A DNA stretch of 64,000 nucleotides, taken from positions 1 to 64,000 of the IMG/VR virus record IMGVR_UViG_3300025767_001103. One strand, given 5' to 3'. The stretch's first letter is position 1. Every line of letters starts with the position of its first letter. Shown here in pieces: positions 1 to 64,000 of the stretch. Under the pieces are notes generated by a model. It did no database searches. It was given only the letters and a program-made list of their open reading frames with translations, and had not been told where the DNA came from. Both the position numbers and the translations under genes were made by a program. This DNA comes from a virus.

Positions 1-685
1 TCCATGCACGTTGAGTGCGCTTGAGACCTTCGATACTTGCTTCGATCTTCTCATTTGCGGTTTGAATAGCATTAATCTTTAGAGTTTCTTCAGTAATTGC
101 ATCTTTAGTCTGGCGTGTTTGTTCTTTGAGTGCATCTGCCTTCTCTGAAAGGATAGTAATACCCAACAACTGCTCGATAATCTGTCTTTGATCGTTAACT
201 CTCATACTCAAGAACGGTTCAGTGTAGGTGTTTAGTGCAACAATGTGCTTAAACATGTCATGACTCATACCCAACAGTGTGTTTACATCGTCTTGTGTTT
301 GTCTACTGTCACCTTGAGACTCGTCTACTAATGCTTCTTGGTTGTTAATATAGAATTTAAAGAAATTGGGACCACGACCACGCTCGATACGGTAGTTATT
401 GTTGTCTTTTTCAAACTGTAGTGTAACTAACATACCTTTGCTGTTAGTTTTGTTGATCAAGTTGTTTGCTCTGATGTTTGTAAGGGCTTTTCCGTACAAT
501 GCATAGGACAAAGCATTGATAATAGTAGTTTTACCAGTACCGTTACGTGATCCACTGTCATCACCGCCTTGATCTAAGTTTTCACCTAGCACAAGTGTTA
601 ATTGCTCATGGTCAAAGTCCACTGCCTGAGTCTGATTGCCCACACTCATAAAGTTTTTGACGGTTAAATCCTTGATCTTAATCAT
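1..685 (-). CDS. 46: Recombination endonuclease subunit gp46 (SbcC/Rad50-like ATPase), partial
   Basis: This is the ATPase subunit of the T4-type gp46/gp47 complex, which resects DNA ends for recombination-dependent replication. I translated it from the ATG at 683-685, one base after the gp47 stop codon; the frame stays open to the left edge, so about 228 N-terminal residues are present and the C-terminal half is missing. A Walker A motif of the form RNGTGKTT lies at residues 47-54, after a Gly/Asp-rich loop (GENLDQGGDDSG) that is longer than in cellular SbcC. After about residue 160 the chain becomes Glu/Lys/Gln-rich, as expected for the start of the coiled coil. It is co-transcribed behind gp47. 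The identity is secure; the missing end is only a window effect. Confidence 0.9.
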   Translation of the reverse strand, partial: MIKIKDLTVKNFMSVGNQTQAVDFDHEQLTLVLGENLDQGGDDSGSRNGTGKTTIINALSYALYGKALTNIRANNLINKTNSKGMLVTLQFEKDNNNYRIERGRGPNFFKFYINNQEALVDESQGDSRQTQDDVNTLLGMSHDMFKHIVALNTYTEPFLSMRVNDQRQIIEQLLGITILSEKADALKEQTRQTKDAITEETLKINAIQTANEKIEASIEGLKRTQRAW

Positions 686-686
686 A

Positions 687-1703
687 TTATTGTTCTAATC
701 CGTTATATATTTGTAACAACAAACTTTTATCAAAGTTAGTAGTATCAAGTTCTGCAATTTCGTTGCTTACGATTTGATCTACACTTTCAAACTGTGCAAT
801 ATCAAGCTCTGTACTCATTTCTTCTAGTTGTTTTTGTGGAATTAGTGTAATTTCACGACAGTTGTACTGATTAATAAACGTTTCTTTGATAAAACTTGCT
901 TCTTCGTAGCTGATAGGCAAGTCAAGTGTTACACGTAGGTACATCTTGCTCTTAATAAACGTATCTGCATTATCAATCAAGTAACTAAGAGTTACAGTAC
1001 GATACTTAGGACAATTTGGCCAGTTAATAAACTCCGGTTCCTTGTTGTTTTCTTTATCAAGTATCATCATACCACGATCATCATCGCCTACATCAGCATA
1101 ATTGTGCGGAAATGCATTACCGATGTAATGAATAGCGCCTTGTTTCTGTCTTTTATGGAAGTGTCCACTGAATACATAGTCTTGGTGCTTAAAATGTTCA
1201 GGCTTCAAGTCACCGTGATCAGGCATACGCACTAGAGCGTTCATATAAAAGCTAGGAAGTTCAAAATGACCAAACAAATACTTTGTTTTGATACTACTCA
1301 TCTTCTTCCACTCGTCGCCAACTAACCACGGCACAAGTGCAACGTCATCTTCAATAAGAATCTCGTCAACAAATGTAATGCCTGGAATGTGCTTTGCAAA
1401 TGCTGTGCTGTTAACAGAACGTTTGTCTTTATAATACAAATCGTGGTTACCATCAAAGAAGTAAAACTTCTCAAATGCAGCACCTAGCTTTTCCATGCTT
1501 CTAATTGTTGCATCCATAGTAGTAAGATTAAGCGAATTTCTGTTATGATGCCAGTCGCCGCAGAAGATACCAGTCTCGCAACCGTTATCTTTAGCAGTTT
1601 GAATGTACCAATCAATAAATTCTTCGCAATCGTCGTTGTGAACACGACTATTGCCTTTTAGACCAAAATGGATATCCGTAAATACCGCAGCTTTTTTAAA
1701 CAA
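687..1703 (-). CDS. 47: Recombination endonuclease subunit gp47 (Mre11/SbcD-like)
   Basis: This is the metal-dependent nuclease partner of gp46. Its 338 residues match the usual length of T4 gp47. The calcineurin-like phosphoesterase motifs appear in order: D10 and H12 (FTDIHFG), GD at 49-50 (CGDWHHNR), GNHD at 85-88, GHF at 145-147 and GHFH at 180-183, which together form the two-metal site. The start is a TTG at 1701-1703; a GGAG lies 8 bases upstream and no ATG fits as well. The stop codon is one base from the gp46 start, so the two are probably translated together. A TTGACA/TATACT promoter lies directly upstream, overlapping the end of gene 55. Confidence 0.93.
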   Translation of the reverse strand: MFKKAAVFTDIHFGLKGNSRVHNDDCEEFIDWYIQTAKDNGCETGIFCGDWHHNRNSLNLTTMDATIRSMEKLGAAFEKFYFFDGNHDLYYKDKRSVNSTAFAKHIPGITFVDEILIEDDVALVPWLVGDEWKKMSSIKTKYLFGHFELPSFYMNALVRMPDHGDLKPEHFKHQDYVFSGHFHKRQKQGAIHYIGNAFPHNYADVGDDDRGMMILDKENNKEPEFINWPNCPKYRTVTLSYLIDNADTFIKSKMYLRVTLDLPISYEEASFIKETFINQYNCREITLIPQKQLEEMSTELDIAQFESVDQIVSNEIAELDTTNFDKSLLLQIYNGLEQ

Positions 1704-1730
1704 GGTTATTTCTCCATATATACTTGTTAA

Positions 1731-1759
1731 AGTATACTATATAATTATACACTTGTCAA
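1731..1759 (-). promoter_or_regulatory. Sigma70-type promoter for genes 47-46
   Basis: On the minus strand TTGACA (1754-1759) and TATACT (1731-1736) are separated by exactly 17 bases, and the expected start site lies about 20 bases before the gp47 TTG codon. The -35 box directly abuts the gp55 stop codon. Such a near-consensus host-type promoter suggests early expression. Function is inferred from sequence only. Confidence 0.75.
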
Positions 1760-2605
1760 CTATTTTTTATCAGAAAAGGCCGATGCACTTGCTTCTTCAT
1801 TGCGTTTGACACTTGCTTCCCATTCGCCCTGATTTTGTCTTGTAAAACTAGGATTTAAGTCATTCATTTCAAGAATATCGTCTCGAATGTTTTGATTACG
1901 CTTTTCAATGTTGATAACACGCACAAAACTGTTAGTAACTGCGGCTGTGTAATATGCAAACGGGTTTTGTGATTTACTTTCGTCAAATTGCAAGCCAATT
2001 TGTGAAAGTTGTAGGATTGCTTGGCCTTTCATTTCGTCATTGTAGGTGTATCCACGTACATTCCCACGAGTAGCATAGCGATCAACAAGTTTTAGCCACA
2101 TCATAGCAAGATTATTAGTTGCCTTGCCGTGATCCTTGCTAAAACAGCCATTTTCCATACCGCCTTGCCAGTGCGATTTACCTACACATACCAATTCGTC
2201 TTGTTCATTAAATTTATAATGAACAAAAGGAGGAAAATTAAGTTTTGTTTTTGTATCTGCTACAGTTTTAGGATTCTTTTTACGTCCAGGCTCTTCAGGA
2301 ATATGATCAAATGTCATCACTCGAAAAATTAATTCTTCCTTAGTAATATCAGTATATTTTACTTCGCAATCTGCTTGTTTTACTTTCTCTCCTGCTATTT
2401 TACGTCTTTCGTATTCTTCAGTAGACAATCTTTTTGCTTTGTTTCGTTTGGCTTCGGCAATAGTTCTAATATTAATTTTATCTACATCTAATAAAATAAT
2501 ATCAAAATCAGCATACTCAGGTGCTACATAGCTGTTAAATGTATTTTTTGATCTATGTATTTCTTTAAGTATATCTCTATTGTTTAGATAATTTCTTTTT
2601 CTCAT
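1760..2605 (-). CDS. 55: Late-transcription sigma factor gp55
   Basis: T4 gp55 is a small, divergent sigma70-family factor that directs RNA polymerase to TATAAATA late promoters. The recognisable core is the C-terminal half: a stretch around NNLAMMWLKLVDRYA, then YTYNDEMKGQAI, then SKSQNPFAYYT and FVRVINIEKRNQNI, the family's sigma region 2-like signature. At 281 residues it is longer than T4 gp55 (185), because of an N-terminal extension of about 130 residues that I do not recognise. A TGGAG precedes the ATG at a good distance. Several TAAATA-core elements in this window are its likely targets, and one overlaps this gene's own promoter. Confidence 0.85.
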   Translation of the reverse strand: MRKRNYLNNRDILKEIHRSKNTFNSYVAPEYADFDIILLDVDKINIRTIAEAKRNKAKRLSTEEYERRKIAGEKVKQADCEVKYTDITKEELIFRVMTFDHIPEEPGRKKNPKTVADTKTKLNFPPFVHYKFNEQDELVCVGKSHWQGGMENGCFSKDHGKATNNLAMMWLKLVDRYATRGNVRGYTYNDEMKGQAILQLSQIGLQFDESKSQNPFAYYTAAVTNSFVRVINIEKRNQNIRDDILEMNDLNPSFTRQNQGEWEASVKRNEEASASAFSDKK

Positions 2606-2636
2606 TGTTTGGCTCCAGATTCCAGTTGTTATACTT

Positions 2637-2665
2637 ATTATAAACTACTAAGTTAATTTTGTCAA
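2637..2665 (-). promoter_or_regulatory. Consensus sigma70-type promoter for gene 55
   Basis: On the minus strand a perfect TTGACA (2660-2665) and a perfect TATAAT (2637-2642) are separated by 17 bases, upstream of gene 55. The -35 hexamer touches the divergent TAAATA late motif at 2665-2675, so early and late machinery would compete for or share this short gap. Confidence 0.8.
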
Positions 2666-2675
2666 CTAAATACTA
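2665..2675 (+). promoter_or_regulatory. Putative gp55-dependent late promoter before the baseplate block
   Basis: ACTAAATACTA, with its TAAATA core at 2667-2672, lies about 20 bases before the first baseplate gene. It resembles the T4 late promoter TATAAATA, and the same core recurs in other short gaps of the virion block. Activity is inferred. Confidence 0.6.
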
Positions 2676-2692
2676 GTGGAGATTAGTGAATT

Positions 2693-3433
2693 ATGACAAC
2701 AGCATATGGATACAGTAATAGCGGAGTTGGCAAACAAAATAGAATGGCACAAAATGCTGATCAAAATGTTGGGCCAAATGCAGCGCCTCAACAACAGCAG
2801 TTAGTTAGTGCAAGAGTTGGTCAAAATGCAAGAGAAAATGAAACACATGATTGGCGTGTAACACTTAGTGTTCCTACACAACTTGGCGGATCAAATATTT
2901 TTTCTCCTTTTGAAGCCGCTGGAAACAAATTAATATTTCCTTTTAATCCTACTATCTTGTTAGGCAGTAGTGCAAGTTATTCTTCAATACATCCTGTACA
3001 TACCAACCACCCTTTTTATGCATACGAAAATAGCCAAATTGATAATATAACAATTACAGGAGAGTTTATTCAAGAAAATGAAAGAGATGCAAAATATTGG
3101 GTAGCAGTTCTGCATTATTTTAGAACTATGACAAAAATGTTTTATGGTGAAAGCAATCCCGTTGGTAATCCGCCATTAGTTGCTAGATTAAACGGCTATG
3201 GAAAACATGTATTAAATAATATCCCTGTTGTTATTACAAACTTTACTACAGATTTACCACAAGATGTAGACTATATTGAATGTATAGTAAACGACGAAAT
3301 TAATTATGTACCGACCCAAAGCACATTTACAGTAACAGTACAGCCGCAATATGCAAGACGTTCACAATCAAGATTTAGTTTAAACAATTATATTAATGGA
3401 ACACATATTAATTCACCGGAAGGATTTGTATAA
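2693..3433 (+). CDS. Baseplate tail-tube cap/junction protein, gp48-like
   Basis: This 246-residue protein opens the plus-strand virion block and is followed, with a TAATG overlap, by gp53. A Gln/Asn-rich N-terminus of about 50 residues leads into a beta-rich domain. The segment WVAVLHYFRTMTKMFYGES resembles the helical IYQYFNYFSYGE stretch of T4 gp48, and the end has the IECIVNDE...TFTVTVQPQY pattern of tail-tube-like folds. I therefore prefer gp48 to gp54, although a general tail-tube initiator role is possible. It would join the hub to the tail tube. The start is the ATG at 2693; the upstream GGAG spacing is slightly long at 11 bases. The late motif at 2665-2675 probably drives it. Confidence 0.6.
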   Translation: MTTAYGYSNSGVGKQNRMAQNADQNVGPNAAPQQQQLVSARVGQNARENETHDWRVTLSVPTQLGGSNIFSPFEAAGNKLIFPFNPTILLGSSASYSSIHPVHTNHPFYAYENSQIDNITITGEFIQENERDAKYWVAVLHYFRTMTKMFYGESNPVGNPPLVARLNGYGKHVLNNIPVVITNFTTDLPQDVDYIECIVNDEINYVPTQSTFTVTVQPQYARRSQSRFSLNNYINGTHINSPEGFV

Positions 3434-3729
3434 TGAAAAATCCACTAAGTCCATACGCAAATACAAAAATTAATGCCGCAGGATATCTTGATATTTTTGT
3501 TCCTAGGCCCATTCCAGTTGCAGGTGATGACGTAATTTACGAAATACGTCCAGCATATAACCGCAGACCGGATTTATTAGCGTATGATCTCTACGATCAA
3601 AAAGAATTATGGTGGGTATTTGCTCAAAGAAATCCAGATATTATAAAAGATCCTATATTTGATTTTACAACTGGTACAAAAATTTATCTTCCTCAAGGAT
3701 CAGCACTTAGAGAAAAACTGGGGTACTAA
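3433..3729 (+). CDS. 53: Baseplate wedge protein gp53
   Basis: This 98-residue protein matches the T4 gp53 family across its length. The signature is a Tyr-rich stretch followed by RRPDLLAYDLYDQKELWWVF and then NPDIIKDPIFDF, ending in a short LysM-like beta/Pro turn (KIYLPQ). In T4, gp53 joins neighbouring wedges around the hub. T4 gp53 is about twice as long, so this is the compact form that seems usual in marine T4-like phages. Its ATG overlaps the gp48-like stop (TAATG), and its own stop overlaps the next ATG in the same way, which suggests translational coupling through three genes. Confidence 0.8.
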   Translation: MKNPLSPYANTKINAAGYLDIFVPRPIPVAGDDVIYEIRPAYNRRPDLLAYDLYDQKELWWVFAQRNPDIIKDPIFDFTTGTKIYLPQGSALREKLGY

Positions 3730-6700
3730 TGGCTTTTAGATTTAGCAATCCGTTAAGACAAGTAGCTAATGCCCAAACTTCGATTAATCGAGGACTTGGT
3801 CAGTTTGGGCAAGTGTCATCTGCTCTACAAAATTTTAACGACATACAACGTAATATTGGCCGAGTTAGCAGTAGTATTAGTCAAATTTCTAGTAATGCAG
3901 AGTCATTATCAGGTACTATCACTAGTATAAGCTCAGCAGGCGACATTTTAAATAGCCTTGGCGGTAACAGTTCTTTATCAAACACTATTAGAAGTGTAAG
4001 TTCGTTGACACGTGATGTACAGACGTTACTTCCTGGTAATACAAGAGTAGGAAGTCAAGCAGCTACACTTTCGCGAAGAGCCGAAGACCTATTTGCAAAC
4101 ACACAAAGAAACATACAAGGTATACAATCTATTAGCGGCGGAATTAATGATGTTCTTAATGGAACATTAGATGTTGGAAATCTTGCAAATAGGAGTTTAG
4201 GAAGTATTACTGGCGGATTAAATTTAGGAAGCATTGTAGGCAGCTCAAATTTAGGAAGTGTGAGTACTTCAGTACAATCGGCAATCAGTAGAATTACTAG
4301 TTCTGCACCAGAATTACAAAATATTGTTAATAATCCTATAAGTGTTGTTCCGAGAAGTGTTGCACAATTAACAGGAGCAATTGGAGAACGTTATGATGGG
4401 TTAAGGCAAGCCTACGATACACTGTCTTCATCAAATTCTTTTATCAACTATGTAGACAGCACATTTAGTCCCTTAGGCCAATCAACTGCAATACCTCAGA
4501 GTCAGCTAGGACAATTTGCAGATCTTCCTGCTCATTCGTTTGCAGGTGCCGGAATGGGAGCCGGTCAGGCATATAGTAAAATCCCTAATCCTTTGAGAAA
4601 TTATTCTAGTTTTAATTATATTATTACACTTGGGATTTTAAGTGCAGAAGAATATAATAATCCTAACTCTTATCGCTCAACTGGCGGATTTGAAAATTAT
4701 GTTATCCGTAGCGGAGGCGGCGACTATGCCAAGCGTTACCAAACAGATCAAGAATTAAATAATCAAAATCCTGGACATGCAGAATACTTTATAGATAATT
4801 TTGAAATGGATGCAGTAATTGCACCAAATCCAAATACTAACGTAGCTTTAGGAACTGCATTAACATTTACAGTATCAGAGCCTTATAGTATGGGCAATTT
4901 TATTGAAGCAATCATCGGCGCAGCAGCAACAGCAAATTTTAAAAATTATTTAGATGCGCCATTTTGTATAAGAATTGATTTTGTAGGATGGGATGAATTT
5001 GGTGTTGCAAATAAAACAGTAACCCAGCCTATTTTTATTCCAATAAAACTTACTAAAATAGATTTTAGTGTTGATGGTAAAGGATCAACATATGAAGTTA
5101 AAGCAGTTCCGATGAGCGAAGCTGGTTTAAGTGATGATGTTAATGAAATAAAAACTCCAATCAATGCGGCAGGAGATTTTTTACATACTGTATTGGAAAC
5201 CGGCGCACGAAGTGTTACTGGTATTATGAATGATAGAGTTTCTCGTTTAGAAGATACTGGAGTTATTGCTCCTTATGATAGGTATGTAATTGTATTTCCA
5301 AAGTCGAGAGAAGCATTAACTGATTATTTAAAACAAGATATTATTAATCCGGATGCTCTTACAATTGATGTCAGAGAAAGAGTATTAGAACGAGTCGGCG
5401 GTGAAGTTACACTAGAAAATGCTACCGAAGCAGGCCGCCTAACAGAACAATATGCTGAAATAAATCAAAATATACGAGCAAATATTTCAAGCGTTGGCAA
5501 AATGTTTGCAAAATTAAAAACATTTGCAGAAGAAGAAGGCGAAATGAATGAAATTGGCCTAAGTGTATTAGTTGAAGATACTGCAACCGGCGGCAATCAA
5601 CCTCAAGGATCACAATCGGGCTCAACTGGACCTGATGACGGTAGTAGAGGGCAAGCTGCAAGGAATGCGCCGGAAACTGCCCCAGCCGAAAAGGCAAGAG
5701 ATTATCAATTTAATCAAGGTATGAGAATTACTGAAACCATTGAAAGAATGGTATTAAATAGTGCGTATGCTAGAGAACGTGCTACTGAGCCTGCACAAAA
5801 TGGTATTAGAAAATGGTTTAAAATTGATACCCTAACATTTATTGAAGAAAATCCAGAAACGGAAGCACAAATAGGAAGACCGCCTAAAGTTTATGTCTTC
5901 AGTATAATTCCATATGATGCTGACGAAGCAAAGTTTAATGCACCAAACGAGCGCCCAGCAAACACCGAAGGTTTAAAAGCAGCAGCAGCTAAAGAGTACA
6001 ACTATATCTATACCGGAAAAAACGAAGATGTATTGAATTTTGATCTTAAATTTAATAATGCATTTATGCAAACAGCATTTTCTAACTTTGGACAAAATAG
6101 TGCCGCTGCTGCTAGTGGGACATCACAAAGTTTAGTGCAAAGAGATGTATCTACAGGATCTTCCACTAGCCAACAAACTGGTGCAGGAAATCAAAGTACT
6201 ACTGGTCAAGTTGGCGAAAGTGCTGCCAATGTAACCGGAGCAGGATACAGTAATGCAGTAGGCGACGGAGATATTCGTCGTAGAATTGCAGAACAATTTC
6301 ATGACAGGATTATCAATCAAACAGTTGATATGGTAACTGCTGAAATGGAAATTATTGGAGATCCATTTTTTATTCCACAAGAAATGGGCAACTTTGCAGC
6401 AAGACAAGGCGACAGACCAAACACAACTGAAGAAGGAACAATGGCTTACCAAGGATCAGAAGTTTTTGCAGTTGTAAATTTTAGAACACCGTTTGATTAT
6501 CAAGTAAACGGTGCAACAATTGAATTTCCTAAAGTAGTTCCAAAGTTTAGCGGATTGTTTAGTATTTGGGCTGTTACCAACAGCCTTAGCGGAGGAAAAT
6601 TTACACAAACTCTTAAAATGATTAGACGAAGAGGACAAGATGATCCAGCAACAGATAATAATTTAGGAGCAGTACAAGAAAATCCTGAAACAGACATCAC

Positions 6701-7073
6701 TAGTGAAGCTGGTTCTAATAGCGATTCTCAAACAGGGAATTCGGGAGCAAATACAAGTTCGGGGTCATCATATGACGAAGTCCCAACAACTCCTAATCGT
6801 GTTATTACTTCTACAAATCCGCCTGCAGCAGTTGTTAGAAATCCAACAGATGTAAGGTTTGGGTCTATTGATCAAGCAACTAATGCAGCAAGGGCATATG
6901 CACAAGCAAATCCAGGTTTTACATATGCTATTAGGCCGGGAACAAACGGAGGATTTACTGTCGCAAATAGACCAGCAGATTCGGCTCCGGTTGCAACTGA
7001 TTTATCTGCTAGAGTTGAACAAACTGCTAGACAAAGTACGTCTGCGAATCAACCTAGAAGTCCAGCATGTTAA
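3729..7073 (+). CDS. Large baseplate hub-like structural protein
   Basis: A 1114-residue virion protein between gp53 and the gp5-like spike. Residues 1-230 are low-complexity and Ser/Asn/Gly/Ile-rich, with heptad-like SSSISQISS patterns suggesting a long helical bundle. A folded region follows at about 290-480 (SFNYIITLGILSAEEYNN, then FIDNFEMDAVI and FCIRIDFVGWDEFG). Ser/Gly/Gln linkers appear near 630-660 and 810-850. The last folded part (about 880-980) ends in PKFSGLFSIWAVTNSLSGG and FTQTLKMIRRRG, a pattern I associate with hub and tail-tube-type proteins. The tail is disordered. Position and C-terminal pattern suggest a functional replacement for the T4 gp27-type hub; this is inference, not a clear match. 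Confidence 0.5.
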   Translation: MAFRFSNPLRQVANAQTSINRGLGQFGQVSSALQNFNDIQRNIGRVSSSISQISSNAESLSGTITSISSAGDILNSLGGNSSLSNTIRSVSSLTRDVQTLLPGNTRVGSQAATLSRRAEDLFANTQRNIQGIQSISGGINDVLNGTLDVGNLANRSLGSITGGLNLGSIVGSSNLGSVSTSVQSAISRITSSAPELQNIVNNPISVVPRSVAQLTGAIGERYDGLRQAYDTLSSSNSFINYVDSTFSPLGQSTAIPQSQLGQFADLPAHSFAGAGMGAGQAYSKIPNPLRNYSSFNYIITLGILSAEEYNNPNSYRSTGGFENYVIRSGGGDYAKRYQTDQELNNQNPGHAEYFIDNFEMDAVIAPNPNTNVALGTALTFTVSEPYSMGNFIEAIIGAAATANFKNYLDAPFCIRIDFVGWDEFGVANKTVTQPIFIPIKLTKIDFSVDGKGSTYEVKAVPMSEAGLSDDVNEIKTPINAAGDFLHTVLETGARSVTGIMNDRVSRLEDTGVIAPYDRYVIVFPKSREALTDYLKQDIINPDALTIDVRERVLERVGGEVTLENATEAGRLTEQYAEINQNIRANISSVGKMFAKLKTFAEEEGEMNEIGLSVLVEDTATGGNQPQGSQSGSTGPDDGSRGQAARNAPETAPAEKARDYQFNQGMRITETIERMVLNSAYARERATEPAQNGIRKWFKIDTLTFIEENPETEAQIGRPPKVYVFSIIPYDADEAKFNAPNERPANTEGLKAAAAKEYNYIYTGKNEDVLNFDLKFNNAFMQTAFSNFGQNSAAAASGTSQSLVQRDVSTGSSTSQQTGAGNQSTTGQVGESAANVTGAGYSNAVGDGDIRRRIAEQFHDRIINQTVDMVTAEMEIIGDPFFIPQEMGNFAARQGDRPNTTEEGTMAYQGSEVFAVVNFRTPFDYQVNGATIEFPKVVPKFSGLFSIWAVTNSLSGGKFTQTLKMIRRRGQDDPATDNNLGAVQENPETDITSEAGSNSDSQTGNSGANTSSGSSYDEVPTTPNRVITSTNPPAAVVRNPTDVRFGSIDQATNAARAYAQANPGFTYAIRPGTNGGFTVANRPADSAPVATDLSARVEQTARQSTSANQPRSPAC

Positions 7074-7083
7074 AGAGGTATAA

Positions 7084-8166
7084 ATGACAAATTTTCCATT
7101 AGACGCAAATGATGAAGACATTCTTCGCCGTGGATTAACTCGTCCAAGTTTAGGAGAAGATCCACTTGCTATTAACTCCGTGTTTCAGTCAGTAAGGTCT
7201 CAGTATGATAATTTTACTGTCGGTGTAACAAGTATTGATAATATCTGGCCACAACGAACTGCAAGAGAATTACAAAATTTAACCGAAGAACAACGAAGAC
7301 AAGTTTTAGAATCAAGAGGAGTCATTCCGCCAGCAGGATCATTGCCCTTTGGTACTGAAATTCCAGCAGTGCAGCAGGCTATTCAAAACGCTGCTCCTGA
7401 AATTGATTTAACTGCATTCGGCGGCGCCGGCGCAGCGATACCTACGCCAACAGACAGTTATGGACAATCATTACAGGGTGCTACAACTCAACCTAGAGTA
7501 ATAACAGCATCAGGTAACACAACACCTACTCCAGTTGGAGTACAGCCTAGTTCAGTATCGTCTGATAGTCCGTATGTATATACTCCGATCGATTTATACG
7601 ATGATCGCTATGATTTTTTAACAGGAAAAATTATAAGAAAAGGCATTGCTACTGGAGCCAAAGGCGGTGTAGGAACAGAAGAAAGGTCAACAGTTGCCTC
7701 ACCTGGATTATCAAACACACAATCAGAAACACCAACAGCGCCTCCGGCACTTAATAATAATGATACAAGTGTAGAAACACGTCAAGATCAAAATGACATA
7801 TCATTAGATGCATTTGGCGGCGCAGGAGCCGACGTGTCTACACCTGCTGCAATACCTACAGACACAACAGATGATGCAAGAGCAGCAAGACTAAATGCAA
7901 CAACTGATCCGCGTTCTACAACATATGTTAATCCTAATTCTGCTGATGCTTCTGATCCTAGAGGTCCTCAACAAATTCCTCAACGAAGAGCACAAGTTAA
8001 CGAAGCAACGTCTCCGAACGGAACTCCTTTAGGTATTAGTAGAGCTGAATATCGTTCGTTATCGGCTAGAGAGCAAGCCGCAGTAAGAAGACGCACGCCG
8101 GGTACAAGATCAAACCAACGATCAATTGATAGAATTAACCGCAATCGCGGCAATACAGGCTTTTAA
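7084..8166 (+). CDS. Disordered virion-block protein of unknown function
   Basis: 360 residues, mostly Pro/Thr/Ala/Ser/Asn-rich and apparently disordered. I do not recognise a family. A short ordered patch (PYVYTPIDLYDDRYDF) lies near residues 160-176. A motif of the form [TS]L?xAFGGAGA occurs twice, at about residues 108-123 and 240-256, each followed by a Thr/Pro stretch. The C-terminus is Arg-rich and basic (SAREQAAVRRRTPG). An AGAGGT ribosome site precedes the ATG. Lying between the hub-like gene and the spike gene, it may be a tether, an assembly scaffold or a tape-like linker in the baseplate centre; nothing in the sequence decides between these. Confidence 0.55.
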   Translation: MTNFPLDANDEDILRRGLTRPSLGEDPLAINSVFQSVRSQYDNFTVGVTSIDNIWPQRTARELQNLTEEQRRQVLESRGVIPPAGSLPFGTEIPAVQQAIQNAAPEIDLTAFGGAGAAIPTPTDSYGQSLQGATTQPRVITASGNTTPTPVGVQPSSVSSDSPYVYTPIDLYDDRYDFLTGKIIRKGIATGAKGGVGTEERSTVASPGLSNTQSETPTAPPALNNNDTSVETRQDQNDISLDAFGGAGADVSTPAAIPTDTTDDARAARLNATTDPRSTTYVNPNSADASDPRGPQQIPQRRAQVNEATSPNGTPLGISRAEYRSLSAREQAAVRRRTPGTRSNQRSIDRINRNRGNTGF

Positions 8167-8181
8167 TAGCATAATTAATAT

Positions 8182-8192
8182 TATAAAGTATT
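8182..8192 (+). promoter_or_regulatory. Weak late-promoter-like element
   Basis: TATAAAGTATT lies in the 41-base gap before the spike gene. It differs from the T4 late core TATAAATA at one position and lacks the TAAATA core shared by the other elements here. An AGGA ribosome site at 8198-8201 serves the ATG at 8208. Confidence 0.25.
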
Positions 8193-8207
8193 AATACAGG
8201 AAAAAAA

Positions 8208-10691
8208 ATGGCTTCAGGAAATTACACAAGAACCCCATCAAGTAGTAACATTGTTAAGGACTCTGGACCTTTTGAAGCTATAGTAGTAAATCACCTTGAC
8301 AGAAAATATATGGGCGGTTTAGAAGTTGAAATACTTCGATATGCAGCTGGCGGCAGCACGCCAGAAAGAACCGGACAACTTGCAAACGTAAAATATCTGA
8401 TGCCATTTTATGGCGTTACTCCTAACAAGGGATTAACCGATAACGACGGTTATGAATACACTCAAAAGTCTTATGGCATGTGGATGGTACCTCCGGACAT
8501 TGGCACAAAGGTATTGTGCGTTTTTGCTGAAGGCGACCTCAATATGGGATATTGGATAGGATGTATTCCAGAAGATTATATGAACTTTATGATTCCAGAT
8601 GGTCGTGCAAGTACTGAACGTACTACAGATAATACACCACCGAATCTAAAAGGTGCAAAACTTCCGGCCGGCGAATATAACAAAAAAGTTGAAAAGGGTG
8701 AGCTAGTTGATCCCACCCTTTTCAACAAACCTTATAACAAAGACTTTACAAATGTTTTAGAATCACAAGGTTTAATATTTGATGAAGTCCGTGGAACAAC
8801 AACATCGAGCGCACGTCGTGAACTCCCTAGTGCTGTGTTTGGAATTAGCACTCCGGGTACTAGAGACAGACGTCCGGGTTCACCAAAATTTGAAGTTGGT
8901 GCCGCGCCCGAAAAACTAAACATTCCTTATAATAGATTAGGTGGATCTAGTTTTGTTATGGATGACGGCGATGCAGCATTTATTAGAAAAACACATGCTG
9001 AAGACGGTCCTCCTGTTTATGTTAACAAAGAAATTGGCGATGAAGGCGGTGACGAAACTATTCCTCAGAATGAGTTATTACGTTTTAGAACAAGAACCGG
9101 GCATCAAATATTACTACATAATTCAGAAGATTTAATTTATATTGGTAACAGTAGAGGAACAGCTTGGATTGAAATTACCAGTGACGGTAAAATTGACATT
9201 CATGCAGATGATAGTATTAGTATTATGACGGATAATGATTTAAACATTACTGCTGAACGAGATATTAATTTTGAAGCTGGCCGAAACATTAATATGAAAG
9301 CAACTGCACGTTATAGTAAAGGCGGCGAAACTGATTCTAGAGGTTTAGAAAGCGGTAGAATACAGTTTGAGGCACAGCATAATTATAATTTACAAGTTGG
9401 AAAAGATTCAAAAATTACAGTTGGTAGAGATCAGCATGTAGGTGTTGGTAGAGATCATTATAATTCTAATGGAAGATTTTTTCATCTTAATAGTGGACAA
9501 GATAATAGATTAAGTACCCAAGGATCTACACATATTTCTAGTTCTAGAGAACACAGAGAGACTGCAACATATATTCACATGAATGGACCAACTGCTGCAC
9601 CTGCTGCAAAAGCACAACCAGTTGATCCTTTGTCAACAGTTACGTTACCATATACATTTCCTGGCAGTTTTACACCAGTTGCTTATCAAAGTATTCTTAC
9701 AAGATCTCCGCAACACGAACCATGGCCACATCATGAAAATATGGATCCATTGTCGTATAAAAAGTCTGAAACAGATAGAGAAGCGCCCGGCGGACTACCG
9801 ACAGCAGACAGGGTTATTACTCCTGATACGTTTGCTAAAAACAAAGGTAATCGAAATTGTAGTGCATATGTTGCAGGAAGCGGCGGCAACCTAAGTTCAG
9901 GTAATGTTGATAGTAGAGCCGGCGGCACTGGCAGCGGGACAGGAACAGCGCCACGGAGCAATTATAGTTCATCTGTAACACTACCAGACGATGGAACTTA
10001 TCGTTTAGGAACACTTAGCGCACAGTATGAATCGGGCAGAGATGGTCCTATTGCTATTGGTTGGGATAGCACAGGCGGTTGGAGTTATGGACAATATCAG
10101 CTTGCTGCAAAGACAGGTGCTATGGGAGAATATTTGTCATGGGCTCAAACAAATGCTCCGCAAGTCTATCAAGCATTATCAAATGCTGGAGGCGACAGCG
10201 CCGCAAGACAAGGTACAGACACATTTAAAAATACTTGGAAAACATTAATGGCAGATGCACATGCTGCTGAATCGCAGCACGAATACATTGCTAACAAATA
10301 CTATGGAGGCGGCCTACGATCAATTAGAAGTAGAACCGGTGTTGATTTATCTTCTAGAACTCCAATTGTAGCTGATGTAATTTGGAGTACAAGTGTCCAA
10401 CACGGCGCAGGCGGATGTGCAAGAATATTTGAACGTGCATTCCAATCATTAGGAACAACTAATCCTAGCGATCAAGCAATTATTGAAGCAGTATACAGTG
10501 AACGAGGAGCAGAAAACGGACAACGATATTTTGGTAGAAGTACTCCTAATGTTAGAGCAAGTTGTGTTAGGCGATTCCAAAACGAAAAGGCTGATGCATT
10601 ACGATATCTAGCACAGTATCAAGAATCCGCTCCGCGTCCTACACTTACAGCTGGCGACACTGTAGATAGTAATACTCCTACAGTAGGTTAA
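8208..10691 (+). CDS. 5: Baseplate central spike with C-terminal peptidoglycan hydrolase domain (gp5-like)
   Basis: An 827-residue cell-puncturing spike protein. Residues 1-125 form a gp5/VgrG-type OB fold (EAIVVNHLDRKYMGGLEVEI, later VPPDIGTKVLCVFAEGD). A middle region (about 285-470) has short repeats such as INFEAGRNINMKA and VGRDQHVGVGRDHY, typical of the trimeric beta-helical needle. A Gly/Ser linker near 555-590 leads to a lytic domain at about 600-810 containing YESGRDG, STGGWSYGQYQLA and VIWSTSVQHGAGG. That domain resembles the C-terminal muramidase of VgrG-3-type spikes rather than the T4 gp5 lysozyme, which lies between OB fold and needle. The Glu near residue 608 is the likely acid catalyst. 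The stop codon lies inside a TAAATA motif. Confidence 0.8.
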   Translation: MASGNYTRTPSSSNIVKDSGPFEAIVVNHLDRKYMGGLEVEILRYAAGGSTPERTGQLANVKYLMPFYGVTPNKGLTDNDGYEYTQKSYGMWMVPPDIGTKVLCVFAEGDLNMGYWIGCIPEDYMNFMIPDGRASTERTTDNTPPNLKGAKLPAGEYNKKVEKGELVDPTLFNKPYNKDFTNVLESQGLIFDEVRGTTTSSARRELPSAVFGISTPGTRDRRPGSPKFEVGAAPEKLNIPYNRLGGSSFVMDDGDAAFIRKTHAEDGPPVYVNKEIGDEGGDETIPQNELLRFRTRTGHQILLHNSEDLIYIGNSRGTAWIEITSDGKIDIHADDSISIMTDNDLNITAERDINFEAGRNINMKATARYSKGGETDSRGLESGRIQFEAQHNYNLQVGKDSKITVGRDQHVGVGRDHYNSNGRFFHLNSGQDNRLSTQGSTHISSSREHRETATYIHMNGPTAAPAAKAQPVDPLSTVTLPYTFPGSFTPVAYQSILTRSPQHEPWPHHENMDPLSYKKSETDREAPGGLPTADRVITPDTFAKNKGNRNCSAYVAGSGGNLSSGNVDSRAGGTGSGTGTAPRSNYSSSVTLPDDGTYRLGTLSAQYESGRDGPIAIGWDSTGGWSYGQYQLAAKTGAMGEYLSWAQTNAPQVYQALSNAGGDSAARQGTDTFKNTWKTLMADAHAAESQHEYIANKYYGGGLRSIRSRTGVDLSSRTPIVADVIWSTSVQHGAGGCARIFERAFQSLGTTNPSDQAIIEAVYSERGAENGQRYFGRSTPNVRASCVRRFQNEKADALRYLAQYQESAPRPTLTAGDTVDSNTPTVG

Positions 10692-10697
10692 ATACAG
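10687..10697 (+). promoter_or_regulatory. Late-promoter-like motif containing the gp5 stop codon
   Basis: GTTAAATACAG, with its TAAATA core at 10689-10694, begins with the TAA stop of the spike gene and ends two bases before the gp25 ATG. If it is a promoter, the transcript would begin at about the gp25 start codon, so it would be leaderless or would serve the next gene. Confidence 0.4.
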
Positions 10698-10698
10698 T

Positions 10699-11136
10699 AT
10701 GAGCGAATTAGAAAAAAATTTATATAAACGAGTTACTGTACCAGCAGTGCCTAAAACTGAATCTGCATCTAGAGCATACCGTGGATTTTCCACAGTATAT
10801 TCAAATACAAACGATTGGACAGTATACGATTTTGAACTTGTAAAGCAAGATCTTATAAATCATTTTCATATACGCCAGGGAGAAAAATTATCAGATCCAG
10901 AATTTGGATGTATAATTTGGGACTTACTATATGAGCCATTTACACAAGAAGTGCAAACTGCTATTATTGAAAATGTAACTCAAATTGTTAATTATGATCC
11001 CCGACTACAAGTAACAGAAGTAGTAGTTGATACCTACGATCAAGGTATACAAGTTGAAGCAAGTGTAGTGTTTTTAAACTATAATATTGCTGATACAATG
11101 CGTTTTAAGTTTGATCAAAACAATGGCTTAAATTAA
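10699..11136 (+). CDS. 25: Baseplate wedge protein gp25
   Basis: A 145-residue member of the GPW/gp25 family, which joins the wedge to the sheath. The family pattern is clear: YDFELVKQDLINHFHIRQGE, then DPEFGCIIWDLLYEPF, then IIENVTQIVNYDPRLQVTEV, which includes the conserved Glu-Phe-Gly and Asp-Pro-Arg. The length is close to T4 gp25 (132 residues). It lies between the gp5-like spike and gp6, the T4 neighbourhood, and the stop codon is again part of a TAAATA core. The ribosome site is weak (AGG, 11 bases upstream), so it probably depends on read-through translation from the spike gene. Confidence 0.9.
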   Translation: MSELEKNLYKRVTVPAVPKTESASRAYRGFSTVYSNTNDWTVYDFELVKQDLINHFHIRQGEKLSDPEFGCIIWDLLYEPFTQEVQTAIIENVTQIVNYDPRLQVTEVVVDTYDQGIQVEASVVFLNYNIADTMRFKFDQNNGLN

Positions 11137-11142
11137 ATACTC
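11132..11142 (+). promoter_or_regulatory. Putative late promoter (first of two) before gene 6
   Basis: ATTAAATACTC, with its TAAATA core at 11134-11139, overlaps the gp25 TAA stop. A second core lies 24 bases downstream, so gene 6 has tandem late-type elements. Confidence 0.5.
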
Positions 11143-11155
11143 GGTTTATAAATCA

Positions 11156-11166
11156 GATAAATATCT
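11156..11166 (+). promoter_or_regulatory. Putative late promoter (second of two) before gene 6
   Basis: GATAAATATCT, with its TAAATA core at 11158-11163. A start site about 6 bases past the core would leave the GAAGGAAG ribosome site (11174-11181) and the ATG at 11186 well placed on the transcript, so this is the better of the two candidates. Confidence 0.6.
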
Positions 11167-11185
11167 AAGTATAGAAGGAAGTGCC

Positions 11186-14100
11186 ATGTCATCAACAGAT
11201 AGACAGTCTAGATTACTAGTAGCTGAAGATTGGAAACGCATTTATCAGACCTTTAGAAATGTAGATTTCCAAAGTTATGATTTTGATAATTTACGCAGAA
11301 CAATGATTAATTATCTGCGTCAAAATTATCCTGAAGATTTTAACGATTATATTGAATCTAGTGAATTTTTAGCATTAATAGATATGATTTCATATCTAGG
11401 ACAAAATTTAAGTTTCCGTATTGATTTAAACGCAAGAGAAAATTTTCTTGAAACAGCAGAACGTCGAGAATCAATTCTCCGTCTTGCTCGCATGCTTGCT
11501 TACAATCCAAGACGTAATCAGCCTGCCAACGGCTTATTAAAAATATCAACAGTTAAAACTACAGAAACAATATTTGATTCAAACGGTATTAACTTAGCAA
11601 ATACTGTTATTAAATGGAATGACCAGTCAAACACAAATTATTTTGAACAGTTTATTAAACTTCTAAATGCAGCACTCCCTGTACAAAATACAATTGGTAA
11701 CCCTTTAAAAACAGCAACTATTAGCGATGTAGTTACACAGCAATATAGATTTAATTCAATTAATACCAAACAAGCGTTATATCCTTTTACAAAACGTATT
11801 GAAGGGTCAACTACTAGATTTGAAGTTGTTAGTTCCGATATACAAAATCAAACAATTGTTGAAGAACCGCCACTGCCTGGTAATAGTCCTGCATTCTTGT
11901 TTAGAGACGATGGACAAGGTGCAGCAAGTACAAATACTGGTTTCTTTATGCATTTCCGTCAAGGCAAACTTGAAGAAGGTGCATTCAACATATCAAATCC
12001 TACACCTAATCAAGCAGTATCTATTGACAGTACTAACATCAATGACAGTGATGTTTGGCTTTATAGTGTAGATGATGCAGGCGTAGAATTGTCAAACTGG
12101 ACTAAAATTGATTCTGTAGAAGGTAATAACATTATCTATAATAATCTGTTTCAGGGAATAAAAGATGTATTTGCTGTCAGTACTAGAGTAGGCGATAGAA
12201 TTAGTCTTATTTTTAGTGACGGTGTATTTGGTAATCTTCCTAGCGGAAATTTTAAAACTTATTATAGAACTAGTGCAAACAAATCAATGGTTGTTAGTCC
12301 TAGTGCAATTGGCAAAGTTGATATTGAAATAAGATATCAAGGTAGAAATGGCAATAGAGAAACGTTAACACTGGGATTAGAGTTAAAATACACAGTTGCG
12401 AATTCAAATACAAGTGAATCTAACGACGAAATTAGAACAAATGCTCCTGCTACATATTATACTCAAAATAGATTAATTACTGGTGAAGACTATAATATCG
12501 GACCGCTTGCTATTAGCCAAGATATTATCAAAACTAAAAGCACTAATAGAATTAGTGCAGGAATAAGCAGATATTTTGATCTGAAAGACACTAGCGGAAA
12601 ATATAGTAACACAGACTTATTTTCTACAGATGGCATTATATATAAAGAAGAGTTTATCGAAAAAACTAAATTTAGTTTTAATACTCAAAGTGATATTGAA
12701 GGCATAATCAATAACACTGTTGAAAATATACTGTCGACTACATATATGAGAAATTTTTATCTAGATAAATTTCCTAGAAATATTGTAAGTGATCTAAATA
12801 TTAGCTGGAAAGCAGCAACTACAGCAACAAATAACTTTACAGGCACATTGACAGATATTGATGATGTGGTAGTTGCAGTGGGTTCTTTTACTGCAAATAG
12901 TTTAAAGTTTGTTGAAGCAGGATCGCTAGTTAAATTTGTAGCACCAACTGGGTCATATTTTGATGCCAATAATAACATTGTAGTCGGAACTCCTGTAAAA
13001 AAGAATACTAAAAGTTATATCTGGACAAAAATAATAAGTGTTCAAGATGACGGAAAATTAATTGACGAAAACGGCTTTGGAGCAATTACTATTAATGATA
13101 ATGTTCCAACAGGCGCTCTACTACAAGAAATTGTTCCAAAGTTTAGTAGAGCACTAACTGATGATATTAAAGCACAATTAATTGATCAAACATTTAACTA
13201 TAATGATTATGCATTAAGATATGATGCTACTGCTAGACAGTGGAAATTAGTTCTTGCAGAAAATATTAACATATCAAATGCATTTGCTGTTGGTAAAACA
13301 GGAGATGTTAGTGGACAGAATCTCGATGCAAGTTGGTTATTAAATTTTAAAACTGATGGACAAACATATGAAATAACATATAGAAATTTGCGGTTTGTAT
13401 TTGAAAGTGATACTCAAATCAAATTTTTCTTTGATAGTGCAGACAAGGTTTACGATACTAATACAGGTAAGACTTATAGAGATAAAATTGATATCTTAAA
13501 TATTAATAACAAGCAAGGGTCGACTGATTCGTTTACTAGAGATTTTACTTGGTCCATCCAAGATGCATACAGAGATGCTGAAGGCTACGTTGATACTAAA
13601 AAAATTATAGTTACATATTTAGATTCAGACGATGACGGCGTAGTTGATGATCCTGAGCTGTTTAGTATATTAGTTGATTATAGTAATGAAGAAATTGACA
13701 GTGAAGATAAAATAATTTTTCAAAAGAGATATTATACAACAGACGGCGTAGAAAGCTATAAGTATTTTCCAAACGAATCTAATACTGTATTAATTGTAGC
13801 TAATGAATCAGCAATTGCTCCATATAGTGCAAGAACAGAAGGACAAGTATTTTATCTACTTGAAGAAAAGGTGTTTAAAATTTTAAACAAGTCTCTTAAT
13901 AATACGTCTTTAAATATTGATTATAAAGCATATGAAGGCAGAGCAAATTTAAAGTTTCACTATTCTCATGTTGCTGATAGCAATTATAGAATAGATCCGG
14001 CAGTAAGTAATATTATTGATACGTTTGTTTTAACAAAGTCTTATGATGTGCAACTTAGAAGATGGCTTAAAGAAGAAAACACAATTAAACCACTTCCGCC

Positions 14101-14701
14101 AAGTAATGACGAACTATATAGATCATTTGGATCTAAACTTAATGCAATTAAGTCTATAAGTGATGAAATAATATATCATCCTACACAGTATAAAATATTA
14201 TTTGGTAGCAAAGCAAATTCTGATTTGCAAGTAACTTTTAAAATTGTAAAAAATAGCGAATTAGTTACAAACAATAATGAACTCAAAGCTGATATTATTA
14301 GTGCTATTGATAAATTCTTTGCACTTGAAAATTGGGACTTTGGCGAAACGTTTTACTTCCAAGAATTAAGTACATATGTGTTATCTCAATTAAGACCAAA
14401 ATTAGTTAGCTTTTTGATGGTACCTAAACAAGAAACACAGTCATTCGGTAGTTTGTTTCAAATCAAATCAGAACCAAACGAAATATTAATCAGTGGTGCA
14501 ACAGTTAATGATATTCAAATCATTGACGAAATTACCGCAGCATCTCTTCAGGCATCAGGAAATGTTATCCAATCGTCTGATAATACAAATTATACGGAAA
14601 TAAAAAGCAGTGCAAGTACTGGAACTACATATTCAACTACAAATACATCAACAGGTGCCAGTAGTTCAACAAATTCAACAGGTGGAGGCTATAGCTACTA
14701 A
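11186..14701 (+). CDS. 6: Baseplate wedge protein gp6 (baseplate J-like)
   Basis: A 1171-residue protein with the T4 gp6 N-terminal signature: DFQSYDFDNLRRTMINYLR, then SSEFLALIDMISYLGQNLSF, then DLNARENFLETAERRESILR and ARMLAYNPRRNQP. In T4, gp6 forms the inner ring of the baseplate and joins neighbouring wedges. It is almost twice the length of T4 gp6 (660 residues), with extra beta-rich sequence in the middle (about 540-900). The baseplate J-like C-terminal part (FGSKANSDLQVTFKIVKN, then DIISAIDKFFALENWDFGE) is near 1010-1060, followed by a Ser/Thr/Gly-rich tail. The stop overlaps the next ATG (TAATG), coupling it to the giant gene. Confidence 0.88.
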   Translation: MSSTDRQSRLLVAEDWKRIYQTFRNVDFQSYDFDNLRRTMINYLRQNYPEDFNDYIESSEFLALIDMISYLGQNLSFRIDLNARENFLETAERRESILRLARMLAYNPRRNQPANGLLKISTVKTTETIFDSNGINLANTVIKWNDQSNTNYFEQFIKLLNAALPVQNTIGNPLKTATISDVVTQQYRFNSINTKQALYPFTKRIEGSTTRFEVVSSDIQNQTIVEEPPLPGNSPAFLFRDDGQGAASTNTGFFMHFRQGKLEEGAFNISNPTPNQAVSIDSTNINDSDVWLYSVDDAGVELSNWTKIDSVEGNNIIYNNLFQGIKDVFAVSTRVGDRISLIFSDGVFGNLPSGNFKTYYRTSANKSMVVSPSAIGKVDIEIRYQGRNGNRETLTLGLELKYTVANSNTSESNDEIRTNAPATYYTQNRLITGEDYNIGPLAISQDIIKTKSTNRISAGISRYFDLKDTSGKYSNTDLFSTDGIIYKEEFIEKTKFSFNTQSDIEGIINNTVENILSTTYMRNFYLDKFPRNIVSDLNISWKAATTATNNFTGTLTDIDDVVVAVGSFTANSLKFVEAGSLVKFVAPTGSYFDANNNIVVGTPVKKNTKSYIWTKIISVQDDGKLIDENGFGAITINDNVPTGALLQEIVPKFSRALTDDIKAQLIDQTFNYNDYALRYDATARQWKLVLAENINISNAFAVGKTGDVSGQNLDASWLLNFKTDGQTYEITYRNLRFVFESDTQIKFFFDSADKVYDTNTGKTYRDKIDILNINNKQGSTDSFTRDFTWSIQDAYRDAEGYVDTKKIIVTYLDSDDDGVVDDPELFSILVDYSNEEIDSEDKIIFQKRYYTTDGVESYKYFPNESNTVLIVANESAIAPYSARTEGQVFYLLEEKVFKILNKSLNNTSLNIDYKAYEGRANLKFHYSHVADSNYRIDPAVSNIIDTFVLTKSYDVQLRRWLKEENTIKPLPPSNDELYRSFGSKLNAIKSISDEIIYHPTQYKILFGSKANSDLQVTFKIVKNSELVTNNNELKADIISAIDKFFALENWDFGETFYFQELSTYVLSQLRPKLVSFLMVPKQETQSFGSLFQIKSEPNEILISGATVNDIQIIDEITAASLQASGNVIQSSDNTNYTEIKSSASTGTTYSTTNTSTGASSSTNSTGGGYSY

Positions 14702-17700
14702 TGGCTAATAATGATCAAAACGAAACCAATCAAGGTAACAGTAAAGTTACTAGTAGTGATTTTCTTCCTAAGTTTTTTAGAACCACAGCAAACCAAAAGT
14801 TTTTACAAGCAACGCTAGACCAGTTAATACAACCGGGCGAAGCAGAAAAAATTGAAGGTTATTTTGGTAGAAAGACTGCTAAAGCATATACAACTAATGA
14901 TAATTACATTTCTGACGTATCTGATGATAGAGAAAATTATCAACTAGAGCCTGCTCTAATTTCTAAAGACGAGTTTAATAATGTTACTTTTTATAAAGAC
15001 TACAATGATTATATTAACCAATTAAAAGTATTTGGCGCTGACACTAGAGATCATAGTATATTAAATAGTCAAGAATTTTATAGTTGGAACCCAAATATTG
15101 ATTGGGATAAGTTTGTAAACTTTCGTGAATATTACTGGTTGCCAAACGGTCCTCAAACAGTAAATGTTAGAGGACAAGCAAGGTCAGTAACTAGCACGTA
15201 TACAGTAACACTAGAAGATCAAGGTGACAATAAAGCATATGTGTTTAACGATGGATTAACAAGAAATCCTACACTTAAACTTTATAGAGGACAAACATAT
15301 AGATTTGAAGTAGATGTTCCAGGACATCCGGTTGCATTTGCTATTAGTAGAACATTTACACCAGGTACAGCGATTCTTGTTGCAGGTTCTGAAGGCATTA
15401 GGTCTAATGGAATATATGACGGAACATTGTATGATGAAGTTGATGCTAATTATGATTTAGGAGATTTTGTTGTTCTTCCTAGCGGTGGCAGTGTGTCTTT
15501 TGATGAAGACGAAAATGTAAGCACAATTTATTCAGACGGCATTCGCAAGTTAGGCGAAGAAGGCGAAGAAGTTGCTACGGTATATCTTGAAAAAGGCGTT
15601 ATAGAATTTACAATTCCAGACAACGCACCTGATAGATTATACTACATCAGTAAAAATAATATTGATACTAGTGGATATGTTAGAATAGCTGATATTGAAG
15701 AAAATACATTCTTAGATATTGCCGCAGAAATTATTGGTAAAAAGAATTATACAAGTGCAAATGGTGTTGAACTATCTAATGGAATGAAAATTAGATTCCA
15801 AGGCGATGTTACACCTGCAATATATAACACTAATGATTGGTATGTAGAAGGCGTCGGAGATAAAATTAAATTAATCAAAGATGTTGACTTAATTATTCCA
15901 GCAGTATATTCAGATAAAGTATTAGTTCCGTTTGGAACAGATGCATTTGATACACTTCCTTTTAGTGATGCTACAAGTTATGCAGCGAATAAAGATTATC
16001 TTGTTATTAACCGTTCAAGTCCTGACAAAAATGCATGGAGTCGTTATAATAAATGGTTCCATAGAACTGTAATTCGAGCAAGTGCTACATATAATAACAC
16101 TGAATTATCTCTTGATGAAGCATCGCGAGCAAAGCGTCCAATTATTGAATTTGAAGCTGGTTTAAAACTAAACAAATACGGAAGTTTTGCAAAGCAAGAT
16201 GTTGACTTAATTGATACTGTTACTGTTGATGCATTTTCAAATATACAAGGACAAATTGGATACAGAGTAGATGGTACCAACTTAGCAGAAAATATGAGAG
16301 TGCTGTTTACAGCAGATACTGACATATTAGTTAATGGTAAAATTTATCTTGTTAAGTTCATTACCATTGGTAATAAAAGACAAATTAATTTGGTCGAAGC
16401 TGAAGATACTAATCCAAATGTTTTAGAAACTGTGTTAGTTACTCAAGGTGTTAAAAATGCTGGTAAAAGTTACTATTATGACGGTACGTCTTGGAAATTA
16501 GGACAAGAAAAAACAAAATTAAACCAGCCACCATTATTTGAAGTATTTGATATTGATAAAAATAGTTTTAGTGATTCTACAGCATATAGTGCAACAACAT
16601 TTGCTGGCACAAAATTGTTTAGTTATAGAGAAGGTGCTGGAACAATTGATGCTGAATTAGGATTTCCATTATCATATAGGAATATCAATAACAGTGGCGA
16701 CATTGTGTTTGATTTTAATTTATTAACTGATAAATTTTCTTATGAACTAGGAACAGATTATTATAATAAATCAATCAATCCAGGCTTTATTAAAAAATAT
16801 AAAAATTTAACCGAGTTTGAGTGGACCAATGGTCTAACAAACAAGCCTAAAAAGAGTATACAAAAAGTACTACGTCAGTATGATGTAACAGAAGACGAGT
16901 TACAAACTTTTGAAATAGACGTGTATAGCGAAGCCGGCACGCTCACTGATATAGTTGTTAATGTATTTGTTAATAATAAGCTAACAAAAGATTATGTGTT
17001 AGACAGAACTAATAAAAAATTATTAGTAGTATTTAATAATGAACTAAAAGAAAATGACATTGTTCTTATCAAAACAAAAACATCTCAAGCAAAGAAAAAT
17101 GTTAATGGGTATTATGAATTTCCGATTAACTTTGAACGTAATCCAAAAAACGAAGACTTTAGTGAATTTACACTAGGTGAAGTTATTGATCATGTCGACA
17201 CAATGATTGAGGATTTACAAGATTTTTCGGGCGAATATCCTGGAAAAAGCAATCTTAGAGATTTAGGAGATGTTGATAATTACGGAAAGCGTTTTGTTAA
17301 GCATAGCGGATCTATCAACTTATCTGCTTATCATATTACTAACAAAAAATATAATCTAGTTAAGTCATTAGATTATAGCAGAAGAGAATATGCTAGATTT
17401 AAAAGAAACTTTTTAGACGCAGCAGTAAACTTAGGAGTAGAAACTGAAACTAAGCAGCATGTTGATTTAATATTACAAGATTTAAATAAAGACAAATTAA
17501 AAACCGAACCGTTTTATTTTAGTGATGCACTTGGATACCAATCTGCTAACATTATAGAATATGAAATCTTAGATGTTCGTACAAAAAGTTATGCATTATC
17601 TCAAGAATTTAATCTTTCAGAATTGTCAACTAGAAGTGTAAATGTCTATATAAATGGAACACAACTAATCCATGGTGTCGATTACAATTTTAATAATGTT

Positions 17701-20700
17701 GGATTTGTAGATATTTTTGCTGACTTTATTAAAGAAGGTGACAACCTAACAGTTTATGAATATTCAACTACAGATGGTACATTTATACCACCAACACCTA
17801 GTAAGTTAGGATTGTATCCTGCTTATGCACCTGAAATAACGTATGACGATACTTTTAGGCCAGCGCCTGAAAATGTTCCAGTTGACGGAACTGCTTATAA
17901 AATTTATGCACAATCAGAAGAAGGATTTAATGCAGAAGGTAAAATAGGCTGGTTCTATCCTTTATATACAACTATAGCCGCTGCAAAAGCAGCAGATATT
18001 GATGCTGGAGGAACCGGCGCTGCACATCAACATATGTTTAAAGGATCTAATATAATTCTTTACATGCCAACTGTTGGTGCAAACCATGCAACTATTGACA
18101 CTACAATTTACGATGAATATCCAATTGGGCAAGCAATGGTAAGAGGACATGACGGAAGTTATGTTAGATGTTATCAAGATTTTAGAGATAATCTATTAGT
18201 TGAATTAGAAAAACGTTTATTTAATAATATTAAAGTTACTTACAATTCAGATATTTTTAACGTTCATAAATTTATAGGCGGCGAGTATAGAAATAGTGAT
18301 TATACTAGAGAAGAAGTCAATAGTAGTTTATTAAGGACATTTGCAGATTGGCTGTCAATCATTGATAATGATTACACAGATAATTATTTTTATCTTAGAC
18401 AAGACGAGTTTACGTTTAATTACAACTCGATGAAATCTACAAATGGCAATACTCTTCCTGGATTTTGGAGAGGCATATATCAAAATGCATTTGATACTGA
18501 CAGACCTCATACACATCCTTGGGAAATGCTAGGATTTACTGTAAAACCGAGTTGGTGGAATGAAGTATATGGTCCTGCTCCTTATACTGGAGATAACTTA
18601 CTGTTATGGGAAGATTTAGAACAAGGCAAAATTGCCGAACCTGGAAACATAAGATATAATAATAATTATGTTCGTCCTGGATTAACTAATCATATACCTG
18701 TAGACAGTTTAGGCTTTTTAAAAAGTCCACTAAGATCAAATTTTCTTGATAACTTTGAATTAAGATCAACAAGTAACAATTTTAGTTTTGGTGACTGGGC
18801 TCCTGTTGAAAATGCATGGCGCCGCAGTGCAGAATATCCATTTGCTGTATTAACTTCGATGGTACTTAATAAACCTGCCGAAACAATTGGCATTGGCTTT
18901 GATATTAGTAGAATACAAAAGAATTTTGCAAATCAATATATCTATAATCCTACTAGTAAAGTACTTCAAATAGAAGAATTGCTTTTACCTAATACAGTTC
19001 AGTCTTCACAGCGTGTAATGACAGCAGGCTTAGTAAACTATGTTTCTAATTTAATTTCGAGTAATGTATTAAAGGTATATGAAGATTACAAAACAGAACT
19101 AAAATCGTTATCTAATCAATTAGGATTGAAGATTGCTGGTTTTACAGATAAAGATAAAGTAAATGTGATACTAGACAGTAGAAGCATTGTTGAAGATCAA
19201 AGTCAAGACGGCGTTTTTGTTCCAGCAGAAAATTATGATGTGTTTTTAAACACAAGTTCTCCAACTGATTTAATTACTTACAGTGGCATTGTTGTAGAAA
19301 AATTAGCTAACGGGTTTGTTGTAAGGGGCTACAGTAAAAATAATCCATATTTTGATTATTATGAACCTAGTGCATCTGCTAAGTCGCCTGTAATAACTGT
19401 AGGCGGCGTTAGTGAAGTAACTACAGAGTGGCAGTCTAATACTCCATACCTTAAAGGACAAGTAATTGATAATGCAGGAAAGTATTTTAGAGTTAATACT
19501 TCATTTACTACCGGAACTACCTTTACTAGAGAAAATCTATCTCAGCTATCATCATTGCCAGTAGTTGGCGGCAAAAGCGCTGAGTTTAAAAAGAATTTTA
19601 ACAAACAACAAATTCTTAGAGTACCGTATGGCCACAGATTTTCAACAAGTCAAGAAGTTGTTTCTTTCATGCTTGGATACAACGAAAGATTAAAAGACTT
19701 AGGATTTAATTTTAATAATACACAAGACGGATCACAAATTGATGATTGGAATGATGCTGCTAAAGAATTTTTATTCTGGACAACACAGGGCTGGGCAAGC
19801 GGCACTGTACTATCTTTAAGTCCTAGTGCCAACAGATTGCAGTTTGATAAACCGTATCATGTTGTCGACGACTTATCTGACCCGTTTTATGGATATTCGA
19901 TACTTGATGAAAATGCAAACCCTTTAGATCTTAAGTTTAACAGTATGTTAAGAGATCAAAACAGTTTTGGTATCGAAGTTGTTAATACAGATCACGGTCT
20001 TTATCATGTAGCATTGCCAGTAGTCCAAAAAGAACATGTTTTATTGTTTGATAACAAGACAGTATTTAATGATATCATTTATCAACCATCAACTGGTTAT
20101 AGACAAGAAAGATTAAAAATTAATGCATATAGAACAGACAATTGGCAAGGCGGATTTAATGTTCCTGGGTTTATTTTTGATGATGCAAAATATACTGCTT
20201 GGAAAGAATATCAAGATTATCAAATTGGAGACATGGTAAAACATAGACAATATTATTATGTTGCTACTCAAAATATTGTTGGTAGTTCTAATTTTAATAG
20301 CAATGTTTGGTTTAGACTAAGTGAAGAACCTGAAAAGAAATTATTAACAAACTTTGATTATAGAATTAATCAATTTATGGACTTCTATGATTTAGATAGC
20401 GCAGGTTTCGATAAGTCACAGCAAGAATTAGCACAGCATTTGATCGGATATCAAAAGAGACAATATCTTGCTAATATTATAAATGATGATGTCAGCCAAT
20501 TTAAATTTTACAATGGATTTATTCAAGATAAAGGCACTATGAACGCAGTTACTAAACTGTTTGATTCATTATCAGATAACGAAGAAGATAAGATACAACT
20601 ATATGAAGAATGGGCAGTACAACTTGGTAGATACGGATCTACAGAAAACGAAAAACAACTTGAATACAAATTAACAGACAAGAAGTTAGAAGAAGCACCA

Positions 20701-23700
20701 CAAATATTTGAACTTACAAATACTGTTCCAACAGATATTGACAAAATTTATAGAATATATCCTAGTGATGTATTTGATAAACCTGATACTTATATACATA
20801 CTTCTGCATTTCCTGAAACTGTTCCACAAGAATATCTTAAAACAGGCGGCTATGTAAATCCTGACGATGTTACGTTTACTGCATACGACAAGTATGAATT
20901 ACTTGATGCTGATGTAAATAAAATTGAATTAGGGTCATATATTTGGTTAATTGAAACAGGAAATGATGATTGGAATGTTTACCAATTAATTGATACCAAA
21001 GTAGTAGCAACAGCATTAGTAGTTGACACTGGTAGATTTAGTGATAAGGGCGAACCTATTAATGAATTAACTATAAACAAGTGGGCAAAAAATAACATCG
21101 AAGCGGGCGACTTGTTTGGAGTTATCGGAGCAGGCGCTGTTGGACTAGACGGAATTTATGAAGTTGAAAGCACGGATCTAAATAAAGTTTATTTTATAAA
21201 TGAACAAATAAGCACCACAGCGTTCTCAGACAAAGAGCTTGCTATAGTAAAACTAAGATCAGTAAGAATAAAATCACAAAGTGGTGCAGTTACACAAGAT
21301 ATAAACAATTTACTTACCGGCACACAGTATAAAGATCAACGTATATGGGTTGATGATTATGCACCGGGATGGTCGGTATTTGAAAACAATCCAGTTTATT
21401 CTCAGAGACAGGTAATAACTAATCCTAGCGATTGGGATAGTTCGGACCAAGAATTTGGCAATGTAATGGCTTCGAGTGCTGATAATAGAACACTAGTAGT
21501 TGCTGCACCAAACGATGAAAATGGCAAAATTAATATATATGTGAGAAGTAGAGAAAGTAACAACTTTGTTATTAATCAAGAAATTAGATTTACTAATGAT
21601 TCGTTATTTGATATTACAGGATCAAGATTTGGAGAAAGTGTTGACATATCTCCAGATGGAGAATATATTGTAGTTGGTGTACCAAATGCATCTAATGTAA
21701 AAACAAAACTTACTGGAGAATTTGATCCAACTGTAACATATACAAAGGGAGATATTGTTAAATTTAGAGAAAGTTTATGGCAGGCTTTGAGAACTATTAA
21801 TCCAGAAACTGGATCGAAAACATTTTCAACATTTGATAACTATCAAAATTTAATATCGACTGAAGACGTAGATTCAACAGATACTACATTGTTAGTATCA
21901 GGAGATCCAGGATTAGAAAACAATTTTGTTGATCACATATTAGTACGTGCTCCACAAGATATGTACCTAGGTACAAAGGGAAGAGACTTTACTCAAACTA
22001 GAGAAAGCGGCGAGTTTGCTGGAGATACAGTTAACTTATATTGGCAAGAACGTAGTTATGCTAACCCTACTCTAGACACATACCAACCCTTTGACAATGC
22101 CTACCCGCAAATTAATCAAGCATGGCTAAGTAGCTCACATGAAATTATATATAAAGTTGATTATATTCTACAAGTGCAAACATTTATTTCGCTTCCTGAA
22201 GTTGGAGATTTTGTAACTACTACAACAGGTAGAGCCGAAGTAGTTTATGCTGCAAGATCCGGCGATAGTGCAGTAATTTACGTTAAAGATACAAACGGTA
22301 CAATAGCAATTACTGGTGAATTGTTTATTGACGACAAAGATTTTGTTGGTTTATATACTTTAGAAAATACATATTCAACAAGTAACGCAGTAGGCGGATA
22401 TTGGTTAATTAAGACATACAATACTACACAGGCACCATTATCTACATGGACGGCAGAAGAATCTGATGCAAATGGATTTGTTTACGATAATAAGACTACA
22501 TGGTATGATGTTGGCCGCGGTCTTGTTTATGCAGATGTTAGATTAGCTGAAAGTTCACGTGATCTCAATGTGTATTATAATGTTCAAGATACTGTTGCTG
22601 ATATTGGTACATATGTATTAAACAAAAATAATACAAGTTTTATAACACAACTTTCGTATAGAGGTGATCCCGGAGATATCGAAGCATTCCAGCCATCTAA
22701 CAAATGGCTTGCACGAGTTGGTAAAGAATTTTCAGATACATTAATCGGAAATGAAACATTTAATTTCCGAGTATATGATACTACAAGATTTGTTGATTAT
22801 AGTAATGCTTTCCTTGCAAGTGAATTAATTAATAAGTCTCAAACTATTATTGATATGTGGGATGGTTATATTGATTTTAAATTTACTCGATTTGATGCAT
22901 CAGGAAATGTATTTGAACCTGCAATAGGAGATGTATTAGTAGATGTGCAAACACCTAGTGACGGCTCAGGCGGCCTTGCAGCCAGTAGTTTGGATGCTAC
23001 TAGTGCAGCAGAAGTTGTGTTTTATCAGCGTAATTTTAACAGTGTTAGAGTTTACGTAAAGTTATTAACTTCTTATAATGGTGTTACATATAGCGGAAAA
23101 TTTGAAGAAGCTAATAACATTGGTAGATATGAAATCAAACGTCTTGCTAACGAAAGCGAAAGAGGCACAGGTGATGTTGATAGAATTATTGGACAGGTTG
23201 ACGATTCTGATAATCAAATAGCAGTAGGTACTTCAAAAGTAGGAAAATTATTAGTATTTGAAAACTCAGTTGATTTTCAAAACACTAACTTAACTTGGGA
23301 CAACACTCCTGCGTTAATTGATGAAGAGTATTATTTCTTTAACGAAACTATCGAAAGTGGAATAAAAAAGGAATCAAATCCTCCATATAGTTTAAATAAA
23401 GATTATCGACAGTTATATAATCTTCCAACAGATCCAACTGGCACAGCTAGTGGTAATTTAGACGAAGGCGCTATAGTAATATATAGAAGACAGACCGACA
23501 ACACTTATGTATTACAAAAAACTCTTGCAAGTATTAATAGTACAGCTGATAGAAAGTTTGGATCTAAGATAAGAATAGTGCAATCTAACAAATACTTTAC
23601 TTTATTAGTTGGTACTAGAGGTGTTGATGCAGCAAGTGAAACAATTAATACAGGGCGCAGAGAACATCCAGGCGAAATTGAAATTTTCCGTAACGGAGTT

Positions 23701-26700
23701 ATTGATGCAGAAAATGTTAGTGGCTTCCAACTAAGGGCATATACTACTGACGAAGTTGTTATTTACAAAGACGAATACTACAAAGCTATACGACCAGTAG
23801 TGTCAGGAGTATTCCCAACTGATCCAGTTTACTGGAATAATATAAGTTGGAGATATGGTAAAGATATTAATTATCTCGGAACCTGGGACAATACATATAG
23901 TTACGCAGAAGATAACATTGTATTAAAAGATGGATTGTTGTATAAAGCAAAAACTAATATTGCTGAAGATGCAGAATTTACTGTTACTGATTGGACCTTA
24001 CTTGATTCTAAAGTAGATTATTTAGGTTATATTCCAAACCTTACAGTCCAAAAATTATATGATGAAGCAGTATTTGATCCTGGTAATATTGCAGACTTTA
24101 GTCAAACATTTGATATAAGTGCTGACGGACAAGTTATAATTGTAAAAGCAAATCTTATATCCACAGATAGTACTACACAAAAACGAATAGTAGTTTATAG
24201 AGAAGCAGATGACAAATATCAAGTATCGCAGATAATTGAATCGCCGAACGATACTACTTCGTGGGGAGAAAATATAAGCCTAACACCAAAAGGCGATAAA
24301 TTTGCTATCAGTGCATCACTTAATGACCAGAATGGTATTGATAGTGGCATAGTTTATGTTTATAAACAAGTAAACGGTATATTTGTATTAGATCAAACTA
24401 TAACTTCACCACAGAATGAAATTGCAGAACAATTTGGTTATGCATTAGACTTTGGCGACAATAATCTAGTAATTTCAAGTTTAAATGGCGATCAAAAAAT
24501 TCCAACAACTTTTGACAGCCAAGAAACAACGTTTGATAATAATTTTACTGAATTTAGAAATATCAAACTCGACAAAGGTGTTGTATATGTTTACGAAAAT
24601 AGAGAAGCTGGCGCACTTTATAGCGAGCAAATAATTTATCCTTCAGTTCAAGCAACATTTGGTGAAAATTTGTATACTTTTGGCAATCACATTTATGTTG
24701 GTATACCGCAACAATCATCCGGAGTATGGGATTCAGATGGCGGATCTAACAATGTTGGAGCATTAGACGGATACAGAGGTCAAGTAGTTGACTTTAGAAA
24801 AAATGTTGATACAGCTGGGTGGAAAGAAATTGATGCACAAGTATTGCCAGTTGATGTTGATAAGATTTCTGGAGTAACACTTTATAACAGTAGAACAAAT
24901 GAATTTATTACACGTTTAGACTATATTGATCCATTGCAAGGAAAAATTGCTGGTGCAGCAGAACAAGAAATTGACTATAAAGCAGGTTTTGATCCAGCAG
25001 TTTATAATACTGGATTAGTAAATGACTTCCTTGTAGATCCTGATAGATATTGGGGTAAAGAACATGTAGGCGAAATATGGTGGGCCACTGATTCTGCTAG
25101 ATTTACATATCCTTATAGAGGTTCAACTAATGATCAAAAACGTGATTGGAATAAACTAATCCGTGGATCGAGTATTGATATTTTTGAATGGGTAGAAAGT
25201 GATTACATTCCTCAAGTATGGGATGATCTTGCCGATACAGATAACGGGTTACGTCTAGGAATAAGCGGCCAAAGTGTTTATGGTAATACACGTTATTCAA
25301 CACAGTTAACATATGACAACATTGGACAAACGTTCCGTGCAAAATATTATTTCTGGGTTTTAGGCAAGCGCACCAAACCAACTGATTACAAACCTAAAAG
25401 AAAACTTAATACTATTGACATTGCTAATCTAATTGAAGATCCTAGATTACAAGGTTATAAATTTGTTAGTTTTATTAGTAAGAATAAATTTATTCTAAAT
25501 AATTGTAACGACTTAATCCAAGGCGATGATGTTGTAATACAAATTAGATATAAACAAGATCTTGAAAATAATATTAATAGACACAATGAATATCAAATAG
25601 TAAGCGAAGGTTTAGAAACTAGTACAATACACCCTGATATTGAACGCAAGTGGTATGATAGTTTAATTGGGTTTGATACTAATCTTAGACCTGTTCCTGA
25701 CACAGCTATTCCATCAAATAAAAGGTATGGAGTTCAAAACAGACCAAGACAGGGAATGTTTAAAAATCGCTTTGAAGCACTAAAACAGACTATTGAGCGT
25801 GTGAATATTAGATTAGCAAGTGAGTTGTTAATTGATAGCTACGATTTATCAGATTTGCTATCAAAAGAAGCTCCGCCTACAAGTGTATCTAGTCAGTACG
25901 ATGTTGCAATAGCATCGTACGACGAATTGCGTTTTGTAAGTACAAATAAAATAGTGCAAGCTGATATTGATTTAATTATTAGTAATGGTAGAATTATTAG
26001 TGCTAATATTATTAATCCGGGCAGGGGATATAAAGTTGCACCATCATATCAGCTTGAGGGAGAAGGAAGCGGCGCAATAATTAACTTTACTATTAATAAT
26101 TTAGGACAAATTACTAGTGTTAATATTGATAATGCCGGTTCAGGATATTTAGACTCAACAAGATTAATTATAAGACCGTTTAGTGTTTTAGTTAATGCAG
26201 ACTCTAATGTTTTTGGCAAATGGGCAGTATATAGCTGGAACGGAACTAAATGGTTTATTAGTAGCATTCAAGATTATGATGTAACAAATTATTGGGAATA
26301 CCAAGACTGGTATGCAGATGAATTTAACCAATTTACTACTATCAATTACACAATAAAGGGAACATATTTACTTCCTTCACTTGATGCAAATGTAGGTGAT
26401 ATTATTAAGGTCGATTCTACTGGTTCCGGAGGCTGGATATTACTTCAACGTACATCTACAATTGTAGGCGATGATTACACTCAAAGTCATAAAGTAGTTG
26501 GCAGACAAAACGGTACAATACAGTTTAAAGAAAGTTTATATAACTACAGCACAAATGCAGTAGGGTTTGATAATAGATCTTTTGATAGTTATTTTTATGA
26601 TAATAATCCAGTTAGAGAACTAAGAATCATATTACAAACTCTTAGAGATAAGCTACTGATAGGTACGCTAAAATCAGAATATAATAATTTATTCTTTGTT

Positions 26701-29700
26701 GGCGTAAGATATGCAATGGCCGAACAGCCTGGCATTGACTGGATCTTTAAAACTAGTTTTGTTAAGGCAAAATATAATGTAAGCGAATTAAGAAATGACG
26801 TAACATTTAACAGTGATAATTTACAAAGTTTTGAAGATTACTTAAAAGAAGTAAAACCGTATAAAACTAAGATCAGAGAATATATTAATGTTTATAATAA
26901 AGTTGAACCTACAAATACAAGTGTAACTGATTTCGATTTACCGCCGTATTACAGCATAAGTGATGGTGGTATTATTCCTAATCAGGCAGTGTTTAGTTCA
27001 GGCACTATTATTAATAGTACTAACGAATTTGAAACATATCCTAAAAAACATTATATTGACAATGTTGGATACGAATTAACTGAAATTAAAATTAAAGACG
27101 GCGGCAGCGGCTATACGTTTGAACCTAAGATTACTATTGTAGGAAATGCAACTAGACCTGCAACAGCTAAAGCCTACCTTGGTTATGGTAAAATTACTTC
27201 AATAAAAATTACCGATCCTGGAAAAGGTTATCTTACAACGCCTGCGGTTGTTATTGAAGGGTCTCAAAATGAAAATGCTACTCCTGCAAAGCTAAGTGCT
27301 ATATTAGGAAATAGTCCAATTCGAACTGCACACATGCGTGTTAAGTTTGATAGAATAAACAAGTCAGTGTTTATTGAAGAACTACTAGAAACGCAGACAT
27401 TTAGTGGCACCGGTGCAAAATCAGTATTTAATTTAGAATGGCCAATGGATTTAGACCGTAAAAAAGTTAAAATTACGATAGACGGTGTTGAAATGCTCCG
27501 TAGTACATATACCTATAAGAATATTGAAAATAATGATAAAACTTACTCGCGCCAGCAAGGACAAATTACATTTGTAGAATCTCCTAAACTAAATGCAGTA
27601 ATTTCTGTGGAGTATTATAAGCCAATAGATATGTTAATGGCAACTGACAGAATTCATCATTTTTATGAACCAGTAACTGGAATGTTAGGTAAAGATTTTG
27701 CACAGCTAATGAAAGGCATTGACTATGGCGGAGTTGAAGTTAAATCAATTGATTTCTCAGGTCCATCAGGATGGGATACTGTTGGCTGGTACACCGATAC
27801 ATGGGATACATTTGATACTACATATGAAGACGAAGTATTCACAGCAGATGGAAGTACAATCTTTGTTGAGCTAAGTAAGCCTTTAGAAAATAACGTTACA
27901 TATAATGTTTATTTAGGAACATCAGGTAGTGTTAATTTAACAAGAATTGATGATGTTAATTATGGTACAGATCAACAAGTTAATCAAGATGCTATTATAA
28001 GCAGTATTATTGGCGATGGTGTAACTACTGTTATTGATTTAGATGATTTGGGCATTGCATTTGGAGACGGTGATACACTAATTATAAGAAAAACTACTAG
28101 TGATGGTAGTATTGTTCCAGATCCTACTAGTTATGATACACAATTAAGTGGCGGCGATTTACCATATACAACTGCTAAAGGGGTAAATGCCGAAGATATT
28201 ATAGTTGACGGCGACGGATTTGTAAATCCAATTACACATGCAGGTCCAGAAGAACTAATTCCTGGATTAGTTACTGATGCACTTGACATTAAAGTCTATA
28301 CAAGAGACTCGTCAGGCAATGGAGTAATATACAGCCAAAGTTATACAACAGATGGGATAGCCACTAAGTTCTCATTAGGTACAACACCTTCGACTAAAGA
28401 TGCAGTTTTAGTTAAAGTAGATGACATATTAGTCGAAGATACTACATACAATATTAATTGGAACACAAACGAATTAACATTCAATGTAGCACCTGCAGCC
28501 AATCAAGAACTAAACATTATTAGTCAATCTATTGGCACACAAAGTTTATTAGATTACGGAAAATATACTACAGACGGATCTACAACTGAAGTTATAACAA
28601 CTGTTGATTGGATTAATGGTGCTAGTGTAAGTGCTAGTGTTGACGGCGAAGTATTAGATACGGTAGTATTTAATAGTAACGAAGAAGGATACGACTTACC
28701 AAATGCAAAAGTTGGTATTAGATTCCCTGAAACATTGTTAGAAGGCAGAGTAGTACATTATGCAGTATTCAGTGATGATACAGTTGTAAATTATAGTAGA
28801 ATTATTACTAATAATTTTACTGGCAACGGCATCCAAACAGCATTTGTATTAGAGGATGTACCATTTACAGCAATTCCGTTAGAACATAAAATTATGGTAA
28901 AGGTTGGAAATAAGATTCTTAACCCTGGATATAATATTAAATTTACTATTCCAGAAAATAATCAAAGAACGTATAAGTTCGAAACGTTCCAGCAGTCAAT
29001 TGGTAGCTTAGATGTTGAAGAATTAAAAGTATACTTAAACGGTGTTGAAATCCAATCACCTGTTGAATGGCGTTATGATGTTGCTAATGCAACAATCTTA
29101 TTAACTGATGATACTGGTGCTCCGGGAGACACTGTTGAAATATTTGCTATTGCAGATGGTGAATATGCGTTTGGATATTTAAACAGCGAAGGTGTATGGA
29201 TAGATACTCCGGGAACATTGTATTTTGATACTGCACCTGCACTAAATGAAAAAATAGAAATATTACAATTTAGTAATCATGACATTCTTGGTATTGAACG
29301 AATTAATTATGATGTAGTTAATAGAAGTTCAACAGATGTACCAAGTGAACTTAAAACATATAGATTGTTAAAATCTGGAACTATTACATTACGTAATCCA
29401 GCAGTTGATGCGCAGTATGTTTGGGTAAGTAAGAATGGAGAATTGTTAACACCGAGTGTAGATTATTATGTAACAGATGATAGACAGCAAATTAAACTAA
29501 CTGTTCGTCCTAGTGATAATGATGTAATAGATGTGTTACATTTTACAGCGCCAGTTGGTATTCCTAAATTTGCATACAGACAATTTAAAGATATGCTTAA
29601 TAGAACACACTTCAAGCGTCTTGATAAAGCAGAAGTTAGATTACGCCAAGCACTTAACTATTATGATTTGCGTATTGAAGTTGATAATGGAGCACTTCTT

Positions 29701-30258
29701 GCAGAACCTAACAAAGGCCAAAATATGCCTGGTATAGTATTCATCAACGGTGAACGTATAGAGTATTTTGTTAAAGAAGAAAATACACTGCGTCAGTTAC
29801 GTCGAGGAACACTTGGAACCGGAGTTAAAGATATACATGAAATAGGGTCAAAAGTTTATGATCAAAATATAAGCAAAACTGTTCCGTATCAAGATATTAC
29901 AGTAAGTAAGTCGTTTGTTGCAGACGGCGTTGCTGTTGACTTCGAACCCGGCTTTACAATAGACAATATTAATGAAGTTGAAGTGTTCGTTGCTGGTACA
30001 AGAATGCGCAAAGCAGCAATTCAAGTATTTGATCCTACTCTAGCACTTGACAGTACCGACGGAGATGTAACTTCTGATGCAGAATTTACAGTTGATAATA
30101 ATATAGTAACATTAGCAACTGCACCTGCTGATAATGTACAAGTAATGATAGTAAAGAAAACAGGAGCACTTTGGAGCAACCTTGGAACCCAGTTAGCACA
30201 GACAGAAAATTCAATTGCAAGATTCTTACGTGCAGGCACAAGTGAGTTACCAGAATAA
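14701..30258 (+). CDS. Giant (5185-residue) baseplate/tail structural protein in the gp7 position
   Basis: This gene fills about a quarter of the window. Residues 1-160 (SSDFLPKFFRTTANQKFL, then FYSWNPNIDWDKFVNFREYYW) look like a wedge-anchoring head. A cupredoxin-like domain lies at about 165-330 (LKLYRGQTYRFEVDVPGHPV, ending NAPDRLYYISKNN). Short W/Y modules resembling CBM5/12 (YxxGDxVxxxxxYYxAxxxxxxxxxxW) recur near 1582, 1837, 2340, 3013 and 3060. FG-GAP/propeller-like blocks (FGESVDISPDGEYIVVGVPN) lie near 2250-2335 and 3130-3345. Paired GxGY motifs occur near 3760-3825 and 4120-4190. Repeated TDG...F.L beta modules fill 4380-5185. T4 gp7 has 1032 residues. The gene order fits gp7; homology beyond the N-terminus is uncertain. 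It may combine wedge and host-binding roles. Confidence 0.7.
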   Translation: MANNDQNETNQGNSKVTSSDFLPKFFRTTANQKFLQATLDQLIQPGEAEKIEGYFGRKTAKAYTTNDNYISDVSDDRENYQLEPALISKDEFNNVTFYKDYNDYINQLKVFGADTRDHSILNSQEFYSWNPNIDWDKFVNFREYYWLPNGPQTVNVRGQARSVTSTYTVTLEDQGDNKAYVFNDGLTRNPTLKLYRGQTYRFEVDVPGHPVAFAISRTFTPGTAILVAGSEGIRSNGIYDGTLYDEVDANYDLGDFVVLPSGGSVSFDEDENVSTIYSDGIRKLGEEGEEVATVYLEKGVIEFTIPDNAPDRLYYISKNNIDTSGYVRIADIEENTFLDIAAEIIGKKNYTSANGVELSNGMKIRFQGDVTPAIYNTNDWYVEGVGDKIKLIKDVDLIIPAVYSDKVLVPFGTDAFDTLPFSDATSYAANKDYLVINRSSPDKNAWSRYNKWFHRTVIRASATYNNTELSLDEASRAKRPIIEFEAGLKLNKYGSFAKQDVDLIDTVTVDAFSNIQGQIGYRVDGTNLAENMRVLFTADTDILVNGKIYLVKFITIGNKRQINLVEAEDTNPNVLETVLVTQGVKNAGKSYYYDGTSWKLGQEKTKLNQPPLFEVFDIDKNSFSDSTAYSATTFAGTKLFSYREGAGTIDAELGFPLSYRNINNSGDIVFDFNLLTDKFSYELGTDYYNKSINPGFIKKYKNLTEFEWTNGLTNKPKKSIQKVLRQYDVTEDELQTFEIDVYSEAGTLTDIVVNVFVNNKLTKDYVLDRTNKKLLVVFNNELKENDIVLIKTKTSQAKKNVNGYYEFPINFERNPKNEDFSEFTLGEVIDHVDTMIEDLQDFSGEYPGKSNLRDLGDVDNYGKRFVKHSGSINLSAYHITNKKYNLVKSLDYSRREYARFKRNFLDAAVNLGVETETKQHVDLILQDLNKDKLKTEPFYFSDALGYQSANIIEYEILDVRTKSYALSQEFNLSELSTRSVNVYINGTQLIHGVDYNFNNVGFVDIFADFIKEGDNLTVYEYSTTDGTFIPPTPSKLGLYPAYAPEITYDDTFRPAPENVPVDGTAYKIYAQSEEGFNAEGKIGWFYPLYTTIAAAKAADIDAGGTGAAHQHMFKGSNIILYMPTVGANHATIDTTIYDEYPIGQAMVRGHDGSYVRCYQDFRDNLLVELEKRLFNNIKVTYNSDIFNVHKFIGGEYRNSDYTREEVNSSLLRTFADWLSIIDNDYTDNYFYLRQDEFTFNYNSMKSTNGNTLPGFWRGIYQNAFDTDRPHTHPWEMLGFTVKPSWWNEVYGPAPYTGDNLLLWEDLEQGKIAEPGNIRYNNNYVRPGLTNHIPVDSLGFLKSPLRSNFLDNFELRSTSNNFSFGDWAPVENAWRRSAEYPFAVLTSMVLNKPAETIGIGFDISRIQKNFANQYIYNPTSKVLQIEELLLPNTVQSSQRVMTAGLVNYVSNLISSNVLKVYEDYKTELKSLSNQLGLKIAGFTDKDKVNVILDSRSIVEDQSQDGVFVPAENYDVFLNTSSPTDLITYSGIVVEKLANGFVVRGYSKNNPYFDYYEPSASAKSPVITVGGVSEVTTEWQSNTPYLKGQVIDNAGKYFRVNTSFTTGTTFTRENLSQLSSLPVVGGKSAEFKKNFNKQQILRVPYGHRFSTSQEVVSFMLGYNERLKDLGFNFNNTQDGSQIDDWNDAAKEFLFWTTQGWASGTVLSLSPSANRLQFDKPYHVVDDLSDPFYGYSILDENANPLDLKFNSMLRDQNSFGIEVVNTDHGLYHVALPVVQKEHVLLFDNKTVFNDIIYQPSTGYRQERLKINAYRTDNWQGGFNVPGFIFDDAKYTAWKEYQDYQIGDMVKHRQYYYVATQNIVGSSNFNSNVWFRLSEEPEKKLLTNFDYRINQFMDFYDLDSAGFDKSQQELAQHLIGYQKRQYLANIINDDVSQFKFYNGFIQDKGTMNAVTKLFDSLSDNEEDKIQLYEEWAVQLGRYGSTENEKQLEYKLTDKKLEEAPQIFELTNTVPTDIDKIYRIYPSDVFDKPDTYIHTSAFPETVPQEYLKTGGYVNPDDVTFTAYDKYELLDADVNKIELGSYIWLIETGNDDWNVYQLIDTKVVATALVVDTGRFSDKGEPINELTINKWAKNNIEAGDLFGVIGAGAVGLDGIYEVESTDLNKVYFINEQISTTAFSDKELAIVKLRSVRIKSQSGAVTQDINNLLTGTQYKDQRIWVDDYAPGWSVFENNPVYSQRQVITNPSDWDSSDQEFGNVMASSADNRTLVVAAPNDENGKINIYVRSRESNNFVINQEIRFTNDSLFDITGSRFGESVDISPDGEYIVVGVPNASNVKTKLTGEFDPTVTYTKGDIVKFRESLWQALRTINPETGSKTFSTFDNYQNLISTEDVDSTDTTLLVSGDPGLENNFVDHILVRAPQDMYLGTKGRDFTQTRESGEFAGDTVNLYWQERSYANPTLDTYQPFDNAYPQINQAWLSSSHEIIYKVDYILQVQTFISLPEVGDFVTTTTGRAEVVYAARSGDSAVIYVKDTNGTIAITGELFIDDKDFVGLYTLENTYSTSNAVGGYWLIKTYNTTQAPLSTWTAEESDANGFVYDNKTTWYDVGRGLVYADVRLAESSRDLNVYYNVQDTVADIGTYVLNKNNTSFITQLSYRGDPGDIEAFQPSNKWLARVGKEFSDTLIGNETFNFRVYDTTRFVDYSNAFLASELINKSQTIIDMWDGYIDFKFTRFDASGNVFEPAIGDVLVDVQTPSDGSGGLAASSLDATSAAEVVFYQRNFNSVRVYVKLLTSYNGVTYSGKFEEANNIGRYEIKRLANESERGTGDVDRIIGQVDDSDNQIAVGTSKVGKLLVFENSVDFQNTNLTWDNTPALIDEEYYFFNETIESGIKKESNPPYSLNKDYRQLYNLPTDPTGTASGNLDEGAIVIYRRQTDNTYVLQKTLASINSTADRKFGSKIRIVQSNKYFTLLVGTRGVDAASETINTGRREHPGEIEIFRNGVIDAENVSGFQLRAYTTDEVVIYKDEYYKAIRPVVSGVFPTDPVYWNNISWRYGKDINYLGTWDNTYSYAEDNIVLKDGLLYKAKTNIAEDAEFTVTDWTLLDSKVDYLGYIPNLTVQKLYDEAVFDPGNIADFSQTFDISADGQVIIVKANLISTDSTTQKRIVVYREADDKYQVSQIIESPNDTTSWGENISLTPKGDKFAISASLNDQNGIDSGIVYVYKQVNGIFVLDQTITSPQNEIAEQFGYALDFGDNNLVISSLNGDQKIPTTFDSQETTFDNNFTEFRNIKLDKGVVYVYENREAGALYSEQIIYPSVQATFGENLYTFGNHIYVGIPQQSSGVWDSDGGSNNVGALDGYRGQVVDFRKNVDTAGWKEIDAQVLPVDVDKISGVTLYNSRTNEFITRLDYIDPLQGKIAGAAEQEIDYKAGFDPAVYNTGLVNDFLVDPDRYWGKEHVGEIWWATDSARFTYPYRGSTNDQKRDWNKLIRGSSIDIFEWVESDYIPQVWDDLADTDNGLRLGISGQSVYGNTRYSTQLTYDNIGQTFRAKYYFWVLGKRTKPTDYKPKRKLNTIDIANLIEDPRLQGYKFVSFISKNKFILNNCNDLIQGDDVVIQIRYKQDLENNINRHNEYQIVSEGLETSTIHPDIERKWYDSLIGFDTNLRPVPDTAIPSNKRYGVQNRPRQGMFKNRFEALKQTIERVNIRLASELLIDSYDLSDLLSKEAPPTSVSSQYDVAIASYDELRFVSTNKIVQADIDLIISNGRIISANIINPGRGYKVAPSYQLEGEGSGAIINFTINNLGQITSVNIDNAGSGYLDSTRLIIRPFSVLVNADSNVFGKWAVYSWNGTKWFISSIQDYDVTNYWEYQDWYADEFNQFTTINYTIKGTYLLPSLDANVGDIIKVDSTGSGGWILLQRTSTIVGDDYTQSHKVVGRQNGTIQFKESLYNYSTNAVGFDNRSFDSYFYDNNPVRELRIILQTLRDKLLIGTLKSEYNNLFFVGVRYAMAEQPGIDWIFKTSFVKAKYNVSELRNDVTFNSDNLQSFEDYLKEVKPYKTKIREYINVYNKVEPTNTSVTDFDLPPYYSISDGGIIPNQAVFSSGTIINSTNEFETYPKKHYIDNVGYELTEIKIKDGGSGYTFEPKITIVGNATRPATAKAYLGYGKITSIKITDPGKGYLTTPAVVIEGSQNENATPAKLSAILGNSPIRTAHMRVKFDRINKSVFIEELLETQTFSGTGAKSVFNLEWPMDLDRKKVKITIDGVEMLRSTYTYKNIENNDKTYSRQQGQITFVESPKLNAVISVEYYKPIDMLMATDRIHHFYEPVTGMLGKDFAQLMKGIDYGGVEVKSIDFSGPSGWDTVGWYTDTWDTFDTTYEDEVFTADGSTIFVELSKPLENNVTYNVYLGTSGSVNLTRIDDVNYGTDQQVNQDAIISSIIGDGVTTVIDLDDLGIAFGDGDTLIIRKTTSDGSIVPDPTSYDTQLSGGDLPYTTAKGVNAEDIIVDGDGFVNPITHAGPEELIPGLVTDALDIKVYTRDSSGNGVIYSQSYTTDGIATKFSLGTTPSTKDAVLVKVDDILVEDTTYNINWNTNELTFNVAPAANQELNIISQSIGTQSLLDYGKYTTDGSTTEVITTVDWINGASVSASVDGEVLDTVVFNSNEEGYDLPNAKVGIRFPETLLEGRVVHYAVFSDDTVVNYSRIITNNFTGNGIQTAFVLEDVPFTAIPLEHKIMVKVGNKILNPGYNIKFTIPENNQRTYKFETFQQSIGSLDVEELKVYLNGVEIQSPVEWRYDVANATILLTDDTGAPGDTVEIFAIADGEYAFGYLNSEGVWIDTPGTLYFDTAPALNEKIEILQFSNHDILGIERINYDVVNRSSTDVPSELKTYRLLKSGTITLRNPAVDAQYVWVSKNGELLTPSVDYYVTDDRQQIKLTVRPSDNDVIDVLHFTAPVGIPKFAYRQFKDMLNRTHFKRLDKAEVRLRQALNYYDLRIEVDNGALLAEPNKGQNMPGIVFINGERIEYFVKEENTLRQLRRGTLGTGVKDIHEIGSKVYDQNISKTVPYQDITVSKSFVADGVAVDFEPGFTIDNINEVEVFVAGTRMRKAAIQVFDPTLALDSTDGDVTSDAEFTVDNNIVTLATAPADNVQVMIVKKTGALWSNLGTQLAQTENSIARFLRAGTSELPE

Positions 30259-30264
30259 ATACAG
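30254..30264 (+). promoter_or_regulatory. Putative late promoter at the end of the giant gene
   Basis: AATAAATACAG, with its TAAATA core at 30256-30261, contains the TAA stop of the giant gene. The AGGAAAA ribosome site (30268-30274) and the ATG at 30278 follow at a distance that suits a late transcript. The stretch TAAATACAGTAT is identical to that at the spike/gp25 junction. Confidence 0.55.
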
Positions 30265-30277
30265 TATAGGAAAAGTG

Positions 30278-30877
30278 ATGAGTAACATGCAAGATAACAA
30301 TAATTTTTTAGTGCAAGGACATATTAAAATCTTTGACCCTGAAACTCAAGAAGTGCTAGTAAACAAGCGCAATGCAATACATTATGAAAATATGAGTATT
30401 GCAATGGCAGAAAGTTTAGGCAATGCGGGTCAGGGTTATATTACTAGTATGAGCTTTGGCAACGGCGGCACAAGTGTTGACCCAACAGGTATTATTACAT
30501 ACCTAACACCAAACAGTACAGGTACAAATGCTAGTTTGTATAATCAAACTTATACAAAAATTGTTGATGACAGAAATGTTAACAACACAGACCCAGCACG
30601 TAATAAAATAGAAACACGGCATTTAAGCGGAACAAATTACACAGACATTGTTGTAAGTTGTTTATTAGATTATGGCGAGCCTAATGGTCAGCAAGCATTT
30701 GATACAGCAACCGATGCAAACAACGCATATGTGTTTGACGAGCTAGGATTACGTAGTTATAGTGCAAGCGGAACAGGAAGATTGCTAACTCACGTTATTT
30801 TCCATCCTGTACAAAAGTCGCTTAATAGATTAATTCAAATTGACTACACTGTGCGTGTACAAAGTTTAACAGGTTAA
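30278..30877 (+). CDS. Baseplate/tail structural protein, possibly gp8-like
   Basis: A 199-residue protein. I chose the ATG at 30278, after the giant gene's stop and 6 bases past AGGA, rather than an in-frame ATG at 30215 inside the giant gene. The sequence runs VQGHIKIFDPETQEVLVNKR, then MAESLGNAGQGYITSMSFGN, and ends VFDELGLRSYS...LLTHVIFHPVQKSLNRLIQI. The end resembles the FDEIGL/LLTHVIF motif of T4-like baseplate outer-wedge proteins, so gp8 or a fibre-attachment adaptor is possible. T4 gp8 is longer (334 residues), so the name is only tentative. An AAGGAA site for the next gene follows its stop at once. Confidence 0.45.
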   Translation: MSNMQDNNNFLVQGHIKIFDPETQEVLVNKRNAIHYENMSIAMAESLGNAGQGYITSMSFGNGGTSVDPTGIITYLTPNSTGTNASLYNQTYTKIVDDRNVNNTDPARNKIETRHLSGTNYTDIVVSCLLDYGEPNGQQAFDTATDANNAYVFDELGLRSYSASGTGRLLTHVIFHPVQKSLNRLIQIDYTVRVQSLTG

Positions 30878-30887
30878 GGAATACAAT

Positions 30888-32942
30888 ATGGCATACGAAA
30901 TAAACTATACTGACTCTGTTAACAAAGGCACAATTGTTATCGAAGATGGTACACTTAATCAAGAAACTAGTTTAAGGTTTCCGGGCAGGCAGCGTACCGA
31001 TTATGGACAAGCAATTAGTGAAAACTTCCTACATTTATTAGAAAATTTTGCTAATTCGTCTGCACCTAACAGTCCAGTTGAAGGGCAGCTTTGGTATGAT
31101 AATACAGACGGAGTTGATCAACTTAAAATATATGACGGAACTAATTGGGTAACGGCAGGCGGATTAAAAAAGGCTGCTACTGCTCCTGAAGTTGCAAATT
31201 CAAACCCAGGAGACTTATGGGCTAATACTGATACACAACAATTATATTTGTTTACTGGTTCAAATTGGATTTTAATCGGACCTGAATTTAGCGACGGATT
31301 GCTTACTGGTACATCAGCTGATAATATCTTAGGCGATGACGATAGAGCATATAATATATTAACAGTTAAAATTGAAGATTCTGTTGCTGCTATTTTTAGT
31401 GCGCAATCATTTATTCCTAAAACAACAATTCCGGGATTTAGAACAGGTATTAATGCAGGTTTAAATTTAAGCACCGAGGCATTAGTTGGTACAGAAGTAC
31501 TTAAATATTATGGAACTGCTGAAAAGGCCGAAAGCCTTATTGTTGCAGGAGAAACAATAGCTGCATCAAACTTTTTAAGAGGAAATGCAAGTTCAACAAC
31601 AAACTTTGATCTTAAAGTTAAAAACAATGCAGGCATACAAGTAGGCTCCGGCGGACAATTAAGTGTGTTTATTAGTGGCGAAGCTGGTGTTATTCAACAT
31701 AATACTTCTGGCGCAAATATTGATTTTCGTTTAAGAAACGGTGATCTAATACCTACAGTTATGCGATTAGATTCTGCAGGAAACGTTGGTATCAACACCG
31801 GAGCACCAGAAGAAAAATTAGAAGTTTCGGGCAATGTTAAAATTAATTCTGAATCTGGAGTACCTGACAGTGGTTACTTACAAATTGAAAGTACAGTCCA
31901 AGCATCAAATATAAGTACAGGTTCAATAAGAACCAAAGGCGGTATTGGTGTTGCAAGAGATGCATACATAGGTGGAAATCTTAATGTTCTTGGAGCAACA
32001 ACAGTAGCAAATATTGCACCCGATGCAAATTCTTCTAGAAATATTGGTACTGCAAATAATAAATTTGATCAAATGTATGCTAATACGTTTATTGGTAATG
32101 TTCAAGGTAATGTAAGTGGTACAGTTAGCGGCAGAGCAGGCAGTGCAGATAAATTAGCAAGTGCAACAACATTTGCAGCATCAGGTGATGTAGAAAATGT
32201 AAGTTTTGAATTTGATGGACAAACAGGCGGCAGCACAAAAACATTTAATTTAAGAGTTGCCAACAGCTTTATCAGTAATAAAGAAGTTACATATAATGCA
32301 GGTAATGCTGACGAATTATTATTAAATGTAACTACCGGAACAACCGGCGTTTATAGAATTACAAAACGTAATTTCTTAAAAACTATTCCTTTAGTTCCGG
32401 CAGGAGCAATTATGCCATTTGGTGGTACAACTGCACCAGATGGCTGGTTAATATGCGACGGCAGCGAAGTTAAGATTTCTGATTATACTGCATTGTATAA
32501 CATAATTAAATATAATTTTAAAGATGCAAGTTTACTTTCGGATGAAGGAGTTAATACATTTGCACTTCCTGATATGCGCGGACGTTTTCCTTTGGGTCTT
32601 GACAACATGGGAGGCCCAAGTGCAAACAGAGTAACAGATATTGCAGCTGATGCAATAGGTGGAAACGCAGGAACAGAAACAAAATCAATTGCACTTAATA
32701 ATTTGCCAGAACACGAACACGATATGGAAGGTGATTCAGGTACACAGTATTATGCAACAAGAGTTGGATCAGGCGCAGTACTAGATGAGGAAGCTGTTCC
32801 TTTAACTATTGAACCTGGTGCAGGCGGCACACAGGGTTTTGCGTCAAGTGGTGGCATCAAAACAACAGGCAGTCTTGGAGATGCATTAAACATTATGTCT
32901 CCTTACTTGTCATTAAATTATATTATCTATACTGGAGAGTGA
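30888..32942 (+). CDS. Tail fibre/short fibre protein with phage tail collar domain
   Basis: 684 residues. Residues 1-90 are an N-terminal module shared with the next two genes (TLNQETSLRFPGR, then ENFLHLLENFAN, then EGQLWYDNTD and KIYDGTNWVTAGG), probably the attachment to the baseplate. The middle is Asn/Ser/Gly-rich with beta-strand repeats (LEVSGNVKINS, NLNVLGATTVANI). Residues about 500-570 are a T4 gp12-type collar domain: PAGAIMPFGGTTAPDGWLIC, DGSEVKISDYTALYNIIKYN, then FALPDMRGRFPLGLDNMGG. The end (EHDMEGDS...MSPYLSLNYIIYTGE) is the usual fibre tip. It is therefore likely to be a short-tail-fibre or adhesin component contacting the host surface. Confidence 0.8.
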   Translation: MAYEINYTDSVNKGTIVIEDGTLNQETSLRFPGRQRTDYGQAISENFLHLLENFANSSAPNSPVEGQLWYDNTDGVDQLKIYDGTNWVTAGGLKKAATAPEVANSNPGDLWANTDTQQLYLFTGSNWILIGPEFSDGLLTGTSADNILGDDDRAYNILTVKIEDSVAAIFSAQSFIPKTTIPGFRTGINAGLNLSTEALVGTEVLKYYGTAEKAESLIVAGETIAASNFLRGNASSTTNFDLKVKNNAGIQVGSGGQLSVFISGEAGVIQHNTSGANIDFRLRNGDLIPTVMRLDSAGNVGINTGAPEEKLEVSGNVKINSESGVPDSGYLQIESTVQASNISTGSIRTKGGIGVARDAYIGGNLNVLGATTVANIAPDANSSRNIGTANNKFDQMYANTFIGNVQGNVSGTVSGRAGSADKLASATTFAASGDVENVSFEFDGQTGGSTKTFNLRVANSFISNKEVTYNAGNADELLLNVTTGTTGVYRITKRNFLKTIPLVPAGAIMPFGGTTAPDGWLICDGSEVKISDYTALYNIIKYNFKDASLLSDEGVNTFALPDMRGRFPLGLDNMGGPSANRVTDIAADAIGGNAGTETKSIALNNLPEHEHDMEGDSGTQYYATRVGSGAVLDEEAVPLTIEPGAGGTQGFASSGGIKTTGSLGDALNIMSPYLSLNYIIYTGE

Positions 32943-32943
32943 T

Positions 32944-34848
32944 GTGAGTTATCAATTAAACAAAACAAACGGAGATTTATTAATAGATCTAGTAGACGGT
33001 CAAATTGATAACACATCAACTAATTTAGTACTAGTTGGTAGAAATTATACCGGATATGGTGAGTATTTTAACGAAAACTTTATTAAATTATTAGAAAATT
33101 TTAGTAATACTGCTGCTCCAAGTAATCCATTAACTGGACAAACTTGGTGGGATAATTCAGATCAGCGTTTAAAAGTATACGATGGAACAGTTTGGAAAGC
33201 GTCTGGCGGTCCATTTGTACAAAACACAGTTCCTTCTATGGTAGCAGGAGATTTATGGATTGATAATCTTAAAAATCAATTGTATGCATTTGATGGTACA
33301 GATTTATTTTTAGTTGGACCTCAATATACTACAGCACAGGGAAAAAGTGGATTCGAAATTACTAGTATACTTGACGAACAAAGTAGATCGCGTACTGTTA
33401 TAAATCTATATGTAGCTAATACACTTACTGCTGTGATCAGTTATTTAGATTTTACTCCAATTTATGCACAACGAATTTTAGGTTTAGTTACTGCTGATAA
33501 TCCAGACGGAAGAATATTTACTGGCTTTAACATTATTGACAAAGCCAACTTTAAATTTAGAGGTATTGCAGATTCTGCAAACGCTCTTGTTACTGGCACA
33601 GGCGTAGTTAGAACAGCTGACAGCTTTCTTCCATCAAATGCAAATGGTGAAACAGTTGGTACATTAAAGGTTCTTAATAATGGTGGTATAACAATTGGTG
33701 CATCGCAAGCGCATGTTCAAAAAGTTGTCGGCCCTAGAGTTTACTTTGAAAATCAGTTAAACGATAATGATATAAGTCTTAGAGTTTCAAGTTCGACATA
33801 CGGTAGTATTACAGTTGATGCAATATATATTGATGCAAGCTCAGGTAAGGTTGGAATATTTACTACTGAAAGGTTACCTGAATATACGCTAGATGTTGAA
33901 GGCGATTTGCGTGTAACTGGAAATTTATTAGTAGAAGGTGAAACTACAAGTATTGATGTTGCTACGCTAAGAATTGAAGACAAAAATATCGAAATAGCAA
34001 AAGCAGCAGACGGTGCCACATTAACTGGTGTAGCAGCAGACGATGCAGGTTTAATATTAGATACAAGTGATGTAGGTTCTAAAACATGGACTTGGAAAAC
34101 TGCACAAGATGCATGGACGTCTAATGTTAATGTAGATATAAGCTCAACAACAAAAACTTATCAAATTGCTGGTGTAGATAAACTTACAAATACAAGTTTA
34201 ACAAATATTACAAAAGCATTGGACTTAGATGAAATCGGAACGTTAATAGATTTAAATGTAGATGATATTAATATTAACGGTAGCGTTATTACTTGTAACC
34301 CGGCAGCACTAGGTGCATTGACTATTACGTCATCAACTGGTATTAATATTACTGCCGGCGGAAACATTGCAATTCAAGATAGTAGAAGAATAACCGGTTT
34401 AGGCAATCCTGCACAAAATCAAGACGCAGCAACAAAATATTATACAGACAACCAAATTGCAACAGAAACTATTGTGTTTTCTTTAGATATTACAGGGTTT
34501 AACACACCAAATCCAATTGGAACAGGTGATGGTCCAATAACAAACGTTGCAGCAGTTTTACAGTCTTTATATCCGGCTGCGACAGAAAATAATGGTAAAA
34601 TAGCAAAGATACATACAACATCATATGCTGGCGCAAGTGCTACACTTGCTGCGGCTGATATTAACGCTGCTATTAACTATTCAAGACTTGATGTTGATAG
34701 TAACGGTACACAAAATGAATCAGTTGTACAAGATTTTACATTTGATGATATTGCAGGTGACGTTACACTTGCTCCATTACGATATACTATGACATTCCAA
34801 TCAACTGGTACAACATGGTCGCATGTTACAACAGTAGCATATACGTGA
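32944..34848 (+). CDS. Tail fibre-like protein, second paralogue
   Basis: 634 residues, starting at a GTG one base after the previous stop, with that gene's end serving as leader. Residues 1-88 repeat the shared module (NLVLVGRNYTGYGEYFNENF, then LTGQTWWDNSD and KVYDGTVWKASGG). A second shared module follows near 215-245 (LKVLNNGGITIGASQ). The middle has fibre-type repeats (YTLDVEGDLRVTGNLLVEGE, then TLRIEDKNIEIAK), and residues about 470-505 carry SRRITGLGNPAQNQDAATKY, a hallmark of marine myovirus fibres. There is no collar domain; the C-terminal 130 residues differ from the neighbours and may hold the receptor-binding tip. Confidence 0.7.
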   Translation: MSYQLNKTNGDLLIDLVDGQIDNTSTNLVLVGRNYTGYGEYFNENFIKLLENFSNTAAPSNPLTGQTWWDNSDQRLKVYDGTVWKASGGPFVQNTVPSMVAGDLWIDNLKNQLYAFDGTDLFLVGPQYTTAQGKSGFEITSILDEQSRSRTVINLYVANTLTAVISYLDFTPIYAQRILGLVTADNPDGRIFTGFNIIDKANFKFRGIADSANALVTGTGVVRTADSFLPSNANGETVGTLKVLNNGGITIGASQAHVQKVVGPRVYFENQLNDNDISLRVSSSTYGSITVDAIYIDASSGKVGIFTTERLPEYTLDVEGDLRVTGNLLVEGETTSIDVATLRIEDKNIEIAKAADGATLTGVAADDAGLILDTSDVGSKTWTWKTAQDAWTSNVNVDISSTTKTYQIAGVDKLTNTSLTNITKALDLDEIGTLIDLNVDDININGSVITCNPAALGALTITSSTGINITAGGNIAIQDSRRITGLGNPAQNQDAATKYYTDNQIATETIVFSLDITGFNTPNPIGTGDGPITNVAAVLQSLYPAATENNGKIAKIHTTSYAGASATLAAADINAAINYSRLDVDSNGTQNESVVQDFTFDDIAGDVTLAPLRYTMTFQSTGTTWSHVTTVAYT

Positions 34849-34852
34849 TAAA

Positions 34853-34862
34853 GATAAATAAT
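34853..34862 (+). promoter_or_regulatory. Putative late promoter before third fibre gene
   Basis: GATAAATAAT, with its TAAATA core at 34855-34860, lies in the 39-base gap after the second fibre gene. AGGGG at 34875-34879 is placed 8 bases before the ATG at 34888. Confidence 0.55.
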
Positions 34863-34887
34863 ACTAATAGCACTAGGGGTTACTTAA

Positions 34888-36381
34888 ATGGCATATCAAA
34901 TTGATAGATATAATAATACACTGTTAACAACAGTTGAAGACGGCACAATTGATCAAACTACTGATCTTAAATTTATTGGCAAAAATTATGCAGGTTATGG
35001 CGAAATACAAAACGAAAACTTTTTATATTTGCTAGAAAACTTCAGCGGAGCAAATGAACCATCGAGACCAATAAGTGGCCAAGTATGGTTTGATAGTGCT
35101 AATAGTAAAATGAAATTTTATGACGGCACACAGTGGCGTACAGTAGGCGGAGCAGAAGTTGCAGCAAATGAACCTACAGGATTAGTAAGTGGTGATTTTT
35201 GGTGGGACACTAATAATGAACAATTATATGCTAAAGGTGCTACTGGATTTGTACTAATTGGCCCACAAAATGCCGGCGAAGGCGTAACCCAAATGCAAAG
35301 TGTCGAAGTGCTCGATACTACAAGTGCTACAAAAGTTATTATTGCAGCATATGTTGCTGATACAATTGTTTATATAATTAGCCCAGATCAATTTGAATTG
35401 AATTCAAGCGAAACGGCCATTAAAAGTCAAGGGTTTGATGTAATTAGAAAGGGTCTTACTCTAAAATGGACAAAAAATGCCGATAACGGAGTTACTAACA
35501 GTAGCCAAGTTGCAGGTAATGACTTCGAATATCACGGTACTGCTTCAAATGCTTTAAAACTAGGCGGATTACCTGCTTCAAACTTTGTCCAAACAGGTGT
35601 AGGCAACACATCATTTACTAGTGCAGTTGAATTTCCTGACGCTGGATTGTTAATTGGCGATAGTCAAGATTTACAATTAAAAATTGAAAACGGTGATGAA
35701 GCAGTTATTCAAAACGTAACAGGCACAGATAGCATTATTAAATTTAAAGCTACAGACGGCGCCGGCACACTAACTAATATTGCAACTATCACTTCAGCCG
35801 GGCTACGTCCAGATGTAGATAACGCAAAGGATATTGGTACAAGCTCTTTAGCATTTAGAGATGTTTACGCATACAGTTTTGTAGGAGAAGCTACAAAATC
35901 TACAGCAATGCGTGTTGGCACAGATTTCCGTACAGCATCAGTAAGTGCTTCGAACAACACGGTTGCTGTTAGAGATGCAACAGGCAACATTGCTGCAAAC
36001 CTATTTCAAGGTACTGCTACTCAAGCACGTTATGCTGACTTGGCAGAAAAATATTCTACTGCTGAAGAATTGCCAGCAGGTACAGCAGTTGCAGTAGGCG
36101 GCGAAGCAGAAGTAACTCCAGCAAGTGCAAGTGATTTCTGTATTGGTGTTGTTTCGACAGATCCAGCATACATGATGAACAGTGAAGCAGAAGGTCAATA
36201 CATTGGACTTAAAGGGCGCTTACCTGTAAGAGTTAAGGGTGCAGTTAGAAAAGGCGATGCTGTATATGCATTAGGAGATGGTGTTTGTACTACACTTGCA
36301 ACAACAGCATTAGTAGGAATTGCGCTAGAAAGTAATAGCGATGAGGGTGAAAAATTAGTAGAGTGTGTACTCAAAGTATAA
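34888..36381 (+). CDS. Tail fibre-like protein, third paralogue
   Basis: 497 residues. It repeats the shared N-terminal module at 1-88 (DLKFIGKNYAGYGEIQNENF, then ISGQVWFDSAN and KFYDGTQWRTVGG) and the second shared module (LLIGDSQDLQLKIEN). A further fibre repeat at about 300-335 (DNAKDIGTSSLAFRDVYAYS) leads to a compact C-terminal domain at 375-497: ADLAEKYSTAEELPAGTAV, FCIGVVSTDPAYMMNSE, then GLKGRLPVRVKGAVRKGDAV. That domain recurs at the ends of many phage fibres and resembles peptidase-G2-type autoprocessing ends, though I cannot point to catalytic residues. It is probably an accessory fibre or fibre connector. Confidence 0.68.
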   Translation: MAYQIDRYNNTLLTTVEDGTIDQTTDLKFIGKNYAGYGEIQNENFLYLLENFSGANEPSRPISGQVWFDSANSKMKFYDGTQWRTVGGAEVAANEPTGLVSGDFWWDTNNEQLYAKGATGFVLIGPQNAGEGVTQMQSVEVLDTTSATKVIIAAYVADTIVYIISPDQFELNSSETAIKSQGFDVIRKGLTLKWTKNADNGVTNSSQVAGNDFEYHGTASNALKLGGLPASNFVQTGVGNTSFTSAVEFPDAGLLIGDSQDLQLKIENGDEAVIQNVTGTDSIIKFKATDGAGTLTNIATITSAGLRPDVDNAKDIGTSSLAFRDVYAYSFVGEATKSTAMRVGTDFRTASVSASNNTVAVRDATGNIAANLFQGTATQARYADLAEKYSTAEELPAGTAVAVGGEAEVTPASASDFCIGVVSTDPAYMMNSEAEGQYIGLKGRLPVRVKGAVRKGDAVYALGDGVCTTLATTALVGIALESNSDEGEKLVECVLKV

Positions 36382-36393
36382 TAAGGAATCATC

Positions 36394-37317
36394 ATGGCAG
36401 ATATTACAGCAGCAAGAATTAACAATTTGCAATCTAGCATTGCACTTATATTAGGCAATGGCTCAGGACAAAACGGATACGGACAAACAGTTACTAGTAC
36501 ACCTGTTAACAACACAGGTGATGTAGTTGAGGCTATAGATATGAATGCAATTTATGCAGACATTCTTAAAGCAAGAGTACACCAAGTAGGCGCCGGAGAC
36601 ATTAGTATTGCTCAAGTTGTTCAAAATCTTAATACTGTTGCAGAAGCTACAAGTGCATTTGTCGATGACGATGGTGTAACGGCTACTGATCCCGAAGGAA
36701 TTAAAAAGGGTATTTTAGACTTTGAAGCGTTAATGACTCAGGTGCAAGCCGATAAAGCAACTATGCACTCGTCGCAAGCTGCATTAGAACCAGGAATTTC
36801 TAGTGCTAGATCGAGCGGCTGGAATGGATTGCTTACTCACGAAATTACAGTTACTTTTAGTTCTGTAGATTCGCGCAGATTCTTTTTTAATACCGGCGGC
36901 GAAATTAGAATAAGTGCAAATAATACAAGTGCAACTACACCAAAAGGACTAGACTGGAATCAGTTGTGCTCGCAAGTTGGCACAATTAAATTTAATGCTG
37001 AAACAACTGTATCGACAACAGGCGGCGGAACATCTATCGGTAATTATGATTTAACTAGTGCGTTCCAAGACATATACCAAAAGATAGGTAGCGGCACATA
37101 TAGTGCAGTGTACGCAGGCAATATTTATACTGTTAAAGCACGTTCTGATATTGATACACGTATTATTTTTAGAATTGAATTTAACGATGTAGTTTTTGAC
37201 AACAATATTGATAATAACGTTGACGGTAGACTTGAAAGTATAATACAACATTATCGTGCAACCGGCGATGTAACTGTGCCAGCCCCAACTTATTATAATA
37301 CTTCAACATTGGCATAA
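36394..37317 (+). CDS. Virion-block structural protein, paralogue A
   Basis: 307 residues, no recognised family. An N-terminal helical region (ARINNLQSSIALILGNGSG, then DMNAIYADILKARVHQVG) is followed by SGWNGLLTHEITVTFSS and RRFFFNTGGEIRISAN (about 140-170), then GTSIGNYDLTSAFQDIYQK. The next gene has the same architecture and motifs, so the two are a tandem duplicate. Both are common in the fibre region of marine T4-like phages. AAGGAA lies at a good distance before the ATG. A fibre-associated or whisker-like role is plausible from position only. The strongly conserved RRxFFNxGGEIR strand suggests a beta-sandwich virion domain. Confidence 0.6.
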   Translation: MADITAARINNLQSSIALILGNGSGQNGYGQTVTSTPVNNTGDVVEAIDMNAIYADILKARVHQVGAGDISIAQVVQNLNTVAEATSAFVDDDGVTATDPEGIKKGILDFEALMTQVQADKATMHSSQAALEPGISSARSSGWNGLLTHEITVTFSSVDSRRFFFNTGGEIRISANNTSATTPKGLDWNQLCSQVGTIKFNAETTVSTTGGGTSIGNYDLTSAFQDIYQKIGSGTYSAVYAGNIYTVKARSDIDTRIIFRIEFNDVVFDNNIDNNVDGRLESIIQHYRATGDVTVPAPTYYNTSTLA

Positions 37318-37346
37318 TCAGCATTTTAGTGTTCGAAATATTTTTA

Positions 37347-37357
37347 AATAAATATAC
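37347..37357 (+). promoter_or_regulatory. Putative late promoter before paralogue B
   Basis: AATAAATATAC, with a TAAATA core at 37349-37354 and an overlapping second core at 37345-37350. It lies in a 61-base gap, 22 bases before the ATG at 37379. The ribosome site there is weak (AAGAGATGATAG). Confidence 0.5.
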
Positions 37358-37378
37358 TTAACAATAAAGAGATGATAG

Positions 37379-38365
37379 ATGTCAGTAACTATATTAGCAA
37401 GCAGATATAACACACTTCGTAATAATGTAAATTTAGTACTTGGAACATCCGTGTCTGCGTCAGAGCAATATGGGTATGGACAAGGATTTAGTACAAATAG
37501 CGTAGTCGGCACACGTTCAGTTTCAAATCCAGTCGACGCTAACAAAGTTACAGCGCAAGACTACGAAGATTTATATATTGATTTAATACGAGTACGGTCA
37601 CATCAAGTCGGTGCCTCTGTTGCAATAAGTGAATTTGTAGTAGGTGATTATGATACAAACACAGTAGATACTGATTTAATTGAAGAATCATATGTATTAA
37701 GTTTAGAATCATTAGCTTCTAATATTATCACTGACAAATTTGCAGTTGATCCTAGCAATTTGATTGTAGCCAATTTACCAGCTGTAAATTCAACCCGTGC
37801 AGCAGCCACAGGCTCTTGGAATGGTACCATTAGTCATATTTTTACTGTAACATTTAACACTGATACTGAACGTAGACATTTTTTCAATGCCGGCGGCGAA
37901 ATTCGATTTAGTGCTAGTGTAGATTATACAGGAAGTCAGGCAAAAACAGTCGATTGGCAAACAATTTTAAATGCCATGACTACAATTAGTTTTAAAGCAA
38001 CTGAAACTATTAATAATGCTGCCATCGGAACAAGCAGTAGTATAGGAAATTATGATCTTACAACTAGCTATCAGCTAGTGTATTCGAGAGACGGTGGCGC
38101 AGTATATGCTAATAATGAATACAGAATTTTTGCAAGAGAAGTTGTAACAATTGGTGATACATCTACTATACAATTCAAAGTAGAATTTGTAGATGGTACG
38201 CCTAACGATCCAACCTGGGGAATCGACGAGCCAGTTTCTGGCACATTTAATAGTGTGGTACAAACAGCTACTCCTAGCAGTCAAATAACAATTAACGGCA
38301 CTGTGCATGATGCAGTTATAATCGAAACTCCTCCAACTGGTACAAACATAAGAATCCTTAGTTAA
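37379..38365 (+). CDS. Virion-block structural protein, paralogue B
   Basis: 328 residues, the tandem partner of the gene before it. Shared features are the N-terminal helix (ASRYNTLRNNVNLVLGTS), YGYGQGF, the IDLIRVRSHQVGASVAISEF segment, then SWNGTISHIFTVTF and RRHFFNAGGEIRFSAS, and IGNYDLTTSYQLVY. It differs at the C-terminus, which has an extra 25-30 residues rich in Thr/Pro/Ile. The function is unknown. It is the last gene of the virion block, and the next gene has a host-type promoter instead of a late motif, so the regulatory boundary lies here. Confidence 0.6.
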   Translation: MSVTILASRYNTLRNNVNLVLGTSVSASEQYGYGQGFSTNSVVGTRSVSNPVDANKVTAQDYEDLYIDLIRVRSHQVGASVAISEFVVGDYDTNTVDTDLIEESYVLSLESLASNIITDKFAVDPSNLIVANLPAVNSTRAAATGSWNGTISHIFTVTFNTDTERRHFFNAGGEIRFSASVDYTGSQAKTVDWQTILNAMTTISFKATETINNAAIGTSSSIGNYDLTTSYQLVYSRDGGAVYANNEYRIFAREVVTIGDTSTIQFKVEFVDGTPNDPTWGIDEPVSGTFNSVVQTATPSSQITINGTVHDAVIIETPPTGTNIRILS

Positions 38366-38376
38366 CCAATCTCTGC

Positions 38377-38405
38377 TTGACAAATACTTAAATCTAATAT
38401 ATACT
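38377..38405 (+). promoter_or_regulatory. Sigma70-type promoter opening the accessory block
   Basis: TTGACA (38377-38382) and TATACT (38400-38405) are separated by 17 bases. AGGAG at 38420-38424 and the ATG at 38432 follow. The element is nearly identical in form to the gp47 promoter and has no TAAATA core, which suggests earlier or constitutive expression of the genes that follow. Confidence 0.75.
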
Positions 38406-38431
38406 AATAGTAATAAACTAGGAGTATAACT

Positions 38432-38782
38432 ATGGATGAGCGTTTAGAAAAAGCATTAGACTTTTCTAACTATATGCTAACACTAAGCAACCAAAAACGA
38501 TTGTTAGCAGAAAAATACCAAGAAGAATTAATACATTTTTACAACGGCTCGCAGTTTACACTTACTCGTGAATTGATTACGTTTGTAAGTGCAATGGTAT
38601 CAGCAGATCAAGACGAAGTTGTTATTACAGATGATAATAATATTCCTTGTATGGTAGAAGACTTAGAAAGCTTTTATAGCGAAATTATAAACAAATATAC
38701 TATTGCGTCCAATGATTACTTTACTGCTTATGCTGATCTTAAAAAGAATAGAAGTGTAGAGAAATTAGTAAACTATGAGTAA
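38432..38782 (+). CDS. Small helical protein of unknown function
   Basis: 116 residues, Glu/Lys/Asn-rich, predicted mainly alpha-helical from the spacing of Leu/Ile/Tyr (LDFSNYMLTLSNQKRLLAEK, then LESFYSEIINKYTIASNDYF). It has one Cys, no membrane segment and no motif that I recognise. It is the first gene after the host-type promoter at 38377-38405, with a strong AGGAG site, and overlaps the following glycosyltransferase-like gene by 8 bases, so it probably belongs to the same operon. It could be an accessory subunit, but nothing in the sequence shows a partner. Confidence 0.6.
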   Translation: MDERLEKALDFSNYMLTLSNQKRLLAEKYQEELIHFYNGSQFTLTRELITFVSAMVSADQDEVVITDDNNIPCMVEDLESFYSEIINKYTIASNDYFTAYADLKKNRSVEKLVNYE

Positions 38783-39626
38783 AGGCGCTTTTTTAATTGC
38801 ACGTAATAACGGACACATCGATTATGTAAAACAAGCAGTGTTTCTTGCAAAGCGTATAAAGAAATATTTAAATATTCCTGTGTCAGTAGCAACTGACAGT
38901 ATAGGCTATCTCGAGGACACGTTTGGTACAGATGACTTTGATAAGGTTATTTGGCTAGATTATACTGCTGAAAGTAATAAGCGTTACTTCTTCGACGGCA
39001 CGTTATCAAAGAAGTCGGCAAGTTTTAAAAATAATAATCGTGCAAGTGTGTATGATCTTACTCCCTACGACGAAACGCTATTAATGGACACTGACTATGT
39101 TATATCTAATGATCTGTTAAAAAGTTGTTTTAATTCTAATTCAGACTTTATGATATACAAAAAGTCTGACGATATTGCAAAGGTTCGCAATGAGAGAGAA
39201 TTTGATACTATAAGCAACACTAGTGTTGACTTTTATTGGGCAACTGTTGTCTATTTTAAAAAAACAGAAACTAATACTATCTTTTTTGATCTTGTTAAAC
39301 ATATCGAAGAAGAGTGGAATCACTACAGACGAGTTTACCAAATAACCTCTGGTTTATTTAGAAATGACTTTGCATTTAGTATGGCGATTCACATAATGAA
39401 TGGATTTCAATCTGGAGATTTTGCACAACAACTTCCAGGTAGTATGCTTTATACTACTGATAAGGATGTGTTATGGCAAATGCACGACGACGAAATGATG
39501 TTTTTAGTACAAAAGAAAGACTACTTAGGTGAATACACTGCATTAAAAACTATAGGACAAACTATTCACGTAATGAATAAAAGTAGCCTTAATAGAATAA
39601 TTGATCAGGAGTTTGCAAATGACTAA
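38775..39626 (+). CDS. GT-A fold glycosyltransferase-like protein
   Basis: 283 residues. The N-terminus (GAFLIARNNGHIDYVKQA, then IPVSVATDSIG) looks like a nucleotide-sugar-binding Rossmann half, and YDETLLMDTDYVISN supplies a DxD at residues 105-107, the usual metal and sugar-nucleotide site of GT-A enzymes such as GT8. A second conserved-looking patch is FYWATVVYFKKTE near 158-170. The donor and acceptor are unknown. It overlaps the next gene, a related GT-A protein, by 8 bases; the two share the ARNN/AQNN start, the YDExxxMDTD motif and overall length, so they are probably duplicates acting on related sugars. Confidence 0.65.
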   Translation: MSKGAFLIARNNGHIDYVKQAVFLAKRIKKYLNIPVSVATDSIGYLEDTFGTDDFDKVIWLDYTAESNKRYFFDGTLSKKSASFKNNNRASVYDLTPYDETLLMDTDYVISNDLLKSCFNSNSDFMIYKKSDDIAKVRNEREFDTISNTSVDFYWATVVYFKKTETNTIFFDLVKHIEEEWNHYRRVYQITSGLFRNDFAFSMAIHIMNGFQSGDFAQQLPGSMLYTTDKDVLWQMHDDEMMFLVQKKDYLGEYTALKTIGQTIHVMNKSSLNRIIDQEFAND

Positions 39627-40461
39627 GGGAGTGGTAGTTCTTGCACAAAACAATACAACTGATAATTATGTAGAGCAAGCTGCACTACTGGCAATGAGCT
39701 TGCGTTATTATAACAATGTGCCTATTAGTTTAATTACAGACGATAAGGTGCCAGACGAATATGTAAGTCTTTTTGATAAGATTATTCCTATTCCGTTCGG
39801 AGACAGTGCAGACACAAGTGAGTGGAAAGTAGAAAATCGTTGGAAGATTTATCATGCTAGTCCGTATGATGAAACTATTGTAATGGACACTGATATGCTA
39901 GTGTTGCAAAACATTGACACTTGGTGGGACGTTCTTTCTAACTACGAAGTATTTTATACTAGTAACGTGTTAACATACAAGGGCAAAACTGCGAATACTA
40001 GTTACTATAGAAAAACGTTTATTGATAATAATTTACCTAATTTATTCTGCGGACTTCATTATTTTAAAAAGTGCGAGTTTGCACAAGAGTTTTATGCTTG
40101 GTTAGAATTAGTAGTTAATAACTGGGAAACATTTTATGAACAACAATTGTTAGCAGCGTCTCGTCCTAAGCATGTGAGTATGGATGTATGTACTGCTATT
40201 GTAACAAAAATATTAGATTGCGAATCTGATATAACAAACAAAGTTGCCAAATTTCCTAGCTTTACCCATATGAAGCCATATTGCCAAGGATGGCACGAAG
40301 TTCAGACTAGCTGGCAAAGTCAAATAGGTGTTTACATATCCAAAGATGGAAATACAAAGCTTGGTAATTATGTTCAAACAGGAATACTACATTATACTGA
40401 AAAGGACTTTGTAGAAAAGTCCCCAGCACTAGAGCGTTATAGGAATTTAACAAATGTCTGA
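39619..40461 (+). CDS. GT-A fold glycosyltransferase-like protein, second copy
   Basis: 280 residues from the ATG at 39619; AGGAG at 39607-39611 lies 7 bases before it, so I reject the in-frame TTG at 39601. Motifs follow the preceding protein: VVVLAQNNTTDNYVEQAALL, IPIPFGD, then SPYDETIVMDTDMLVLQNI with DxD at residues 90-92, and NLFCGLHYFKKCEFAQEF. The last part (CQGWHEVQTSWQSQIGVYIS) has acceptor-side character. The role is probably sugar transfer to a phage or host surface component; the sugar is unknown. Its end overlaps the next gene by 8 bases. Confidence 0.65.
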   Translation: MTKGVVVLAQNNTTDNYVEQAALLAMSLRYYNNVPISLITDDKVPDEYVSLFDKIIPIPFGDSADTSEWKVENRWKIYHASPYDETIVMDTDMLVLQNIDTWWDVLSNYEVFYTSNVLTYKGKTANTSYYRKTFIDNNLPNLFCGLHYFKKCEFAQEFYAWLELVVNNWETFYEQQLLAASRPKHVSMDVCTAIVTKILDCESDITNKVAKFPSFTHMKPYCQGWHEVQTSWQSQIGVYISKDGNTKLGNYVQTGILHYTEKDFVEKSPALERYRNLTNV

Positions 40462-41398
40462 TTTACAAGATTTACTTAAAAAACTTACTACTAGCGCAGT
40501 TAGTACAATGTCTTATGTGTATTACGATAAAGAAACTGGTAAAATACATAAGATTAGTTCAAGAAACATTGCCGAAGAAGGATTCGAAGTTTTTGAAATT
40601 GAAAACGATGAAGTTAAGCCTATTCTTACAGGTGAACGTAGAACTGAAGAGTTTACTATAACGTATGATGTTAGTTTAAAGCAAATACGATTGAAAGAAG
40701 TTGCATACGACGATACGCATAAGACAGCTGCTACAATGTGTTATCAATTGCCTATGATTAAGCGTGTTGATAAATCAGCATATTTAGAAGATTATACAAA
40801 GGAAGTTGCGCCATTGCCACAGTATATTGGCATGTACATCGATGTATGGTATGAAGAATTGCCACATCTTGCAGGGCAACATGTTTGGATAAATGACACT
40901 GTTTACAAATTATTAAAAGATCTGCCTGCAAATACTAAATTTACTACAGACAATGCAGAACTTATTGTTGAAAATGTAAAGTTATATCGAGATAAAAATA
41001 AAGCATTAAAAATAAACGACACAGTAGACGTCGGAGACTTAATTTTAAAACACAACAATATATTTGTATTTGATTTAGCAGATTGTAATATTAATTTAGA
41101 AAACGATATTGTTATACGACAAGATACTGATTTTAATATCTGGAATATTCGAATTAATCCGCACACTAAAAAATTCTTACGCATGAGCGGATACAATCCT
41201 AACGAAACACTTTATTTCAGTGTTACTGAAAAATACAATCCGAATATACTTTATAGAAGTCTAGAATTTAATGTGGGAGAATTGTTATCGGAGTCTGTAT
41301 CAATAATTCCGTTCATATGTGATGCCGAACACGATCCTAATAATGTAAGTATATACACAGCAAGATACTTTGACAAATACGTACACGAGATTATATAA
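40454..41398 (+). CDS. Protein of unknown function within the glycosyltransferase operon
   Basis: 314 residues, no recognised family. The first part (TMSYVYYDKETGKIHKISSR, then FEVFEIENDEVKPIL) is beta-strand-rich with a hairpin pattern common in phage virion proteins. There is a possible second domain at about 180-314 (NIWNIRINPHTKKFLRMSG, then ISIIPFICDAEHDPNN). There is no signal peptide, membrane segment or Cys cluster. It lies between GT-A genes with overlaps on both sides, so it is co-translated with them. It could be the acceptor or carrier for the glycosylation, or a virion protein. The strand-rich sequence favours the latter, but this is only inference. Confidence 0.5.
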   Translation: MSDLQDLLKKLTTSAVSTMSYVYYDKETGKIHKISSRNIAEEGFEVFEIENDEVKPILTGERRTEEFTITYDVSLKQIRLKEVAYDDTHKTAATMCYQLPMIKRVDKSAYLEDYTKEVAPLPQYIGMYIDVWYEELPHLAGQHVWINDTVYKLLKDLPANTKFTTDNAELIVENVKLYRDKNKALKINDTVDVGDLILKHNNIFVFDLADCNINLENDIVIRQDTDFNIWNIRINPHTKKFLRMSGYNPNETLYFSVTEKYNPNILYRSLEFNVGELLSESVSIIPFICDAEHDPNNVSIYTARYFDKYVHEII

Positions 41399-42321
41399 TG
41401 GCAAAATTTAAACCAATTGACTACGATATCATTTATCTAAGTTACGACGAGCCTAATGCAGAAAAAAACTATGCAGATTTGTGTAAAATAGTACCATGGG
41501 CAAAGCGTGTACACGGTGTAGAGGGCAGTGATGCTGCACATAAAGCCTGTGCAAAATTAAGCGAAACAGATCGTTTTATTACTGTAGACGGTGATAATAG
41601 AATACGTGAAGATTTTTTAAATCAAGAAATTGACTTTGATGAGCATGCAGATTTAAAGAATACTGTAATTAGTTGGTGCGGTCGTAACGAAATTAATGGA
41701 CTTATGTACGGCAACGGCGGACTAAAATGTTGGCCTAAAGAATATGTGTTGAATATGAAAACACATGAAAACGCTGACCCTAACAACGCACATGCACAAG
41801 TTGACTTTTGTTGGGATGCAAAATATATACAAATGAATAGTTGTTACTCAGACGTATACAATAATGAAACAGCAGCACAAGCATGGCGAGCCGGATTTAG
41901 AGAAGGCGTAAAACTTGCAACTGATCGCGGTGTTAGAATTAGCAAAGAAGAGTTTAAAAACAATCACTGGCGCTGCTTACATTGGCTTTATATTTGGAGC
42001 ATGGTAGGAGCAGATGTAGAAAACGGCCTATGGGCTATCTACGGCACTCGTGAAGGTCTATATAAAACGATGTGTACTGATTGGGATTATGTACAAGTAA
42101 GAGATTTTAAATATTTAAATAGTCTGTGGGACAGCGAATATAGTAAAATTACAGAAGAAATGCTGCCTTATGAAATTATGGGGCTCGGCGAAACATTAAT
42201 AGATGAACTCGATATACCTATCTCTGCAAATCCTTTAGATGCCCAACAAAGTAAGTTTTTTAAAGCAGTGTATCAACATCCGTCTAGAACAGATCATCAA
42301 AGGTTTATAGAAAAATTATGA
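41398..42321 (+). CDS. Glycosyltransferase-like protein paired with an N-twitch radical SAM gene (copy 1)
   Basis: 307 residues. It begins DYDIIYLSYDEPNAEKNYAD, then PWAKRVHGVEGSDAAHKACA, and carries VDGDN (DxD) at residues 63-67, followed by NEINGLMYGNGGLKCWPKEY. This is a GT-A-like nucleotide-sugar fold that I do not place in a named family. The gene at 52216 is a clear paralogue with the same RVHGxxG...AHxxA and N-E-x-x-YGxGGxKxxP motifs. The next gene, which it overlaps by 4 bases, is an N-twitch radical SAM protein, and the paralogue also has such a neighbour, so the pair may work together. The ATG overlaps the previous stop. Confidence 0.6.
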   Translation: MAKFKPIDYDIIYLSYDEPNAEKNYADLCKIVPWAKRVHGVEGSDAAHKACAKLSETDRFITVDGDNRIREDFLNQEIDFDEHADLKNTVISWCGRNEINGLMYGNGGLKCWPKEYVLNMKTHENADPNNAHAQVDFCWDAKYIQMNSCYSDVYNNETAAQAWRAGFREGVKLATDRGVRISKEEFKNNHWRCLHWLYIWSMVGADVENGLWAIYGTREGLYKTMCTDWDYVQVRDFKYLNSLWDSEYSKITEEMLPYEIMGLGETLIDELDIPISANPLDAQQSKFFKAVYQHPSRTDHQRFIEKL

Positions 42322-43706
42322 GTAGTGAAACCGACAAGATAAAAAAAGTAAAAGAAATTGCAAATACAATAAGTCCTACGTTTTGTTTAGCTAAGTGGCA
42401 CCACACAACAATTTACTTACACACTGGCAAAACACATAGTTGCTATCATCCTGCACCACACCATATACCTCTTGAAGAGATCGAAGCAAATCCAGCTGCA
42501 CTACATAATACAATTCAAAAGAAAAAAGAACGTGCATTAATGTTAATAGGTGAAAAGCCTAAAGGGTGTCAATACTGCTGGAATGTAGAAGCACTTAGTG
42601 ACACACATATTAGTGATAGACACGAACGTAATGCGGGCATTTATAATCGACAGAGACTTGATGAAATTGTTAATAATTCTTGGGACGCTAATATTAATCC
42701 AGAATACATCGAATTAGCATTTAGTAACGAGTGCAATTTTAAGTGCGGGTACTGTCATCCTTTGCATAGTTCTAGTTTTCGAAGTGAAATTAAAAAGTCT
42801 GGTCCTTACGAAAAAGTTAAAAATCATAGCTGTTCTATTGACTGGTTTGAAGTATTTGAAGAAGAAACTAATCCTTATGTTAAGGCATGGTGGGAATGGT
42901 GGCCTGAAGTTAGCAAAACACTAAACATTCTGCGCCTTACTGGAGGCGAACCACTAATGCACCGAAGCACTTGGCGAATGTTTGATGAACTGCGAAACGA
43001 AGGTCGCCCAAACTTAGAACTTAATTGTAATAGTAATCTTGGTGTTAAAACTGCACTAGTTGAGAAGCTAGCAGTAAATGTTAAAGAGTTAGTTAGTAAT
43101 AAAAAGATTAAAAACTTTAAAATATTTACAAGTGTAGACACATGGGGTAAGAGAGCAGAATATATACGCACGGGTTTAGATATAAAATTGTGGGAAAAAA
43201 ACTTAGAGACGTATATACATAATGCAAACGCACCAGTTAGTATTATGTGTACATTCAATATTTTAAGTGTAACTTCGTTTACAGACTTCTTACAAAAAGT
43301 TTTAGATTGGCGAGCACAATATCAAAAAATATTAAATCCAGGCGGGTACGGCCGACGTATTAGATTCGATACTCCTTATCTAAAAGAACCGTTGCAATAC
43401 GATATGATGATTTTGCCTAAAGAAGAATTCTTACCCTACTTTGATAAAATATTAGACTTTATTAACGACAACAAAGATGACACTGATGCTACTAAATTTA
43501 CAGAGCTAGAGTATCAAAAGTTTCGACGTGTGCGCGATTATTTTGCTACAGTTAACTATGACGAAGATAAAGTTAAAGAAGGTCGCATAGATTTTTATAA
43601 CTGGTTTACTGAATATGATAAAAGACGCAACGTTAATTTCTTAGAAACATTTCCTGAAATGAACAATTTTTGGAATCACTGCAAACAGCTATCAATTCAA
43701 CCATGA
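42318..43706 (+). CDS. Radical SAM protein with N-terminal twitch domain (copy 1)
   Basis: 462 residues. An N-terminal twitch-type domain carries C23, C42, C84 and C87 (FCLAKW, HSCYHP, GCQYCW), a likely auxiliary Fe-S site placed before the core instead of after it. The radical SAM cluster is C139, C143 and C146 (CNFKCGYC), with the SAM-binding LTGGEPLM at about 215. A conserved tail (DKRRNVNFLETFPE) closes the protein. The family makes a 5'-deoxyadenosyl radical for C-H chemistry; the substrate is unknown. The protein at 50668 is closely similar, with identical N-terminal Cys positions. It overlaps the upstream GT-like gene by 4 bases. Confidence 0.9.
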   Translation: MSSETDKIKKVKEIANTISPTFCLAKWHHTTIYLHTGKTHSCYHPAPHHIPLEEIEANPAALHNTIQKKKERALMLIGEKPKGCQYCWNVEALSDTHISDRHERNAGIYNRQRLDEIVNNSWDANINPEYIELAFSNECNFKCGYCHPLHSSSFRSEIKKSGPYEKVKNHSCSIDWFEVFEEETNPYVKAWWEWWPEVSKTLNILRLTGGEPLMHRSTWRMFDELRNEGRPNLELNCNSNLGVKTALVEKLAVNVKELVSNKKIKNFKIFTSVDTWGKRAEYIRTGLDIKLWEKNLETYIHNANAPVSIMCTFNILSVTSFTDFLQKVLDWRAQYQKILNPGGYGRRIRFDTPYLKEPLQYDMMILPKEEFLPYFDKILDFINDNKDDTDATKFTELEYQKFRRVRDYFATVNYDEDKVKEGRIDFYNWFTEYDKRRNVNFLETFPEMNNFWNHCKQLSIQP

Positions 43707-43728
43707 TACTTTAATAGCAGATTCACTG

Positions 43729-43758
43729 TTACTAAATAGTATTATATGCTAGTATAAT
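43729..43758 (+). promoter_or_regulatory. Composite promoter region before the 2OG oxygenase gene
   Basis: TTACTA (43729-43734) and a perfect TATAAT (43753-43758) are 18 bases apart. Between them ACTAAATAGT (43731-43740) has the late TAAATA core. Both early and late initiation are possible. A start near 43765 would exclude the ATG at 43757, supporting the TTG start at 43778. Confidence 0.5.
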
Positions 43759-43777
43759 GCTCCAGGAAGGAAATCTA

Positions 43778-44512
43778 TTGAAACATTTAACAGACGTGTT
43801 TAACACAGATATTTTTAAAGGAAGTCAGTCTTTTAATGATGCGACTCCAATTCCAATGGGTGTGGTAGATAATTTTTTACCAGAAGATATTGCATTGGAA
43901 ATGTATTCGGAAAGTCAATCCATAGATGATTCTCATTGGAAAACATTTACACGCAACGGTAGTCATATGATGGAGACTAACAAAATGGAGCTAGCTCCAG
44001 TTGCGTTTAACACACTCAATTATTTTCATAGCTCGTCTTTTTTAAAACTATTATCAGCATATACTGGTATAGCAAGTTTAATACCAGACCCTCATTTAGT
44101 TGGCGCAGGTTATAGTAAAAGTTTTAATGGCGATATATTAAATGTACATACAGACTTTAATTGGAATGAACAATTACAATTACACCGAGCGCTAACTCTT
44201 ACTATGTACATAACACCAGGATGGCAACCTAATTGGGGCGGCGCATTAGATTTTTATGATTCTAAAAAAGAGAATGTTATAACAACAGTAGATACATTAT
44301 TCAATAGATGCCTTATTTGGAAATATAATAGATTTGGCTACCACGGATATACAACTCCAGTTCAGTGTCCTCAAGACAAAAATCGATCAACCTTTAGATT
44401 ATTTTATTACACTAGTAATAGTACACACTTGCCAGAAGACCCTCCTCATAGAAGTCTATACTGGGTAGATGAAATAACAAATCTTCCTTATGATAAGAGA
44501 ACACAAGAATGA
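43778..44512 (+). CDS. 2-oxoglutarate/Fe(II)-dependent oxygenase (prolyl 4-hydroxylase-like)
   Basis: 244 residues from the TTG at 43778, which lies 7 bases after AGGAAGG; the in-frame ATG at 43757 overlaps the TATAAT box and is less likely. The metal triad is H124 and D126 (NVHTDFNW) with distal H189 (FGYHGY), and R207 (TFRLFY) fits the 2-oxoglutarate-binding position. The core strand pattern LTLTMYITPGWQPNWGGALD is typical of the prolyl-4-hydroxylase superfamily. The substrate is unknown; among GT and SDR genes it may hydroxylate a protein side chain for glycosylation or act on a sugar. It overlaps the next gene by 4 bases. Confidence 0.85.
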   Translation: MKHLTDVFNTDIFKGSQSFNDATPIPMGVVDNFLPEDIALEMYSESQSIDDSHWKTFTRNGSHMMETNKMELAPVAFNTLNYFHSSSFLKLLSAYTGIASLIPDPHLVGAGYSKSFNGDILNVHTDFNWNEQLQLHRALTLTMYITPGWQPNWGGALDFYDSKKENVITTVDTLFNRCLIWKYNRFGYHGYTTPVQCPQDKNRSTFRLFYYTSNSTHLPEDPPHRSLYWVDEITNLPYDKRTQE

Positions 44513-45687
44513 AAATTTACACTAAAACTGGAAATGTACACGGATATTTTGATTTTAAATTGTTTTCTAAAATATCTGAAAATCAAACATACGATTTAGG
44601 ATCGATATTTTGGCACGATCAACATGATTTTACTAGAAGCGGAGTAGCTTTTAGTGATTGTCTTTATGACTCAGCTTGGAGCCATTTAAGTAATGACCGT
44701 ACTTCTAAAATTTTATTATTTTATGGTGACGAATATTACAATCTGTTAGATTTAAGACTTTGGGCAGAAACAATTAAAAACCGTAACATACATCCTGCCC
44801 AACTTTATATTGTATGTATTGACGAAAATTGGGCAGCATGGACAGCCACTGAATGTGCTAAATTAGGAATAGATGGAGTAAATGTTCAACACTTAAACTT
44901 ATTAATGGAACGAGTTATAAATCAATCACCTAAGCCATTAACACATAAATTTAGTGCATTTAGTAGGAATTATCTTGACTTTAGATTAAAGTTTTTTATT
45001 GAGCTGTTTAATAAAAATTTATTAAGAGAGTTTAATTATACCTTTAATAATATTATGCCTTACGCCAATCCGCCAATCGTATATCCAACTAATACAATTA
45101 AACAGCATGCTGAAAAATTTGGTTATACAATCGATACTCGCTTAAAAAAGTGGATCGACAAAATACCTTATACACTAGAAGGTGATAACGTTAAAGATAA
45201 ATTATCATTTGACATATATGATAAAATCTTGCAATCGGGTGTTAATGTTGTAATAGAATCTCATTTTGATCCTTTTTGGAATTTTAAAGGGCACAATCAC
45301 GAAGATTTTAGACAATTTAGTCCTGCGTTTCCAACAGAAAAAACTTATAAAGCTATAGGATGCAGTAGACCGTTTATAGTAGTTTCTACTCCAGAGTTCT
45401 TAAAAGAATTTAGACAGATGGGATACAAAACATTTTCTCCTTACATTGATGAAACTTATGATACTATCGTGAATGATAACGACCGTATGCATGCAATTGT
45501 TAACGAAGTTAATCGTATAGCAAAATTGCCACCTGATGAATATAATCTATTAATAGCAGAATGTGAAAAAATTGCTAATTATAATCTTTTGGTTATGCAA
45601 AAAGCAAAAGATAATGTTGAACTTACTAACAATTTTGATTGGGTTAATCAGCTTGTTAATAAAAAGTTTCCGATGTATCAGAAATGA
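44509..45687 (+). CDS. Glycosyltransferase-like protein with fucosyltransferase-like C-terminal motif (copy 1)
   Basis: 392 residues. The C-terminal third has TEKTYKAIGCSRPFIVVSTP, then EFRQMGYKTFSPYIDETYDT, a pattern like the donor-binding (GDP-sugar) region of GT10-type fucosyltransferases and related phage proteins. The N-terminal two-thirds (KILLFYGDEYYNLLDLRLW, then LTHKFSAFSRNYLDFRLKFF) look like the acceptor half but match no family I know. The gene at 47394 shares the C-terminal motif. Overlaps of 4 bases at both ends place it in one operon with the oxygenase and the SGNH-like gene. The sugar and acceptor are unknown. Confidence 0.6.
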   Translation: MKIYTKTGNVHGYFDFKLFSKISENQTYDLGSIFWHDQHDFTRSGVAFSDCLYDSAWSHLSNDRTSKILLFYGDEYYNLLDLRLWAETIKNRNIHPAQLYIVCIDENWAAWTATECAKLGIDGVNVQHLNLLMERVINQSPKPLTHKFSAFSRNYLDFRLKFFIELFNKNLLREFNYTFNNIMPYANPPIVYPTNTIKQHAEKFGYTIDTRLKKWIDKIPYTLEGDNVKDKLSFDIYDKILQSGVNVVIESHFDPFWNFKGHNHEDFRQFSPAFPTEKTYKAIGCSRPFIVVSTPEFLKEFRQMGYKTFSPYIDETYDTIVNDNDRMHAIVNEVNRIAKLPPDEYNLLIAECEKIANYNLLVMQKAKDNVELTNNFDWVNQLVNKKFPMYQK

Positions 45688-46373
45688 AAAAAAATAAATT
45701 TAAAAAAAAGTTAATTGTGCTAGGATGTAGTATTACTCATCACGCCCCCGGCTGGGCAGCCTGTCTTTCAAAAATTATAGATATGCCATTATTAAATCTT
45801 GCTGAAAGTTCTGGATCTAACGCTTTGCAACGATATCGCCTTCAAGAAAATTTATTTAATAACAGAATTACCAGCGATGATATAATTATATGGCAAATAA
45901 CTGGATTAACTAGACGTTATAAGAGAATGGAAGACAATGATAACTCTCGAGATATACTAATAAACGACAATTCATTAGAAACTCAATCAAGTATTATAAC
46001 ATCTAAAAATATTTTTGATAAACAACACCGCATAGATTTATTATCTCATTCACTCCATGTTCAAACCAATACAATGTTGGACATTGAACAAGAACTTGAA
46101 AATCTTTTATTTTATATTATTGCTGCTAAAAAAATAACACCTAACACGTTTGTGGTTTATGGATGGGACACTGTAATGCCTATACGTTATAAACAAATAT
46201 TTTCTCAACAGTTAGCTAACCATGATATTAAAATATTTACACAATCCATCGTTAATTGGTGTAGTGAGAAAAAATTAGAGTTTCATCCAGATAATGTTCA
46301 CCCAAAAAGCGAATCATATCAACAATATGTTAATGACTACATGCACCCTCAGCTAATGTCATTTTTAAAATAG
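45684..46373 (+). CDS. SGNH-like hydrolase (copy 1)
   Basis: 229 residues. After a Lys-rich start, VLGCSITHHAPGW places S16 in the GxS nucleophile position, with Cys replacing Asp of the usual GDS. LAESSGSNALQRYRL matches the block II/III Gly and Asn, and PDNVHP gives D203 and H206, the D-x-x-H pair. These residues support an SGNH/GDSL esterase or acyltransferase. Such enzymes often remove or add acetyl groups on glycans, which would fit the neighbours. Two further SGNH-like genes lie downstream, at 48710 and 49745. The start overlaps the previous stop by 4 bases. It has no signal peptide, so it is probably cytoplasmic. Confidence 0.65.
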   Translation: MKKNKFKKKLIVLGCSITHHAPGWAACLSKIIDMPLLNLAESSGSNALQRYRLQENLFNNRITSDDIIIWQITGLTRRYKRMEDNDNSRDILINDNSLETQSSIITSKNIFDKQHRIDLLSHSLHVQTNTMLDIEQELENLLFYIIAAKKITPNTFVVYGWDTVMPIRYKQIFSQQLANHDIKIFTQSIVNWCSEKKLEFHPDNVHPKSESYQQYVNDYMHPQLMSFLK

Positions 46374-46391
46374 AATAATTAAGGAAAGAAC

Positions 46392-47393
46392 ATGCGTATT
46401 TTTATAACAGGCATAGCAGGATTTTTAGGAAGTCATCTAGCTGATCGCATGATTGAATTAGGTCATGAAGTTTCAGGCAATGATACTCTTATCGGCGGCT
46501 ATGAAGATAATGTAAATCACAAAGCTACTTTATACAAAGTAGATTGTTGTGATAGAGAGCGTATGGCTGACATAATGAAAGGCGTTGATATTGTTGTACA
46601 TACTGCTGCAACTGCTCACGAAGGACTAAGTGTAGTAAGTCCAGATTTTATTACTAAAAATATATTTCAAGCAACTGTTGCTACTGTTAGTGCAGCACTA
46701 GAAAATAAAGTAAAACGATTTGTGTATTGCACTAGTATGGCACGATACGGCGGACAAACAATACCATTTCATGAAGAACAAACTCCTGCGCCAGTTGATC
46801 CTTACGGCATTGCAAAAGTAGCAGGCGAACAAGTATTAATAACACTTAGCGAAGTGCATGGAATGGAGTGGAATATTGCTGTACCTCATAATATAGTTGG
46901 ACCAAGACAACGGTACGATGATCCGTTCCGTAATGTTATGAGTATAATGATTAATAGAAATTTACAAGGTAAGCCTTCTATTATATACGGTGATGGACAA
47001 CAAACAAGATGTTTTAGTTATGTAGACGACTGTATACAGTGTCTCGAAAAACTTACTCTAGATGAAAACATTGTAAATCAAATTGTAAACATAGGCCCAG
47101 ATGAAGGTACTATTACAATTAAAGATTTAGCATCGCTGGTGGCTAATAAAACAGGCTGCAACTTAGATCCTATACACGTAGATGATAGGCCTCAAGAAGT
47201 TAAGCATGCAATGTGTAGTGCAAACAAAGCAAGAAAACTTTTAAATTATGAAACAACAACTGATTTAGAAACAGCAGTTGAGCACACAATTAATTACATT
47301 AAAGCTCGCGGCACAAAACCTTTTGATTATACTTTTCCATTAGAAATTGTAAATTCTAGGACACCAAAAACATGGAAGGATAGGTTAATTTAA
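46392..47393 (+). CDS. NAD-dependent sugar epimerase/dehydratase (extended SDR)
   Basis: 333 residues, the normal length for this family. The nucleotide-binding GxxGxxG is at residues 7-13 (TGIAGFLGS), and the YxxxK catalytic pair is Y138 and K142 (DPYGIAK) with S114/S115 (YCTSMARYGG) before it. The motifs NIVGPRQRYDDPF and GDGQQTRCFSYVDDC match UDP-sugar epimerases and dehydratases such as GalE or RmlB-type enzymes. The exact sugar is unclear. It would make a nucleotide sugar for the glycosyltransferases around it. AAGGAAAG lies before the ATG. A complete NAD fold and triad argue for an active enzyme. Confidence 0.9.
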   Translation: MRIFITGIAGFLGSHLADRMIELGHEVSGNDTLIGGYEDNVNHKATLYKVDCCDRERMADIMKGVDIVVHTAATAHEGLSVVSPDFITKNIFQATVATVSAALENKVKRFVYCTSMARYGGQTIPFHEEQTPAPVDPYGIAKVAGEQVLITLSEVHGMEWNIAVPHNIVGPRQRYDDPFRNVMSIMINRNLQGKPSIIYGDGQQTRCFSYVDDCIQCLEKLTLDENIVNQIVNIGPDEGTITIKDLASLVANKTGCNLDPIHVDDRPQEVKHAMCSANKARKLLNYETTTDLETAVEHTINYIKARGTKPFDYTFPLEIVNSRTPKTWKDRLI

Positions 47394-48707
47394 ATGAGAT
47401 TTGTATTTGAATCTATGAGACTTGGTGAATTTAAAAATTTAATTAAGTGTCCCGACAAAAACCCGTCAGGCATTCGACGATTTACTCCTAGTCCAGTAAT
47501 TGCTGAATTAATGGTTGCCCAATCTTATGAACAAAATAGTAGACATATACTTACTACTGAACGTGTTAAAGGGGAAATTTATATTATTGCAACTGGAGTT
47601 GCACATGCACCTTGGGACTGGTGCGGTCCTGACAGCACAGGACTAGGATTTAATGAAAGACATCCTAACAGACAAACGTTATTTGCTTATATAAATAAAA
47701 AATATTTAAAATCATTACGTAAAGGTATGGCTTATTTATTAATTGATCAGTCTCACGAAGGTTATCAAACTGATTGGCTATGGAGTTGGTTTCATAATAA
47801 TTGTAAAACTTATGGTATTAATCCTAAACAAATTATATATGTTACTGGTAATTTAGATTGTAAAGATCAATATGATGAATGGTCTAAGGAGTGTTTACCA
47901 GAAAATAAAATGTTAGTAGTACCATATCCTCATTTTGAATCTGTGATATCTAATATTTTAAACTCTGATCTTAAAAAGTATCCTAGTTTTGCCCAGCAAA
48001 TAGAGTACAAGCAGTCCAACTTAGACTCTATAAAAACATATAGTGCCTTACAAAAACGTGCTAGGCCTCATCGTGCTTGGTTTTTTAAACACTTATCGGA
48101 TGCTAATTTATTAGAAGCTGGCATAAACAGTATGAATAAGTTTAAAATGGGCGAAGCTACTTATGAAGGTAAGATCATGTCAGACGAGGAATACAATAGC
48201 GTAATTCATAAGTTGCCAATGTTGCCGCCAGACACCGGAAAAAAAGGATTAAAGGGATTTGCAGATCAGGATTGCGGTCACTATCTAACAAAGTTTAATG
48301 ATGAAATAATGTTAGATACATGGTTAACTGTTATTAGCGAAGCGTCATTTGGCGAAAGTGAACACGAATGTTTTCTTAGTGAAAAAACCTTTAAACCTAT
48401 CGCATGTTACCATCCTTTTATAATAGCAGGAAATAGACTTTCACTCCATCGATTAAGAGAGTTAGGATATAAGACATTTAGTCCTTATATTGATGAAAGT
48501 TACGATATGCTAACCACATGGCCAAGAATGGCTGCAATTACTAAAGAAATAGCTAGAATAAACAATATGTCGCCTGAGGATAAGTTAAACTGGTTTAACG
48601 GCGTGAAGCATATTTTAGATCATAATTACGAACTTCTAAAATCAAGATCAAGTAAAACTTCTTCGACATATTTAAAGGTTATAGAAGATCATATAACTAA
48701 GGAATAA
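47394..48707 (+). CDS. Glycosyltransferase-like protein with fucosyltransferase-like C-terminal motif (copy 2)
   Basis: 437 residues. The C-terminal region repeats the motif of the 44509 protein: LSEKTFKPIACYHPFIIAGN, then LRELGYKTFSPYIDESYD. Here the N-terminal part is larger (GEIYIIATGVAHAPWDWCGP, then KQIIYVTGNLDCKDQYDEW) and looks like a full Rossmann-type half with a TG(N)LD motif. This may be the complete version and the 44509 protein a shortened one. The donor is probably a GDP- or UDP-sugar; the acceptor is unknown. It follows the SDR gene with no gap, which would fit a sugar made by one enzyme and transferred by the next. Confidence 0.62.
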   Translation: MRFVFESMRLGEFKNLIKCPDKNPSGIRRFTPSPVIAELMVAQSYEQNSRHILTTERVKGEIYIIATGVAHAPWDWCGPDSTGLGFNERHPNRQTLFAYINKKYLKSLRKGMAYLLIDQSHEGYQTDWLWSWFHNNCKTYGINPKQIIYVTGNLDCKDQYDEWSKECLPENKMLVVPYPHFESVISNILNSDLKKYPSFAQQIEYKQSNLDSIKTYSALQKRARPHRAWFFKHLSDANLLEAGINSMNKFKMGEATYEGKIMSDEEYNSVIHKLPMLPPDTGKKGLKGFADQDCGHYLTKFNDEIMLDTWLTVISEASFGESEHECFLSEKTFKPIACYHPFIIAGNRLSLHRLRELGYKTFSPYIDESYDMLTTWPRMAAITKEIARINNMSPEDKLNWFNGVKHILDHNYELLKSRSSKTSSTYLKVIEDHITKE

Positions 48708-48709
48708 AA

Positions 48710-49741
48710 ATGTATAAAGAGCAAGTAAGCAAAATAACAAAAGATTTAAAAAGAACTAAAAAAGCAATTATTGCAATTGGGTGTTCGTTTGTACAAGGTC
48801 AAGGAGCAGTCGATGACGAATTATATCAAGACTACACTTGGGAATATCATGAAGGACGTCCGCTTACAATAGATCTTACTTACAAACAACGCAAACGACT
48901 GTTAAAAGGTTATTCTAATCTTAAATTAAATGGATTGACAGCAGCAGCTAGTAACATAGATTTTACTATGATGGAGTATGATAATGCATTTGTTAATGTA
49001 TTGTGTAACAAATATTTTAATAAGTCGTACACTCCGATTAATTTAGGAATCAGAGGTTGCGGCAATCGAGCTTCAATTAAAGAATTATATATGTACCCTG
49101 AAATTAGCTATGATGATTTACAAGAAATTATAGTTTTGTATGCTCCTAGTGGTCTTGAAAGATTTGATTTCATTAATGATCAAGCAGAAGACCATTTTAA
49201 TTGGAAAGCGATGTGGCCACATTACGAACATATGGAAGAAGATAATTCTAGACTTCCTTTATGGAAAGGGTATGGTCAATTATTACATAGTGATAAATTT
49301 GAAGTATTAGAACAAATTGCACACGTACAAGAATTATTGACATGGTGCAAATATAGGAACGCAAGATTAGTAATTACGCCAGGATTTGATAGAAGATACG
49401 ACAAAGCATATTTTAACGAATGTTTGTCAACGCAAGTAGAACGAAAAAACGAGATATTTGTAAAGTCTGATAAACCCATTTTTGGAAAAAGTAGAAGTGA
49501 CAAATCTCATTTAATAGATTTGTTTCCGTGGTCCAGCATGTTTAAGCCTGCAGGATTTGATACGTTTGCAGACTTGGTAATTTCTAAAGAAGATAAATTA
49601 GAAGATAAACTAGATCATTATGGACAGTTTTTAGGCAAAGGATCGCCAGACAAATGGATAACACCTTGTTCTCATCCTAGTCAGAAAGGACACGATTTAT
49701 TTGCAAGTTGCTTATATACACATATAGCTGGAAAAACTTAA
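48710..49741 (+). CDS. SGNH-like hydrolase (copy 2)
   Basis: 343 residues. IAIGCSFVQGQG gives GCS at residues 24-26, again with Cys in place of the Asp of GDS. LGIRGCGNRASIKELYM has the Gly and Asn of blocks II and III, and CSHPSQKGHDLFA gives H322 followed by the typical end helix. The usual catalytic D two residues before the His is not obvious (PCSHP). It is larger than the 45684 protein, with an insert of about 100 residues rich in aromatic and acidic residues (DFTMMEYDNAF, DHFNWKAMWPHYEHMEED). The substrate is unknown. It is preceded by TAAGGAATAAAA and tightly packed with its neighbours. Confidence 0.6.
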   Translation: MYKEQVSKITKDLKRTKKAIIAIGCSFVQGQGAVDDELYQDYTWEYHEGRPLTIDLTYKQRKRLLKGYSNLKLNGLTAAASNIDFTMMEYDNAFVNVLCNKYFNKSYTPINLGIRGCGNRASIKELYMYPEISYDDLQEIIVLYAPSGLERFDFINDQAEDHFNWKAMWPHYEHMEEDNSRLPLWKGYGQLLHSDKFEVLEQIAHVQELLTWCKYRNARLVITPGFDRRYDKAYFNECLSTQVERKNEIFVKSDKPIFGKSRSDKSHLIDLFPWSSMFKPAGFDTFADLVISKEDKLEDKLDHYGQFLGKGSPDKWITPCSHPSQKGHDLFASCLYTHIAGKT

Positions 49742-49744
49742 AAA

Positions 49745-50671
49745 ATGAAAAAGAGAAAAAATAAAATGAAAAATGCAGGTTGGGGATCACCTGCCACTGA
49801 TACTATTTCTATGGATGCTAGTCTAATTGAAAATGAATTACCAGTACGAAAATTTTCTGACGGTCAATTCAATGGGCCCGACGGCCCTGGAATTGTTCCT
49901 TTTCCTGGATATCTTAATAATCCTAAGTTTCCATTCGGATCAGTTTTTCCCAAAGTAGCCGGCGTATACAGTTGGATGCAAGGAGATAGCGAAGAAAATT
50001 TTGTAAAACATAAGCGTACACAGCCAGCTACGTGGAAATATTTAACTAAACCGATTACTTACACAATTAACAGCCACGGATACAGAGCGCCTGAATGGAA
50101 AGACATTGATTGGAAAAACTCTGTGGTATTGTTTGGCGATTCTTGTACGTACGGTATTGGAGTGTCCGATGAGGAAACTATTGGATTCCAGTTAGCGCAA
50201 TTATTAGGTAGACCGGTGATTAATTTAGGAGTAGGTGGTGGCTCAAATACTTTAATGATACACAACGCTACTCATTTGCTAGAATATTTTCCAACTCCGT
50301 ACGCAGTAGCAAATATTTGGAGCACAACTAATAGATTTAGATTTTTTACAGAATTTCATACGTATGATGCAGGAGCATGGGACCGAAACGCTGTTAAAGT
50401 AAGTGAACACACAGATGTTAGTAAGTTATGGAAACTTACGTTTGCAGATCCTACGCACGAGTTAGGACTTGCGTTCTATGAAGGAAAAATAGCAAAAGCT
50501 ATATGGCAAGATAGAACAAAATATGCTAGTTTATCATTTTTTGGAGACTCTGCACATTATACTAGATCTGATCAATATTTTGTAATAGATAACAAGGCCA
50601 GGGACTTAGTACATCCTGGAGAAGAAAGTTGTAGAAAAGTGGCACAATTTTTATATGGAAAATTTAAATGA
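49745..50671 (+). CDS. SGNH-like hydrolase (copy 3)
   Basis: 308 residues from the ATG at 49745; an in-frame ATG at 49766 is an alternative, and the ribosome sites are equally weak. VVLFGDSCTYGIGVSDEETI is the best SGNH block I of the three, with S133 in a true GDS. LGVGGGSNTLMI supplies Gly and Asn, and DLVHP gives D287 and H290. The family includes esterases and acyltransferases acting on sugars. The N-terminal 130 residues (TISMDASLIENELPVRKFSD, then GIVPFPGYLNNPKFPFG) are unplaced. The next gene overlaps by 4 bases, joining it to the second N-twitch radical SAM gene. Confidence 0.75.
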   Translation: MKKRKNKMKNAGWGSPATDTISMDASLIENELPVRKFSDGQFNGPDGPGIVPFPGYLNNPKFPFGSVFPKVAGVYSWMQGDSEENFVKHKRTQPATWKYLTKPITYTINSHGYRAPEWKDIDWKNSVVLFGDSCTYGIGVSDEETIGFQLAQLLGRPVINLGVGGGSNTLMIHNATHLLEYFPTPYAVANIWSTTNRFRFFTEFHTYDAGAWDRNAVKVSEHTDVSKLWKLTFADPTHELGLAFYEGKIAKAIWQDRTKYASLSFFGDSAHYTRSDQYFVIDNKARDLVHPGEESCRKVAQFLYGKFK

Positions 50672-52185
50672 GTGATTATAATAAATCAGCAGATATAGCA
50701 GAAGCACAATTAAAGCGTATTTCGCCAAGCATGTGTTATGCTAAGTGGGCACAAATGTCTATGCATTTAACCAACGGCACCACGCATAGTTGTTATCATC
50801 CCCCGCTACATAAAATTGATGTTACGGAAATATTAGACAATCCAAGTGCGTTACATAATACTAAGCAAAAAAAACAAGAACGCAAAGAAATGCTAGCAGG
50901 CAAGAGGCCCGATGGATGTTCATATTGCTGGAAGATTGAAGACCAAGGCGACCGAAGTGACAGAATTTATCGTAGCGGCGAACAATGGGCTCAAAATGCT
51001 AAAACTGATATAATCGAATCATTAGATACCGGCGATGTTATACCGCGTTATGTAGAAGTAAATTTTAATCAAGCATGTAATTTAAAATGTTCGTATTGCA
51101 GTCCGCACCTAAGTACTACATGGGAAGAAGAAGTAAACAAGTTTGGCCCGTACAATGTTGTAGATGATAAAGGTGAAGAAGTTGAACATAATAATATCGA
51201 GTATCTAACAACTGAAGGATTAATGCCGCTGAAAAGCAAGCAAGCAGATAATCCGTATGTAACAGCATTTTGGAAATGGTGGCCAGACTTATACAAGAAG
51301 CTTGAAGTATTTCGTATTACAGGCGGCGAACCTCTAATGGATGTTAATACTTTTAAAGTACTTGACTATATCTATGAAAATCCTAACGCATGGCTAGAAG
51401 TTAGTGTAACTAGTAATTTTTGTCCCCCTAAGCCCGAGCTAATGACTAAGTTTATCGACAAGTTAAAGAGATTAGAAGAAATACAAATTTGGAAGGACGA
51501 CGATCGATTTAATCCTGGTTCAGGTAACAACTGGTATGTTAATATGGCATTAAAGAATGTTGCTGTATTTGTTAGTGTTGATTCTGTAGACGAACAAGCC
51601 GAGTACATTAGAACAGGACTTGACTATAGTGTTATGAAAAAAAATGTAGATACCTTTTTAACAGAAACTAATAACACAACAATGACGTTTATTAATACAT
51701 TTAATGCTCTAAGTATTCCTAAGTTTAAAAACTTTTTAGAATACATACTTAAATTAAGAACACAGTACAGCAAAGATAATCAAGGAACAAAGTATATTCC
51801 CATACATGATCCTTATAGTACACACAACGATTATGAAATACATCCACGCCAGCGCATTTGGTTCGATATCCCAATACTGAGAAATCCTGCCTGGCAAGCA
51901 ATACATATTTTGCCAAAAGAGTTTGATCATTATCTAGAAGAGGCAATTGCATTTATGAAAGCAAATGCAAATACTGATAACTTTGTAGGATTTTATGACT
52001 TTGAAATTGAAAAAGCAGAACGTAATTTGGCAGCATTAAAAGCAAGAAATTTAAGTAGTCCGGAAGCACTCGAAAGAAATCGTCGCAACTTAGTTAAGTA
52101 TTTTGATCAACACGATGCTCGCCGAGGCACAAATTTTTGTAAAACCTTTCCTGAGTTTGCCGAACTGTATAATCAATACTCTTGA
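50668..52185 (+). CDS. Radical SAM protein with N-terminal twitch domain (copy 2)
   Basis: 505 residues, a clear paralogue of the 42318 protein. The N-terminal domain keeps C23, C42, C84 and C87 at identical positions (MCYAKW, HSCYHP, GCSYCW). The core has C137, C141 and C144 (CNLKCSYC), the ITGGEPLMD SAM-binding motif, and later VSVDSVDEQAEYIRTGL. The tail (DARRGTNFCKTFPEFAELY) repeats the family end. Extra length lies after residue 280 and in the C-terminal part (IWFDIPILRNPAWQ, then a Lys/Glu-rich helix). The neighbour downstream is the GT-like paralogue at 52216. The promoter for that neighbour begins inside this stop codon. Confidence 0.9.
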   Translation: MSDYNKSADIAEAQLKRISPSMCYAKWAQMSMHLTNGTTHSCYHPPLHKIDVTEILDNPSALHNTKQKKQERKEMLAGKRPDGCSYCWKIEDQGDRSDRIYRSGEQWAQNAKTDIIESLDTGDVIPRYVEVNFNQACNLKCSYCSPHLSTTWEEEVNKFGPYNVVDDKGEEVEHNNIEYLTTEGLMPLKSKQADNPYVTAFWKWWPDLYKKLEVFRITGGEPLMDVNTFKVLDYIYENPNAWLEVSVTSNFCPPKPELMTKFIDKLKRLEEIQIWKDDDRFNPGSGNNWYVNMALKNVAVFVSVDSVDEQAEYIRTGLDYSVMKKNVDTFLTETNNTTMTFINTFNALSIPKFKNFLEYILKLRTQYSKDNQGTKYIPIHDPYSTHNDYEIHPRQRIWFDIPILRNPAWQAIHILPKEFDHYLEEAIAFMKANANTDNFVGFYDFEIEKAERNLAALKARNLSSPEALERNRRNLVKYFDQHDARRGTNFCKTFPEFAELYNQYS

Positions 52186-52210
52186 CATATACAATAATGA
52201 ATGTTATAAT
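52182..52210 (+). promoter_or_regulatory. Perfect consensus sigma70-type promoter, possibly leaderless
   Basis: TTGACA (52182-52187) and TATAAT (52205-52210) are both perfect and separated by 17 bases. The expected start site, about 6-7 bases after TATAAT, is 52216-52217, where the next gene's ATG begins. The -35 box includes the TGA stop of the previous gene. Confidence 0.8.
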
Positions 52211-52215
52211 AAACT

Positions 52216-52890
52216 ATGTATGATATTGTATTCATAAGTTATCAAGAACTCAGTGCAGACGAAAACTACGCAGCTCTGAAGGCTAGATTTCCTATGGCCA
52301 AACGAGTACATGGCATTAAAGGAATACATCAAGCACACATTAAAGCTGCAAAGAAATGCTTTACTAAAATGTGTTGGATTGTAGATGCCGATGCAATAAT
52401 ACTGAACGACTTTAACTTTGATTATGTTGTTCCTGAACATCAATTAGATCATGTACACGTATGGCGTAGCCAAAATCCTATCAATGAGTTGGTGTACGGT
52501 TACGGAGGAGTAAAATTATTTCCTCGTAAACTAACAATAGACATGGATTTAACAAAACCAGACATGACTACAAGTATTAGTCCACATTTTATTGCGGTAG
52601 AACAAGTTGCAAACATCACAGCTTTTAATACTGATCCGTTTAACACTTGGAAAAGTGCATTTAGAGAATGTGCAAAGTTGAGTAGTAAAATAATCGATAG
52701 GCAAAATAATGAAGAAACAGAACAAAGACTTGATACTTGGTGTACAAAAGGCATTGAGAGACGCTATGGCGATTACGCTATTGCTGGCGCTAATGCTGGT
52801 AGGGAGTTTGGGATTTCTAATAGGAGCGATATTAGCCTTATAAACAATTTTGAGTGGTTACATGAACAATTTTCAAAACATACCGTTTGA
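52216..52890 (+). CDS. Glycosyltransferase-like protein paired with N-twitch radical SAM gene (copy 2)
   Basis: 224 residues, a paralogue of the 41398 protein. Shared blocks: YDIVFISYQELSADENYAAL, RVHGIKGIHQAHIKAA, WIVDADAIIL with DxD at residues 57-59, and NPINELVYGYGGVKLFPR. The C-terminal 80 residues are shorter and different. The ATG at 52216 sits where transcription should start, so translation may be leaderless; the leader has no ribosome site. It overlaps the next radical SAM gene by about 29-41 bases, depending on that gene's start. The likely role is sugar transfer, with the acceptor unknown. Confidence 0.6.
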   Translation: MYDIVFISYQELSADENYAALKARFPMAKRVHGIKGIHQAHIKAAKKCFTKMCWIVDADAIILNDFNFDYVVPEHQLDHVHVWRSQNPINELVYGYGGVKLFPRKLTIDMDLTKPDMTTSISPHFIAVEQVANITAFNTDPFNTWKSAFRECAKLSSKIIDRQNNEETEQRLDTWCTKGIERRYGDYAIAGANAGREFGISNRSDISLINNFEWLHEQFSKHTV

Positions 52891-53866
52891 CGACATAACA
52901 AGTTTTGGTCAAAAGACTCTACTAAACACAAATTTGTTCACAGTTAGCTGGATCCTTGCAAGGTTTTGCAATTACAATTGCAGCTATTGCTGGCCCTATG
53001 CTCGAAGTAGCACGCCTGACCACCAAGACTTAGAAATATATACAAATTCCATTGACGAAATAAAACGTCAAGCAAGAGAAAATGGGTTTACCGACTTTCA
53101 CTTTAGCTTTAGTGGCGGCGAACCTACTGCATATAAATACTTTGGGAAGGTCATAGACCATTATTGCAGTGATGCAACTCCTGAGTACCAGAGTATCCAC
53201 ATGACGACCAATCTAAGCCCAGGAAGCAAATGGTGGAACAACTGGTTAGAAGCTACGAGCAGTCTGCAACGTAGGAGTATTACTGCAAGCTATCACGCAG
53301 AGTTTGCAAACGAACAAGAATTTGGAGATAAATGTCTCCAACTTATGAAAGCAGGTGTGTATGTTACAATCAACCAAGTTATGGTTCCTGAAATGTTTCA
53401 AGAGCTTTACGAACGCTTACAACGATTTGCCGCCCGAGGTATTAATGTTACTGTCAAGCCACAGTCCGACCCTACAGCCTCTCATGTTGTATCCGGATAT
53501 ACAGATGTACAACTTAACAAACTGCAAACTGGATTCCCTCAAAGAATCCCAGACGAATTTAAAAAAATAATACCGTTGTTACAGGTAGAATTACAAGACA
53601 AAGACGGTAACATCTATTATATAGACCAAGCAGAACGCTTTAATTCCTTTGGATTTAACAAGTTCAAAGGATGGCATTGCAACGCAGGATACCAAGGATG
53701 CGTCATTAGAGAGAATGAAGTTAAGCGCAGCTACAGTTGCCATGATGAACCCTTAGGCACGTTAGACGGCGGCTTTGAGCTGTTTAAAGCACCTTCTAAG
53801 TGTATTACACCTACTTGTGTAAGTAGCGCAGATAGTAAATTACCAAAGGTAAAGTATGAAAGTTGA
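52862..53866 (+). CDS. Radical SAM protein with GWxCNxG C-terminal module (copy 1)
   Basis: 334 residues from the ATG at 52862; an in-frame TTG at 52850 would add four residues. The cluster is C36, C40 and C43 (CNYNCSYC), followed by FSFSGGEPTAYKYFG. The C-terminal module reads NKFKGWHCNAGYQGCVI, then SYSCHDEP, then KCITPTC and SSADSKLPKV, a Cys-rich SPASM-like part shared with the proteins at 56918 and 57873. It probably holds an auxiliary Fe-S cluster. The sequence is visibly less AT-rich than its neighbours. It overlaps the methyltransferase gene by 11 bases. The substrate is unknown. Confidence 0.88.
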   Translation: MNNFQNIPFDDITSFGQKTLLNTNLFTVSWILARFCNYNCSYCWPYARSSTPDHQDLEIYTNSIDEIKRQARENGFTDFHFSFSGGEPTAYKYFGKVIDHYCSDATPEYQSIHMTTNLSPGSKWWNNWLEATSSLQRRSITASYHAEFANEQEFGDKCLQLMKAGVYVTINQVMVPEMFQELYERLQRFAARGINVTVKPQSDPTASHVVSGYTDVQLNKLQTGFPQRIPDEFKKIIPLLQVELQDKDGNIYYIDQAERFNSFGFNKFKGWHCNAGYQGCVIRENEVKRSYSCHDEPLGTLDGGFELFKAPSKCITPTCVSSADSKLPKVKYES

Positions 53867-54476
53867 TATACAAGACGTTCTATTTTGGATGGATGCAATC
53901 CGTAATAGTGAGGATCGCTATCGTACATTAGAAAGCTTTTGGAAAGGACAAGTTAATAGTAAAGTATGGCTTGCAGAATCTCTAGAGCAGTTTATGCTAT
54001 ACGATAAACAACGAATTGCTATCTATGGAGGCTGGAATGGCGTACTTGCTAGTATTCTTTTTAATAGCAAATTAAACATAGAATATATTACAAGTGTAGA
54101 TATTGATCCCGTATGTGAGGAAATTGCAAATACTGTAAATAAAAAATACGAGATGGAAAAAAGATTTCGAGCATTAACAGCAGATATGTGCGATGACAGG
54201 ATTTCTTTTATGTTAAAATTTTCTAACATAATTATTAACACAAGTTGTGAACATATTACACAAGATCAATATGATAAGTGGTTAGATAATCAGCCAAATG
54301 ATGCATTGTTTGTAATACAAAGCAATAACTATTTTGATCATGAAGAACATATACGATGTTCTACTGACTTAGGTGATTTTGTACGCATGAGCAAAATTAA
54401 ACCGTTGTGGCAAGGCGAGCTCGAAACACCAAAATATGCACGTTATATGATTATAGGCAGAAAGAAAAATGTTTAA
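53856..54476 (+). CDS. Class I SAM-dependent methyltransferase-like protein
   Basis: 206 residues. Motif I is IAIYGGWNGVLASIL (G58, G59, G62), and VDIDPVCEEIANTV has the acidic residue (D82 or D84) that binds the ribose of SAM. IIINTSCEHITQDQYDKWL and FVIQSNNYFDHEEH fit motifs IV and later of class I methyltransferases. The N-terminal 50 residues are helical. The substrate is unknown; it sits between two radical SAM genes, overlapping both by 8-11 bases, so methylation probably follows or precedes their chemistry. No DNA-methyltransferase catalytic motif such as PCQ or DPPY is seen. Confidence 0.75.
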   Translation: MKVDIQDVLFWMDAIRNSEDRYRTLESFWKGQVNSKVWLAESLEQFMLYDKQRIAIYGGWNGVLASILFNSKLNIEYITSVDIDPVCEEIANTVNKKYEMEKRFRALTADMCDDRISFMLKFSNIIINTSCEHITQDQYDKWLDNQPNDALFVIQSNNYFDHEEHIRCSTDLGDFVRMSKIKPLWQGELETPKYARYMIIGRKKNV

Positions 54477-55536
54477 ATTTGATCAATTAGAAAATATACA
54501 TTTAGAAATTACAAATCGTTGCCAAGCAAGCTGTCCGATGTGTAGTAGAAACTATCACGGCGGTTTAGAAAATCCATTAATTAAAAATCAAGATTGGACA
54601 ATTGACAATTTTAAACACATTTTGAATAGCGAAGTACTAAACCAAATAAACGGTTTTTACTTTTGTGGAAACTTTGGCGATCCTATTATTAATAACGATT
54701 TAGCAGAAATGTGTAGTTATGCAACTGATGTTAATCCTAGTTTAGAGATTAGAATACACACAAACGGCGGAGCAAGAAGTAAAGATTGGTGGAAGAAACT
54801 TGCAAAAGTATTGCCTAATAAACATTGTGTTATTTTTGCAATTGACGGCTTAGCAGATACACATAGTTTATATCGTATTGGTACTGACTTTGACAACGTA
54901 TTAAAAAATGCAAAAGCATTTATTCAAGCAGGCGGAACAGCAGAATGGGCGTTTATTAAATTTAAACACAACGAGCATCAACAACTTGCTTGTGAAGCAT
55001 TAGCAAAAGAACACGGCTTTGCTAAATTTACATGCAAAGACAGTGCAAGATTTGTTGCTACTGATAAGTTTGAAGTTTTAGATAAAAAAGGTCAGCTCGA
55101 ATATTACCTAGAGCCTCCTACAGGAAGTAACATAACTCTTATAACTCAAGATGTAATTGACAATTATAAAGATGTGGTAGACGCCAGTGAAATAGACTGT
55201 TTTGTTTTAAAACAGAAAGAAATTTATATAACTGCACAAAGAAACATTATGCCTTGCTGTTTTTTAGCAAGTGCTCCGTATAATTATATACACCCTAATG
55301 ATTTAGCTAAAGATATTAGACAAAAGATAAAATCACAGCACTCTAGTCTTATTGCAGATTTAGGAAATACTAATGCTCTTAATCATTCTATAAAAGATGT
55401 AATAGATTCTAATGCTTGGCAAACAGTATGGGACAAGTACTGGCATGCAGAAAAACTAATTACATGTGCTAGAACATGTGGTGTAAATAAACTTAGTAAA
55501 CCCAAAGATCAGTTTATAGACAAGGTAGAGATATAA
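54469..55536 (+). CDS. Radical SAM protein (CxxxCxxC, unassigned subfamily)
   Basis: 355 residues. The cluster C18, C22 and C25 (ITNRCQASCPMCSRNYHGG) is close to the N-terminus. In place of GGEP there is GFYFCGNFGDPII, the 'GDP' form seen in some radical SAM families. A later patch (IYITAQRNIMPCCFLASAPY, then CARTCGVNK) suggests a C-terminal Fe-S region. It differs from both paralogous groups in this window, so it probably has a different substrate or step. It overlaps the methyltransferase by 8 bases and the next radical SAM gene by one base (TAATG). The start is the first ATG after AGAAAGAAAA. Confidence 0.85.
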   Translation: MFKFDQLENIHLEITNRCQASCPMCSRNYHGGLENPLIKNQDWTIDNFKHILNSEVLNQINGFYFCGNFGDPIINNDLAEMCSYATDVNPSLEIRIHTNGGARSKDWWKKLAKVLPNKHCVIFAIDGLADTHSLYRIGTDFDNVLKNAKAFIQAGGTAEWAFIKFKHNEHQQLACEALAKEHGFAKFTCKDSARFVATDKFEVLDKKGQLEYYLEPPTGSNITLITQDVIDNYKDVVDASEIDCFVLKQKEIYITAQRNIMPCCFLASAPYNYIHPNDLAKDIRQKIKSQHSSLIADLGNTNALNHSIKDVIDSNAWQTVWDKYWHAEKLITCARTCGVNKLSKPKDQFIDKVEI

Positions 55537-56921
55537 TGTCAGATTTAGAAAAGTATCAAGCTGAAATTGCAGAAGTAAGCGGCACAGAAACATTTTGTGT
55601 GTTACCTTGGATACATATGGCAACTAGACCAAATGGCGATATGCGATTATGTTGTACATCTAATGCAAGTGGCGCAGGTGATAATCATGAAGTAGGTCTT
55701 GTAAAAATGGAAGATGGCAAACCTGCAAACTTTGGTAAAAATACACCTTTGGAGGCATGGAATAACGATTACATGAAAAGTGTACGTACAACTATGCTTA
55801 ATGGTGAAATCCCTGCAAGTTGTACAGGTTGTTTTAAAGAAGAAAGACAAGGTATTGTAAGTAAGCGTATCTGGGAAACAGGCACTTGGCATCGAGACGA
55901 CAACGGTGTAGATATTCCTGAACTTATTCGTCAAACAAAAGAAGACGGTTCTGTGCCAGAAAATTTAAAATATTTGGATCTAAGATTAGGACATACGTGC
56001 AACATTAAGTGTGTAATGTGTAGCCCGCATGATTCAAGTAAGTGGGTTGCGGACCATAAAAAACTTATTACAGTATTACAAGATCCTGAAGTTAAACGAC
56101 AAATGCAATGGGATCGCAAATTGTTTAATAACAAGTGGCACGAGAAAGATTCATTCTGGAAAGAAATTAATGCACAAATTCCTAACCTAAGACAAGTGTA
56201 CTTTGCTGGAGGCGAGCCTCTAATGATTAAAGAACACAAAATGTTTATTAAAGAAATTATTCGTCAAGGCTATCAAGATAAAATACTATTACGTTATAAC
56301 TCAAACGGATTGCTTGTAGATGAAGAATTAATTGAGCTATGGTCAAAGTTTCATAAAGTTAAATTTGCTGTTAGTGTCGATGCAAGTTTTGAACGTGATG
56401 ATTATATTCGCTTCCCTACAAAATTTGCTGATGTAGAACGCACACTGCATATGCTAGATAACACACCTGACAACATACATATTAGTATGGCAACAGCCGT
56501 GCAAATATTCAATATTAAACACATGCCTGATTTTATAAAGTGGAAAATAAACAGTAATTTTAAAAAGATGAATATTGGTTTAGTAGGCGGAGTAAAAATG
56601 GGAGGCGGATTGGTTAACATGCATCTAGTACATATACCAACGTTTCTTAATATTACAATACTACCAGAACAAGACAAACAAGAAGTGCGTGAACGTTTTG
56701 CAGAACTTAAAACATGGCTATGGGAAAATTACACACAAGACGATGATTTTTGGATACATAATCCATCTGGCTGGTCCAAGTGGGAAGGGTTGTTAACACA
56801 CATGGATTCGGCAGATAACAGTCATTTACTTTCTGGATTTAAAGAGTATGTAAACAAGCTCGATGCTATCCGTGGTTTAAACGCAGCAGCTATATTTCCT
56901 GAACTAGCACACTTGCTATGA
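55536..56921 (+). CDS. Radical SAM protein with N-terminal twitch domain (copy 3)
   Basis: 461 residues. The N-terminal domain has C21, C39, C40, C96 and C99 (FCVLPWIHM, RLCCTSN, SCTGCF), a variant with an extra adjacent Cys also found in the 58771 protein. The core is C155, C159 and C162 (CNIKCVMCSPHDSSKW) with FAGGEPLMIKEH. KFAVSVDASFERDDYIRFPT and a tail of LDAIRGLNAAAIFPELAHL close it. It forms a second branch of the twitch group with the 58771 protein. It is overlapped by 4 bases by the 56918 gene. Auxiliary clusters may bind the substrate or pass electrons; the actual reaction is unknown. Confidence 0.9.
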   Translation: MSDLEKYQAEIAEVSGTETFCVLPWIHMATRPNGDMRLCCTSNASGAGDNHEVGLVKMEDGKPANFGKNTPLEAWNNDYMKSVRTTMLNGEIPASCTGCFKEERQGIVSKRIWETGTWHRDDNGVDIPELIRQTKEDGSVPENLKYLDLRLGHTCNIKCVMCSPHDSSKWVADHKKLITVLQDPEVKRQMQWDRKLFNNKWHEKDSFWKEINAQIPNLRQVYFAGGEPLMIKEHKMFIKEIIRQGYQDKILLRYNSNGLLVDEELIELWSKFHKVKFAVSVDASFERDDYIRFPTKFADVERTLHMLDNTPDNIHISMATAVQIFNIKHMPDFIKWKINSNFKKMNIGLVGGVKMGGGLVNMHLVHIPTFLNITILPEQDKQEVRERFAELKTWLWENYTQDDDFWIHNPSGWSKWEGLLTHMDSADNSHLLSGFKEYVNKLDAIRGLNAAAIFPELAHLL

Positions 56922-57889
56922 AAGAGCTAATTAAAATAGAAACAATGGAGTCTAAAAATAGACTCCGTATAGAGTATATGGTGGGAAACTATTGTAACTA
57001 TAAATGTTTGTATTGCGGCGATTATGCTAACGGTGGAGATACTAGATGGCCAAACGACTACGAGTCATTGATAAAACATTTTACTCATCTATTAGATTTT
57101 TATATAGCAAACGGTAGAGATAGATTTGAAGTAAATCTGTTAGGTGGTGAACCTACACTTTGGCCAAACGTTGCTAAATTTGCTAGAGACTTAAAAGCAA
57201 TGTATAACGTAAAAGTTACAATGACTACAAATGGTAGTAGAACTATTCGATGGTGGGAGAAAAATGCTAAAGCGTTTGATAAAATATTATTCAGCTATCA
57301 CCACAAAGAAGCTGACTTGCCGCATTTTATAAATGTATTAGACACTGTTTACGATCAAGGAATTCCAATGAACACGTTAGTAATGATGGATCCTACTGTT
57401 TGGGACGAGTGTATAGATGCAATAGAACAAATGAAACAAAGTAAAAGACGTTGGTTTATTAGTGCAATGGAAGTTCATCCTCCTCAGTATACCACAGAGC
57501 AGCGTGAGGTATTTAAAAAACATGCTAAGAGAAGGCCGCCCATCTTAAAGGTTTTAAAAGACGAATGGGAAAATGTTATTAAGGGAAGAACTAAACTAAT
57601 ATATAGCGACGGATCTAAAAAGCGTGTAGAACGTAACTATCTTTCAACAAACAATCTAAATAATTTTAAAGGATGGATGTGTAATATAGGATTAGAAAAT
57701 ATTAATATACAAAAAGATGGAAGAATTACAGGCGTATGCGGAAATTTTGTATATGGCGAACAACAACACTATAATCTATATGATCCTGACTTTGTTACTA
57801 AATTTAATCCTAAATTAGTTCCTAGCGTATGTACAAAATGTGTGTGCTGGTGTCAACCTGAACAACTAATGACTAAGTGGAAACCTTAG
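56918..57889 (+). CDS. Radical SAM protein with GWxCNxG C-terminal module (copy 2)
   Basis: 323 residues. The core has C26, C30 and C33 (YCNYKCLYCGDYANGG) and LLGGEPTLWPN. The C-terminal module reads NNFKGWMCNIGLENINI, then GRITGVCGNF, then CTKCVCWCQPEQLMTKW, with the SPASM-like Cys cluster of the 52862 and 57873 proteins. The final motif is nearest the minus-strand 57873 protein. A Lys/Arg-rich insert (AKRRPPILKVL, then GRTKLIYSDGSKKRVER) is a possible substrate-contact loop. Its end overlaps the convergent 57873 gene by 17 bases, so the two transcripts collide here. The reaction is unknown. Confidence 0.88.
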   Translation: MKELIKIETMESKNRLRIEYMVGNYCNYKCLYCGDYANGGDTRWPNDYESLIKHFTHLLDFYIANGRDRFEVNLLGGEPTLWPNVAKFARDLKAMYNVKVTMTTNGSRTIRWWEKNAKAFDKILFSYHHKEADLPHFINVLDTVYDQGIPMNTLVMMDPTVWDECIDAIEQMKQSKRRWFISAMEVHPPQYTTEQREVFKKHAKRRPPILKVLKDEWENVIKGRTKLIYSDGSKKRVERNYLSTNNLNNFKGWMCNIGLENINIQKDGRITGVCGNFVYGEQQHYNLYDPDFVTKFNPKLVPSVCTKCVCWCQPEQLMTKWKP

Positions 57890-58778
57890 TCAACGGAATA
57901 TCAGCAGCACATGTACACCATGTACGTGTACACGTAATAGGAGCAACAGGCGATTCAAATGTTCCGTTATAGATGTTACCTAAACTTCCTCCTACTCTAC
58001 AAGTAGCACGATGTACTTCTCCATCCCAGTTAATCATTAAGCTTTCTAATCCAGCATTGCAAATCCATCCTTCGAACTGATTTAATTTATTCTTAATGAC
58101 ATCGTTAGCATGTATCATATCCTTTTCGTCTATAATACAGTTAGCTTTCACAGTAGAAGTTTTGCTTAGAATCCATTCTAAATCTTTTTCTTTGTAGCGC
58201 ATATCATCAAACCATTCACGGTCATCTGCTTCGGTCCATCGTATGCGTCTACAAACATAGGGAACGTTATGTCCTTCTAGTAAGATAGCTGCTGCTCGTA
58301 CGGCATCCATGTGTTCGTGATGTGCCATAAGATTAACTTGAAACAGTGTAGCCATACCCTCCATATCCAGTAATTGCGAATATCTAACAATGTTTTCAGC
58401 AGCTCGTTGACAGTGTTCGTTATCAAAATGCAAACTAAACACCCACTGATTTACTGGTTGCTTGATATACCATTCTGCACTACGTAACCCGTTAGTTGTA
58501 ACACTAAGCCATTGCAATCTTGCTCTAGCACATTCTAATATGTCATTAATTTTAGGATGCACAGTGGGTTCACCGCCGGTTAAACTAAGACGTATTGCCT
58601 TGCCAATCTTTTCTAATTCGTAGATTGTATTAACCATAACGTCTAAGTCAGTGTGTGGACTAAAGTTATCGTGTATTTCCGCAGGACAATACCCGCAATC
58701 TAAGTTACAGCGTTTTCCTATGTTCCATTCAACATGAATACTAGTATGATGTCCCCAGCGACTTTCTACTTTATACAT
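57873..58778 (-). CDS. Radical SAM protein with GWxCNxG C-terminal module (copy 3)
   Basis: 301 residues. C24, C28 and C31 (RCNLDCGYCPAEIHDN) and LTGGEPTVHPKIN define the core. The C-terminal module is NQFEGWICNAGLESLMI, then GEVHRATCRVGG, then CTRTWCTCAADIPLTKV. It is the last gene of a three-gene minus-strand operon behind a QueC-like PP-loop gene and an N-twitch radical SAM gene, with an 8-base overlap. The start CNLDCGYCPA resembles QueE-type enzymes in spacing, but the C-terminal Cys module and length (QueE about 220 residues) argue against that name. It overlaps the convergent plus-strand radical SAM gene by 17 bases. Confidence 0.85.
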   Translation of the reverse strand: MYKVESRWGHHTSIHVEWNIGKRCNLDCGYCPAEIHDNFSPHTDLDVMVNTIYELEKIGKAIRLSLTGGEPTVHPKINDILECARARLQWLSVTTNGLRSAEWYIKQPVNQWVFSLHFDNEHCQRAAENIVRYSQLLDMEGMATLFQVNLMAHHEHMDAVRAAAILLEGHNVPYVCRRIRWTEADDREWFDDMRYKEKDLEWILSKTSTVKANCIIDEKDMIHANDVIKNKLNQFEGWICNAGLESLMINWDGEVHRATCRVGGSLGNIYNGTFESPVAPITCTRTWCTCAADIPLTKVST

Positions 58779-60036
58779 AAGGCTCGAACTCTGGATTGGT
58801 AGTAAGAAAGTCTTGGCTGCGAGTTTTATCTAATGCACGATTAAAGTTTATACAATCTTGCCAATGTGTGTCGTACATGCACTTTGATTCTAAGAAATTA
58901 ATATTATCTTGTATCTGTTGTAGTGTCACAGTTTCTAATAGTTTGTGTTGCTGTACCAAAGGATATTTTAATACTTCTGTTTTCATTTGTTCTAATCGAT
59001 TAACAACTTTTACTTTTAGTTCAGGAGGGAGTACTTGCGCACTTAAACTCATAGGATAAGTTACACGATGCGAATAAAATACAATGCCTAATTTATTAAT
59101 AAAGTAATCGATTACTTTGTCAATCTGCATAATATTGTTTGCTTGTACAGTAAATGCACCGACTACTCTAGTTACATTAGGAAAACTCTTAAACACTTCG
59201 ATGTTTTCTTCTATTTCGCTAAACTTGCCGTTGCCTCTAATGTACTCGTAAACGTCATGTATACCGTCTATGCTTACGTTTACAGCAACACTTTTAAACT
59301 TAGGCCAATAGTCGTGAATTGTTCTTCCACCTTTAATGCCCAGCGTAGTACCGTTTGTAGCGTACTTAATTTCAATGTTATCACCATACTCTGCAAGTTT
59401 GTCTAGTATCTTGTAGTGATATGGATCCATTAGAGGCTCGCCGCCTGCAAACTCCACACGTCTAAAGAACGGTAGTAGTTTTTCAAAACTTGACCACCAA
59501 TTGTCTGAGTTATCAAACGGTCCAATATATTTGCCAGGTTTGTCTACTAATGATTCTACAATAGGAATTAATAGATTATTTTCTTTTTTATAAAATTCTG
59601 TAACTTGATCCCAGTCTTTCCAACTAGTACTGTCTAACGGGTTACACATACGACATTTTAAGTTACACAAGTTATTAAGTTTAATTTCCATTGTAGGAAG
59701 TTCAAACGGCATTGTATAATCTTCGTTTAATGCGGCTAATGCATTAGGATATAAGTTGACCCTAGCTTCAGGTATTACTCCTGCTGTATGACGCTGTCGT
59801 AAGCTCTGCACACCCTGATCTTCTAGGTCAAAGCACGGTTTACATACCTCTGGACGCTCGTCATTAAGTACTTGTCTACGCACTTCACGCATAGCATCGC
59901 CATTCCAAACTTCTTCTAATGTTTCATCTTGTATGTAACCGATAGGCGCACTTCGGCAGCATACTTTAATAGCACCATCTTCCCTAGTAGCTAATCCTGT
60001 AAAAGGATGCATACAGAATGTACAACTTTTAGACAT
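58771..60036 (-). CDS. Radical SAM protein with N-terminal twitch domain (copy 4)
   Basis: 421 residues. The twitch domain has C8 (FCMHPF), C26 and C27 (KVCCRSA), and C65 and C68 (VCKPCF). The core is C124, C128 and C131 (LCNLKCRMCNPLDSTSW) with FAGGEPLMDPYHY near 215. VNVSIDGIHDVYEYIRGNG and a tail of LDKTRSQDFLTTNPEFEPYV close it. The tail shares D..R..[ND]......PE with the other three. It overlaps the PP-loop gene and the 57873 gene by 8 bases each, so it is the middle of a translationally coupled operon. This strand is visibly less AT-rich than the plus-strand genes. The substrate is unknown. Confidence 0.9.
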   Translation of the reverse strand: MSKSCTFCMHPFTGLATREDGAIKVCCRSAPIGYIQDETLEEVWNGDAMREVRRQVLNDERPEVCKPCFDLEDQGVQSLRQRHTAGVIPEARVNLYPNALAALNEDYTMPFELPTMEIKLNNLCNLKCRMCNPLDSTSWKDWDQVTEFYKKENNLLIPIVESLVDKPGKYIGPFDNSDNWWSSFEKLLPFFRRVEFAGGEPLMDPYHYKILDKLAEYGDNIEIKYATNGTTLGIKGGRTIHDYWPKFKSVAVNVSIDGIHDVYEYIRGNGKFSEIEENIEVFKSFPNVTRVVGAFTVQANNIMQIDKVIDYFINKLGIVFYSHRVTYPMSLSAQVLPPELKVKVVNRLEQMKTEVLKYPLVQQHKLLETVTLQQIQDNINFLESKCMYDTHWQDCINFNRALDKTRSQDFLTTNPEFEPYV

Positions 60037-60709
60037 TATCTATTCCCCATTGACGTTCCTTGCACCAAAAACATTCTCCACATTCTGGCACATGTTGTCC
60101 TGGTATATATGTAGTATAATCCAAACCTTCAAACTCTCCTTCGCAACTACGAGTAAGATTTAATAAGTCTACGATATCGTTTTCGTAGTACTGCCGTATG
60201 ATCCAATCCTTTTTAGTATACACGAAAGGATGACAAATGTCAATCCCGTTATGTACAAAATGAGGGGCCAACACACCTTCGTTACGTTCTTCCATTTCTC
60301 CAGGTATAGATATATCAGGATTCATATTTACACCACCGTATAATGCATCTAAGTTATATTGATGTGCAATATATTCATTATGTGAACGTAATATAATCCT
60401 ATTACCTGATTTCATTTTACCATACTCGTCTTTAATAAGGTAATCAGTAGGCTCTTCTAATTCTGGCGGGACTAAATTTTTATGTACTGTAAAATTATTG
60501 TCAAACTTATTCTCAAGCCAGTCAATTACTCCATCAACAACAGGACCTTGCCATGGTCTTGTTTTCCACATACGTATTTGATTAGTAATATGTATATCTG
60601 TAGTTGTACTTACGTTTTTACATATCAAATAAGCAAGTAACGCACTATCGGCTCCGCCACTAAGACTAATGCCTATGCGTTTCCAAGTTTGGTCCAAATA
60701 AAGATTCAT
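60029..60709 (-). CDS. PP-loop ATP pyrophosphatase, QueC-like
   Basis: 226 residues. The PP-loop SGGADS lies at residues 17-22 (ISLSGGADSALLAYL), the signature of N-type ATP pyrophosphatases, which activate a carbonyl or carboxyl group as an adenylate. At the C-terminus C189, C210, C213 and C216 (SCEGEF, ECGECFWCKER) give the Cys-x2-Cys-x2-Cys plus distant Cys arrangement of the QueC zinc site. QueC makes a nitrile from a carboxylate using ammonia in preQ0 synthesis. No QueD, QueE or FolE partner was seen nearby, so a related amidation or nitrile step on another substrate is equally possible. It is the first gene of the minus-strand operon; no clear ribosome site. Confidence 0.75.
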   Translation of the reverse strand: MNLYLDQTWKRIGISLSGGADSALLAYLICKNVSTTTDIHITNQIRMWKTRPWQGPVVDGVIDWLENKFDNNFTVHKNLVPPELEEPTDYLIKDEYGKMKSGNRIILRSHNEYIAHQYNLDALYGGVNMNPDISIPGEMEERNEGVLAPHFVHNGIDICHPFVYTKKDWIIRQYYENDIVDLLNLTRSCEGEFEGLDYTTYIPGQHVPECGECFWCKERQWGIDNV

Positions 60710-60723
60710 GCAAATACTTATAT

Positions 60724-60733
60724 ACTAAATATC
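60724..60733 (+). promoter_or_regulatory. Late-type motif in the divergent gap
   Basis: ACTAAATATC, with its TAAATA core at 60726-60731. A TATAAT follows at 60735-60740 without a good -35. AGGA at 60754-60757 and the ATG at 60764 follow. The 54-base gap separates the PP-loop operon from the hydroxylase gene. Confidence 0.45.
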
Positions 60734-60735
60734 TT

Positions 60736-60749
60736 ATAATACGTATTAT
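60736..60749. promoter_or_regulatory. 14-bp perfect palindrome in the divergent gap
   Basis: ATAATACGTATTAT equals its own reverse complement. It overlaps the TATAAT at 60735-60740 and lies between two divergent transcription starts, so it may be an operator for a dimeric regulator. In AT-rich DNA such a palindrome can also occur by chance. Confidence 0.4.
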
Positions 60750-60763
60750 TGGCAGGATTTACT

Positions 60764-61423
60764 ATGCTTCAAACATTACCTTATACAGTTGATTCAACAC
60801 TTCTTAATAAAGCACAGTGTTCTATTCCGTCTGTAGATTCTAAACTAACAATCAACCAACCAACGGGTAATTTTTTTTACAACCCGTGGAAGATTAAAGA
60901 AGAATTTAAAGGCACTGTTTGGGAAACTCTTTTAAATACGTTGCCCTTGGATATAGGCGAAGCAAGAATCATTGTACTCGGTCACGGAACAACTTATATG
61001 TCGCATACTGATATTGATGACAGATATCATCTAAGTATTAAAGGACAATATTCTTTTTTAATTAATGTAGACGATGAAAAAATGTACCCTACAGTAGCAG
61101 ACGGCCAGTGGTATGAAATGAATACCGGACTACGCCATGTAGCAGCAAATTTTGGATCTTACGATCGTGCTCAGCTTGTTATAAGAAAACTTTTGAATAA
61201 TGCTAATTTAAAAAATTATACAAATATAACAATTAAACCAGTATGTGAAAATCCTAGATTTGAATTTGATGACTTAATTAGTCCTTGGTTAAATAAAATA
61301 AACAAACAGCACTTAATTAATAATTTTAGTATTTTGCAAGACGGCGTTACATTTAATTTAGACACTAATGCCATACATGAATTAGATAATATTGATATTG
61401 ATAAATTTAAGGTAATAAAATAA
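60764..61423 (+). CDS. Asp/Asn beta-hydroxylase-like oxygenase
   Basis: 219 residues from the ATG at 60764, 6 bases past AGGA; the in-frame TTG at 60749 is rejected. GTTYMSHTDIDDRYHLSI supplies H81 and D83, the facial metal pair, and TGLRHVAANFGSYDRAQLVI supplies H125 and a nearby Arg, in the pattern of aspartyl/asparaginyl beta-hydroxylases. The cupin-type fold uses 2-oxoglutarate and Fe(II). The C-terminal 70 residues (CENPRFEFDDLISPW, then ending in Asp/Ile-rich sequence) are unplaced. Its stop overlaps the next ATG (TAATG). It probably hydroxylates a peptide or a small molecule tied to the radical SAM chemistry. Confidence 0.72.
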   Translation: MLQTLPYTVDSTLLNKAQCSIPSVDSKLTINQPTGNFFYNPWKIKEEFKGTVWETLLNTLPLDIGEARIIVLGHGTTYMSHTDIDDRYHLSIKGQYSFLINVDDEKMYPTVADGQWYEMNTGLRHVAANFGSYDRAQLVIRKLLNNANLKNYTNITIKPVCENPRFEFDDLISPWLNKINKQHLINNFSILQDGVTFNLDTNAIHELDNIDIDKFKVIK

Positions 61424-62970
61424 TGCACCATGTACTTTTCTTTTCGTTAACAGGAAAAAGATGGGAACGAGCACTTTGGCCACACCGTGTAGCTACATTT
61501 TTAAGAATGAATGAATGGGATGCCGAGGTAGTAGACTTTACAGCATTTTGGGAATTAGAAGAACTACAAGAGTTTGTGCGCAGTAGAACTACAAGTAAGA
61601 CTGTTATGTTTTGTTTCGGCACTGCTTTCTTAAATCCTTGGAGCCCTTACTTAAATGATTTTATTGCTTGGTTAAAAAATGAATATCCTGATATTCCAGT
61701 AGTAGTTGGTGGCAACAATGCTTTAACCACTCCTGCTGATAATGTAGATTATTGGGTAGACAGTTACGGAGAAAATGCCATCCTTGCATTGTGTAAACAT
61801 TTAATAGGCACATTAGGATCTCCTCTAAGAACCGATCCTACTTTTATGGGAAGCAAAAATGTTCTCAGAGGATTGCACCATTATCCATCGACACCACTAG
61901 ACAATTATCTTGTAGACTATGAAACACGAGACTTTATAATGCCGTATGAATGCCCTCAAATTGAAACTGCTCGTGGATGTATGTTTGAATGTAGCTACTG
62001 TAATTTTCCTCTGTTAGGACAATCTAAAGATGTCAGTGTAAGTAAAGAAGAATTCAAACGACAGATGCAGACTGGGTACGAGAAGTGGGGCATTAAGAAT
62101 TGGCGTGTAATGGACGAAACTTTTAATGATCGTCCTTCAAAATTACAAAAGTATGCTGACGCAGTAGACGAACTAGGATACAATCCTTGGATCTGCGGCT
62201 TTGCCCGCGGGGACTTAGTTGTTAAACATAAAGAGCACTGGGACACTTATATTAGATTAGGGTTCCTAGGACATAGTATGGGACTCGAAACTTTTAACAG
62301 AGAAGCAGGCAAACTTGTGCGTAAAGGTATGGATCCGACACAAATACAAGAAGGATTATTAGAGTTTCAAGAATATACAGATATTCATGCTCCTAAGAGA
62401 TATAGAGCAAACATACAATTAATATGCGGTATACCAGGAGAAACACACGAGTCTTGGCATAGTTCATTAAATTGGTTAAACACTAAATGGAATAGACAAA
62501 GTGCTAGCGCCCACATTTTAGAAATTGGCGATTATGATGAAAGCCTTACAAACCAAAGCCGATTTACTAAACAACTTAAAGACAACGGCTTGTTGAAAAT
62601 TGAGGCTAAACAAAATCCAGGGTATGACGTCTATAAAGATGCTAACGGAAATGTTGTCTTTAAGTCTACTACTCCACGAGGCGGTGGGGTAGGCAGCACT
62701 CGCAATGACATTGTTATATGGAAACATAATACTATGGATTGGTACCAAGCGCAGAATTTAGTAAAAGAATTTTATTCAGATGATGGATTTATTGGACTTC
62801 GAGGGTGCAATCCGTTTTTATCAGATAGATTATTTGTGCTAACAGAAGCAGAACGATATGAAGATATTTACGATATAAACATGTCACAGACAGATACTAA
62901 CGATCCTAAGTTTAAAACTTTTGTGAAAAATTACATCGATAAAAAATTAAATCATACACTTAGTAATTAA
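61423..62970 (+). CDS. B12-type radical SAM protein
   Basis: 515 residues. An N-terminal Rossmann domain (HVLFFSLTGKRWERALWPHR, then DIPVVVGGNNAL) has the shape of the B12-binding domain of class B radical SAM enzymes, but the DxHxxG cobalamin motif is not seen, so cobalamin binding is uncertain. The core has C186, C190 and C193 (ARGCMFECSYCNFP), then WRVMDETFNDRPSKLQKYAD and LGHSMGLETFNREAGKLVRK, and GIPGETHESWHSSL, as in B12-rSAM proteins such as methylthiotransferases and P-methylases. It may methylate or rearrange an unreactive carbon. Its TAA stop shares four bases with the convergent gene's stop. Confidence 0.85.
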   Translation: MHHVLFFSLTGKRWERALWPHRVATFLRMNEWDAEVVDFTAFWELEELQEFVRSRTTSKTVMFCFGTAFLNPWSPYLNDFIAWLKNEYPDIPVVVGGNNALTTPADNVDYWVDSYGENAILALCKHLIGTLGSPLRTDPTFMGSKNVLRGLHHYPSTPLDNYLVDYETRDFIMPYECPQIETARGCMFECSYCNFPLLGQSKDVSVSKEEFKRQMQTGYEKWGIKNWRVMDETFNDRPSKLQKYADAVDELGYNPWICGFARGDLVVKHKEHWDTYIRLGFLGHSMGLETFNREAGKLVRKGMDPTQIQEGLLEFQEYTDIHAPKRYRANIQLICGIPGETHESWHSSLNWLNTKWNRQSASAHILEIGDYDESLTNQSRFTKQLKDNGLLKIEAKQNPGYDVYKDANGNVVFKSTTPRGGGVGSTRNDIVIWKHNTMDWYQAQNLVKEFYSDDGFIGLRGCNPFLSDRLFVLTEAERYEDIYDINMSQTDTNDPKFKTFVKNYIDKKLNHTLSN

Positions 62971-63554
62971 TATCCAATTATGTGAAACATAAACTTTGGA
63001 GTCATACCTGCATTAATACCACTGTGCCACTCGTTATGATTATTCCAACGAAATATTGATCCTTGAATACAGTTATACAAATAATCTTCCCCTAGCATAA
63101 AAATATGTCCGGGAGTTTTATCTCCCATCATAATACTGTAGCGTTTGATTTCACCATGCTTTAAATATTCTTGTTCATTATCATCAACATCCCAATGCCA
63201 AGGAGCATAGTATCCAGGATCAACTCTGCTAATCCAAGCGCGGTGAACACCTTTTAATCGTAAATAAAATGCAACATCATCGACAAACTCCTGTGAGAAC
63301 TCTTTTCCAGGATAGTAGTTTGTCCACTTCATGGCAGAAGAATTAAAATTAGCTTCCTTCCAAATAGAATGAATTTTTCCATAATTGCTATTATCTAAGT
63401 TCCAGCGACTAGGGTCAGTAGTAACATCTGAGCCTTGTTTGTCTGTTAATGATTCGATTAATTCTTTTAAATTCATGCGTCTATATGCATTTAGAAACGC
63501 ACAACTTTTTAAAGTTAGTAATCTTCTGTCGTAGGCTGCACCAGGATTGTGCAT
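62967..63554 (-). CDS. 2-oxoglutarate/Fe(II) oxygenase-like protein
   Basis: 195 residues. YYAPWHWDVDD gives H120 and D122, EWHSGIN gives H177, and KFMFHIIGY has a basic residue at K187 for the 2-oxoglutarate carboxylate. The jelly-roll strands (RYSIMMGDKTPGHIFMLGED, then YNCIQGSIFRWNNHNE) fit the superfamily. It is the third clear candidate oxygenase here. The start is an ATG overlapped by the upstream stop (TAATG), so it is coupled to the 63554 gene. An internal ATG near residue 27 has no better ribosome site. The stop codon overlaps that of the convergent B12-type gene. Confidence 0.72.
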   Translation of the reverse strand: MHNPGAAYDRRLLTLKSCAFLNAYRRMNLKELIESLTDKQGSDVTTDPSRWNLDNSNYGKIHSIWKEANFNSSAMKWTNYYPGKEFSQEFVDDVAFYLRLKGVHRAWISRVDPGYYAPWHWDVDDNEQEYLKHGEIKRYSIMMGDKTPGHIFMLGEDYLYNCIQGSIFRWNNHNEWHSGINAGMTPKFMFHIIGY

Positions 63555-64000
63555 TATATGATTCCTATCATGTCTAATACTTCTTGCTTATATTCTGTTA
63601 GAACACTAATAATTATTATAGTTATTTCTTCTTGACTATTGTTTTGAAATTCAGCAGGATATTTTGTTGTATCTAATAAGTATACGTTGCCTTCTTCTAG
63701 TACAACGGTTTGAATTTTTTCTTGATGACTAATTAGACAAACATCTTGATTAACTATAATAGGAATTATAATGCTAACATGCGCCGGGGTAAAAGCTTGC
63801 CACTTTCCTAATTTTTGATTAGGCGGATAATTAAATAAAAATGACCGAAACGGCTGTTTTAATAAATCCTTTAATCTCTTAAAGAATCCAAATACCATTG
63901 GAGTATCTTTAAAATATTCGGGGCCTTCGTCGTGCGGGTCTAAATCAGGGTGATACGGAAATGTAGGATCGTTGTATATTGTTTGTAGTCCCCAGCCATT
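63554..64000 (-). CDS. Oxygenase- or cupin-like protein of unknown function, 5' end beyond the window
   Basis: At least 148 residues; the frame is open to the right edge, so the start is not seen and the ATG at 63896-63898 is internal. The visible part runs FPYHPDLDPHDEGPEYF, then QKLGKWQAFTPAHVSIIIPI, then VVLEEGNVYLLDTTKYPAEF and IIIISVLTEYKQEV. The EEGxVYLLDTxxYPA strand is like the second cupin motif of Asp/Asn hydroxylases or JmjC-like proteins, but no H-x-D pair is visible, so I do not name it. It is coupled with the 62967 oxygenase by a TAATG overlap. It may be an inactive partner or have its catalytic half off the window. Confidence 0.5.
   Translation of the reverse strand, partial: NGWGLQTIYNDPTFPYHPDLDPHDEGPEYFKDTPMVFGFFKRLKDLLKQPFRSFLFNYPPNQKLGKWQAFTPAHVSIIIPIIVNQDVCLISHQEKIQTVVLEEGNVYLLDTTKYPAEFQNNSQEEITIIIISVLTEYKQEVLDMIGII

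Follow-up and report, generated by a model that had tools for sequence, protein, structure and literature searches.

Organization of the junction between gene 55 and the baseplate block

The window, a 64,000-nucleotide stretch of viral DNA (positions 1 to 64,000 of IMG/VR record IMGVR_UViG_3300025767_001103), carries gene 55 on the minus strand (1760..2605), back to back with a block of structural genes on the plus strand. The gene 55 product, gp55, is a late sigma factor of 281 aa; it matches PHROG 12791, annotated as a sigma factor for late transcription, at E 2e-79, and the late sigma family PHROG 234 at E 3e-22. The first gene of the late block (2693..3433) encodes a virion structural protein (PHROG 12050; E 2.5e-35), and is followed by a gene for a gp53-like baseplate wedge subunit (3433..3729; PHROG 7145; E 4e-25), the orthologue of which is annotated as baseplate wedge in RaK2, 121Q and Atu_ph07, and as 'Base plate wedge protein 53' in a Vibrio record. 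The PHROG matches back the gene names 'gp55' and 'baseplate', which had been assigned in an initial annotation of this DNA.

The intergenic stretch between the two divergent genes spans only 87 bp (2606-2692). Reading into gene 55 on the minus strand, there is a perfect sigma70-type match 32 nt before the gp55 start: the -35 hexamer TTGACA (2660..2665, read 2665-2660) is separated by a 17-nt spacer from the -10 hexamer TATAAT (2637..2642, read 2642-2637), and transcription is predicted to start at ~2630. The 64-kb window has just one other perfect match; sites with ≤2 mismatches number 39 in it versus 22.8 expected, a count reached in 0/100 shuffles. Reading the opposite way, the octamer ACTAAATA (2665..2672, plus strand), which includes the heptamer CTAAATA (2666-2672), presents a putative late promoter with a predicted start at ~2678. 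It lies 20 nt before the virion structural gene, the RBS of which, GGAG, occupies 2678..2681; the baseplate genes then follow.

The two elements are in direct contact. The sequence from 2660 to 2675 reads TGTCAACTAAATACTA: the -35 box of the gp55 promoter abuts the late heptamer with a gap of 0, and base 2665 is common to the -35 hexamer and the late octamer. Moreover, the base pair at 2666 is used on both strands, as C at -12 of the late promoter and as G at -36 of the early one. On standard spacings, the two predicted starts (2630, minus; 2678, plus) are 48 bp apart. Both the perfect gene 55 promoter (TTGACA-17-TATAAT at 2665-2637) and its contact with a plus-strand element of late type had been described in the initial annotation, and our analysis confirms them; absent from that account was the observation that the window's box is one base off the phage's own late consensus, having C for A at -12.

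Elsewhere in the window, a gp47-like gene (687-1703, minus) has its own near-perfect early-type promoter, TTGACA-17-TATACT, at 1731-1759; its -35 box lies immediately next to the stop codon of gp55, and AG precedes TTGACA, as it does at gp55. The structural region also contains a 5185-aa ORF (14701-30258, plus), in which only a carbohydrate-binding module (CBM_5_12) was recognised.

Assignment of the late promoter

T4-type late promoters consist of an octamer resembling TATAAATA, which extends from -13 to -6. The longer T4 11-mer provided no support for the assignment: ACTAAATACTA by itself was not enriched and, allowing two mismatches, TATAAATACTA was matched 83 times versus 83 expected, such that its enrichment, showing no excess over chance, was dropped as evidence. 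The late box instead gains its meaning from the position of NTAAATA before genes, the enrichment of ATAAATA, and the invariance of the box in relatives. A search for enriched 7-mers, unbiased by any prior motif, was conducted on three genomes, namely G000, the 85,750-bp record to which the window belongs, and two others related to it (151,964 bp, and 120,000 bp read). In all three, ATAAATA was the most enriched 7-mer in the interval 12-45 nt before gene starts (P 1.7e-11, 6e-21 and 1e-13), and heptamers of the class NTAAATA lie mostly 16-27 nt before plus-strand gene starts. The flanks of the group's late box are little conserved, except for G/A at -13.

Additionally, PA5oct-like and enterobacterial jumbo phages have GATAAATA/ATAAATA at the orthologous position before the orthologous structural gene, and ATAAATA has previously been predicted as the late promoter of phage CBB (PMC5259590). 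It is this orthology, together with the unbiased signal before genes, that underlies the late assignment. The box ACTAAATA itself has one mismatch to the group consensus, and the heptamer CTAAATA is scarce elsewhere in the group; we place the box at 2666 in the late class, as a putative promoter with C at -12. The variant is plausible as a promoter here, as it is identical to the late consensus predicted for Aeromonas phage Aeh1 (CTAAATA; PMC1524935). We also considered whether TATTTAG, the same box read on the minus strand, is a mere upstream part of early promoters, and rejected this, because the group's other early promoters differ there and are often A-rich.

Two further CTAAATA boxes occur on the plus strand of the window (43732-43738 and 60725-60731, the latter in a divergent gap), 17-18 nt before listed ORF starts. 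A Pfam search for the sliding clamp (PF02916) found no match, and control genomes were equally without one.

Conservation of the fused junction

Two sets of relatives were compared. In the first, fetched by the gp55 protein and comprising 79 sequences with the window included, the gap of 0, the 17-nt spacer and CTAAATA/ACTAAATA are present in 79/79; the -35 box is TTGACA in 72 and TTGACT in the other 7, and the -10 box is TATAAT in 72/79. The second was fetched by a distant gp55 protein, not by the junction, and has some contigs in common with the first: here, 76 of 79 members have the gap of 0 and ACTAAATA, with gp55 sequences 59-87% identical to that of the window. Among 42 dereplicated blocks, twelve consecutive columns are invariant (GTCAACTAAATA), the columns outside the promoter block being near random, and the distance to the gp55 start varies across relatives while the gap stays fixed. 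An invariant TAA in the early spacer was entertained as a third binding site and dropped, as more distant fused relatives are without it.

Each genome searched has a single exact copy of GTCAACTAAATA, and the idea that the junction motif is a dispersed repeat was accordingly discarded. When a 34-nt pattern for the fused pair was searched against IMG/VR, gp55 directly adjoined it in every checkable locus among the matches listed, and those listed matches without gp55 beside them lie where the contig ends. A tree of gp55 with 126 rows places the fused state within one fully supported clade; of its 77 rows, three, in one sub-clade, are unfused, and the arrangement is present in 74 dereplicated gp55 rows. 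A gp55 search of the phage collection did not find a cultured member of the fused clade, the best match being 48%. By sequence comparison, the fused layout is firmly established in a large group of aquatic phages, and the comparison across relatives indicates that the overlap is more than coincidence.

In L073 and L075-L078, a second TTGACA-type promoter lies between gp55 and the fused junction and may represent an intermediate toward the unfused state of L299 and L346 (see below).

Spacing and gene order in the wider family

The back-to-back order of gp55 and the structural-gp53 block recurs in RaK2, 121Q, MIJ3 (PA5oct-like) and a Vibrio phage, whereas the first gene in Atu_ph07 and Phosso is nucleotidyltransferase-like; judged from these genomes, the order is older than the fusion. 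In the unfused wider family, 2-87 bp separate the boxes, and the late box reads ATAAATA, rarely GTAAATA. The gap is clade-specific: most PA5oct-like metagenomic relatives have 35 bp, the enterobacterial jumbo phages 2-4 bp and the remainder 22-87 bp. Inside the fused clade, the unfused relatives L299, L300 and L346 have gaps of 45, 87 and 36 bp, respectively. The initial annotation had proposed related phages as a check, a preserved overlap speaking for its reading and spaced elements against it; overlap holds for the ~150 loci with a gap of 0, but the sister clades and these three relatives, with their spacings of 2-87 bp, speak against universality.

For phage CBB, the gp55 promoter (with a TGAAACG -35) and the ATAAATA late motif had been predicted before, separately (PMC5259590). 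Atu_ph07 has the same GTCAACTAAATA, with no TATAAT at 17 nt and a TTGCAA-17-TATATT promoter further down; in this genome (L098; gp55 44% identical), the block in common with the window clade, TATTTAGTTGACAAATTAAC, lies at ~2908-2930 and the -10 is missing. In the PA5oct-like L104-L131 and L145-L147, the fixed 35-bp gap contains a conserved inverted repeat, ATAAA-N8-TTTAT, between the promoters, which may act as an operator or as an element upstream in the gp55 promoter. Transcript maps of PA5oct were not found in the literature searched.

The off-consensus base of the late promoter

The base at -12 of the late promoter changes with the layout. Fused rows have C throughout (149/149), and unfused rows A or G (63/64); the one remaining row, Atu_ph07, has C, and there too TTGACA lies directly against the box. 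In L299, L300 and L346, where the gp55 promoter stands further from the late box, it is A. Moreover, L299 and L346 lack GTCAA at the late box, which matches TATAAATA perfectly, and have a gp55 promoter nearer to the gene start; to judge by their sequences, both look like they retain readable remains of an old fused block. The gp55 tree by itself does not distinguish loss from gain of the fusion, and independent contrasts agree in 4/4 cases with Atu_ph07 counted as fused (p 0.125, the events being too few for significance).

A reason for the odd base is suggested by the early-type promoters of three genomes, which have G at -36 in 14/25 and T in 0/25. A consensus late box would demand T at early -36, where these promoters never have it, and thus the overlap would force an off-consensus base. 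The simplest reading of these alignments is that the overlap holds the late promoter off consensus at -12; why C is found there instead of G is not explained by it. The junction suggests that a late promoter can be locked away from its consensus when another promoter overlaps it.

Could the invariant GTCAACTAAATA primarily bind some other protein, of phage or host, with its promoter likeness secondary? The twelve invariant columns across the 42 loci would suit such a site, as would the retention of TATTTAGTTGACAAATTAAC in Atu_ph07 although it is without TATAAT at 17 nt. Nevertheless, we regard this as highly improbable: the two halves of the promoter are conserved along with GTCAACTAAATA, the -10 and the 17-nt spacer among them; the spacer conservation is lost in the distant fused relatives L301, L307 and L310; and where the early promoter stands further off, the absence of GTCAA and the perfect late box are what would be expected of two promoters and not of a third site.

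Returning to two overlapping promoters, both could be real and their overlap a product of compaction only, the short intergenic gap bringing them together; exclusion would then have no regulatory weight, host-sigma promoters being silenced late by other means. The 87-bp gap of the window fits this view, unfused relatives with gaps of 36-87 exist, and T4-like phages have other known early-to-late mechanisms. Set against it are the constancy of the gap while the distance to the gp55 start drifts, and a late promoter that is off consensus in ~150 loci yet matches TATAAATA perfectly where it stands apart from the early one, which suggests that a costly fusion has been retained in the 74 rows. On balance, we consider compaction an unlikely explanation.

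A possible early-to-late switch

With predicted starts 48 bp apart and the early -35 adjoining the -10-like late box, two polymerases would compete for one stretch of DNA, such that either would keep out the other. In the T4 system, DNA from -12 to +2 is melted in the open late complex, which has gp33 and the clamp on DNA further upstream (PMC7892883; PMC2988020); a T4-like upstream footprint of gp33 and clamp would here cover the gp55 promoter core. Mutually exclusive occupancy of the two promoters is therefore very likely on this geometry, and the proposal of the initial annotation that polymerase at the late site would exclude host sigma from the early one is a sound inference from touching cores that are kept in ~150 loci. 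Taken as a whole, the junction is probably a divergent promoter pair with overlapping cores, sigma70-type into gene 55 and gp55-type late into the structural/baseplate block, which would be mutually exclusive and switch-like.

Such a switch might work as follows. Host-sigma polymerase would first occupy the gp55 promoter, making gp55 and keeping the late promoter closed; as gp55 polymerase accumulates, the late promoter would open and the baseplate block start, and this opening would in turn lower gp55 synthesis. That the regulatory outcome of exclusion is a switch with negative feedback on gp55 is proposed with moderate confidence; on this view, gp55 may turn off its own gene. The existence of the unfused L299, L300 and L346, and of the sister clades, speaks against the switch reading insofar as the fusion is dispensable for phage viability.

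A further complication is a late-like box in the gp55 direction, ATAAGTA (2632..2638, minus), which overlaps the early -10, is in register with boxes in relatives and may be a second gp55 promoter. It could let late polymerase transcribe gp55 and, being present in about half of the fused relatives, could argue against self-shut-off. If gp55 were indeed transcribed both early and late, ATAA[A/G]TA over the early -10 would give sustained expression or positive feedback, not shut-off. Among 42 dereplicated relatives, 12 have ATAAATA and 8 have ATAAGTA (20/42 in the same register), at the usual distance of a late promoter from the gp55 start, and there is precedent in RB49 and S-PM2 (PMC2984593). 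However, the window's ATAAGTA is not enriched before genes in G000 or in a second genome (G001), the other half of the relatives are without the box, and it overlaps the AT-rich -10 sequence; we find dual early and late transcription unlikely, a little more so than compaction.

The broadest form of the switch reading, put forward tentatively and with slightly less than even confidence, is that a sigma factor's promoter and a promoter which that factor serves share core bases, forming a minimal switch that limits itself without any additional repressor and has been retained throughout a large clade of aquatic phages despite its off-consensus late promoter. To our knowledge, early-to-late pacing and the restraint of the late sigma factor are poorly known in T4-like phages other than T4; for the early-to-late change, this junction is a conserved and concrete candidate for a control point. 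It has, moreover, a natural experiment built in, as the late -12 base changes in step between fused and separated relatives.

Comparison with known systems

A literature search of open-licence papers found no earlier report of the fused junction, and a late promoter coupled to gene 55's own promoter is not reported for T4 in the review and papers examined. In common with the T4 late promoters served by gp55, gp33 and gp45, the system has a sigma factor of the gp55 family and a short -10-like octamer positioned close before late genes; the consensus differs, being ATAAATA here, with ACTAAATA at the junction. The C at -12 is common to the junction and phage Aeh1 (PMC1524935), but there it belongs to the general consensus, whereas here it hardly occurs outside the fused gp55 junction.

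For RB49 and S-PM2, an overlap of early with late promoters has been proposed (PMC2984593), and elements of the two kinds are likewise combined at one place. In those phages, however, both promoters serve the same gene, whereas here they are divergent, and the early one makes the late one's sigma factor. The A2c/A2b - A3 region of phi29 (PMC3100819) similarly switches neighbouring early and late promoters at one place, although by means of the regulators p4 and p6 with host sigma; we propose direct competition of two holoenzymes, with no known extra regulator.

A parallel in layout is provided by CBB, GAP32, RaK2 and 121Q, in which gp55 diverges from the same set of structural genes (as examined in RaK2 and 121Q) and a TATAAT-type gp55 promoter stands 2-4 bp from an ATAAATA late box; these enterobacterial jumbo phages differ in having another -35 type (TGAAACG in CBB and GAP32) and no overlap with the late box. 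In its presumed working, the fused junction resembles other competing divergent promoter pairs.
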